Source: an uncultured Flavobacteriaceae bacterium (GTDB lineage: Bacteria > Bacteroidota > Bacteroidia > Flavobacteriales > Flavobacteriaceae). Taken from it: a stretch of 37,236 nucleotides of DNA. Position numbers and translations under genes: made by a program. Shown piece by piece: positions 1 to 37,236 of this stretch. The first letter of the stretch is position 1. Every line of letters starts with the position of its first letter. Under the pieces are notes generated by a model, which worked only from the letters and a program-made list of their open reading frames with translations, had not been told where the DNA came from and made no database searches. Location: assembly GCA_937923735.1 (NCBI GenBank), contig CALDUJ010000108.1, positions 1 through 37,236 on the forward strand, written 5' to 3'.

Positions 1-42
1 ATGAAAAATGGTAAATTTGAACTTTCTAAAAAACAACACTAA
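1..42 (+). CDS. probable C-terminal tail of an upstream gene (partial)
   Basis: Frame 1 is open from the first base to a TAA at 40-42, while frames 2 and 3 meet stops within 14 bases. The last residues read MKNGKFELSKKQH. This is most simply the end of a gene that starts outside the window, stopping 10 bases before purL. It could equally be chance: thirteen codons carry no family information, and the ATG at position 1 is only where the window happens to begin. Confidence 0.3.
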   Translation: MKNGKFELSKKQH

Positions 43-52
43 TTAACGCCTA

Positions 53-3000
53 ATGATTCACTTCTTCGGAAACCAAAACAGTAAAGTTTTTGCTGTTCAA
101 GCAACAAAAGAATTATCAACTGAAACCATCTCAAAACTCACTTGGCTTTTTGCTAATCAACCAAAAATAAACGCAGCGTCCTTAGACGCTTTTTTTATTG
201 GTCCGAGAGCTGCAATGATTACACCATGGAGTACTAATGCTGTAGAGATTACGCAAAACATGGGAATTGAAGGAATCATTAGAATCGAAGAATTTAAGTC
301 GGTTTCAAAAGATTTCAAAGATTTTGACCCCATGATTTCTGAAAAATTTGAAGGTTTAAATCAAGAGTCATTTACGATTAACATACAACCTGAAGCGATA
401 CTTAATATTGAAGACATTGCAGCTTACAATCAACAGGAAGGATTAGCTCTAAATGATGAGGAAATTGACTACTTAGAAGGCGTTTCAAAAAAAATAGGGA
501 GACCTTTAACAGACTCTGAAGTATTTGGCTTCTCTCAAGTAAATTCTGAGCATTGTCGACATAAAATATTTAACGGAACATTTGTTATTGATGGTGAAGA
601 GAAACCAACATCCCTATTTAAATTAATTAAAGAAACCTCAAAGCAAAACCCTAACGACATAGTTTCGGCTTACAAAGACAATGTTGCGTTTATTAAAGGT
701 CCCAAAGTCGAGCAATTTGCTCCAAAACGTGCTGATGTTCCAGATTATTATACAACACAAGACTATGAGTCTGTTATCTCACTAAAAGCAGAAACACATA
801 ATTTCCCTACAACTGTAGAGCCCTTTAATGGTGCTGCAACAGGCTCAGGTGGCGAAATACGAGATAGACTAGCTGGAGGAAAAGGCTCGTTACCATTAGC
901 AGGAACTGCCGTCTACATGACATCCTATTCACGTTTAGAAGAAAGTCGTCCGTGGGAACAAAAAATGGAAGCACGTCCTTGGTTATATCAAACACCAATG
1001 GATATTCTAATAAAGGCATCCAATGGTGCTTCAGATTTTGGAAATAAATTTGGTCAACCATTAATTTGCGGTTCTGTATTAACTTTTGAGCACGAAGAAG
1101 ACGCTAGAAAAATTGGTTTTGACAAAGTAATAATGCAAGCTGGCGGTATCGGTTATGGTAAAGCGAATCAAGCATTAAAAGACACTCCTAAAGAAGGTGA
1201 TAAAATAGTTATTCTGGGTGGGGAAAATTATAGAATTGGTATGGGAGGTGCTGCTGTGTCCTCTGCAGATACAGGTGAATTCTCTTCTGGTATCGAATTG
1301 AATGCTGTACAGCGATCTAACCCAGAAATGCAAAAACGTGCTGCCAATGCTGTAAGAGGTATGGTAGAAAGTGATGAGAATTATATTGTTTCAATCCATG
1401 ATCATGGTGCTGGTGGGCATTTAAATTGCTTGTCTGAATTGGTTGAAGATACTGGCGGGCATATCAACTTAGATAAACTTCCAGTTGGTGACCCTACACT
1501 TTCCGCTAAAGAAATTATTGGTAACGAATCTCAAGAACGCATGGGGCTTGTTATTTCAGAAAAACATATTAAGGCGCTAGATAAAATTGCAGAACGCGAA
1601 CGTTCTCCAATGTACACGGTTGGAGATGTTACCGGTAATAATCGTTTTACGTTCCAATCCCAATCCAAAGGAGATAAACCCATGGATTTAGCTTTGGAGG
1701 ACATGTTTGGGAGTTCACCAAAAACTGTCATGACCGATAACACGGTTGATAGGAATTATGAGAGCCTATCTTACAATTCAGATAATTTTCATGATTACCT
1801 GGAGCAGGTTTTACAACTAGAGGCTGTAGCCTGTAAAGATTGGTTAACAAATAAAGTAGACCGTTGCGTTGGTGGCAAAGTAGCCAAACAACAATGTACT
1901 GGATCACTACAATTACCTTTAAATAATTGTGGCGTTATGGCTCTAGACTATAAGGGCAAAGAAGGCATAGCCACCTCAGTTGGTCACTCACCTATATCTG
2001 GATTAATAGACCCAAAAGCGGGAAGTAAAAATGCGATTGCCGAAGCACTAACCAATATTGTATGGGCGCCATTAAAAGACGGACTCAAATCGGTGTCTCT
2101 ATCAGCAAACTGGATGTGGCCATGTAAAAACGAAGGTGAAGATGCGCGTTTATATGAAGCTGTGGAAGCTATTTCTGATTTTGCAATCGATTTAGGAATC
2201 AATGTCCCAACGGGGAAAGATTCCCTTTCCATGAAGCAAAAATACCCTAACGAAGAGGTTATTTCTCCTGGAACCGTTGTTATATCAGCTGCTGCAAATT
2301 GTAATGATGTTAGTAAAGTCGTAGAACCTGTTTTCAAGAAAACGGGGGGCAGTATTTATTATACAAACCTATCACAAGACGATTTTAAATTAGGTGGAAG
2401 CTCGTTTGCGCAAGTATTAAACAAAATTGGTAGCGAAACTCCAACAATTCAGAATTCTAAACAATTCAAAACAATTTTCAATACACTTCAAGAGTTAATT
2501 AAAAACGATAAAATTGTTGCTGGGCATGATGTAGCTTCTGGTGGCTTGATTACGACACTTCTTGAAATGTGTTTTGCGGATAATAGCCTTGGAGCTGAAT
2601 TGGATTTGACCAGTATTTCTGAAAATGACTCTATAAAATTATTATTCTCTGAAAATGCCGGAATCGTATTTCAAACCGCAGACGATTCAGTTGAAGAGCT
2701 ATTATCAGATGCCAATATTGAGTTCTTCAATATCGGAAAAGTAACAGAAAGTGATGTCTTAAGTATTATAAATCACAAAGACGTATTTACACTTACGGTT
2801 TCAAGATTGAGAGATGTTTGGTATAAAACATCATACTTACTAGACCAAAAACAAACCGCAAATAATCTTGCTAAAGACCGATTTGATAATTATAAAAATC
2901 AACCACTTCAATACACATTCCCGAAACACTTTACTGGAAAGCTGCCTATCAAACCATCAAATAGACCAAAAGCTGCCATCCTTCGCGAAAAAGGTTCTAA

Positions 3001-3712
3001 TTCTGAACGTGAAATGGCAAATGCCATGTACTTAGCAGGTTTTGATGTAAAGGATGTACACATGACCGATTTAATTTCTGGTCGCGAGGATTTAAAAGAC
3101 ATTCAGTTTTTAGGAGCTGTAGGTGGTTTTAGTAACTCAGACGTTTTAGGCTCTGCTAAAGGTTGGGCAGGCGCTATTAAATACAACGAAAAGGCGAATA
3201 AGGTCATTAACGATTTCTTTAACCGAGAAGACACTTTATCTGTTGGTATTTGTAATGGGTGTCAGTTATGGATGGAGTTAGACCTTATTAATCCAGAACA
3301 TGAAGTTCACGGAAAAATGACGTATAACGACTCAAACAAACATGAAAGTTCGTTTACATCTGTTAAAATTGCGGAGAACAATTCTGTAATGCTTTCAACT
3401 TTAGCGGGAACAACTTTAGGGGTTTGGATTAGCCATGGTGAAGGGAAGTTTGATTTGCCATACTCAGAAGAAAAATATCAAATCGTCGCTAAATATGGTT
3501 ACGAAGGCTATCCGCATAATCCAAACGGTTCTGACTTTAATACAGCCATGATGTGTGACAAAACAGGTCGTCATTTAGTAACCATGCCGCATATTGAGCG
3601 TTCTACGTTTCAATGGAATTGGGCCAACTACCCAGAAGGCAGAAAAGACGAGGTATCACCTTGGTTAGAAGCTTTTGTGAACGCCAGAAAATGGCTAGAA
3701 AATAAAGCCTAA
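53..3712 (+). CDS. purL: phosphoribosylformylglycinamidine synthase (FGAM synthase), large single-chain form
   Basis: Catalyses the fourth step of de novo purine synthesis in the cytoplasm: FGAR + glutamine + ATP to FGAM. At 1219 residues it is the long single-chain PurL (E. coli about 1295), not the split PurS/L/Q form. In order: an N-terminal FGAR-AT domain, the linker with the conserved VNSEHCRHK motif (about residues 165-175), two AIRS-type ATP-binding halves (GAATGSGGEIRDR near 265), and a C-terminal class I glutamine amidotransferase. The nucleophile is Cys1067 in GICNGCQ; the His-Glu of the triad are in MPHIERS near the C-terminus. The ATG at 53 gives MIHFFGN, a start usual for this family. 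No other purine gene is adjacent, so purL stands alone here. No frameshift or missing key residue was seen. Confidence 0.97.
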   Translation: MIHFFGNQNSKVFAVQATKELSTETISKLTWLFANQPKINAASLDAFFIGPRAAMITPWSTNAVEITQNMGIEGIIRIEEFKSVSKDFKDFDPMISEKFEGLNQESFTINIQPEAILNIEDIAAYNQQEGLALNDEEIDYLEGVSKKIGRPLTDSEVFGFSQVNSEHCRHKIFNGTFVIDGEEKPTSLFKLIKETSKQNPNDIVSAYKDNVAFIKGPKVEQFAPKRADVPDYYTTQDYESVISLKAETHNFPTTVEPFNGAATGSGGEIRDRLAGGKGSLPLAGTAVYMTSYSRLEESRPWEQKMEARPWLYQTPMDILIKASNGASDFGNKFGQPLICGSVLTFEHEEDARKIGFDKVIMQAGGIGYGKANQALKDTPKEGDKIVILGGENYRIGMGGAAVSSADTGEFSSGIELNAVQRSNPEMQKRAANAVRGMVESDENYIVSIHDHGAGGHLNCLSELVEDTGGHINLDKLPVGDPTLSAKEIIGNESQERMGLVISEKHIKALDKIAERERSPMYTVGDVTGNNRFTFQSQSKGDKPMDLALEDMFGSSPKTVMTDNTVDRNYESLSYNSDNFHDYLEQVLQLEAVACKDWLTNKVDRCVGGKVAKQQCTGSLQLPLNNCGVMALDYKGKEGIATSVGHSPISGLIDPKAGSKNAIAEALTNIVWAPLKDGLKSVSLSANWMWPCKNEGEDARLYEAVEAISDFAIDLGINVPTGKDSLSMKQKYPNEEVISPGTVVISAAANCNDVSKVVEPVFKKTGGSIYYTNLSQDDFKLGGSSFAQVLNKIGSETPTIQNSKQFKTIFNTLQELIKNDKIVAGHDVASGGLITTLLEMCFADNSLGAELDLTSISENDSIKLLFSENAGIVFQTADDSVEELLSDANIEFFNIGKVTESDVLSIINHKDVFTLTVSRLRDVWYKTSYLLDQKQTANNLAKDRFDNYKNQPLQYTFPKHFTGKLPIKPSNRPKAAILREKGSNSEREMANAMYLAGFDVKDVHMTDLISGREDLKDIQFLGAVGGFSNSDVLGSAKGWAGAIKYNEKANKVINDFFNREDTLSVGICNGCQLWMELDLINPEHEVHGKMTYNDSNKHESSFTSVKIAENNSVMLSTLAGTTLGVWISHGEGKFDLPYSEEKYQIVAKYGYEGYPHNPNGSDFNTAMMCDKTGRHLVTMPHIERSTFQWNWANYPEGRKDEVSPWLEAFVNARKWLENKA

Positions 3713-3732
3713 AATACATTTAATCGTATTTT
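3711..3732 (+). terminator. weak hairpin terminator after purL
   Basis: Arms aaaatac (3711-3717) and gtatttt (3726-3732) with an 8-base loop, continuing into a T-run. The left arm overlaps the purL stop codon. The stem is only 7 bp and AT-rich, so termination may be partial. Confidence 0.4.
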
Positions 3733-3796
3733 TTAATCGCTTCATCGGTTTTTATGATTGTTTTTTATATATTAGCACTCCCAAATTTTACTGAAA

Positions 3797-6238
3797 ATGA
3801 AAAAAAACCTACTCATTGTAGCATTAATAGCTATAGTCGGCGTTACTTATGCGCAAGAAGCTCAACAAAAATACCACAGAGCAAAAATTTATTATAATAG
3901 CCAAGACGATATAGTTAGGCTTGCAGAAGCAGGCATTGCCATAGATCATGCGCAACACAAAAAAAATACATTTCTAATTTCCGATTTTTCTGATGACGAG
4001 ATTCTTAAGGCTAAGAGTCTTGGTTTTCAAACTGATATTTTGATTGATGACGTAGAAAATTTTTACAAAAATCAATATCTCAATCCTTCAACTCTTGAAG
4101 AATCTAGCCAAAGAAACGCAACTTGTACAACTGGAGGATCAGGAACTGGTATTATAGACTATCCTACACCTGCAAATTTCGACGTTCAAGCTAGTAATGA
4201 TTTTGGCGGCTTTTATACTTACTCCGAGATTTTGCAAGAGTTAGATGATATGCGTACTGCGTATGCTTCGTTGATAACAGCAAAAGATGATATCAAAGAT
4301 GCAGGAAACGCATCTATATTAACACATGAAAACAGAGGTATACAATGGGTAAAAATATCCAATAATGCAGATACTGACGAATCGGCAACAGAACCAGGTG
4401 TTTTGTATACAGCTATTCATCACGCCAGAGAGGTTCCGTCTGTACAACAACTCATATTTTACATGTGGTACTTGTTAGAAAATTATGGTACGGACGAAGA
4501 GGTTACTGCTTTATTAGATAATACTGAATTGTTTTTTATTCCAGTTGTTAACCCAGATGGTTATGTTTACAATGAAACTACAAATCCTACTGGAGGTGGA
4601 AACTGGAGAAAAAATAGAAGAAACAACGGTGGTGGGTCTTACGGTGTAGATAATAACCGAAATTACCCAAGACTTGACGATTCTGGGAATGTAACATTTG
4701 GTGGTATTGGTGCTTCAACGAGTCCAAGTTCAGACACTTATAGAGGTCCATCTGCACTTTCTGAACCAGAAAATCAAGCAGTAGCTCGATTTATCGAAGA
4801 ACACACAGTAATAAATGCGCTTAATGCGCACTCTTCGGGAGAATGGTTATTATTCCCTTTTGGATATGATTTTAACAAGCCAACTCCAGACAATGCTTCT
4901 TATGTAGCCAACTCTGCATGGATGGCATCTCAAAACGATTATGAAGATATTATATCCTCAGGTCTATACCCAGCCGCTGGAGATAGCGACGATTTTATGT
5001 ATGGTGTTACATCTAGTGTTGCTGGTGGACATAATCATGAAAAAGTATTTGCCATGACACCAGAAATAGCAACATCTTTCTGGCCAGCAACGGCATTAAT
5101 AGAAAGTATTTGTAAAGAAATGATGTTTACGAATTTAAAAGCTGCTCGTATGGCGCATAATTATGCAGAAACCACTAATGATTCCGGTCAATTTATCGAA
5201 ACATTGGCAAGTACTGCAGATTATACTATTGAGCGTTATGGATGGGTAGGCGATGGTAATTTTACTGTAAGCATAGAACCTATTAGTAGTAATATTACAT
5301 CTGTAGGAAGCTCTGTAAGCGTAAATTCGCTTGCTTTCTTTAATACAAGTAGCGGTAGTATTGCAATTAATCTAAATCCATCTACCGCTTCAGGTGAAAC
5401 CGTTGAGTACAACATCGTGGTTAATAATGGCACTTTTGATTATAAAACAACAGTAGAGAGAATTTATGGAACCATGGAACAGGAATTTACCGATAATGGC
5501 GACAATACAACAACCAACTGGACAAATACTGGTTGGGGCACTACAACAACTGAATTTAACTCAAGCAATAGTTCTATTACAGATTCTCCCGGAGGCAACT
5601 ATTCAAATAATGAAAATAAGACTATTAGAATTACCAATGGAGTCGATTTAACCAATGCTATTTCTGCTAATCTCACATTCTTTGCAAAATGGGATATCGA
5701 AAATAATTGGGACTACGTTCAAATTGAAGTCTCTATTGATGGCGGTGACAACTGGATACCACAATGTGGAAATTTCACAAATAGTGGAAGTACAAACTCA
5801 GGACAGCCTACTGGAGAACCCTTATACGATAATACTCAAAGTTCATGGGTTGAAGAAACGATTGATTTAAGTGATTATCTTGATGAAACTATTTTGATTC
5901 AGTTTCAATTTTCAAGTGATACTGCCGTACAAGCTGATGGTTTTTATTTTGATGATGTATCAATCAATGCCTTATTTAATAACACATTGGAAAATGAAGA
6001 ATTTATTACTCAAAATTTTAATGTTCATCCTAATCCAGTTTCAGATATATTAACAATTCAAACAATAGTAGATTCTTACTCAATTATTATTCATAATACT
6101 CAGGGTCTGGAAATTTTAAGGCAAGAAAATAATAGTGGAAATACTGAAATAAACTATTCAAAGTTATCTAGCGGAGTTTATCTCATGGACATACAATCTG
6201 AAAATGGAACAAAGACCTTAAAAGTCATAAAACAATAA
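3797..6238 (+). CDS. secreted M14 zinc carboxypeptidase with type IX secretion C-terminal domain
   Basis: An 813-residue secreted peptidase. Residues 1-20 are a Sec signal peptide ending in TYAQ. The M14 (carboxypeptidase A/T-like) domain spans roughly residues 140-450. Its zinc ligands are visible as H209-x-x-E212 in HHARE and H345 in NALNAHS; the substrate-binding Arg lies in NNRNYPR and the catalytic Glu is E423 in MTPEIA. A beta-sandwich follows (about 560-730) with the WDIENNWDYVQIEVS pattern of MAM/jelly-roll modules. The last ~75 residues (VHPNPVSD... SGVYLMDI...LKVIKQ) are a Por-type sorting domain, predicting export by the T9SS and surface attachment or release. Role inferred: digestion of extracellular peptides. 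It has its own terminator, and no partner gene is apparent. Confidence 0.93.
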   Translation: MKKNLLIVALIAIVGVTYAQEAQQKYHRAKIYYNSQDDIVRLAEAGIAIDHAQHKKNTFLISDFSDDEILKAKSLGFQTDILIDDVENFYKNQYLNPSTLEESSQRNATCTTGGSGTGIIDYPTPANFDVQASNDFGGFYTYSEILQELDDMRTAYASLITAKDDIKDAGNASILTHENRGIQWVKISNNADTDESATEPGVLYTAIHHAREVPSVQQLIFYMWYLLENYGTDEEVTALLDNTELFFIPVVNPDGYVYNETTNPTGGGNWRKNRRNNGGGSYGVDNNRNYPRLDDSGNVTFGGIGASTSPSSDTYRGPSALSEPENQAVARFIEEHTVINALNAHSSGEWLLFPFGYDFNKPTPDNASYVANSAWMASQNDYEDIISSGLYPAAGDSDDFMYGVTSSVAGGHNHEKVFAMTPEIATSFWPATALIESICKEMMFTNLKAARMAHNYAETTNDSGQFIETLASTADYTIERYGWVGDGNFTVSIEPISSNITSVGSSVSVNSLAFFNTSSGSIAINLNPSTASGETVEYNIVVNNGTFDYKTTVERIYGTMEQEFTDNGDNTTTNWTNTGWGTTTTEFNSSNSSITDSPGGNYSNNENKTIRITNGVDLTNAISANLTFFAKWDIENNWDYVQIEVSIDGGDNWIPQCGNFTNSGSTNSGQPTGEPLYDNTQSSWVEETIDLSDYLDETILIQFQFSSDTAVQADGFYFDDVSINALFNNTLENEEFITQNFNVHPNPVSDILTIQTIVDSYSIIIHNTQGLEILRQENNSGNTEINYSKLSSGVYLMDIQSENGTKTLKVIKQ

Positions 6239-6261
6239 CTAAAATAGTATTTGGATTAACT

Positions 6262-6291
6262 AAAAAAAGCTCTTTTACAAGAGCTTTTTTT
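6262..6291 (+). terminator. rho-independent terminator after the M14 peptidase
   Basis: Stem aagagct/agctctt, extended by A-T pairs to about 12 bp (left arm ending at 6274, right arm from 6279), 4-base loop ttac, and a run of seven Ts (6285-6291). It lies 24 bases after the stop codon. Confidence 0.85.
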
Positions 6292-6416
6292 ATTCCTTTA
6301 CCAAACGCTTTTATCAAAGTTTAAGGAGTAAAGTTTTAATTAGATTTAGCATCTATCGAAAATTCTTACACATTTTAATTAATTTGTAGTAATTTAATGA
6401 TTCATAATCACACTGC

Positions 6417-7220
6417 ATGAATCTTACGTATTTTGACACTACTGGTGTTGAACATTTAGTCGAAGAATTCTTTGAGCTATTCTTCGATGAAAATAGTGTT
6501 CCTTTTCAATCAACCATACTTCCTTTAGGGCTTGCGAGTATGAACTATAATTTTGAACATAAACATATTGCTGTAATAGGAACTACTAAAATACCACTTA
6601 GTGGTATTATGCTTACAGGTCAGTTTAATAGTCCTTATGAATGGGTTGTTGGGAAAAAAGGGCGTTCATTTGGCATGAGTTTTCATCCAACAGCATTGTA
6701 TAAATTATTTAATACTGATATTTCAAGGTTTGAGAATAAACATATACCCCTTAAAGACGCAAACAAAGTATTTTATGATAAAATACACCCAATACTTGAG
6801 GCTTATGAGAATCCTGAAACTACTATTAAAAAAATTAGTGAAATCATAAAAGAAATCTCTTTAACTGTAAACAAGAACACTGATCTTATAGATAATGCTA
6901 TTGAATTAATCAGATTAAAAGAAGGACTACTATCAATCGAAGATATTCTAAACAAAATCAAGATTTCTCAAAAATCTCTAGAAATACAATTCAAAAAAAT
7001 TGTAGGTCTAACACCCGGAAAGTATGTGAGGTTATATCGCTTTTTAAAACTTATGCGTAGCTATGAAGAGAAGAAAATTAGTTTACAGGATTTAATTCAC
7101 ATGTACAACTATTACGACAGATCACACTTTAGTAAAGACTTTAAACTTTTTATGAATAAAACCCCGAAATCACATTTCAGCAAAGATTATCCACTTATTA
7201 AAGAAATACTAAAAAAGTAG
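6417..7220 (+). CDS. AraC/XylS-family transcription regulator
   Basis: A 267-residue regulator. The C-terminal ~100 residues form the AraC double helix-turn-helix: first HTH about 175-200 (LLSIEDILNKIKISQKSLEIQFKKIVG), the family signature GLTPGKYVRLYRFL after it, and a second HTH ending in YYDRSHFSKDFKLFMNKTP, which matches the conserved F-x-F-x-x-x-G/N-x-x-P ending. The N-terminal part resembles the DUF6597-type sensor domain common in Bacteroidota AraC proteins; no ligand can be named. It sits alone between two terminators, so its targets cannot be read from the neighbourhood; the downstream acyl-CoA ligase is one possibility. The ATG at 6417 is the only good start. Confidence 0.85.
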   Translation: MNLTYFDTTGVEHLVEEFFELFFDENSVPFQSTILPLGLASMNYNFEHKHIAVIGTTKIPLSGIMLTGQFNSPYEWVVGKKGRSFGMSFHPTALYKLFNTDISRFENKHIPLKDANKVFYDKIHPILEAYENPETTIKKISEIIKEISLTVNKNTDLIDNAIELIRLKEGLLSIEDILNKIKISQKSLEIQFKKIVGLTPGKYVRLYRFLKLMRSYEEKKISLQDLIHMYNYYDRSHFSKDFKLFMNKTPKSHFSKDYPLIKEILKK

Positions 7221-7382
7221 TTCTACGATTATTTACAATGTTCCTCTTTTAATAGTGATTATTTTTATAGTGATTAATCGCTGCTCATTTTTATATTTAT
7301 TTGGTTATTAAAGGGATTCTAATAAATAGTTAGTATAACTAAGCATTATGATAGCGTTTAATTAAACTATCAATTATTTGTT

Positions 7383-7411
7383 AAGAGCCATCAGTTGATG
7401 GCTCTTTTTTA
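7383..7411 (+). terminator. strong rho-independent terminator upstream of the acyl-CoA ligase
   Basis: Perfect 11-bp arms aagagccatca (7383-7393) and tgatggctctt (7396-7406) followed by a T-run to 7410. It isolates the fatty-acid genes from the AraC gene. It lies 160 bases beyond the AraC stop. The intervening AT-rich stretch 7221-7382 has no ORF, but does hold a 12-bp palindrome gtttaattaaac (7356-7367). Confidence 0.88.
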
Positions 7412-7475
7412 TTGAACATGTTTTCAAAACCCTTTTTATTTCCTAATTTGCAGTTCCGCTAATTAGATAGACTTC

Positions 7476-9248
7476 ATGACAGAGATAACAAGACTTTTTG
7501 ACTTCCCATATTATCAATTGGAAAAGCACAATTTAGAGGAAGCGCTAGTAACTAAGTATGATGGTGAATGGAACGCTACGTCTACAAAAGAATATTTAGA
7601 TAAAGCTAATGCTGTGAGTCGTGCTCTTTTAAAAATGGGCATAAACAAGAATGATAAGATAGCTATAATTTCTACTACCAACAGAACAGAGTGGAACATC
7701 ATGGACATAGGCATTTTACAAGTAGGTGCTCAAAACATTCCTATTTACCCTACCATTTGTGCTGAAGATTATGAATATGTATTAAATCATAGTGAATCTA
7801 TTTATTGTTTTGTATCAGACCAAGAAGTTTACGATAAAGTCAAGAAAGTTCAAGGAAACACGCAATTAAAGGAAGTATATTCCTTTAACCACATTGATGG
7901 TTGTAAACATTATTCTGAATTATTTGAACTAGGAAAGGACGATTCTACCCAATCCGAAGTAGAAGCTAGAAAAGATGCCGTTCTCCCCTCTGATTTAGCA
8001 ACCATAATTTATACCTCGGGAACCACAGGAAAACCTAAAGGTGTAATGCTTACGCATAATAACATAACTAGTAATGCATTAGATGCTTCACATCGTCTAC
8101 CTCCTATTGGCAAAGGGACTAAAGTGCTAAGCTTCTTACCTATCTGTCATATTTTTGAACGCGTCCTTATATACATATATCAATATGCTGGAACTACAGT
8201 CTATTTCGCTGAAGGAATTGATAAGATTGGAGATAACGCAAAAGAAATTAAACCAAACTTAATGAGTGTTGTACCTCGTTTACTTGAAAAAGTATTCGAT
8301 AAAATTATGGCTAAAGCAGAAGATTTGTCAGGTATAAAGAAAGGATTATTTCATTGGGCCGTAAAACTAGGTGAAGAATGGGAACCATACGGAAAGAATG
8401 GCTCATGGTATGAGTTTAAACTCAAAATAGCCAATAAACTCATTTTTAGTAAATGGCGTGAAGCATTAGGTGGAGAGTTACAAACAATGGTATCTGGTAG
8501 CGCAGCGTTGCAGCCCAGACTATCAAGAATATTCTCTGCGGGAGGCATGAAAGTTATGCAAGGTTATGGATTAACCGAAACTTCCCCTGTAGTTTCTGTA
8601 GAAATGTATGCGAATAATCTTTTTAAAATTGGTACAGTTGGGAAACCAATTGATAGTGTTGAAGTGAAAATTGCTGAAGATGGGGAAATCCTAATCAAGG
8701 GTCCTAATGTAATGAAAGGATATTATAAAGACGAGGAGAAAACGGCAAGTGTGATGTCAGGCGACTATTTTCATACAGGAGATAAAGGAGAACTTGACGA
8801 AGATGGCTTCTTAAAAATCACGGGGCGTAAAAAAGAAATGTTCAAAACTTCTGGTGGAAAGTATGTCATCCCAACTTTATTGGAAAATCAATTAAAACAA
8901 TCCCGTTTTATAGAGCAAGTTATGGTAGTTGGTGAGGGAGAGAAAATGCCTGCAGCCTTAATACAACCAAATTTTGAGTTTATAGAAGACTGGATTGACC
9001 GCAAAGAAAAAAATGTTGGTAAGACTGGAGAAGAGATAGCCAATTCTGAAATCATTCAAAAACGTATACAACGCGAGGTGGACAAATGCAATCAGCACTT
9101 CGGTAAATGGGAACAAATTAAACGTTTCGAGCTAACTCCTGATATTTGGAGTATTGACGGTGGACACCTTACGCCCACCATGAAAATGAAGCGTTCAGTG
9201 ATAAAAGATATCTACATAGACCTGTACAACAAGATTTACGAACGCTAA
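7476..9248 (+). CDS. long-chain fatty-acid--CoA ligase (AMP-forming, COG1022 type)
   Basis: Activates long-chain fatty acids to acyl-CoA with ATP, the entry step for the beta-oxidation genes downstream. At 590 residues it is the usual size of the COG1022 (FAA1-like) branch of the adenylate-forming family. The ATP-binding P-loop YTSGTTGKPKG is at residues 179-189; the adenylate motif GYGLTETSP starts at 363; the hinge and C-terminal lid follow as HTGDKGELDEDGFLKITGRKKE and TSGGKYV. No signal peptide or membrane span is present, so it is cytoplasmic or peripherally membrane-bound. It is 126 bases upstream of marR on the same strand with no clear terminator between them, so read-through into the operon is possible. 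Exact chain-length preference cannot be told. Confidence 0.93.
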   Translation: MTEITRLFDFPYYQLEKHNLEEALVTKYDGEWNATSTKEYLDKANAVSRALLKMGINKNDKIAIISTTNRTEWNIMDIGILQVGAQNIPIYPTICAEDYEYVLNHSESIYCFVSDQEVYDKVKKVQGNTQLKEVYSFNHIDGCKHYSELFELGKDDSTQSEVEARKDAVLPSDLATIIYTSGTTGKPKGVMLTHNNITSNALDASHRLPPIGKGTKVLSFLPICHIFERVLIYIYQYAGTTVYFAEGIDKIGDNAKEIKPNLMSVVPRLLEKVFDKIMAKAEDLSGIKKGLFHWAVKLGEEWEPYGKNGSWYEFKLKIANKLIFSKWREALGGELQTMVSGSAALQPRLSRIFSAGGMKVMQGYGLTETSPVVSVEMYANNLFKIGTVGKPIDSVEVKIAEDGEILIKGPNVMKGYYKDEEKTASVMSGDYFHTGDKGELDEDGFLKITGRKKEMFKTSGGKYVIPTLLENQLKQSRFIEQVMVVGEGEKMPAALIQPNFEFIEDWIDRKEKNVGKTGEEIANSEIIQKRIQREVDKCNQHFGKWEQIKRFELTPDIWSIDGGHLTPTMKMKRSVIKDIYIDLYNKIYER

Positions 9249-9295
9249 AATTCATTCGCTATAGTATTTAATATAGTAGTTGAAAAGGTATATTT

Positions 9296-9311
9296 ATTAT
9301 GCATGCATAAT
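9296..9311. promoter_or_regulatory. probable MarR operator, distal site
   Basis: A perfect 16-bp palindrome, attatgcatgcataat. It shares the core tatgcatgcata with the site at 9323-9340; the two centres are 28 bp apart. It lies upstream of the marR promoter, as expected for an autoregulatory MarR site. The role is inferred from position and symmetry. Confidence 0.7.
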
Positions 9312-9322
9312 TTTTAATAATT

Positions 9323-9340
9323 TACTATGCATGCATAGTA
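9323..9340. promoter_or_regulatory. probable MarR operator, promoter-proximal site
   Basis: A perfect 18-bp palindrome, tactatgcatgcatagta, ending 8 bases before the TATATTTG promoter element at 9349-9356. It covers the region where the -33 element would lie, so a bound dimer would block the polymerase. The length and symmetry fit a MarR winged-helix dimer. Confidence 0.75.
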
Positions 9341-9348
9341 TTTTTTAG

Positions 9349-9356
9349 TATATTTG
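9349..9356 (+). promoter_or_regulatory. Bacteroidetes-type -7 element (TAnnTTTG) for marR-fadN-fadA-fadE
   Basis: TATATTTG is an exact match to the known Bacteroidetes -7 consensus TAnnTTTG. Transcription would start near 9363, about 12 bases before the ATG at 9375. A clear TTG at the -33 position was not found. The element's position argues against a TTG start at 9354, which lies inside it. Confidence 0.65.
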
Positions 9357-9374
9357 GACTTCAAAATTTCTTTT

Positions 9375-9830
9375 ATGAAGGACAAAACCATCGATTACGT
9401 ATTGAGAACCACCTGGTTAGCAGTCAATAAAATGTATAATGAGGAAGCTGCTCAATTCGAAACCACCATGGCCACAGGCTTTGCTTTATTGAGTATAGAT
9501 CCAGACGAAGGAACACCATCGACGGCACTTGGCCCTAAAATGGGAATGGAAGCGACTAGCCTTTCCCGCACACTTAAGACTATGGAAGAAAAAGGATTAA
9601 TTGAGCGTAAACCGAATCCTGATGATGGTCGAGGTGTCCTTATTCATTTAACTGAATTTGGTCGTGAAAAAAGAGATTACTCAAAAGAGAAAGTACTCAC
9701 TTTCAATAACGCGATTAGAGAAAACATATCAGATGAAAAACTCAGTCATTTCTATGAAGTGACAGAGTTAATAAATGACATGGTATCAAACAAAAAAATA
9801 TACAATCAAAAAGAACACATTTTAAAATAA
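9375..9830 (+). CDS. MarR-family transcription regulator of the fatty-acid degradation operon
   Basis: A 151-residue winged-helix regulator. I chose ATG 9375 (MKDKTIDYVL) over the longer TTG frame because the promoter -7 element overlaps that TTG. The helix-turn-helix and wing lie about residues 45-95: the recognition helix region reads MEATSLSRTLKTMEEKGLI and the wing is RKPNPDDGRGVLIHLT, the typical MarR D-x-R-G pattern. Only one base separates its stop from the fadN ATG, so the two are translationally coupled and co-transcribed. Two palindromes upstream fit autorepression. By analogy with other Fad regulators the effector is probably an acyl-CoA, but the sequence does not show this. Note that the regulator in the B. 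subtilis equivalent is a TetR protein, not MarR. Confidence 0.88.
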   Translation: MKDKTIDYVLRTTWLAVNKMYNEEAAQFETTMATGFALLSIDPDEGTPSTALGPKMGMEATSLSRTLKTMEEKGLIERKPNPDDGRGVLIHLTEFGREKRDYSKEKVLTFNNAIRENISDEKLSHFYEVTELINDMVSNKKIYNQKEHILK

Positions 9831-9831
9831 G

Positions 9832-12240
9832 ATGAGTAAACGAAGAATTAAAAAGATAGCCATTATTGGTTCTGGTATTATGGGAAGCGGTATTGCTTGT
9901 CATTTTGCCAATATAGGTGTAGATGTTTTATTACTGGATATTATACCTAGAGAACTTAATGATAAAGAAAAAGCCAAAGGTTTAACCTTAGAAGACAAAG
10001 TAGTTAGAAACAGGTTGGTCAATGATGCTTTAATAGCGTCTATAAAATCAAAACCAGCACCACTATATCATCAGTCATTCAAGAACAGAATTACAACAGG
10101 AAATCTAGAAGATGATATAGCCAAGGTTAAAGATGTTGATTGGATAATGGAAGTTGTTGTAGAAAGATTAGATATCAAACAACAAGTCTTTGAAAAATTA
10201 GAAAAGTACAGAACTCCAGGAACATTAATTACATCGAACACTTCTGGTATTCCTATCAAGTTTATGAGTGAAGGCCGTTCTGAAGATTTTCAAAAGCATT
10301 TTTGTGGAACACACTTCTTTAATCCTGCTCGATATCTAAAATTGTTCGAAATCATTCCTGGACCTAAAACAGAGGCTTCAGTTTTAGAATTCTTAAATGG
10401 ATATGGTGAACAATTCTTAGGTAAAACATCGGTACTTGCTAAAGATACTCCTGCATTTATAGGAAATAGAATCGGAATTTTCAGTATTCAGAGTTTATTT
10501 CATGCTGTTAAAGATTTAGATTTAACGATTGAAGAGGTCGATAAATTATCCGGTCCTGTAATAGGTCGCCCTAAATCCGCAACCTTTAGAACAGTTGATG
10601 TTGTTGGATTAGACACTCTAGTTCATGTGGCAAATGGTATCAGAGAAAATTGCCCTAATGATGAGCGTCTAGAACTCTTCCAATTACCAGATTTCATCAA
10701 TACTATGATGGAGAACAAATGGTTAGGTAGCAAAACAGGACAGGGTTTTTACAAGAAAACCGTACCAGCTGAAGGTAAAAAAGAAATCTTATCTCTCGAC
10801 TTAAATACATTAGAATATCGCTCTGCAAAAAAAGCAAAATTTGCAACCTTAGAATTAACCAAAACGGTAGACAAAGTTGTAGATCGTTTTAAAATATTAG
10901 TTAAGGGAAAAGATAAGGCAGGTGAGTTCTACAGAAAGAGTTTCGCAGCCTTATTTGCTTATGTTTCAAATAGAATTCCAGAAATTACTGATGACCTATA
11001 CAAAATTGATGATGCCATGAAAGCTGGCTTTGGATGGGAACATGGTCCTTTCCAGATTTGGGACGCTATTGGTGTAGAAAAAGGAATAGAAATGATACGC
11101 TCAGAAGGCTTAGAGCCAAATGCTTGGGTAAATGATATGTTAGCATCCGGAAGTCAATCTTTCTACTCAGTAAAGGATGGCGCAACATATGCCTATGATA
11201 TTCCTAAGAAATCACAAGAAAAAATTCCTGGACAAGACAGTTTTATCATATTAGATAATATCAGAAAAACATCCGAAGTATTTAAAAATTCAGGTGTTGT
11301 TGTTGAAGATTTAGGAGATGGTATTCTTAATGTGGAATTCCAATCTAAAATGAATACTATTGGCGGTGATGTGCTTGCTGGACTAAACAAAGCCATTGAT
11401 ATCGCAGAAAAAGACTTTGCAGGATTAGTTGTTGGTAATCAAGCAGCAAATTTCTCTGTTGGAGCAAACATCGGGATGATTTTTATGATGGCAGCCGAGC
11501 AAGAATATGACGAGTTGAATATGGCTATCAAATATTTCCAAGATAGCATGATGCGTATGCGTTATTCCTCGATTCCAACTATTGCTGCACCTCATGGTAT
11601 GGCACTTGGTGGAGGTTGTGAGTTATCTATGCATGCAGATAAAGTAGTAGCTGCAGCTGAAACATACATCGGGCTTGTGGAGTTTGGCGTTGGTGTGATT
11701 CCAGGTGGTGGCGGTTCTAAAGAAATGGCTTTAAGAGCATCAGATACCTTCAAAAAAGGAGACGTACAATTAAATACACTTCAAGAATATTTCTTGACAA
11801 TTGGAATGGCAAAAGTAGCAACATCTGCTTATGAAGCGTATGACTTAGGAATCCTTCAAAAAGGAAAAGATATAGTGGTTGTTAATAAAGACCGTCAGAT
11901 TGCTACAGCAAAAGCTCATGCCAAATTAATGGCGGATATGGGATATACACAACCTGTAAAACGAAAAGACGTAAAAGTTCTTGGTAAACAAGCTTTAAGT
12001 ATGTTTCTAGTAGGTACGGATTCTATGGAAGCAAGTCATTATATCAGTGAGCATGATAAGAAAATCGCCAACAAGCTGGCCTATGTTATGGCGGGCGGGG
12101 ATTTATCGGAGCCAACTATGGTTACTGAACAATACCTATTGGATTTAGAACGTGAAGCCTTCTTAAGCTTATGTACCGAACGTAAGACTTTGGAAAGAAT
12201 TCAGCACATGTTAACCAAAGGAAAACCGCTTAGAAATTAG
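9832..12240 (+). CDS. fadN: 3-hydroxyacyl-CoA dehydrogenase / enoyl-CoA hydratase, FadN type
   Basis: A bifunctional beta-oxidation enzyme of 802 residues that hydrates 2-enoyl-CoA and oxidises 3-hydroxyacyl-CoA with NAD+. The NAD-binding Rossmann domain is N-terminal (GSGIMGSG at 13-20), with the dehydrogenase His161 in GTHFFNP. A helical 3HCDH C-domain follows, and then a C-terminal crotonase domain. Both crotonase catalytic glutamates are kept, E597 in GGGCELS and E617 in VEFGVGVIPGGGG, 20 residues apart as in rat enoyl-CoA hydratase (144/164). The domain order is dehydrogenase-then-hydratase, the reverse of E. coli FadB and the same as B. subtilis FadN. It is second in the operon, one base after marR. 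The gap to fadA is enlarged by an inserted cassette. Confidence 0.94.
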   Translation: MSKRRIKKIAIIGSGIMGSGIACHFANIGVDVLLLDIIPRELNDKEKAKGLTLEDKVVRNRLVNDALIASIKSKPAPLYHQSFKNRITTGNLEDDIAKVKDVDWIMEVVVERLDIKQQVFEKLEKYRTPGTLITSNTSGIPIKFMSEGRSEDFQKHFCGTHFFNPARYLKLFEIIPGPKTEASVLEFLNGYGEQFLGKTSVLAKDTPAFIGNRIGIFSIQSLFHAVKDLDLTIEEVDKLSGPVIGRPKSATFRTVDVVGLDTLVHVANGIRENCPNDERLELFQLPDFINTMMENKWLGSKTGQGFYKKTVPAEGKKEILSLDLNTLEYRSAKKAKFATLELTKTVDKVVDRFKILVKGKDKAGEFYRKSFAALFAYVSNRIPEITDDLYKIDDAMKAGFGWEHGPFQIWDAIGVEKGIEMIRSEGLEPNAWVNDMLASGSQSFYSVKDGATYAYDIPKKSQEKIPGQDSFIILDNIRKTSEVFKNSGVVVEDLGDGILNVEFQSKMNTIGGDVLAGLNKAIDIAEKDFAGLVVGNQAANFSVGANIGMIFMMAAEQEYDELNMAIKYFQDSMMRMRYSSIPTIAAPHGMALGGGCELSMHADKVVAAAETYIGLVEFGVGVIPGGGGSKEMALRASDTFKKGDVQLNTLQEYFLTIGMAKVATSAYEAYDLGILQKGKDIVVVNKDRQIATAKAHAKLMADMGYTQPVKRKDVKVLGKQALSMFLVGTDSMEASHYISEHDKKIANKLAYVMAGGDLSEPTMVTEQYLLDLEREAFLSLCTERKTLERIQHMLTKGKPLRN

Positions 12241-12246
12241 AAGCTA

Positions 12247-12265
12247 GACAACTAGAATCTAGATT
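12247..12265 (+). repeat. left boundary repeat of the four-helix-bundle cassette
   Basis: The sequence gacaactagaatctagatt recurs in direct orientation at 12638-12656 with one mismatch. Its inner 13 bases ctagaatctagat (12252-12264) recur exactly in inverted orientation at 12716-12728. It begins 6 bases after the fadN stop. Confidence 0.75.
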
Positions 12266-12272
12266 ATAGACT

Positions 12273-12632
12273 ATGGGACGACATAATTTCAAAAAATTAA
12301 AAGTTTGGCAAGATGGGATTTCTCTTGTGAGAGATAATTACAGATTAACTAGAACTTTTCCTGATTTTGAAAGATATAATCTAATTAGTCAAATGAACAG
12401 ATGCGCAGTTTCTATCCCTTCCAATATTTCTGAAGGTTCTAGTAAAAGTACGGATAGACATTTTAAGAAATATCTTGAAAATAGTCTTGGTTCAGCTTTT
12501 GAATGGGAAACACAACTAATTGTTTCTTATAATGAAGAATATTTAGATAAAAATAAATTCGAAGAATTAGAAAATAAAATATTACAAATTCAAAAAATGT
12601 TAGGAAAGTTTATTGATAATCTTGGAGATTAA
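12273..12632 (+). CDS. four-helix-bundle protein (23S rRNA intervening-sequence protein family)
   Basis: A 119-residue protein of the family first seen in 23S rRNA intervening sequences of spirochaetes and common as free-standing copies in Bacteroidota (Pfam 23S_rRNA_IVP, TIGR02436). The hallmarks are present: KVWQDGISLV at the start, then TFPDFERYNLISQMNR and AVSIPSNISEG. It is predicted to be four helices with no membrane span or enzyme motif; the function of this family is unsettled (the DGR accessory protein Avd shares the fold). Its place is odd: it separates fadN from fadA, has no link to fatty acids, and is bordered by repeats whose left copy runs up to its ATG. I infer a small inserted cassette, not a pathway gene. 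No DGR reverse transcriptase or rRNA is nearby. Confidence 0.88.
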   Translation: MGRHNFKKLKVWQDGISLVRDNYRLTRTFPDFERYNLISQMNRCAVSIPSNISEGSSKSTDRHFKKYLENSLGSAFEWETQLIVSYNEEYLDKNKFEELENKILQIQKMLGKFIDNLGD

Positions 12633-12637
12633 AAATG

Positions 12638-12656
12638 GACAACTAAAATCTAGATT
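12638..12656 (+). repeat. right direct repeat of the four-helix-bundle cassette
   Basis: The sequence gacaactaaaatctagatt is 18/19 identical to 12247-12265 in the same orientation and starts 6 bases after the gene's stop. The gene is thus framed by direct repeats. Confidence 0.72.
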
Positions 12657-12715
12657 TCTGGAGATTAGACTAAAAAATAAATTATAGACAAAGAGAATAA
12701 GTCTATTTTCTAGCC

Positions 12716-12728
12716 ATCTAGATTCTAG
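12716..12728 (-). repeat. inverted boundary repeat of the four-helix-bundle cassette
   Basis: The sequence atctagattctag is the exact reverse complement of 12252-12264. A further inner match, atagact at 12267-12272/12273, pairs with agtctat near 12700. The short motif ctagac also occurs at both outer edges (12244-12249 and 12725-12730) and might be a target duplication, or simply part of the repeat. Confidence 0.65.
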
Positions 12729-12758
12729 ACTCTCATTTTCAAAACAACAATAAGGACT

Positions 12759-13955
12759 ATGAGCAAACAAGCATATATAGTAAAAGCATACAGAACAGCA
12801 GTCGGTAAGGCACCAAAAGGTGTATTCCGATTTAAAAGAACAGATGAATTGGCAGCAGAAACCATCAAATATATGATGAAAGAATTGCCAGACCTAGACC
12901 CAAAACGTATCGACGATGTTATCGTTGGTAACGCTATGCCAGAGGGTTCTCAAGGACTTAATATGGCGCGTTTAATCTCTTTAATGGGATTGGAAGTTAT
13001 TGATGTTCCTGGAGTAACTGTCAATCGTTTTTGCTCTTCTGGAGTAGAGACTATTGGTATGGCTACTGCAAAGATTCAAGCTGGAATGGCAGATTGTATT
13101 ATTGCAGGTGGAGCAGAAAGCATGAGTAGTGTGCCAATGACTGGTTTTAAACCAGAACTAAATTACGACGCTATTGTAAAAGCAGGTCACGAAGATTACT
13201 ACTGGGGAATGGGAAACACAGCGGAAGCAGTTGCTAACCAATTCAAAGTATCTCGTGAGGATCAGGATGAGTTTGCATACAATTCGCATATGAAGGCTTT
13301 AAAGGCACAAGCCGAAGATCGCTTTCAAGACCAAATTGTACCAATTGAAGTAGAACAAACCTATGTTGATGCCAACGGTAAGAAAGCTACAAAATCGTAT
13401 ACAGTAACAAAAGACGAAGGTCCAAGAAAAGGCACTAACAAAGAAGCATTAGCAAAACTTAGAGCTGTATTTGCTCAAGGTGGAAGTGTTACTGCTGGTA
13501 ACTCATCACAAATGAGTGATGGAGCAGCTTTTGTAATGGTTATGAGTGAAGATATGGTAAAAGAACTAAACCTTGAACCTGTTGCGCGAATGGTAAACTA
13601 TGCTGCTGCTGGTGTGGAACCACGAATTATGGGAATTGGCCCTGTAAAAGCCATTCCTAAGGCCTTAAAACAAGCCGGTTTAAAACAAGACGATTTATCG
13701 CTTATCGAATTGAATGAAGCTTTTGCTTCTCAATCTTTAGCTGTGATTAGAGAATTAGATTTAAACCCAGATATTATTAATGTAAATGGAGGAGCCATCG
13801 CATTAGGGCATCCTCTAGGGTGCACTGGAGCAAAGCTATCTGTACAATTATTTGACGAAATGCGTAAACGAGATATGAAGGGTAAATATGGTGCAGTTAC
13901 TATGTGTGTTGGTACTGGTCAAGGTGCATGCGGATTATTCGAATTTTTAAATTAA
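12759..13955 (+). CDS. fadA: acetyl-CoA C-acyltransferase (3-ketoacyl-CoA thiolase)
   Basis: A 398-residue thiolase, the usual family length. It cleaves 3-ketoacyl-CoA with CoA to give acetyl-CoA and a shortened acyl-CoA, the last step of each beta-oxidation turn. The catalytic residues are all in place: nucleophile Cys92 in NRFCSSG, His351 in ALGHPLG and the second Cys383 in TMCVGTGQG. It follows fadN, and 25 bases later comes the acyl-CoA dehydrogenase; the order matches B. subtilis fadN-fadA-fadE. A biosynthetic acetoacetyl-CoA thiolase would look similar, but the operon argues for the degradative enzyme. The ATG at 12759 gives [19 protein letters not shown], a standard thiolase start. Confidence 0.95.
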
Positions 13956-13980
13956 AAGAACTTAATACAATTATATACAA

Positions 13981-15789
13981 ATGGAAACAACTGAAAAAGA
14001 CATCCTACGTGGAGGTCAGTTCCTAGTAAAAGAAACGAACTGTGAAGATATATTCACACCTGAAGATTTTTCTGAAGAGCAAAACATGATGAAAGATGCG
14101 GTTATGGAATTTAATGACCGTGAAATTATACCACATAAAGACCGCTTTGAAGCTAAAGACTACGCCCTTACGGAAGAAGTTATGGTTAAAGCTGGTCAGC
14201 TTGGATTTTTAGGCGTTGCTGTTCCTGAAGCCTATGGCGGATTAGGAATGGGGTTTGTATCTACTTGTTTGACCTGTGATTATATTTCATCTGGGACTGG
14301 TTCTTTTAGTACGGCTTTTGGTGCGCACACGGGAATTGGTACAATGCCGATTACTTTATATGGAACAGAGGAGCAAAAAAAGAAATATGTGCCGAAATTA
14401 GCAACTGGCGAATGGTTTGGAGCTTATTGTTTAACAGAACCAGGTGCTGGCTCTGATGCAAATTCGGGAAAAACAACAGCTGAATTATCTGCAGATGGGA
14501 AATCTTATAAAATCAATGGTCAAAAAATGTGGATTTCCAATGCAGGGTTCTGTAGTTTGATGATTGTTTTTGCGCGTATTGAAGATGATAAAAACATCAC
14601 TGGTTTTATAGTAGAATATGATGGAGACAATCCAAACGGCATTACGCTTGGTGAAGAGGAACATAAATTAGGTATTCGAGCAAGTTCTACACGTCAGGTA
14701 TTTTTTAACGATACGGTAGTTCCTGTTGAAAATATGTTAGCGGGTCGTGGCGAAGGCTTTAAAATTGCCATGAACGCGCTTAATGTTGGTCGAATTAAAT
14801 TGGCTGCAGCTTGTTTAGATTCTCAACGTAGGATTTTAAGCACTGCTGTAAATTATGCAAATGAGCGTAAACAATTTAAAACACCTATTTCAGAATTTGG
14901 TGCTATCAAAGTAAAATTAGCAGAAATGGCAACTAGCGCTTATGCTGGAGAATCTGCAACCTATAGAGCTGCAAAAAATATTGAGGATAGAATTTCTATA
15001 AGAGTAGCTGCCGGAAATACACATCAAGAAGCCGAATTAAAAGGTGTTGAAGAATATGCAATCGAATGTTCAATATTAAAAGTTGCTGTATCAGAAGATG
15101 TGCAAAATTGTGCAGATGAAGGCATTCAGATTTTTGGTGGTATGGGATTCTCTGAAGAAACACCTATGGAAGCAGCATGGAGAGATGCTCGTATTGCCCG
15201 TATCTATGAGGGTACTAACGAAATTAATAGAATGTTAGCCGTTGGGATGCTAGTGAAGAAAGCTATGAAAGGGCATGTTGATTTGCTGGGTCCTGCACAA
15301 GCTGTGCAGGAAGAATTAATGGGAATTCCTTCTTTTGAAACACCTGACTATTCTGAATTATTTTCAGAAGAAAAGGAAATGATTAAAAAGTTAAAAAAGA
15401 CATTCTTAATGGTTGCTGGTGGAGCGGTTCAAAAATATGGTCCACAACTAGAAGATCATCAACAATTACTTATCGCAGCCGCGGATATCTTGATAGAAAT
15501 CTATATGGCAGAATCTGCTATCCTACGAACAGAAAAGAATGTAAAGCGTTTTGGTGAAGAAGCTCAATCTGCTCAGATAGCAATGGCTAAACTTTACCTA
15601 TATCATGCTGTAGATATTGTTGAGGAAAAAGGAAAAGAGAGTATTATTTCTTTTGCTGAAGGCGACGAACAACGTATGATGCTTATGGGGCTAAAACGTT
15701 TTACAAAGTATCAAAATTATCCAGACATTGTTGACTTACGTAAGGAAGTCGCTGAAAAAGTTAAAGCAGAAAACAAATACTGCTTTTAG
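13981..15789 (+). CDS. fadE: acyl-CoA dehydrogenase (FadE type, with C-terminal extension)
   Basis: A 602-residue flavoprotein that introduces the trans-2 double bond into acyl-CoA, the first oxidative step. The core family is about 380 residues; the extra ~170 C-terminal residues are as in B. subtilis FadE (about 594) and VLCAD-like enzymes. Visible signatures: the acyl-CoA dehydrogenase motif GAYCLTEPGAGSDA, KMWISNAGF, QIFGGMGFSEE, and the catalytic base E410 in IYEGTNEINR. Electrons presumably go to ETF, whose genes are not in the window. It is the last gene of the operon and is followed by a hairpin terminator. Confidence 0.95.
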   Translation: METTEKDILRGGQFLVKETNCEDIFTPEDFSEEQNMMKDAVMEFNDREIIPHKDRFEAKDYALTEEVMVKAGQLGFLGVAVPEAYGGLGMGFVSTCLTCDYISSGTGSFSTAFGAHTGIGTMPITLYGTEEQKKKYVPKLATGEWFGAYCLTEPGAGSDANSGKTTAELSADGKSYKINGQKMWISNAGFCSLMIVFARIEDDKNITGFIVEYDGDNPNGITLGEEEHKLGIRASSTRQVFFNDTVVPVENMLAGRGEGFKIAMNALNVGRIKLAAACLDSQRRILSTAVNYANERKQFKTPISEFGAIKVKLAEMATSAYAGESATYRAAKNIEDRISIRVAAGNTHQEAELKGVEEYAIECSILKVAVSEDVQNCADEGIQIFGGMGFSEETPMEAAWRDARIARIYEGTNEINRMLAVGMLVKKAMKGHVDLLGPAQAVQEELMGIPSFETPDYSELFSEEKEMIKKLKKTFLMVAGGAVQKYGPQLEDHQQLLIAAADILIEIYMAESAILRTEKNVKRFGEEAQSAQIAMAKLYLYHAVDIVEEKGKESIISFAEGDEQRMMLMGLKRFTKYQNYPDIVDLRKEVAEKVKAENKYCF

Positions 15790-15819
15790 GAATAAACTAG
15801 GTTAGACGTAACTTAAATT

Positions 15820-15855
15820 AAAACCCTGTCAATAGTAAGATATTGCCGGGGTTTT
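15820..15855. terminator. bidirectional terminator between the fad operon and the MG2/plug gene
   Basis: Arms 15820-15834 and 15841-15855 pair over 15 positions with one mismatch and one G-T, and a 6-base loop gtaaga. The stem starts with aaaaccc and ends in ggggtttt, so both strands give a hairpin followed by Ts. It lies between convergent genes. Confidence 0.85.
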
Positions 15856-15865
15856 CTGTTTGCAT

Positions 15866-18800
15866 TTATTCCTCTATAGGATAGGTTTTTAAGTAACTTC
15901 CTGGATACCCATAAATGGACAATCCTTCTATATTTACTTGAATCTCATTAGCATTATCTGAGTTAAAAAATTCAACCTTAGCTCTACCATTGGAATCCGT
16001 TATAATTGATGGTTTCCAAAACAAAGTAGACCTAGTATCTTTTTTTCTAGTTGTTTTCTTTACATTATATTTAGGTGAATAAAATTCTTTTGTAACAGAA
16101 TATCCATTAATTGTATGAGATGGTAGCTCAATTCTATCTTTGCCCCTTACTCTTCCTACTTTAGAATAAAAAAGAATAACACCATTTGCTCCTCTTACGC
16201 CATATATTGCTGCACTAGGCCCTTTTAAAACTTCTATCCTTTCTATATCATAAACTGTAAGATTAAGTACCCTTGGCGGAATAGAAGTACTTCTACTCAT
16301 CATGAGACCTCTGGTTGGCTCTGCATTTTCAGACCCAGAAGGAGAGCTCGTCCCCGAAGGAGCTGGATTAGAAACATCTATATCTGTATCTTCATTAACT
16401 ACTGGAATACCATCTATAATATATAAAGGGGCTCCAGCATTCCGTATGGACAATTCGTTTCCAACAACTGTAACTCCAGCGACTCCCATGAGCAAATCTT
16501 GAATTCTTTGTTCATGTCTATTTTCTGTATAAATAGTCTTATCGGGTTCAACGCCATAATTAGATGGGGTTGCCTGTTCAATTTCTTTTTTTCTTCTAAG
16601 TTTACTCTCCACAATAACTTCGTCCAATTTCACACGAGTACTATCAGGCGCAAAAAATATATCAGAATCAAGATTGGGTATGTATTTTTTATCTTGTTGA
16701 GTTAGTTCCACTATTTTATTGGTTTTTACAATAAAACTCGAATTATTATTGACAGAATTTTTATTCGATGCAATATCAATGTTAGGATTAGATTCAGGTA
16801 TCAATCCATAGTCATCAAAGGGAATCACTTTTGCTGTTTCCAATACGTTTCTATTTTCATCAAGTACATTAAAAACTAAGTCTACATCACCCGTCTGATT
16901 AATATCAGCTACAACCAAAAGACCATTATCATCCGTCTTTGCACTATACATCCTAATTTTATCTTTGGATTTTGCTACAACTTCTACATCGGTATTCTTA
17001 AGTTGATTATTGTGAGAATCCTTAACCCAACCTCTAAACACGATGCCTTCAGAAATTGAAAATTCTTTTGTGGTCAAAGCATTATTTCTATCGATTTTAA
17101 ATTTTCTCCAACCATTGGCGAGCATGACAAGGTCTAATTTATGCTTAGTAGTTCTATTATTGTCTTTCAGTAATTCATATGGTTTCTCTATATGTCCTTT
17201 TAAATCAGATTCCATCAGAAAGCTTGTGTAAATATTTGAAGCGTTTTCATTCTTTTTTGCAACGTTTTTATCTGTAACCGAAAGTGATACATCTGCAATA
17301 GCAGGCTGACCATTGGGGTCTGTTACCAAAATATCCAAAGTAATTTTTTCTCTAGGCGCTAATTTGCTTTTATTAATTTTAGTAGCAATATTCAATTCAT
17401 CCATATTATTTACAAATACTACTCTTTCACAAAATGGTACTCTTTCCTCATCTAATACTGTAATTGTTAAAACTCCACTTGGCAATCTGCTCTTGGAAAT
17501 TTCGGCTTCAACAAAATCATTGCCGCCAAACTCAAACTTACCTTGGTAATATTTTCGATTCTCAATCTGACCAATAACATATACTGGTTTGTTTCTCAAC
17601 TGTTTGTCAGCAAAAATTTTAACCATTACACTCCTTTCACTAAGATTGTTAACAGACATTACATAGCCCGAATTCTTTACATCAGGTAATAAAAAATGAG
17701 TGTTATCATCTAAAACTGCGGTGTATTTTTCACTTGATTTTGGTGTAAATGAGAAGTGTCCTATTCCGTTATAAACAGAGCTAAAATTGATGACGTGTTC
17801 TTTTTTAGAGTCAATTATTTTGCCTTTTATTTTCTTACCTAATCCATCATTGCCAATAGCTTTAAATGCTACTTTACTATTTAATCCCGCTACCAAATCA
17901 CCCCCTTCTGGAAAAAAGCTAACTGATGTTAGATTATTTTCTAACTCATCAATATTTTTATCAGCTATATTACTTAATACTTTTATCGTTCTATCAAAAA
18001 AATAATCAGAATCATAATTCTTCATCCAAGGAGTATAAACTCTTAACTTATAAATACCAGAAGGTAAATCTCCTGGCAAAGTAACATTGCCAACTCCCCT
18101 ACCATCAGATAATTTATTTTTCTGGGTTAATATTAACTTATTGCTGGCATCTAAAACGTCTATATGCAACATACTACTTGATAATGCTTTTTCAGAGTTT
18201 TCAGACATCATAGCATAGGCACTAAACCATATATTTTCACCTGAATAATAAACACCCTTATCGGTATGTAAATACACTTTTTCAATGGGATTACCAATAT
18301 TATAAGCCTTAATTTCAGCTGATAGGCTTTTAATAAATGGGGCGTTTAATAAATCTTTTTGATTGAATGTAATTTGATTTCTGCTATTAATGTATATGGA
18401 CTCGAATGCGTTATCTCTTTCAAATTGGTCGATAATATCATCTTCAATAGGCGTTCTTTTTATTATAGGGTTTTCTTCCCAAAATTCCTGATTGTACCCA
18501 ATTTCATTTAGTTTCTCCCAATCGCTTTTACTTCTATCAAACTGCCTTCCAAGTCTCCTTTTCTCATTACTAGGATAATACTCAAAGAGTGTGAAATTAG
18601 ATTGAGCAGACACTTTATTCCTAAAAAGACCATCTTTAAAATAATCAAACTCCTGATTTATATTTATATAATCTAAAACCATCCCTAGAGATTCATTTTC
18701 CTTAAAAACCATCTCATAGTCTAAGTGGTAGTTCTTCTTTTCGATATTGTTTTCCTTGAATTTCACTAAATCCAATCTATCATCATCTACAGAACTAACA

Positions 18801-19609
18801 ATTTTCAGAACATCATGATTTTTTTTATGTATGTACACATCAGATTTAAATATAGGGTATTGATTACCTTTAGGGCTAAACCTTAACTGAGCAATATCAC
18901 CGTTTTCTGATTTTATAGTTTTTATTAATATGACATTATAAAATGATTCGATTGACTGACTTAGAGGAAATATAAGGTCTTCGGTATCAGGCTGTAGAGA
19001 CTTTATTATTCGTGTAAAAAGGGTAAAGTTCTTATTATTTATAGTCTCTTTTTTAAGAGCGTACCTTCCTTCAATTATTTCCCAATTTTCAACACCATTC
19101 AATGAATACCTGGTGTCAAAAATTATTTCAGCCAATTCAGAATAAACACTTCCATTTTTAGATTTTTGTCTGTAAAGCGCTTTACCGTATTTAAAATTTC
19201 TGATTTGTCTCTGGAGTTTTTCAAATGCCTTTTTAGCTAAATTAGTTGCGTATGCATCTTTAGTTATAGGTTTAGTTTTTGTTTCAATATATACTTCCTC
19301 CAGAATATTTAAAAGAGGGGTCATTTTTATAAGTAGTTCTTGATTTTCGCTTACAGTAATTTTTGTTGTTTCAAAACTCACATGCGAAAAAATTAGCGTA
19401 GAAGGTAGTTTATTCAACTTTATAACAAATTCACCTTCTTCATTGCTTGAGGTACCTTCAAATGTATTATTGATTACAACACTACAAAAAGGCACAATCT
19501 CTCCTGTTTTAGAATTTACTACTTTACCCTTGAGTTTAACACTAAATTCAGATTGAGACAGTGTTGTAAAACAAGACATCAAGAGAAAAAAGACAATAAT
19601 TTTTTTCAT
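15866..19609 (-). CDS. MG2-domain protein with carboxypeptidase-like N-domain and TonB-receptor plug, no beta-barrel
   Basis: A 1247-residue exported protein. I set the start at the ATG 19607-19609 because it opens a clean signal peptide (MKKIIVFFLLMSCFTTLSQ); the frame runs 62 codons further upstream without coding character. In order: a carboxypeptidase-D regulatory-like beta domain (about 27-95, GKVVNSKTGEIVPF), a long region, an alpha-2-macroglobulin MG2-like domain (from about 435, KVYLHTDKGVYYSGENIWF), further Ig-like domains, then a TonB-dependent receptor plug (about 1030-1145, with LYIIDGIPV and IERIEVLKGPSAAIYG), and a closing Ig-like strand (STLFWKPSIITD). The 22-strand barrel that normally follows a plug is absent, so it cannot be a transporter by itself. 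This layout is a known Bacteroidota family of unknown function, probably periplasmic or outer-membrane associated. Confidence 0.88.
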   Translation of the reverse strand: MKKIIVFFLLMSCFTTLSQSEFSVKLKGKVVNSKTGEIVPFCSVVINNTFEGTSSNEEGEFVIKLNKLPSTLIFSHVSFETTKITVSENQELLIKMTPLLNILEEVYIETKTKPITKDAYATNLAKKAFEKLQRQIRNFKYGKALYRQKSKNGSVYSELAEIIFDTRYSLNGVENWEIIEGRYALKKETINNKNFTLFTRIIKSLQPDTEDLIFPLSQSIESFYNVILIKTIKSENGDIAQLRFSPKGNQYPIFKSDVYIHKKNHDVLKIVSSVDDDRLDLVKFKENNIEKKNYHLDYEMVFKENESLGMVLDYININQEFDYFKDGLFRNKVSAQSNFTLFEYYPSNEKRRLGRQFDRSKSDWEKLNEIGYNQEFWEENPIIKRTPIEDDIIDQFERDNAFESIYINSRNQITFNQKDLLNAPFIKSLSAEIKAYNIGNPIEKVYLHTDKGVYYSGENIWFSAYAMMSENSEKALSSSMLHIDVLDASNKLILTQKNKLSDGRGVGNVTLPGDLPSGIYKLRVYTPWMKNYDSDYFFDRTIKVLSNIADKNIDELENNLTSVSFFPEGGDLVAGLNSKVAFKAIGNDGLGKKIKGKIIDSKKEHVINFSSVYNGIGHFSFTPKSSEKYTAVLDDNTHFLLPDVKNSGYVMSVNNLSERSVMVKIFADKQLRNKPVYVIGQIENRKYYQGKFEFGGNDFVEAEISKSRLPSGVLTITVLDEERVPFCERVVFVNNMDELNIATKINKSKLAPREKITLDILVTDPNGQPAIADVSLSVTDKNVAKKNENASNIYTSFLMESDLKGHIEKPYELLKDNNRTTKHKLDLVMLANGWRKFKIDRNNALTTKEFSISEGIVFRGWVKDSHNNQLKNTDVEVVAKSKDKIRMYSAKTDDNGLLVVADINQTGDVDLVFNVLDENRNVLETAKVIPFDDYGLIPESNPNIDIASNKNSVNNNSSFIVKTNKIVELTQQDKKYIPNLDSDIFFAPDSTRVKLDEVIVESKLRRKKEIEQATPSNYGVEPDKTIYTENRHEQRIQDLLMGVAGVTVVGNELSIRNAGAPLYIIDGIPVVNEDTDIDVSNPAPSGTSSPSGSENAEPTRGLMMSRSTSIPPRVLNLTVYDIERIEVLKGPSAAIYGVRGANGVILFYSKVGRVRGKDRIELPSHTINGYSVTKEFYSPKYNVKKTTRKKDTRSTLFWKPSIITDSNGRAKVEFFNSDNANEIQVNIEGLSIYGYPGSYLKTYPIEE

Positions 19610-19727
19610 AACAAATCTTTTGAGTGCTAGTTTTAGGATTATCCTTTTTATAAATATATTCAATACTAAGCTTAAAGCAGAACAAAAAACCTTAAAGTTT
19701 CTTAAATTTAGACTAACTTTTATCCTT

Positions 19728-21338
19728 ATGAAATCATTTAGCTTTTTTTCCGTTCTATTGTGTTGTTTCATTCTAAATGCACAACAACCTAACACCGAAA
19801 TATTCTTGTTTGACGCATCCTACGATTCCAGTGAACTCAAACTCTTGAATCCTAAAAATATTTCCAACAATGAAGGCTATGACAATCAACCTTCTTTTTT
19901 TAATGATAATGCTATTTTATTTTCTTCTACCAGAAATGGACAGACAGATATTGTAGAATATCGTGACAATTATGGTTCTAAAACTTGGCTTTGTTTTACT
20001 GAAGGTGGCGAATACACGCCTTTAAAAATTCCGAATTCTAAAAATGTATCTGCTGTCCGACTTGACAAAGATGGCAAACAACGACTATATGCTTACAATC
20101 TTAGGACTGCTGATAATTCTGAGCTTATTAAAGACCTTGTAGTTGCCTATTACACTTGGTTTAACGAAGATATTATTGTCTCGGCTGTTATAGAAGATGA
20201 AAATCTAAATTTATATACAACAAATTTAAAGGAAGGTTGGAACAGAAAATACCAGAGCAATGTAGGTCGTTCTTTTCATAAAATTCCAAATAGTAATTTA
20301 GTTAGTTTTATTTCAAAAGAAAATGAAGACAATTGGCAAATTAAATCGCTTAACCCATTAACTGGAGAAACTAAAGTAATCGCTAATACAATGCCTGGTG
20401 TCGAAGATATTTGTTGGCTAATAAACGGCACTATTATCTCAGGTAAAGACAGCAAATTATATAAATTAAAACCAAAATATGATGTTGAATGGATAGAAAT
20501 TGCTGATTTATCTCCTAATAGCATTTCTAAAATTACACGTATTGCTTCAAATGCCATTTCGTCAAAAATATTAATCGCAGCCGAAATAACATCCAATACA
20601 TCAGAAAGCAATAATCAATCATCTTCGGATTCCAATTCCAATTCTGGTTCGACTTCAAATTCAGATTCTACTTCTGATGCAGGAGCTATTGTTCAAAGTC
20701 ATATAGGTCCTTACAATGCTGGCGACCTTAATGGATTTTCTAATGCTTTTGCTGAAAATGTTGTGGTTAGCAGATATCCAAATGAAAAAATGTATGAGGG
20801 TAGACAAACTCTGAAACAGAAATACACACCGCACTTTAAAAATAATAAAAACCTGAGTGTTAGGGTGAACAATCGAATAGTATTAAACGACTATGTTATT
20901 GACGAAGAACTTACAACAATGAATAATGGAAATGGTCGCCAAGCTACCATATACACTACAGGAAAAGAAGGCATAAAAACCATGACATTTGTTAGTAATA
21001 CCAATGTTACATCTAATCCAGAAATAATCGTAAACAAACAACTCGAAGCCTATAACAGAAGGGATATCGATGCTTTTATGAAGACATACACCAACGATGT
21101 TAAACTTTTTAACTATCCTAACGATTTAACAACGGAGGGGCAATCTGCAATGCGAAAAAGTTATCTATCATGGTTTGATTATGCAAAAGACTTGCGAGCG
21201 GTTATACAAAAGCGAATTGTTATTGGTAATAAAGTCATTGACCAAGAACAGGTAACGGCTAATGGAAGAACAATCAATGCCATTGCTATTTATGAAGTAG
21301 AAAATGGGTTGATATCGAAGGTTACCTTTATACAATAG
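19728..21338 (+). CDS. exported protein: TolB-like propeller plus two NTF2/SnoaL-like domains
   Basis: A 536-residue protein. The start was set at ATG 19728, which gives a signal peptide (MKSFSFFSVLLCCFILNAQQ); the longer TTG frame adds 36 residues of non-coding character. Residues ~30-285 resemble a TolB/WD40-like propeller (NEGYDNQPSFFNDNAILFSS, then repeated blade strands). A Ser/Asn-rich linker (about 288-320) follows. The C-terminal half holds two copies of an NTF2/SnoaL-like fold, each starting with a Y-N-x-x-D-x-x-x-F signature (GPYNAGDLNGFSNAF and EAYNRRDIDAFMKTY), then R-Y/N-YPN and a closing ID/V-x-E strand. Function is not known; tandem NTF2 domains usually bind small ligands. It heads a five-gene run and is divergent from the MG2/plug gene with 118 bp between them. 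Confidence 0.75.
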   Translation: MKSFSFFSVLLCCFILNAQQPNTEIFLFDASYDSSELKLLNPKNISNNEGYDNQPSFFNDNAILFSSTRNGQTDIVEYRDNYGSKTWLCFTEGGEYTPLKIPNSKNVSAVRLDKDGKQRLYAYNLRTADNSELIKDLVVAYYTWFNEDIIVSAVIEDENLNLYTTNLKEGWNRKYQSNVGRSFHKIPNSNLVSFISKENEDNWQIKSLNPLTGETKVIANTMPGVEDICWLINGTIISGKDSKLYKLKPKYDVEWIEIADLSPNSISKITRIASNAISSKILIAAEITSNTSESNNQSSSDSNSNSGSTSNSDSTSDAGAIVQSHIGPYNAGDLNGFSNAFAENVVVSRYPNEKMYEGRQTLKQKYTPHFKNNKNLSVRVNNRIVLNDYVIDEELTTMNNGNGRQATIYTTGKEGIKTMTFVSNTNVTSNPEIIVNKQLEAYNRRDIDAFMKTYTNDVKLFNYPNDLTTEGQSAMRKSYLSWFDYAKDLRAVIQKRIVIGNKVIDQEQVTANGRTINAIAIYEVENGLISKVTFIQ

Positions 21339-21345
21339 TCCATTA

Positions 21346-22086
21346 ATGATTAAATTCTTCCGTCATATTCGTAAATCATTATTAGAGCAAAACAAAATGG
21401 GCAAATACTTTAAATACGCCATTGGCGAAATAATCTTGGTAATGATTGGTATTCTTTTAGCCTTACAAGTTAACAACTGGAACAACAATCGCATTGCGCA
21501 AAACGAAGAAAAAGAAGTGATTGCAAAACTTCATAATGATTTTTTAGAAAACAAGAAAAACCTGAATACTTACCTAGATGGACTATCAAGAAAAATGGAC
21601 TCTCAAATAACATTAATGAACTTCATAGGAACTTCAAAAGAAGAACTTTATAAACATAATTTAGATAGTCTATTTTATGTTTCTTTTGGAGCTCCTGAAA
21701 TTGCTTTTGCAGATAATACTATTAAAAATATTATGCAAAGTGGAAAACTAAATATTTTAAAGAACAAAAAAATTACCGACTTACTTTATAAATGGAATAC
21801 CTTATCTGAAATAAGAACAACTCGCTTGGCCAAATTAGATCATTGGGTAAATAATAATTATTTAATTTATCTACTTCCCAAAATTTCATTTAAAGAAATT
21901 GATGCACAAGGATATTATAAATGGACAGGTAAATCTAAAATAAAACCTGATTATTACCCATTATTTCAAGAAATAGCATTTGAAAACTATTTAGATAATA
22001 GCCTTTGGTTTCAACAACAAGTTTTAGACCGCTGTAAAGAAACTGACCAACTTATAGATGAGATTATTGAGGCAACGAAACAATAA
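21346..22086 (+). CDS. DUF6090-family membrane protein
   Basis: 246 residues. The N-terminus has the family pattern MIKFFRHIRKSLLEQNKMGKYFKYAIGEI followed by one membrane span (about residues 28-45, IILVMIGILLALQVNNW). The rest is charged and helical, likely with a coiled coil around 50-100. It is anchored in the inner membrane with a soluble domain; its function is unknown. The family is very common, often in several copies, in Flavobacteriaceae. It begins 7 bases after the previous stop, so it is probably co-transcribed. Confidence 0.85.
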   Translation: MIKFFRHIRKSLLEQNKMGKYFKYAIGEIILVMIGILLALQVNNWNNNRIAQNEEKEVIAKLHNDFLENKKNLNTYLDGLSRKMDSQITLMNFIGTSKEELYKHNLDSLFYVSFGAPEIAFADNTIKNIMQSGKLNILKNKKITDLLYKWNTLSEIRTTRLAKLDHWVNNNYLIYLLPKISFKEIDAQGYYKWTGKSKIKPDYYPLFQEIAFENYLDNSLWFQQQVLDRCKETDQLIDEIIEATKQ

Positions 22087-22130
22087 ATTAATCAAAATAT
22101 CCTAGTTATATAAATCTATATATTTAAGTT

Positions 22131-23465
22131 ATGAAGTATCTAATCACTTATTCCCTTATTTTTTTCGCTTTAAGCTTGTGCGCACAAACAGACCAAAAAA
22201 TCTATGATATAATAGATGGAGTTTCGGCTGAACGCATCAAAAAAGATGTAAAAACCCTTGCCGATTTTGGTACACGTCATACGCTTAGCGATACCGTTTC
22301 AAATACTAGAGGTATTGGTGCTGCAAGACGTTGGATAAAATCGGAATTTGAAACTATCTCAAAAGATTGCAACAATTGCCTGGATGTCTTTTATCAATCA
22401 GATTTAGTCAAAAAAGGAACAAATCAACGAATCGTTCATGATGTCATGATCGTAAATGTGGTGGCCATACAACGTGGTACAAAAAATCCTAATCGCTTTA
22501 TCATTATGAGTGGTGATATTGATTCTCGAATCAGTGACCCTACTAATTTTACAGATGATTCTCCAGGTGCAAATGATAACGCTTCCGGAATGGCAGGTGC
22601 TATTGAAGCTGCGCGAGTGTTATCCAAATATAAATTTGAAAGCAGCATCTTATACGTCGGTCTCTCTGGTGAAGAACAAGGTTTATTCGGTGGTCAAGGA
22701 TTAGCAGCCTATACTAAAGAAAAAGGCTGGGATATTGTTGGCATATTAAATAATGACATGATTGGGAACATTACTGGTGTTGATGGCGTTATTGATAATC
22801 GAACATTCCGAATATTTTCTGAACCTGTTCCTCCAACTGAAACTGAAAGAGAACGAAGAGCAAGACGCTTTTATGGTGGCGAAGTGGATGGTATATCCAG
22901 ACAGCTCGCTCGTTATGTTCATAAAACAACTAAAACTTATATGCCAGAAATGAATCCAATGATGGTTTACAGATTAGATCGTTTTGGTCGCGGTGGTCAT
23001 CACAGACCATTCAATGATGCTGGCTTTGCAGGTATCAGAATAATGGAAGCACATGAAAATTATACACAACAACATCAAGATATTCGCACAGAAAATGGTA
23101 TTAATTATGGTGATACGTTCGAACATGTAAATTTCGAATACGCCAAAAAATTAACGGCCGTTAACGCAATTAATCTTGCTAGTATAGCATCAGCACCTCC
23201 AAGACCTAAAAAGGTGTCTATAGGAGGAATAGTTCAACCCTCTGCAAAGTTTAGATGGGATAAAGTAGATGGTGCTACAGGTTATAAAGTCTATTGGAGA
23301 GATACCACCTCTCCTACTTGGGATAACAGTCGTTACGTTGGTGATGTTACAGAATTTACTTTAGAGGGTATTGTAGTCGATAATTTTTTCTTTGGTATTG
23401 CTGCCGTCGGAAAAGATGGTTATGAAAGTATGGTTGCTTTTCCAAATTCTATCTTAAGAAATTAG
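22131..23465 (+). CDS. secreted M28-family peptidase with fibronectin type III domain
   Basis: 444 residues with a signal peptide (MKYLITYSLIFFALSLCAQ). The M28 aminopeptidase-like domain spans about 40-355: bridging Asp149 in PGANDNASG, catalytic/ligand pair E181-E182 in SGEEQGLFG, an Asp in LNNDMIGN, and a His-rich end (HHRPFNDAG, QQHQD). A fibronectin type III module closes the protein (about 365-440, AKFRWDKVDGATGYKVYW). Odd point: the first conserved metal-binding His of the H-x-D motif is Asp here (SGD129-I-D131SR), so metal binding may differ from classic M28 enzymes. It lies in the middle of the five-gene run, 2 bases before the arginase-family gene. Peptide or dipeptide hydrolysis in the periplasm is inferred. 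Confidence 0.88.
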   Translation: MKYLITYSLIFFALSLCAQTDQKIYDIIDGVSAERIKKDVKTLADFGTRHTLSDTVSNTRGIGAARRWIKSEFETISKDCNNCLDVFYQSDLVKKGTNQRIVHDVMIVNVVAIQRGTKNPNRFIIMSGDIDSRISDPTNFTDDSPGANDNASGMAGAIEAARVLSKYKFESSILYVGLSGEEQGLFGGQGLAAYTKEKGWDIVGILNNDMIGNITGVDGVIDNRTFRIFSEPVPPTETERERRARRFYGGEVDGISRQLARYVHKTTKTYMPEMNPMMVYRLDRFGRGGHHRPFNDAGFAGIRIMEAHENYTQQHQDIRTENGINYGDTFEHVNFEYAKKLTAVNAINLASIASAPPRPKKVSIGGIVQPSAKFRWDKVDGATGYKVYWRDTTSPTWDNSRYVGDVTEFTLEGIVVDNFFFGIAAVGKDGYESMVAFPNSILRN

Positions 23466-23467
23466 AT

Positions 23468-24265
23468 ATGAAATTCTTTTTCCCTCAATGGCAAGGCTCA
23501 GGAACTGGCAAGAAAATTAAGTCAGGAGCAGAAACATTGAAGGAATTTGTAAATGAATCAAACATCGTTTCTGTTCCGCTTTCTAAAAAAACGCTTCAAA
23601 AAAAGAATAATATTAATGGTTACGAAGCACTGATAGAGCAGTTATCTACCTTTAAACAAATGCTGTTTCATCATAAACCTAAAACTATAGAAACCATTGG
23701 TGGTGATTGTGGTCTCGAAATTATTCCTGTATCCTATTTGGCAAGTCAGTACAAGAATTTGGGCGTTATTTGGTTTGATGCACATTCGGATATTAATTTA
23801 CCTTCAGATTCACCTAGCAAGAATTTTCACGGCATGCCTCTTCGCACCTTATTAGATGAAGGAGACCCATTATTAAAGGATTTACTCTTTACATCTTTAA
23901 AGCCCTCGCAGATTCATTATGTAGGTTTGAGAGATATTGATTCAGCCGAACAAGACAAAATTGTAGGAGATCATATTTATGCACCTTTAACATTGAATAT
24001 TTCACATCTAGTGAGTACACTCAAAAAGAAAAAAATAACACATCTTTATTTGCATTTTGATTTAGATTGTTTAGACCCAGAATCATTTAAACAGACATAT
24101 TACAATGTTTCAAATGGTTTAAGTATAAAAGATGCTGAAGACTTTTTAATGGAATTGAAAGCTAAGTTCAAAATAGTAGGCTCAAGTATTCTTGAGTCAA
24201 CAGCAGAAGACACAAAAGAGCTCCAACCCATTGAGCATATTGTTAACTTATTAATGTATGACTAA
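23468..24265 (+). CDS. arginase/agmatinase/formimidoylglutamase-family enzyme
   Basis: 265 residues, a little short for the ureohydrolase fold. Mn-binding motifs are visible: D104-A-H106-S-D108 in WFDAHSD, the substrate-loop His in FHGMP, and D198-L-D200 in HFDLDCLDP. The first ligand motif, normally GGDHS, reads GGDCG with Cys81 in place of His; a Cys here occurs in some arginase-family branches, so the enzyme may still be active, but with altered metal affinity or another substrate. The exact substrate (arginine, agmatine, formiminoglutamate, other guanidino compound) cannot be assigned. There is no signal peptide, so it is cytoplasmic. Its end overlaps the next gene by 8 bases, which indicates translational coupling. 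Confidence 0.87.
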   Translation: MKFFFPQWQGSGTGKKIKSGAETLKEFVNESNIVSVPLSKKTLQKKNNINGYEALIEQLSTFKQMLFHHKPKTIETIGGDCGLEIIPVSYLASQYKNLGVIWFDAHSDINLPSDSPSKNFHGMPLRTLLDEGDPLLKDLLFTSLKPSQIHYVGLRDIDSAEQDKIVGDHIYAPLTLNISHLVSTLKKKKITHLYLHFDLDCLDPESFKQTYYNVSNGLSIKDAEDFLMELKAKFKIVGSSILESTAEDTKELQPIEHIVNLLMYD

Positions 24266-24830
24266 GCCAGAATTATATTTTGAAAGAGATGTCGACTGGT
24301 ACGATTGGTTACTCAACAATTATAACAAGTCTGAAGGTGTATATCTCATTTTTTATAAACTAGAAACAAATGTTCCAACTATGCGCTGGGAAGAGGCGGT
24401 AAAAGTTGCTCTATGTTTTGGTTGGATAGACTCTACTGTAAAAGGTCTTGGCAATGGTAAGCGCAAACAATACTTCTGCCCTAGAAACCCTAAGGGCGCA
24501 TGGAGCATGGTAAACAAAAAACACGTTAAAGGACTTATTTCGTCTGGACTGATGCAAGAACAAGGTTACAAACTTATTGAGATTGCTAAGAAAAATGGTA
24601 TGTGGACCTATATGGATAATGTTGAAAATGGTGTCATTCCTGAAGACTTACAGAAGGCTTTTAATGAAAATAAACAAGCTTATGAAAACTATTTAGGGTT
24701 TTCAAGAGGTTATCGCAAGAGTTACTTATCTTGGTTACACAGTGGTAAAAGAGAAGAAACTCGTCAAAAACGTATAGCAGAAATCATTAAACTTTGCCGG
24801 GCTAATATTAAATCAAGAGACGTTAGATAA
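24258..24830 (+). CDS. YdeI/OmpD-associated (OmdA) family protein
   Basis: 190 residues of the YdeI/OmdA family: WYDWLLNNYNKSEGVYLIFYK near the N-terminus, then the signature ALCFGWIDSTVKGLGNGKRKQYFCPRNPKGAWS, and a helical C-terminus ending SYLSWLHSGKREETRQKRIAEI. The family has been tied to resistance to cationic peptides and bacteriocins in Salmonella, but no enzymatic activity is established. Cytoplasmic, no signal peptide. It overlaps the arginase-family gene by 8 bases and ends the five-gene run. Confidence 0.87.
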   Translation: MTKPELYFERDVDWYDWLLNNYNKSEGVYLIFYKLETNVPTMRWEEAVKVALCFGWIDSTVKGLGNGKRKQYFCPRNPKGAWSMVNKKHVKGLISSGLMQEQGYKLIEIAKKNGMWTYMDNVENGVIPEDLQKAFNENKQAYENYLGFSRGYRKSYLSWLHSGKREETRQKRIAEIIKLCRANIKSRDVR

Positions 24831-24922
24831 ACTATGAAATGAGCCATGACAATTCTTGATATCTACCGAAATGTTTAATGGCGAATTACATCTGACAGAT
24901 AAAAACAATAAAATTTAAACAG

Positions 24923-25411
24923 ATGAAAAGTAAGGTATTCTCTATCGGATTATTAGACAAATATCATTTGTTCATACCAAATGAGATTTTTGTGCCATTT
25001 GCCGAAGCAAAGCAAAATCGCGTTAAAATTAAGGCTACATTTAATGGCAATTCCATTGAGTTTTATGCTGCTGTAAAAAAGGATAAAAATACAGATGACT
25101 ATAAATTCATGTTCAGCAAGGAAAAGCAAAAACAATTAGGTTTGATACTCAATGATTATTTTGAATTACAATTATTTGAAGACACTTCAAAGTATGGTGT
25201 CGATATGCCTGAAGAGTTAGATGCCGTTTTATTGAGCGATTATGAAGCCTATGAAATTTTCGAGTCTCTAACTGCAGGGAAACAAAGAAGTATTATTTAT
25301 GGTATAATTCGAATAAAGAATAGTCAATCAAGGATTGACAAGGCCTTATTAGTCTGCGAAAATTTAAAACGCGGCATTACCAATCCGATGCTAATGTTCA
25401 AACCGCAATGA
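24923..25411 (+). CDS. DUF1905-like / OmdA-domain protein
   Basis: 162 residues. The N-terminal ~95 residues are a small beta-barrel-like domain (FIPNEIFVPF, NRVKIKATFNGNSIEFYAAV), similar to DUF1905. The C-terminal ~65 residues are an OmdA domain (MPEELDAVLLSDYEAYEIFESLTAGKQRSIIYGI), the region shared with YdeI-like proteins. It therefore shares a family with its upstream neighbour but has a different layout. Function unknown. The 92-base gap before it shows no hairpin or ORF. Its TGA (25409-25411) directly touches the TAA of the convergent MoxR gene. Confidence 0.8.
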   Translation: MKSKVFSIGLLDKYHLFIPNEIFVPFAEAKQNRVKIKATFNGNSIEFYAAVKKDKNTDDYKFMFSKEKQKQLGLILNDYFELQLFEDTSKYGVDMPEELDAVLLSDYEAYEIFESLTAGKQRSIIYGIIRIKNSQSRIDKALLVCENLKRGITNPMLMFKPQ

Positions 25412-26878
25412 TTACAAATCACTTATAAAGCTCCCATAAGGGTCTTTAAACTGAATGCCTTCTGTAAAACGATACTTACTCAACTGCTTAAACTCAACCA
25501 AAGCCCAAAGCACAAATTCCTTTACAAAATAACTATCTTCTTTCGTGAGTTTTGGTTGGTATTTACCTAATAAATCATCTAACGGAGAGATAGCATCTAA
25601 CATACTTCTGTATTCTTTATCCCTTAGATCGTCGAGTAATTCGAAACCTTCTTTCTGATTGAAGAACCAAGATACGATATCGTCATAAGGGCTTTCATCA
25701 TCCTGTTTTTGTAATTTTTCAATCTTCGGAAAGTACTCTGGAAACAAACTCTTTACTGCATCACCAATCAAATTATAAGCGACTTGTGCTGCGCCTTCTT
25801 GTTCACCTTCATATACTAACTCTACTTTTCCAGTAATGGAAGGTATAATTCCTATAAAATCACTCAAACGAATAGCGGTTTTAGCATCATCCCCTAATAA
25901 CGAACGACGTTCAGCTGCACTCAAAAGGTTCTCAAAGGCCGTAATACTCAGACGGGCACTCACACCACTTTTGGCATCTACGAATTCACTCTCACGGGCT
26001 TCAAAAACAATTTGTTCTAGTAAATCTCGTGCAAGTCCAGGCACATAAATGTTATCTTTTTGTCTATCATCGAGCTGAGCTTCTTGCTCGGTAATAGTTC
26101 TTGCCGTTTCTATATCTTCAGGATAATGTGTAAGTATCTGTGACCCTATCCTATCTTTAAGCGGTGTAACAATACTTCCACGATTTGTATAGTCTTCTGG
26201 ATTAGCAGTGAAAATGAATTGCATATCTAATGCTAAGCGCAACTTGAATCCTCTAATTTGAATATCCCCCTCTTGCAAGATATTGAAGAGCGCTACTTGA
26301 ATTCTAGCTTGCAAATCTGGTAATTCGTTAATGACGAAAATACATCTGTTTGCTCTCGGAATCATTCCGTAGTGAATGACACGATCATCTGCATAACTAA
26401 GTTTTAAATTAGCCGCTTTTATGGGATCTACATCTCCTATAATATCTGCGACAGTAACATCTGGCGTCGCTAACTTTTCTGCAAAACGATTATCTCGATG
26501 CAACCAAGATATCGGCGTGTCATCTCCTTTTTCCTTTATTAACTCAACAGCATGTCTTGAAATGGGATTAAAAGGGTCATCATTAATTTCAGAACCTTCA
26601 ACATAAGGAATATACTCATCCAATAAATTTACCATGAGTCTTGCCAATCGCGTCTTTGCTTGCCCTCTTAATCCTAGTAAGTTGATATTATGACGCGATA
26701 AAATAGCACGTTCTAATTCAGGAATTACAGTGTTTTCATAGCCATGAACGCCTTGGAACGTTACGACATTATTTTTTATGTTATTAATTAGGTTATCTCT
26801 AAGCTCATCTTTTATGGATTTGCTTTCGTAATCTGACTTCTTTAAATCTCCTAGTGTTTTTATGTTTTCTATTTTCAT
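25412..26878 (-). CDS. MoxR/magnesium-chelatase-like AAA+ ATPase
   Basis: 488 residues from ATG 26878; a longer frame begins with TTG at 26896 but adds only six residues. The AAA+ core has a Walker A GLRGQAKT (Lys75) and a sensor region IFTANPEDYTNRG. The Walker B reads IFVINELPDL, so the usual D-E is N-E; the chelatase-like insert NILQEGDIQIRG follows. The family pairs with VWA proteins in a chaperone-like system for metal insertion or protein maturation. The partner VWA gene lies just upstream on the same strand. The target protein is not evident here. It is not a true Mg-chelatase subunit, as no tetrapyrrole genes are near. Confidence 0.88.
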   Translation of the reverse strand: MKIENIKTLGDLKKSDYESKSIKDELRDNLINNIKNNVVTFQGVHGYENTVIPELERAILSRHNINLLGLRGQAKTRLARLMVNLLDEYIPYVEGSEINDDPFNPISRHAVELIKEKGDDTPISWLHRDNRFAEKLATPDVTVADIIGDVDPIKAANLKLSYADDRVIHYGMIPRANRCIFVINELPDLQARIQVALFNILQEGDIQIRGFKLRLALDMQFIFTANPEDYTNRGSIVTPLKDRIGSQILTHYPEDIETARTITEQEAQLDDRQKDNIYVPGLARDLLEQIVFEARESEFVDAKSGVSARLSITAFENLLSAAERRSLLGDDAKTAIRLSDFIGIIPSITGKVELVYEGEQEGAAQVAYNLIGDAVKSLFPEYFPKIEKLQKQDDESPYDDIVSWFFNQKEGFELLDDLRDKEYRSMLDAISPLDDLLGKYQPKLTKEDSYFVKEFVLWALVEFKQLSKYRFTEGIQFKDPYGSFISDL

Positions 26879-26906
26879 TGTTTTTCTGTGTATCAATTTT
26901 ACTTGT

Positions 26907-26930
26907 TCTCCTCTTAAATTTAAGAGGAGA
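26907..26930. repeat. 24-bp perfect palindrome between the VWA and MoxR genes
   Basis: tctcctcttaaa at 26907-26918 is followed directly by its exact reverse complement at 26919-26930. It lies 29 bases before the MoxR start on the minus strand. It may be a regulator site or part of a dispersed repeat (see 26962-27020). Confidence 0.7.
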
Positions 26931-26961
26931 TGAATTCTGATTTGAATGAAATCAGAAGAAA

Positions 26962-27020
26962 GAGGTGTTTTGTTTTATTCTTTAACCCTCCGAATTCCGA
27001 TTATCATCGGAATCCACCTC
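26962..27020. repeat. nested inverted repeat, possible dispersed intergenic repeat
   Basis: Outer arms gaggtg (26962-26967) and cacctc (27015-27020) enclose inner arms attccgat (26994-27001) and atcggaat (27006-27013) with loop tatc. A further imperfect stem, ctccctta/taagtgag, follows at about 27018-27036. Together with the palindrome at 26907 it fills most of the 183-base gap between two co-directional genes. Intergenic repeats rich in CCTCC/GGAGG arms are common in flavobacteria, from memory; not checked here. Confidence 0.5.
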
Positions 27021-27061
27021 CCTTAAAAATAAGTGAGGAGCAGGTTTTATTTAAATACATA

Positions 27062-28210
27062 CTAACCCTTTATTCTTTTCTTTCTATTTGTTTCGTAATC
27101 TTCAAAAATCATCTCTCCTAAACCTTTTAATCCAGTGTAAAATGCTTTACCCTGATTTGCATGAGAAAATTCCCTAACAAATTTCATTAAATAAGGGTCT
27201 TGCGCAATCATGAAAGTCGTTATTGGTATATGAAGCTTTCTAGCTTGTTGCGCCATTGCGTAGCATTTATTGGTTATAAAGGGATCTAGTCCATTACTAT
27301 TTTTATAATAATCACCATCTGGCATACGCAAGCAGCTTGGTTTACCATCGGTAATCATAAATATTTGTTTGTTAGTATTACGTTTACGTCTGAGTAGGTC
27401 CATTGCCAGTTGTAATCCTGCAACTGTATTAGTATGGTATGGTCCAACCTTTAAATAGGGCAAATCCTTAATTGCTATTGGCCAGGCATCATTTCCAAAC
27501 ACCAGAATATCAATCGTATCTTTAGGATATCTTGTTGTAATAAGCTCCACTAAAGCCATAGCAACTTTTTTAGCAGGCGTAATGCGATCTTCCCCATAAA
27601 GAATCATACTATGACTTATATCAATCATCAAGACTGTGCTCATTTGGGATTTATGTAAAGTATCTTCGACAACCAAATCGTCTTCAGACAAAGTAAAATC
27701 CCCAATACCATGATTTATCTGAGCATTTCTCAAACTTTCGGTCATCGAGACCTTATCTAAAGCATCACCAAAACGGTAATTACGAAACTCGCCAGTATGC
27801 TCATCTCCTATTCCAGAATGTTTACTCTTATGATTTCCAGAACCGCTTCTCTTTATTTTTCCAAAAATCTGATCTAAAGCTTGTTGCCTGATAGCTCGTT
27901 CTGTTTTTGCCGTAATAACTAATCTTCCACTTCCTTCTCCGTCACCTTCGCCATCCCCATCAATATCAATTTCTTCTCTTATATAGCCTTTAGCTTTGAG
28001 GTCTTCAATAAAATCATCTATAGTGTATTCTGGTGTAGTCAACTCATATTCCTTATCCAATTCTCTTAACCAATCAATAGCTTCATCAAAATCTCCTGAA
28101 GTATGCGTAATGAGTTCCTTAAATATATCGAAGAGTTTATCGAAAGGAGATTGATACGGAGCTTCATACTCTTTGAAGACAAATCCCTGTCTTAATATCT
28201 TTCTATTCAT
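27062..28210 (-). CDS. VWA-domain protein, partner of the MoxR ATPase
   Basis: 382 residues. A helical N-terminal half (with an acidic Gly/Asp/Glu stretch GDGEGDGEGSG near 105) leads to a von Willebrand A domain from about 190. The MIDAS metal site is intact: D197-I-S199-H-S201, a Thr further on, and the Asp in MITDGKPS. There is no membrane span, so it is cytoplasmic. It is transcribed before the MoxR gene, with a 183-base gap full of inverted repeats. Such MoxR-VWA pairs act together, the VWA protein binding substrates or metals. The start ATG 28210 is the only suitable one. Confidence 0.87.
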   Translation of the reverse strand: MNRKILRQGFVFKEYEAPYQSPFDKLFDIFKELITHTSGDFDEAIDWLRELDKEYELTTPEYTIDDFIEDLKAKGYIREEIDIDGDGEGDGEGSGRLVITAKTERAIRQQALDQIFGKIKRSGSGNHKSKHSGIGDEHTGEFRNYRFGDALDKVSMTESLRNAQINHGIGDFTLSEDDLVVEDTLHKSQMSTVLMIDISHSMILYGEDRITPAKKVAMALVELITTRYPKDTIDILVFGNDAWPIAIKDLPYLKVGPYHTNTVAGLQLAMDLLRRKRNTNKQIFMITDGKPSCLRMPDGDYYKNSNGLDPFITNKCYAMAQQARKLHIPITTFMIAQDPYLMKFVREFSHANQGKAFYTGLKGLGEMIFEDYETNRKKRIKG

Positions 28211-28331
28211 AGCTAGATAAAAATACTGTTTTTTTAATTACGAAAATGCTCCCGTTAACATCCCTTTAAGAAATCTATCATAAGATTTAACTACCTTTAA
28301 TCAACTAATCAATTATTAAGGAAATCAACCG

Positions 28332-31300
28332 ATGAAAAAATCAATATTACTATTGATGCTTTTTGCATCAATTTCTCTATTCGCCCAAGAAATTTCAACA
28401 GACATACTAAAAAACATGACACCAAGAAATATTGGTCCTGGTGGCATGTCTGGTCGTGTTACGGCAATAGATGTCGTACAATCCAATCCAGATGTTATGT
28501 ATGTCGGAACTGCCTCAGGTGGCCTTTGGAAATCAACTTCTGGAGGTATTAAATGGGACCCTATTTTCGATAAAGAGTTAACATCATCTATAGGGTCTGT
28601 AGCGATTCAACAATCAAACCCAAGTGTTATTTGGGTAGGAACTGGTGAAGGTAATCCAAGAAACAGTCTTAACGGCGGTTTCGGAATCTACAAATCCCTA
28701 GACGGTGGTAAAACATGGAAATCCATGGGGCTCGAGAAAACCAGACATATTCACCGTGTGATAATTGACCCAACAAATCCTGATGTCGTGTATGCTGGAG
28801 CAATTGGTTCGCCTTGGGGAGAACATCCTGAACGAGGTGTTTATAAAACAACTGATGGCGGTAAATCATGGAAGCAAATTCTGTTTACCAATAACAAAAC
28901 TGGTGCAGCAGATTTAATTATGGATCCAACGAATCCAAATAAATTAATGGCAGCTATGTGGGAACATAAACGCGACCCATGGTTTTTTAAATCAGGAGGA
29001 AGTGGTTCTGGACTTCATATTACTTATGATGGCGGTGATACATGGAAAAAAGTATCTGATAAAGATGGTTTTCCTAAAGGTGATTTAGGACGTATCGGTG
29101 TAGCTATAGCTCGTAATAAACCCAATGTTGTTTATGCTTTAGTTGAGGCAAAAAAGAATGCGCTTTATAAAAGTGAAGATGGCGGTTTTAAATGGAAAAA
29201 AATAAATGACAAATCCAGTGGTAGAGGTTCTGGTGGTATTGGTAATCGGCCATTTTATTATTCAGAAATCTATGTTGATCCTCAAAATGAAAATCGAGTC
29301 TTTTCGGTTTTCACTTATGTAAATGTGTCCGAAGACGGTGGAAAGAGTTTTAAACAACTTATGGGAGCTTATGGGGTGGATAATGGCGTACATCCAGATC
29401 ATCATGCCTGGTGGATTCACCCAGAAGACGGAAGTTTCATGATTGATGGTAATGATGGTGGTATGAACATAACTCATGATGGTGGTAAAACATGGCGCTT
29501 TATTGGTAACCTGCCAGTCGCCCAATTTTACCATATAAATGTAGATAACGAGCATCCATACAATGTTTACGGCGGTATGCAGGATAATGGTAGTTGGAGG
29601 GGACCAGCTTATGTATGGAGGGCTCAAGGTATCAGAAATTCTTACTGGCAAGAGATAAGTTTTGGTGATGGATTTGATGTAGTACCAGATAAAGATAATT
29701 CCAAACATGGATGGACAATGAGTCAACAAGGGTTTGTAAGCTATTATGACTGGGAAACAGGAAATAATTTTAGTGTTAAGCCTACACATCCAGATCCAGA
29801 TGTAAAATTGCGTTTCAATTGGAACTCGGCGATTAACATTGACCCATTTGATAACAGTACTGTTTATTTTGGAAGTCAATTTGTACATAAGTCTACAGAT
29901 AAAGGTTTGACATGGAAAGTCATTTCGCCAGACTTAACTACTAACGACCCAGAAAAACAAAAACAAAGTGAAAGTGGTGGATTAAGTATGGATGCTACAG
30001 GTGCTGAAAATCATACGACGATTCTGGTTATCGAACCTTCTCCTCTAGAAAAAGATATGCTTTGGGTTGGTAGTGATGACGGTCGAGTGCATATTACACA
30101 GAATGGAGGTTCTACTTGGACTGATGTGTCTCGTGGTTTAGCTGGATTGCCTGAAGGTAGCTGGATAGCACAAATAAAAGCAAGTAACAAGAATAAAGGT
30201 GAAGCACTTTTAGTTGCTAATAATTATCGTCGCTTTGATTATACACCATATGCTTACAGAACCAAAAATTACGGAAAGACTTGGCAACGTATTGTAGATG
30301 ATAGAGATGTGCAAAGCTATACGCTTAGTATTGCTGAAGACCCAGTTGAGTCTAACCTAATATTCCTCGGTACAGATGATGGTCTCTATGTATCTTTTGA
30401 TGCAGGCAATAAATGGACTAAATGGGATTCTGACAGTTTCCCAACGACTTCGGTTAAAGATTTAGTAATTCATCCTAGAGAACATGATTTAGTTATTGGA
30501 ACTTTTGGTCGTGCGGCTTGGGTTCTAGATGATATTAGACCGCTGCGAGCATTAGCAAAAAACAGAAGCCTAATAAATAATAAGCTCGAACTATTTGAAC
30601 CACCTGTTGCCTATCAAGCTGCTTACCAGCAGCCAACTGGTAGCCGTTTTGGTGGAGATGCTCTTTATAATGGTGAAAATAAAGCCTTTGGTGCCCATAT
30701 TTCTTATTATGTAAAAGTCGATAAGACGAAAGAAAAAATGAGTAAAGATGCTGGCAAGGACAAAGACAATTCTGATAGCGAAACTGATGAGAAAAAAGTA
30801 AAATGGGATTCAATACACTTAAAAATTTATGATGGTGATAGGTTAATTCGCACTTTAAAGCAAAAAACACCGAAAGAAACTGGTGTTCACAAAATGCGTT
30901 GGTTTATGAATGAAGCTGGAGTAAGTAGACCGTCTAGGACAATAAGAAAGCAAACTTCTGAACCTGGAGGCGTATCTGTAAAACCAGGAACATACAAATT
31001 AGTGATGCATTATGGCGACCAAACTTCTGAAGAAATGATTACTGTAAAAAGCGATCCGAGATTGCAAGTATCTACAGCTTCAATTAATCAAGTTTACGAT
31101 GCTTCAAAAGAATTGGAACGTATGACTCAAGTTGCTGCAGACGCCGTAAAACAGTTAGTTGAGAGTAAAAATATAGCTGAAAAATATAAAAAGGAGCTCA
31201 ACAAACTTGACAAAAAGAAATATAAAGAAGATGTGAAATCATCCAAAGACATTGTTAAAAAAATTGATGATGTTATCGCACTTTACTTAGGGAAAGTTGA

Positions 31301-31559
31301 CAAACGCCAGGGAATTACGCGCAATCCAGAAGTAAACGTGATGCAGCGAATAGGTCTAGCTAGGCGTTATGTTGCAACTAGAAAGTCTGGAATAACATCA
31401 ACAGAAACGACTTTAACCAAACATGCAAAAGATGATTTGAATGATGCATTAAATAAAACAAATACATTCTTTACTGATGAGTGGAAAACTTATGAAGATG
31501 CTATAAAGCAATTAGATGTTTCACCTTTCAAAGAGATAAAAACTTTTAAAATAGATTAG
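28332..31559 (+). CDS. secreted BNR/Asp-box (sortilin/VPS10-like) propeller protein
   Basis: 1075 residues with a signal peptide (MKKSILLLMLFASISLFAQ). The first ~740 residues form two large beta-propellers, shown by 11 Asp-box-like repeats (for example SLDGGKTW, TTDGGKSW, TYDGGDTW, THDGGKTW, STDKGLTW, TQNGGSTW, SFDAGNKW). The middle region includes a charged linker (KDKDNSDSETDEKK) and a beta domain like FlgD Ig (KPGTYKLVMHYGDQT). The last ~170 residues are helical and Lys-rich. No T9SS sorting domain was seen. It is often annotated as a glycosyl hydrolase in Bacteroidota, but no catalytic residues of a glycosidase can be pointed out; it may bind or process peptides or glycans in the periplasm. 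It is divergent from the VWA gene. Confidence 0.87.
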   Translation: MKKSILLLMLFASISLFAQEISTDILKNMTPRNIGPGGMSGRVTAIDVVQSNPDVMYVGTASGGLWKSTSGGIKWDPIFDKELTSSIGSVAIQQSNPSVIWVGTGEGNPRNSLNGGFGIYKSLDGGKTWKSMGLEKTRHIHRVIIDPTNPDVVYAGAIGSPWGEHPERGVYKTTDGGKSWKQILFTNNKTGAADLIMDPTNPNKLMAAMWEHKRDPWFFKSGGSGSGLHITYDGGDTWKKVSDKDGFPKGDLGRIGVAIARNKPNVVYALVEAKKNALYKSEDGGFKWKKINDKSSGRGSGGIGNRPFYYSEIYVDPQNENRVFSVFTYVNVSEDGGKSFKQLMGAYGVDNGVHPDHHAWWIHPEDGSFMIDGNDGGMNITHDGGKTWRFIGNLPVAQFYHINVDNEHPYNVYGGMQDNGSWRGPAYVWRAQGIRNSYWQEISFGDGFDVVPDKDNSKHGWTMSQQGFVSYYDWETGNNFSVKPTHPDPDVKLRFNWNSAINIDPFDNSTVYFGSQFVHKSTDKGLTWKVISPDLTTNDPEKQKQSESGGLSMDATGAENHTTILVIEPSPLEKDMLWVGSDDGRVHITQNGGSTWTDVSRGLAGLPEGSWIAQIKASNKNKGEALLVANNYRRFDYTPYAYRTKNYGKTWQRIVDDRDVQSYTLSIAEDPVESNLIFLGTDDGLYVSFDAGNKWTKWDSDSFPTTSVKDLVIHPREHDLVIGTFGRAAWVLDDIRPLRALAKNRSLINNKLELFEPPVAYQAAYQQPTGSRFGGDALYNGENKAFGAHISYYVKVDKTKEKMSKDAGKDKDNSDSETDEKKVKWDSIHLKIYDGDRLIRTLKQKTPKETGVHKMRWFMNEAGVSRPSRTIRKQTSEPGGVSVKPGTYKLVMHYGDQTSEEMITVKSDPRLQVSTASINQVYDASKELERMTQVAADAVKQLVESKNIAEKYKKELNKLDKKKYKEDVKSSKDIVKKIDDVIALYLGKVDKRQGITRNPEVNVMQRIGLARRYVATRKSGITSTETTLTKHAKDDLNDALNKTNTFFTDEWKTYEDAIKQLDVSPFKEIKTFKID

Positions 31560-31578
31560 TTCAGACAACCATAGCAAT

Positions 31579-31609
31579 TTGTAATTAGACGAATATCTAC
31601 TTACCTTGT
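31579..31609 (+). promoter_or_regulatory. possible promoter of the SOD gene
   Basis: TTG at 31579-31581, then 20 bases, then TACCTTGT from 31602, one T short of the Bacteroidetes -7 element TAnnTTTG. The spacing is right for -33/-7. The predicted start near 31615 leaves a leader of about 26 bases. Confidence 0.3.
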
Positions 31610-31640
31610 GATAGCATAAAAATTAACCAAAACATAAATA

Positions 31641-32207
31641 ATGAAAAGAATATCCTTAATACTTGTTGCTGCAGTTTTAGTTTTTGCCACAAGCTGTAAA
31701 AAAGAAAAAAAAGAAGTCGACACCAAAGTTGAAGAAGTAGTAGAAACTATGGCTTCTAAAAAACTAAAAACAGTGTTATCTCCTAAAAGTGATAGTAAAG
31801 TGTCAGGTAATGTTGTTTTTACAGAAGAAAATGGTGTTGTAAAAATGGTTGCCATTATGGAAGGCTTAACTCCTGGAGAGCATGCCATCCATTTACATGA
31901 AAAAGCAGATTGTACATCTGCTGACGGAAAATCTACTGGTGGTCATTGGAACCCTACATTTAAAAATCACGGAAAATGGGGAGATGTAGCTGGGTATCAT
32001 GCGGGCGATATAGGTAATTTTAAAGCCAACGAAAACGGATTGGCAACAGTAAACTTCTCTACAAGCGAATGGTGTATTGGTTGTGGAGATGAAACTAAAG
32101 ACATAACAGGTAAGGCCGTAGTCGTACACCAAGGCACTGACGATTTTGTATCTCAACCTTCTGGAGCAGCTGGCTCAAGAATAAGTTGTGCAGGTATTAT
32201 AGAGTAG
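31641..32207 (+). CDS. sodC: Cu,Zn superoxide dismutase lipoprotein
   Basis: 188 residues. A lipoprotein signal ends at Cys19 (VFATSC), so the mature enzyme is membrane-anchored in the envelope. It converts superoxide to hydrogen peroxide and oxygen. All metal ligands are present: Cu ligands H84, H86 and H163, bridging H102 (GGHWNP), Zn ligands H110, H120 and D123 (HAGDIGN), active-site Arg180, and the disulphide Cys91-Cys183. An extra C145-x-x-C148 (EWCIGCGDE) lies in the strand before H163 and is not part of the standard fold; it could form a second disulphide. It has its own terminator. The neighbouring sigma/anti-sigma pair may relate to envelope stress, but no shared control is visible. 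Confidence 0.94.
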   Translation: MKRISLILVAAVLVFATSCKKEKKEVDTKVEEVVETMASKKLKTVLSPKSDSKVSGNVVFTEENGVVKMVAIMEGLTPGEHAIHLHEKADCTSADGKSTGGHWNPTFKNHGKWGDVAGYHAGDIGNFKANENGLATVNFSTSEWCIGCGDETKDITGKAVVVHQGTDDFVSQPSGAAGSRISCAGIIE

Positions 32208-32226
32208 CATTTACAAATCATTTATT

Positions 32227-32248
32227 AAAGCCGCTTTATGCGGCTTTT
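32227..32248 (+). terminator. rho-independent terminator after the SOD gene
   Basis: Perfect 8-bp stem aaagccgc (32227-32234) and gcggcttt (32240-32247), loop tttat, followed by tcttttg. It is 20 bases beyond the SOD stop. Confidence 0.88.
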
Positions 32249-32341
32249 CTTTTGTCTAAACATTTAACAAACCTTTAAGATTATAATTCCGTATATGTAT
32301 TGTCCATTGAAAATGGATATTAATATATTGTAAATGATGTT

Positions 32342-32563
32342 ATGATTGAAAAATTTATAAAATCGGGGTTGTTAGAATTGTATGTTGCTGGCACTTTGTC
32401 GCAATACGAAAACGAATGCATATATAGGCTAATGCAAAAGAACAACAAAATAAATGAAGAGGTACTAAATATTGAAGCAGCTCTTTTAAAGTTAACCTCA
32501 TTCCTGTCAATAGGAAAATAGAGTTTCCTCTTTACGATTAAAGATTTCTTTTTTGATACCTAA
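32342..32563 (+). pseudogene. truncated paralogue of the anti-sigma factor N-terminal (sigma-binding) domain
   Basis: An intact 59-codon frame runs from ATG 32342 to TAG 32519-32521. Its product aligns with the first ~60 residues of the anti-sigma factor at 33168 with about 30 identities in 59 positions and one single-residue gap; shared blocks are SGLLELYVAG, LS..EN, Y..MQK, EVL.IE.A and KLT. The alignment goes on in the same frame past the TAG: SFLFTIK follows it where the full protein has KFLFNTIK, then a second stop at 32561-32563. So a longer gene was cut by a nonsense change, and the membrane span and the RskA-like domain are lost. It may be a dead copy, or a free 59-residue sigma-binding peptide that is still made. 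It lies just before the sigma gene, on the same strand. It also accounts for most of the 392-base stretch between SOD and sigma. Confidence 0.8.
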
Positions 32564-32599
32564 TTTTTAATTATTTTCGTGTGCTACTTAAAACCTTAC

Positions 32600-33130
32600 A
32601 TGCAACTAGAACAGCTCGTTAACAAATTCCAGCAAAAAGACATAAAAGCATTTGAAACACTCTATGGAATGTATAGCGATAGCATGCAAGGCGTTATATA
32701 TAATATCGTCAGAGATCAAGACATTGCGCAAGAAGTCATGCAAGACGTATTTATTAAGGCATGGAATAGTGCTGATTCTTACTCGGCAAAAAAAGGACGT
32801 TTTTTCACATGGCTCATTAATATTTCTCGTAATGCAGCGATTGATAAAACACGCTCCAAAGCATTTAAAAATTCTAAACAAAACCTCAACTCCGATTATT
32901 TCGTAGATATCATACAAACGCAAGATAGTTTGGATGACCAAACCGATGCGATTGGCATAAAAAAATTCGTTACCAAACTGGCAGACAAATGCAAGGCCGT
33001 GATTGAGTTACTCTATTTTAAGGGGTATACTCAAAAAGAAGCCTCAGAAGAACTTGACATGCCGATAGGAACGATAAAAACGAGAAACAGAAATTGTATA
33101 AAAGAACTTCGAGAGATGGTTCTTGGATAA
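32600..33130 (+). CDS. ECF-type RNA polymerase sigma factor
   Basis: 176 residues from ATG 32600 (MQLEQLVNKF); a GTG at 32579 would add seven residues, but that lies close to where the promoter should be. Region 2 is at about 12-85 (FETLYGMYSDSMQGVIY, DIAQEVMQDVFIKAW, FFTWLINISRNAAIDKTRS), with region 4 at about 125-172 (FKGYTQKEASEELDMPIGTIKTR). There is no region 3, as expected for ECF factors. The partner anti-sigma gene starts 37 bases after its stop. By the RskA-like partner it belongs with the SigK/RskA-type pairs. Its targets cannot be told; the pair may control its own promoter. Confidence 0.93.
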   Translation: MQLEQLVNKFQQKDIKAFETLYGMYSDSMQGVIYNIVRDQDIAQEVMQDVFIKAWNSADSYSAKKGRFFTWLINISRNAAIDKTRSKAFKNSKQNLNSDYFVDIIQTQDSLDDQTDAIGIKKFVTKLADKCKAVIELLYFKGYTQKEASEELDMPIGTIKTRNRNCIKELREMVLG

Positions 33131-33145
33131 ATAAAATAAAAAAGA

Positions 33146-33163
33146 TTCCTGCATACGCAGGAA
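33146..33163 (+). promoter_or_regulatory. hairpin just upstream of the anti-sigma start
   Basis: Perfect 7-bp stem ttcctgc (33146-33152) and gcaggaa (33157-33163), loop atac, ending 4 bases before the ATG at 33168. The right arm carries aggaag, the only strong Shine-Dalgarno-like sequence near a start in this set, and pairs with the left arm. The hairpin could lower anti-sigma translation, or it may be a copy of a short dispersed repeat. Confidence 0.5.
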
Positions 33164-33167
33164 GTTT

Positions 33168-33974
33168 ATGACTAAAGAAGAATACATAGAATCTGGATTA
33201 TTAGAGCTATACGTAGCTGGAGCCCTTTCTGATAAAGAAAATCAGGAAGTGTATGCCGCTATGCAAAAGTATCCAGAGGTTCTTCAAGAAGTCTTAGATA
33301 TAGAAACTGCAATAGTAAAATTGACTGCCGCCGCATCGCCTAAGCCTTCTAAATTCTTGTTTAATACCATAAAAGAAAAATTAGGTTTAAAGAGTGATGG
33401 CGCTAAAGTCGTAATGCTTGACAAACCAAAATCCAACTGGATGAAGTATTCAGGTTGGGCTGCTGCCATTATTCTTGGTGCAGGATTGCTATGGCAATTT
33501 AACACCAATGGAGATTTAGAAACGCAGCTACAGACTGTAGAAGTAAAAAAAGACGTATTAGAGGCTGAAATAGAAGCTGCTAAAACTAACCTACGAGAAG
33601 CCAATGCCTTTATAAAAACAATACAAAATCGAGATATCTTAACTGTGCCTCTTGGAGGGCAAGCAGTATCACCTAGCTCCTACGCTCAAGTATATTGGGA
33701 TAAGAAAACCAATACGGTGTATTTAGATGCTAGCGGACTCCCTGAACCACCAGAAGGTAAAGTATACCAATTTTGGTCCTTGACATTAAATCCATTAACT
33801 CCAACCGATATGGGTGTTATCGAGAACTTTAGTGGCGACGAAAATAAGATCTTTAAGATTGAAAACCCTAACGACTCTCAAGCGTTTGGGATTACCTTAG
33901 AACCAGAAGGCGGAAGTCCTGGTCCAACGTTAGAGCAACTCTATACTTTAGGGGTTGTGGAGAATGCTTCTTAA
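33168..33974 (+). CDS. membrane anti-sigma factor, RskA-like
   Basis: 268 residues. The N-terminal ~75 residues are the sigma-binding zinc-free domain (YIESGLLELYVAGALS, then MQKYPEV). One membrane span lies at about 93-111 (YSGWAAAIILGAGLLW). A coiled coil follows (about 120-150, KKDVLEAEIEAAKTNLREA), then an RskA-type periplasmic domain (PPEGKVYQFWSL, GGSPGPTLEQLYTLG). It should hold the upstream sigma factor inactive at the membrane until a signal triggers its release. It pairs with the sigma gene 37 bases upstream. A broken copy of its N-terminus lies before the sigma gene. Confidence 0.9.
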   Translation: MTKEEYIESGLLELYVAGALSDKENQEVYAAMQKYPEVLQEVLDIETAIVKLTAAASPKPSKFLFNTIKEKLGLKSDGAKVVMLDKPKSNWMKYSGWAAAIILGAGLLWQFNTNGDLETQLQTVEVKKDVLEAEIEAAKTNLREANAFIKTIQNRDILTVPLGGQAVSPSSYAQVYWDKKTNTVYLDASGLPEPPEGKVYQFWSLTLNPLTPTDMGVIENFSGDENKIFKIENPNDSQAFGITLEPEGGSPGPTLEQLYTLGVVENAS

Positions 33975-34061
33975 ATTAGTATCTTACATTTATGATTCAA
34001 GAAAGCTATTAAGTCTATTGAGATTAGTAACCTTCTTGAACGAATCTCATTCAATAGTAAA

Positions 34062-34457
34062 ATGAAAACAACTTACGTTAAAAAACTATTCTTGATAGAT
34101 GCTTTCGGTGCTATTTTATCGGCTTTTCTTCTTGGGATAGTTTTAGTAAGGTTTGAAAGTCTTTTTGGTATTCCCAAGAATGTGCTTTATTTTCTAGCCA
34201 TCTTACCATGCTTTTTTGCGGCGTATGATATTCTTTGTTATTTGAAGGTTGACAAGAGTGTTGGGTTATTTCTTAAGATTATTGAATACACAAATATCAT
34301 ATATTGTATTATTTCTATTGGTCTTACATTTTATCATTTTGAACACCTCACTAACTTAGGCTGGTTCTATGTACTTATAGAAATAATAATCGTAATGACT
34401 TTAGCAATTATTGAGATAAAAGCAGCTACAAAAGAAAACACCCATTCAGTTTCCTAA
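34062..34457 (+). CDS. small hypothetical integral membrane protein, about four spans
   Basis: 131 residues. Hydrophobic stretches suggest four helices: about 10-30, 40-60, 70-92 and 98-118. The N-terminus has Lys residues (MKTTYVKKLF) and the C-terminus is charged (KAATKENTHSVS), so both ends are probably cytoplasmic. I do not recognise a family or motif. It starts 87 bases after the anti-sigma gene on the same strand and may be co-transcribed, though no function follows. The 136 bases after it (34458-34593), towards the convergent gene, hold no ORF and no clear terminator. Confidence 0.7.
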   Translation: MKTTYVKKLFLIDAFGAILSAFLLGIVLVRFESLFGIPKNVLYFLAILPCFFAAYDILCYLKVDKSVGLFLKIIEYTNIIYCIISIGLTFYHFEHLTNLGWFYVLIEIIIVMTLAIIEIKAATKENTHSVS

Positions 34458-34593
34458 ACAGGTGCTTTCGTACTAACAAAAAACTCTAAAAAACTCACAA
34501 CATAATCTCGTTAGTTAGGCGGATTTGGGGTCTCAACCAATCAAGTTATTTGTTAGAGGGGACAATCTCTTGAACCCTAATTTCATCATTGTA

Positions 34594-35073
34594 TTAAAAG
34601 CTATATGTTATCCCTATGGCTAGAGCATATGGACTATCCAATTCGTGCGTCATAGCATTTATAACATCTTTTCCAACATATTCTGGAATCGGTAATATGC
34701 CCGATTCTTGCTGTCCGGCATTCAAGAAATTCTCAAATGAGAATGACAATCCGAAACGGCCTATATCGTAGCTCATGCCTATACTGTAGACAAGCATGTC
34801 CTTGACAAAAAATCCACTTTCCAATACTTCCTCAAACATCACATTAATACCCGTTGAAAAAGTCTTGTCACTGATAGCAAATACATCGCCACCATCTTGT
34901 AAAAAAGCCACATTATATAGATTCTTAGTTGAAGGGTTTACGTCTTCTTCAATTAGAGGATACGCTATTAAATGCTCCTCAACAATTGCGATTCTGCTAC
35001 TCCACTCTTGGGCATTCAAAGAATACCCAATGAGCAGAATAATAGTTAATAAAGGGAATTTAAAATTTTTCAT
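34594..35073 (-). CDS. small exported protein, probable outer-membrane beta protein
   Basis: 159 residues with a signal peptide (MKNFKFPLLTIILLIGYSLNAQ). The mature part alternates polar and hydrophobic residues as in beta-strands (MLVYSIGMSYDI, GLSFSFENFLN) and ends in SPYALAIGITYSF, a C-terminal Phe typical of outer-membrane barrels. It is short for a full barrel (perhaps 4-8 strands). The family was not recognised. It lies 6 bases after the TPR lipoprotein gene in the same direction, so it is the last gene of the DUF4331/TPR set. Confidence 0.65.
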   Translation of the reverse strand: MKNFKFPLLTIILLIGYSLNAQEWSSRIAIVEEHLIAYPLIEEDVNPSTKNLYNVAFLQDGGDVFAISDKTFSTGINVMFEEVLESGFFVKDMLVYSIGMSYDIGRFGLSFSFENFLNAGQQESGILPIPEYVGKDVINAMTHELDSPYALAIGITYSF

Positions 35074-35079
35074 GACAGT

Positions 35080-36372
35080 TTATAGTTGTCTTATTTTTTG
35101 TTCCATCACTGGACCGAGTTCGTAGGCTGCTTCTAAAAGTTCTTCCTTGAATTTCATAGCAATGTCTTCCCTTCCGTTGGCTTTATAGATCTCGGCCATG
35201 TGATATTGTGCTTCTGGCTCAAATGTTTTGTCCAATATGTTATTTTCAACAATTTCTAGAGCTTTTTCATGATTGCCTTTATTATGATAAACCCATGCCA
35301 ACAAATCATACGATTGTGGTGTTGGGCGCTCTTTTATTTCTGCTTCGGCGATAGAGAACGCTTCTTCTATTTGGTTTAATTCTTCCGTTAGTAATAAGGC
35401 ATTGTATTTATTATACATCTTACCATAGTTACTATCTTTTACTGCCGCCATAAAACCCTGAATATTGCTTTCCTTTCCAAGAGTATCTCCCATGAATTCG
35501 GCAATTTCTGCCTTGAGCAAATAATAATCAGGAGATTTGTGTTGCTTGGTAATTGAATACAATATTCGTAAAGCCTCCTCAGGATTTCGCTCGTAAGAAT
35601 AGATAATCCAAGAAATTCCTTTTTTGGCATAAGCATCATTTGGGTCTAAAGCCAATGCTTTTAAATAGTAATCATATGAATCTTGCAATCTGTTGGCGTG
35701 CCCATAAAAGTCAGCCAAATTGGTATAAGACCATTGTTTTAAACTACTGATATTAGAGGATTCGGCAATCGCCATTGCCTTTTCCATATATTTTATGGCA
35801 GCCTCCAAATTACCTTCATGGTCGCTCCACTTAGAAAGACGAATCAAGTAATCGAAATCTCCCATTCCCTTGAATTTTGCGAGATACGATTTTGCTTGTG
35901 TATAGTTTCCTAATTCTAGGTACACATCAAAAAGCATCTTCTGTGTATTTTCTAAATTTTCACCATTGGTTTCTGCCTTTTCCAATAATGTTAAGGCATC
36001 TTTGAAACGGTGTTGCGATATATAATTTCTTGCCAATGCTCTTAAATAAGACGCATCATTATTTCCTGTCTTGTTATTGGCATCAATAAGATTCTTTTCA
36101 GCATCAATAAGAAATTGAATGTTACCAGTGGCGCTAAATAACTGAGAATTTGCAGCCGCCATTTTCCCAATATACGGGAACTGATTAGGAGCTTTTTGAA
36201 GTTTTTCGTTCCAAAAAGCATATTCTCTTTCAGCTGAAGTTGCTGATGTGTTTTCATTTATATCCAGATACACATTATAGTCTTCTGGATTAGTAATCTG
36301 TTGTTTAGAGTCTTCACAGCTAGAAAGCGTTAAGAAGCTCATCAATACGATAAATAAATATGATGTTTTCAT
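35080..36372 (-). CDS. TPR-repeat lipoprotein
   Basis: 430 residues with a lipoprotein signal (MKTSYLFIVLMSFLTLSSCE, lipid-anchor Cys19). The body is a row of tetratricopeptide repeats, seen in patterns such as LDPNDAYAKKGISW, GNYTQAKSYLAKFK, GNLEAAIKYMEKAM and GNHEKALEIVENN. TPR proteins bind other proteins; a partner in this set is likely but not shown. It lies between the DUF4331 lipoprotein gene and the small exported protein. A strong terminator hairpin lies just upstream, so its expression relies on read-through or on its own promoter. Confidence 0.88.
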   Translation of the reverse strand: MKTSYLFIVLMSFLTLSSCEDSKQQITNPEDYNVYLDINENTSATSAEREYAFWNEKLQKAPNQFPYIGKMAAANSQLFSATGNIQFLIDAEKNLIDANNKTGNNDASYLRALARNYISQHRFKDALTLLEKAETNGENLENTQKMLFDVYLELGNYTQAKSYLAKFKGMGDFDYLIRLSKWSDHEGNLEAAIKYMEKAMAIAESSNISSLKQWSYTNLADFYGHANRLQDSYDYYLKALALDPNDAYAKKGISWIIYSYERNPEEALRILYSITKQHKSPDYYLLKAEIAEFMGDTLGKESNIQGFMAAVKDSNYGKMYNKYNALLLTEELNQIEEAFSIAEAEIKERPTPQSYDLLAWVYHNKGNHEKALEIVENNILDKTFEPEAQYHMAEIYKANGREDIAMKFKEELLEAAYELGPVMEQKIRQL

Positions 36373-36399
36373 TATGTGTTTTTTTGATTTTTAGAGTTT

Positions 36400-36441
36400 T
36401 AAAAAACACAAGGGCAAGTTGTTAGACCTTGCCCTTGTGTT
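36400..36441 (-). terminator. terminator between the DUF4331 lipoprotein and TPR genes (minus strand)
   Basis: Perfect 14-bp arms 36405-36418 and 36428-36441 (cttgcccttgtgtt), 9-base loop. On the minus strand the stem runs into a T-tract (complement of the A-run 36401-36406). It begins 16 bases after the DUF4331 stop. Confidence 0.85.
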
Positions 36442-36457
36442 GGGCTAGTTCAAAATC

Positions 36458-37018
36458 TTACCAAGGCGAAGCCAAGTAAGGGAATGAACTTGAGAATGCT
36501 TTATCATTACTATCTACATGGTCATCAGACAATGTTGGGTTTTCAGAAAAATCCTCACCTCCAAAAATTAGAAGCAATTCAACCGTAATAACATCATCTG
36601 CTAGAGCACGACCAGTTAATACGTTGGTTCCATCAAAGAAAGTTGTGGTTCCGTCTAAGGATACATTCAATACATCTGTGGCTAACAATCCTGTAAATGC
36701 TGCAGAAGTTTGCATTAATGCATTCATATCACCCGGATTTGCAAATGCTGGACTCAACCCTTCTAAATTTGTCTGAAACATAGATTGAAAGGCCGCATTC
36801 TGTTCTGAAGGAATGGTTGTATTAAACATGTTTTTACTAGATCCAGAAACAAATACTGTATTTACAGCTGGACGACCCATCTGGTCTTCTTGTGCATAGA
36901 CTCCTGAAAAGTCAGGTTCCATATCTTGTGGCGTATTATCGTCGTCATTACTACAGCTTACAATCGTAGCGGCTGATAACAATGCTATTGTGATTAATTT
37001 TATATTATTGAATTTCAT
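36458..37018 (-). CDS. DUF4331-family lipoprotein (C-terminal-type half)
   Basis: 186 residues with a lipoprotein signal (VSCSNDDDN, anchor Cys22). It carries the closing part of the DUF4331 fold, seen in NVLTGRALADDVITVELLL, where the family has a G-R-x-L-x-D-D-V pattern. The family has no known function. A partial DUF4331 gene lies 28 bases upstream on the same strand and looks like the other half, so the domain appears divided over two proteins. The mature protein is probably at the outer membrane surface or periplasm. A terminator follows. Confidence 0.8.
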   Translation of the reverse strand: MKFNNIKLITIALLSAATIVSCSNDDDNTPQDMEPDFSGVYAQEDQMGRPAVNTVFVSGSSKNMFNTTIPSEQNAAFQSMFQTNLEGLSPAFANPGDMNALMQTSAAFTGLLATDVLNVSLDGTTTFFDGTNVLTGRALADDVITVELLLIFGGEDFSENPTLSDDHVDSNDKAFSSSFPYLASPW

Positions 37019-37046
37019 AATTATAGTTTTTTAAAAGTTTTAAATT

Positions 37047-37236
37047 TTATTGTTTTCTCTTTGACTCTACCCATGTATTGATAGTTCCAGATCCGCCAAC
37101 CATGGCTTTAGGAACTTCGACTACGATAGACATGACATTAGAGCCTGCAAACGTATCTGAACCTGGGTCATTAAACCCAGTAGCTGTTCCTCCTATAATC
37201 GCGCTATACTGAGCGAAATCCATAAAGAAAGGATCA
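37047..37236 (-). CDS. DUF4331-family protein, C-terminal part (cut by window end)
   Basis: An open minus-strand frame runs from the window edge to a TAA at 37047-37049, giving 63 codons. The residues DPFFMDFAQYSAIIGG and TFAGSNVMSIVVEVPK match the central DUF4331 pattern. The start lies beyond the window. Ending with W-V-E-S-K-R, it stops where a full-length DUF4331 would continue, and the next gene supplies the remaining part. Confidence 0.8.
   Translation of the reverse strand, partial: DPFFMDFAQYSAIIGGTATGFNDPGSDTFAGSNVMSIVVEVPKAMVGGSGTINTWVESKRKQ

Follow-up and report, generated by a model that had tools for sequence, protein, structure and literature searches.

In class I anti-sigma domains (ASDI), three helices bind sigma region 4 and, beyond a flexible linker, a fourth helix binds region 2, as set out in the passages on these domains by Casas-Pastor and others (2020; PMC7406223). 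Helix 4 on region 2 is described there as likely stopping the sigma factor from joining RNA polymerase and as carrying 12 of the 14 strongest coevolving contacts, and the blocking of both sigma regions is suggested to be the core of inhibition. Among described systems, the RskA type of class I factor (e.g., RskA with SigK) is like the 59-codon frame reported here in N-terminal sequence, through the RskA_C-bearing neighbour of the frame, in the predicted three-helix bundle, and in the adjacent ECF sigma gene. The frame differs, however, in being without helix 4, membrane helix and RskA_C domain, and in standing before the sigma gene and not behind it.

An anti-sigma domain without a membrane anchor is also found in soluble class I factors (e.g., ChrR), for which a review gives, in the part that treats them, an origin by truncation (PMC8103513). 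In contrast to the frame, whose fourth helix is cut off, class I domains are defined with that helix in the passages cited above (PMC7406223), and inhibition by the frame is putative. A third parallel is the duplicated NepR of Alphaproteobacteria (PMC4814048), with two NepR in S. meliloti according to the same part of the review (PMC8103513); there, as at the present locus, more than one anti-sigma paralogue is found around one sigma system. NepR is nevertheless another kind of anti-sigma factor and belongs to other bacteria. The duplicated NepR copies are whole genes.

Layout of the locus

The window, i.e., the whole stretch of 37,236 nt of DNA that was analysed, contains the following features around the frame.

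31641..32207, + strand: Cu/Zn superoxide dismutase gene, before the sigma locus (Pfam Sod_Cu, E = 5e-36)
32227..32253, + strand: inverted repeat with T-run; probable dismutase terminator (judged by eye)
32342..32521, + strand: frame of 59 codons, paralogous to the anti-sigma N-terminus and predicted to cover helices 1-3 (BLASTP, structure model and branch test)
32519..32521, + strand: TAG stop, at the stretch that is the helix 3/helix 4 linker in the full anti-sigma model (model residues 57-63 non-helical, 64-71 helical)
32522..32563, + strand: helix 4 remnant after the TAG, one codon shorter and ending in TAA (SFLF-TIKD against KFLFNTIKE, P about 0.006-0.009)
32600..33130, + strand: ECF sigma factor gene, 176 aa, closest NCBIfam profile SigK (Pfam Sigma70_r2 and r4; start from relatives)
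33146..33163, no strand: palindrome TTCCTGCATACGCAGGAA between the sigma and anti-sigma genes, of a dispersed family (28 genome sites)
33168..33974, + strand: full-length anti-sigma factor gene, RskA type, 268 aa (Pfam RskA_C, E = 3e-17)

The extra DNA that holds the frame sits 3' of the likely dismutase terminator. The best NCBIfam profile for the sigma factor, SigK, scores 122 bits, which is below its cut-off of 226. The most likely start of the sigma gene is ATG 32600 rather than GTG 32579, because the matches to relatives and the gene of the nearest relative (L003) begin there. Of the 80 related loci, 51 have a match to Cu/Zn superoxide dismutase upstream and on the same strand, and in 46 of them it ends no more than 200 nt from the sigma match; this recurrence may point to a connection with oxidative stress. 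The next related sigma gene in the genome (L115, contig C112) is 41% identical and has beside it what, judged by eye, may be its own more diverged anti-sigma gene, with an SGLLE motif near the start.

A paralogue of the anti-sigma N-terminus interrupted by a TAG

The frame opens with ATG, closes with TAG and holds 59 codons. It had been described in a preliminary way as about half identical to the N-terminus of the anti-sigma factor encoded downstream, and the paralogy was to fall if the similarity proved insignificant. In a single BLASTP comparison, 30 of 54 residues are identical (56%) and 42 of 54 are positive, ungapped (E = 9e-18), which bears out both the similarity and the paralogy. Within the window's own genome (87% complete), the only matches to the frame at E ≤ 10 are the frame itself and the downstream anti-sigma gene. 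No family of Pfam or NCBIfam was assigned to the 59 residues at the cut-offs of these collections; two Pfam matches (an antitoxin and DUF6929) are weak and far below the cut-offs. Of the features of RskA-type class I factors, the N-terminal homology is present in the frame, and the membrane helix and RskA_C sensor domain are absent, in agreement with the preliminary description, which gave it neither membrane anchor nor sensor domain: there are 59 residues and no RskA_C match.

The same description held that homology continues past the TAG, so that the stop lies inside a once longer frame, and this too stands. Read past the TAG, the frame gives SFLFTIKDFFFDT and then TAA at 32561-32563. Anchored where the match should lie, the comparison pairs FLF-TIK with FLFNTIK in the anti-sigma factor. 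Only 0.58% of 5000 nucleotide shuffles do as well, and 0.9% of 20000 open stretches drawn at random from the window; tblastn similarity likewise crosses the TAG. The truncating change in a once longer frame that marks a pseudogene is present. Nothing of the membrane or sensor parts follows the TAG. Identity to the neighbour's anti-sigma gene is 17 of 27 nt behind the TAG, compared with 92 of 162 nt in the body. Since the tail is as close to the anti-sigma gene as the body is, this comparison, which rests on 27 nt, suggests that the TAG may be young relative to the duplication.

Predicted fold and the sigma-binding modules

The AlphaFold2 model of the frame (pLDDT 90.8) has helices at residues 2-7, 10-16, 21-33 and 35-58; it was built with 44 intact relatives in the alignment, and it shows the fold of the family, not the folding of the frame itself. 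A Foldseek search matched 16 PDB chains at E ≤ 10, and all 16 come from entries of sigma/anti-sigma complexes (RsiW, ChrR, RslA, RskA). Individually, these matches fall short of significance (E = 2 to 9); judging by the residues aligned, the matched chains are probably the anti-sigma ones. The VIA-align Z-scores (ChrR entry 2z2s, 7.7; RslA, 6.6; RsiW, 6.0; RskA, 5.0) are middling; for helical bundles, a higher value is needed before a match can be trusted. A domain profile search of PDB sequences returned nothing credible, with five matches at E = 0.02 to 2.4.

The full anti-sigma factor was also modelled; its residues 57-63 are predicted to lie outside any helix and its residues 64-71 to form one, with pLDDT of about 50 in this stretch. 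That model is poor (mean pLDDT 56) and served only for its helix limits. Helices 1-3, which form a bundle in class I domains, do so in the predicted model of the frame. The fourth helix, the holder of region 2, is not in the frame, and the matching stretch lies behind the TAG. The TAG is thus predicted to fall in the linker between helix 3 and helix 4, and the frame would be the region-4 module alone. This narrows what had been proposed at the outset, namely that the remaining part is the one that binds the sigma factor: what remains is a predicted region-4 three-helix bundle, judged by the model and the passages on class I domains (PMC7406223), with the stretch of helix 4 behind the TAG. Since the region-2 helix is lost behind the TAG, a full signal-blind inhibitor, which had also been proposed, is not the natural prediction.

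Selection on the frame

If the frame had been free of protein-level constraint throughout its divergence, dN/dS on its branch would be expected to equal one. The frame and the neighbour's anti-sigma gene differ at 34 of 35 synonymous and at 36 of 127 nonsynonymous sites (Nei-Gojobori). Because many of these differences could belong to the neighbour's branch, a codon model was used in which the branch of the frame has a dN/dS of its own. Under each of three topologies, a dN/dS of 1 on this branch was rejected (P = 1e-8 to 2e-7), and the frame did not differ in dN/dS from the full-length genes (P = 0.42). For the topology in which the neighbour is the sister, 60 parametric bootstraps of the neutral model gave test values no higher than 6.5, compared with 32.2 observed. 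The point estimate of dN/dS, 0.07, is unreliable, because the branch length ran to its allowed bound of 15; fixing the branch at 0.5, 1 and 1.5 gave dN/dS of 2.4, 1.2 and 0.8, at a cost of 16 to 19 log-likelihood units relative to the free fit.

The same test did not reject neutrality (P = 0.077) for an independent, stand-alone N-terminal fragment of this anti-sigma family, of 66 codons, in another genome (L124:1459-1659, genome G079), and the method therefore does not label every fragment as constrained. That fragment is like the frame in being an N-terminal piece of the same family outside a full gene, but many of its conserved second-half residues are changed. It adjoins frames that by eye are efflux-pump-like and ion-channel-like, and no sigma gene was recognised by eye within 3.2 kb around it.

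The conserved positions of the family were also considered, taking as near-invariant the 18 columns that have one residue in at least 95% of 102 relatives and that are kept by the neighbour. The frame keeps 16 of these 18 (the two changes are Y to F and P to N), and it differs from the neighbour at 22 of the other 36 columns (P = 5e-4 against 2 of 18, Fisher's exact test); the test assigns all 24 differences to the frame, and some of those outside the 18 columns may be the neighbour's. None of 2000 neutral simulations had so few near-invariant changes. These simulations (nucleotide count, conserved columns) place every difference on the branch of the frame and so overstate the case. The claim of selection rests on the branch test of the codon model, to which the test on columns adds support. 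The frame is old, and during most of the time over which it diverged, selection acted on its protein; this result is for the whole branch and is silent on the time since the TAG. Simple decay, as first considered for this frame, is too simple an account of such a history. Against a relic stand the 59 codons that remain open and the almost unaltered helix 1, neither of which would be expected in a gene long dead.

Distribution among relatives

Relatives of the sigma gene were taken as the best 80 of 179 loci, of which one (L042) has no upstream DNA, leaving 79 informative loci with at least 1 kb upstream each. In none of these 79 was a second anti-sigma N-terminus found upstream, with matches up to E = 0.05 considered. 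The frame is also absent from the nearest relative (L003, genome G002), the one same-genus genome examined that has this gene pair; there, a like dismutase terminator is followed closely by the sigma gene. In another genome of the genus (G001, 89% complete), the frame has no counterpart at E ≤ 0.01, and the sigma gene has none above 40% identity. Two loci on one contig of Tamlana nanhaiensis (L006 and L007) are identical in their match and in the 150 nt before it, which may reflect duplication in the assembly.

At the level of the family, 177 of 397 genomes match the frame, and four of these, the window's own included, have two matches. One of the other three is G079, with the 66-codon fragment described above; in the remaining two, the second match is weak (G133, E = 0.006, with two internal stops; G219, E = 0.002). 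In the order, 63 of 395 genomes, many of them shared with the family sample, match the frame at E = 1e-5, and apart from the window's frame, every match listed belongs to a reading frame of 260 aa or more. No relative of the frame turned up in plasmids, phages or viral contigs. Thus, the frame is a single copy kept in none of the related loci examined, where a conserved short gene would recur. A half-domain before its sigma gene was met in none of the titles and abstract starts of open-licence literature retrieved with a few search terms.

Relic or working inhibitor

We consider it fairly probable that the frame, an old, once-selected anti-sigma paralogue that was cut later between its predicted binding modules, is now a relic. 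It goes back to a second copy of the domain with which an RskA-type anti-sigma factor binds sigma in the cytosol, and this copy was kept as a protein for most of its history. Later, a TAG in the predicted linker before the fourth helix cut the copy, which most likely is now a relic. If it is still made, the three-helix bundle would touch sigma region 4 only and could at best inhibit weakly or compete with the full-length factor.

This reading is more probable than one in which the frame encodes a region-4-only mini-inhibitor or decoy, which we regard as possible but rather unlikely. The 59-residue bundle would then bind region 4 of the cytoplasmic sigma factor and either block recognition of the -35 element or compete with the membrane-bound anti-sigma factor, deaf to the envelope signal. 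Such a role fits an intact frame with its conserved columns kept, past purifying selection and a confident fold. Region 4 alone can indeed be bound, as seen in 3hug, in which RslA is complexed with the -35 promoter binding domain of SigL, and soluble anti-sigma factors arose by truncation of membrane-bound ones according to the part of the review noted above (PMC8103513). The palindrome between the sigma and anti-sigma genes could, in addition, have lowered the supply of the full inhibitor. The loss of helix 4 nevertheless removes one of the two contacts whose joint blocking is suggested as the core of inhibition in the passages on class I domains (PMC7406223). In addition, a likely terminator precedes the frame, and no promoter-like signal stands out before it: the scan gave 7/9, which is the commonest score in shuffles, and the region upstream of the sigma gene scored no better, so the scan is weak. 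Finally, the frame is kept in no genome examined. We therefore retain the relic as the preferred reading, and infer that the frame is without function at present.

In either case, the locus places a piece of an anti-sigma factor, cut between two sigma-binding modules, beside its full-length relative. If made, the fragment would test whether the region-4 module alone holds an ECF sigma factor. The weight of the case is modest, as it concerns one copy without relatives in an incomplete assembly (87%).

Spacing of the sigma and anti-sigma genes

The anti-sigma gene starts within -4 to +4 nt of the sigma stop in 76 of 77 relatives, and at 1 nt in 52 of them. The count covers 77 of the 80 loci, two of the others ending before the anti-sigma match (L051, L073) and one having an anti-sigma gene that runs off its contig (L052). 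The two genes of the window are 37 nt apart, with TTCCTGCATACGCAGGAA between them. The one exception among the relatives (Algibacter lectus, L032:3540-3585) has a gap of 41 nt without the palindrome of the window. The usual tight spacing suggests translational coupling, and with a gap of 37 nt this coupling of the sigma and anti-sigma genes has probably been lost in the window, as judged from the spacing.

The core of the palindrome occurs at 28 sites in the window's genome, compared with 0 for a reversed control pattern, and 20 of the 28 were read with their flanks. With its leading GA, the palindrome (GA)TTCCTGC(4)GCAGGAA has 27 sites (16 and 11 by strand), and in this form it has 3 sites in G001 and 4 in G002. 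It can be classed as a REP-like repeat. RNA folding at the junction of the sigma and anti-sigma genes has a z of -2.3, which the palindrome would account for.

Taken together, the separation of the genes and the frame could be read as a rebuilding of sigma control, in which the palindrome separates two genes that are otherwise tightly coupled, and the cytosolic fragment of helices 1 to 3, expressed from a gene of its own upstream, acts as a signal-blind brake or decoy on region 4 only, in the order half-inhibitor, sigma factor, full inhibitor. We regard this as unlikely.

Origin of the copy

A leucine at column 11 is common only to the frame and the anti-sigma factors of the window and of the same genus among 105 distinct rows, and FLF-TIK is common to the frame and the neighbouring anti-sigma factor. 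Both common features speak for a copy made within the genus. It is distinctly unlikely that the copy instead came from another Flavobacteriaceae lineage, and not from the window's own anti-sigma gene, and then decayed. Such an origin would agree with identities of the frame that are 56% to the neighbour and up to 61% to anti-sigma factors of other genera, and with a free tree (78 rows) that places the frame away from the neighbour, with weak support. The leucine and FLF-TIK nevertheless argue against it, and the AU test allows a clade of the frame with the neighbour (P = 0.28) or with the neighbour and its same-genus relative (P = 0.36); these tests concern 54 columns and a long branch, which cannot settle the placement. 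To see whether upstream or sigma DNA had been copied, 32208-32345 was compared with 32560-34000 at the nucleotide level; none of the matches listed falls below E = 0.28. A chance open frame without paralogy has next to no standing and is ruled out by E = 9e-18 over 54 residues without gaps.

Out of frame and 29 nt 5' of the ATG of the frame, at 32313-32324, lies ATGGATATTAAT, which by eye resembles MDIN, the usual start of the anti-sigma gene in relatives; it may be the trace of an older start or due to chance.
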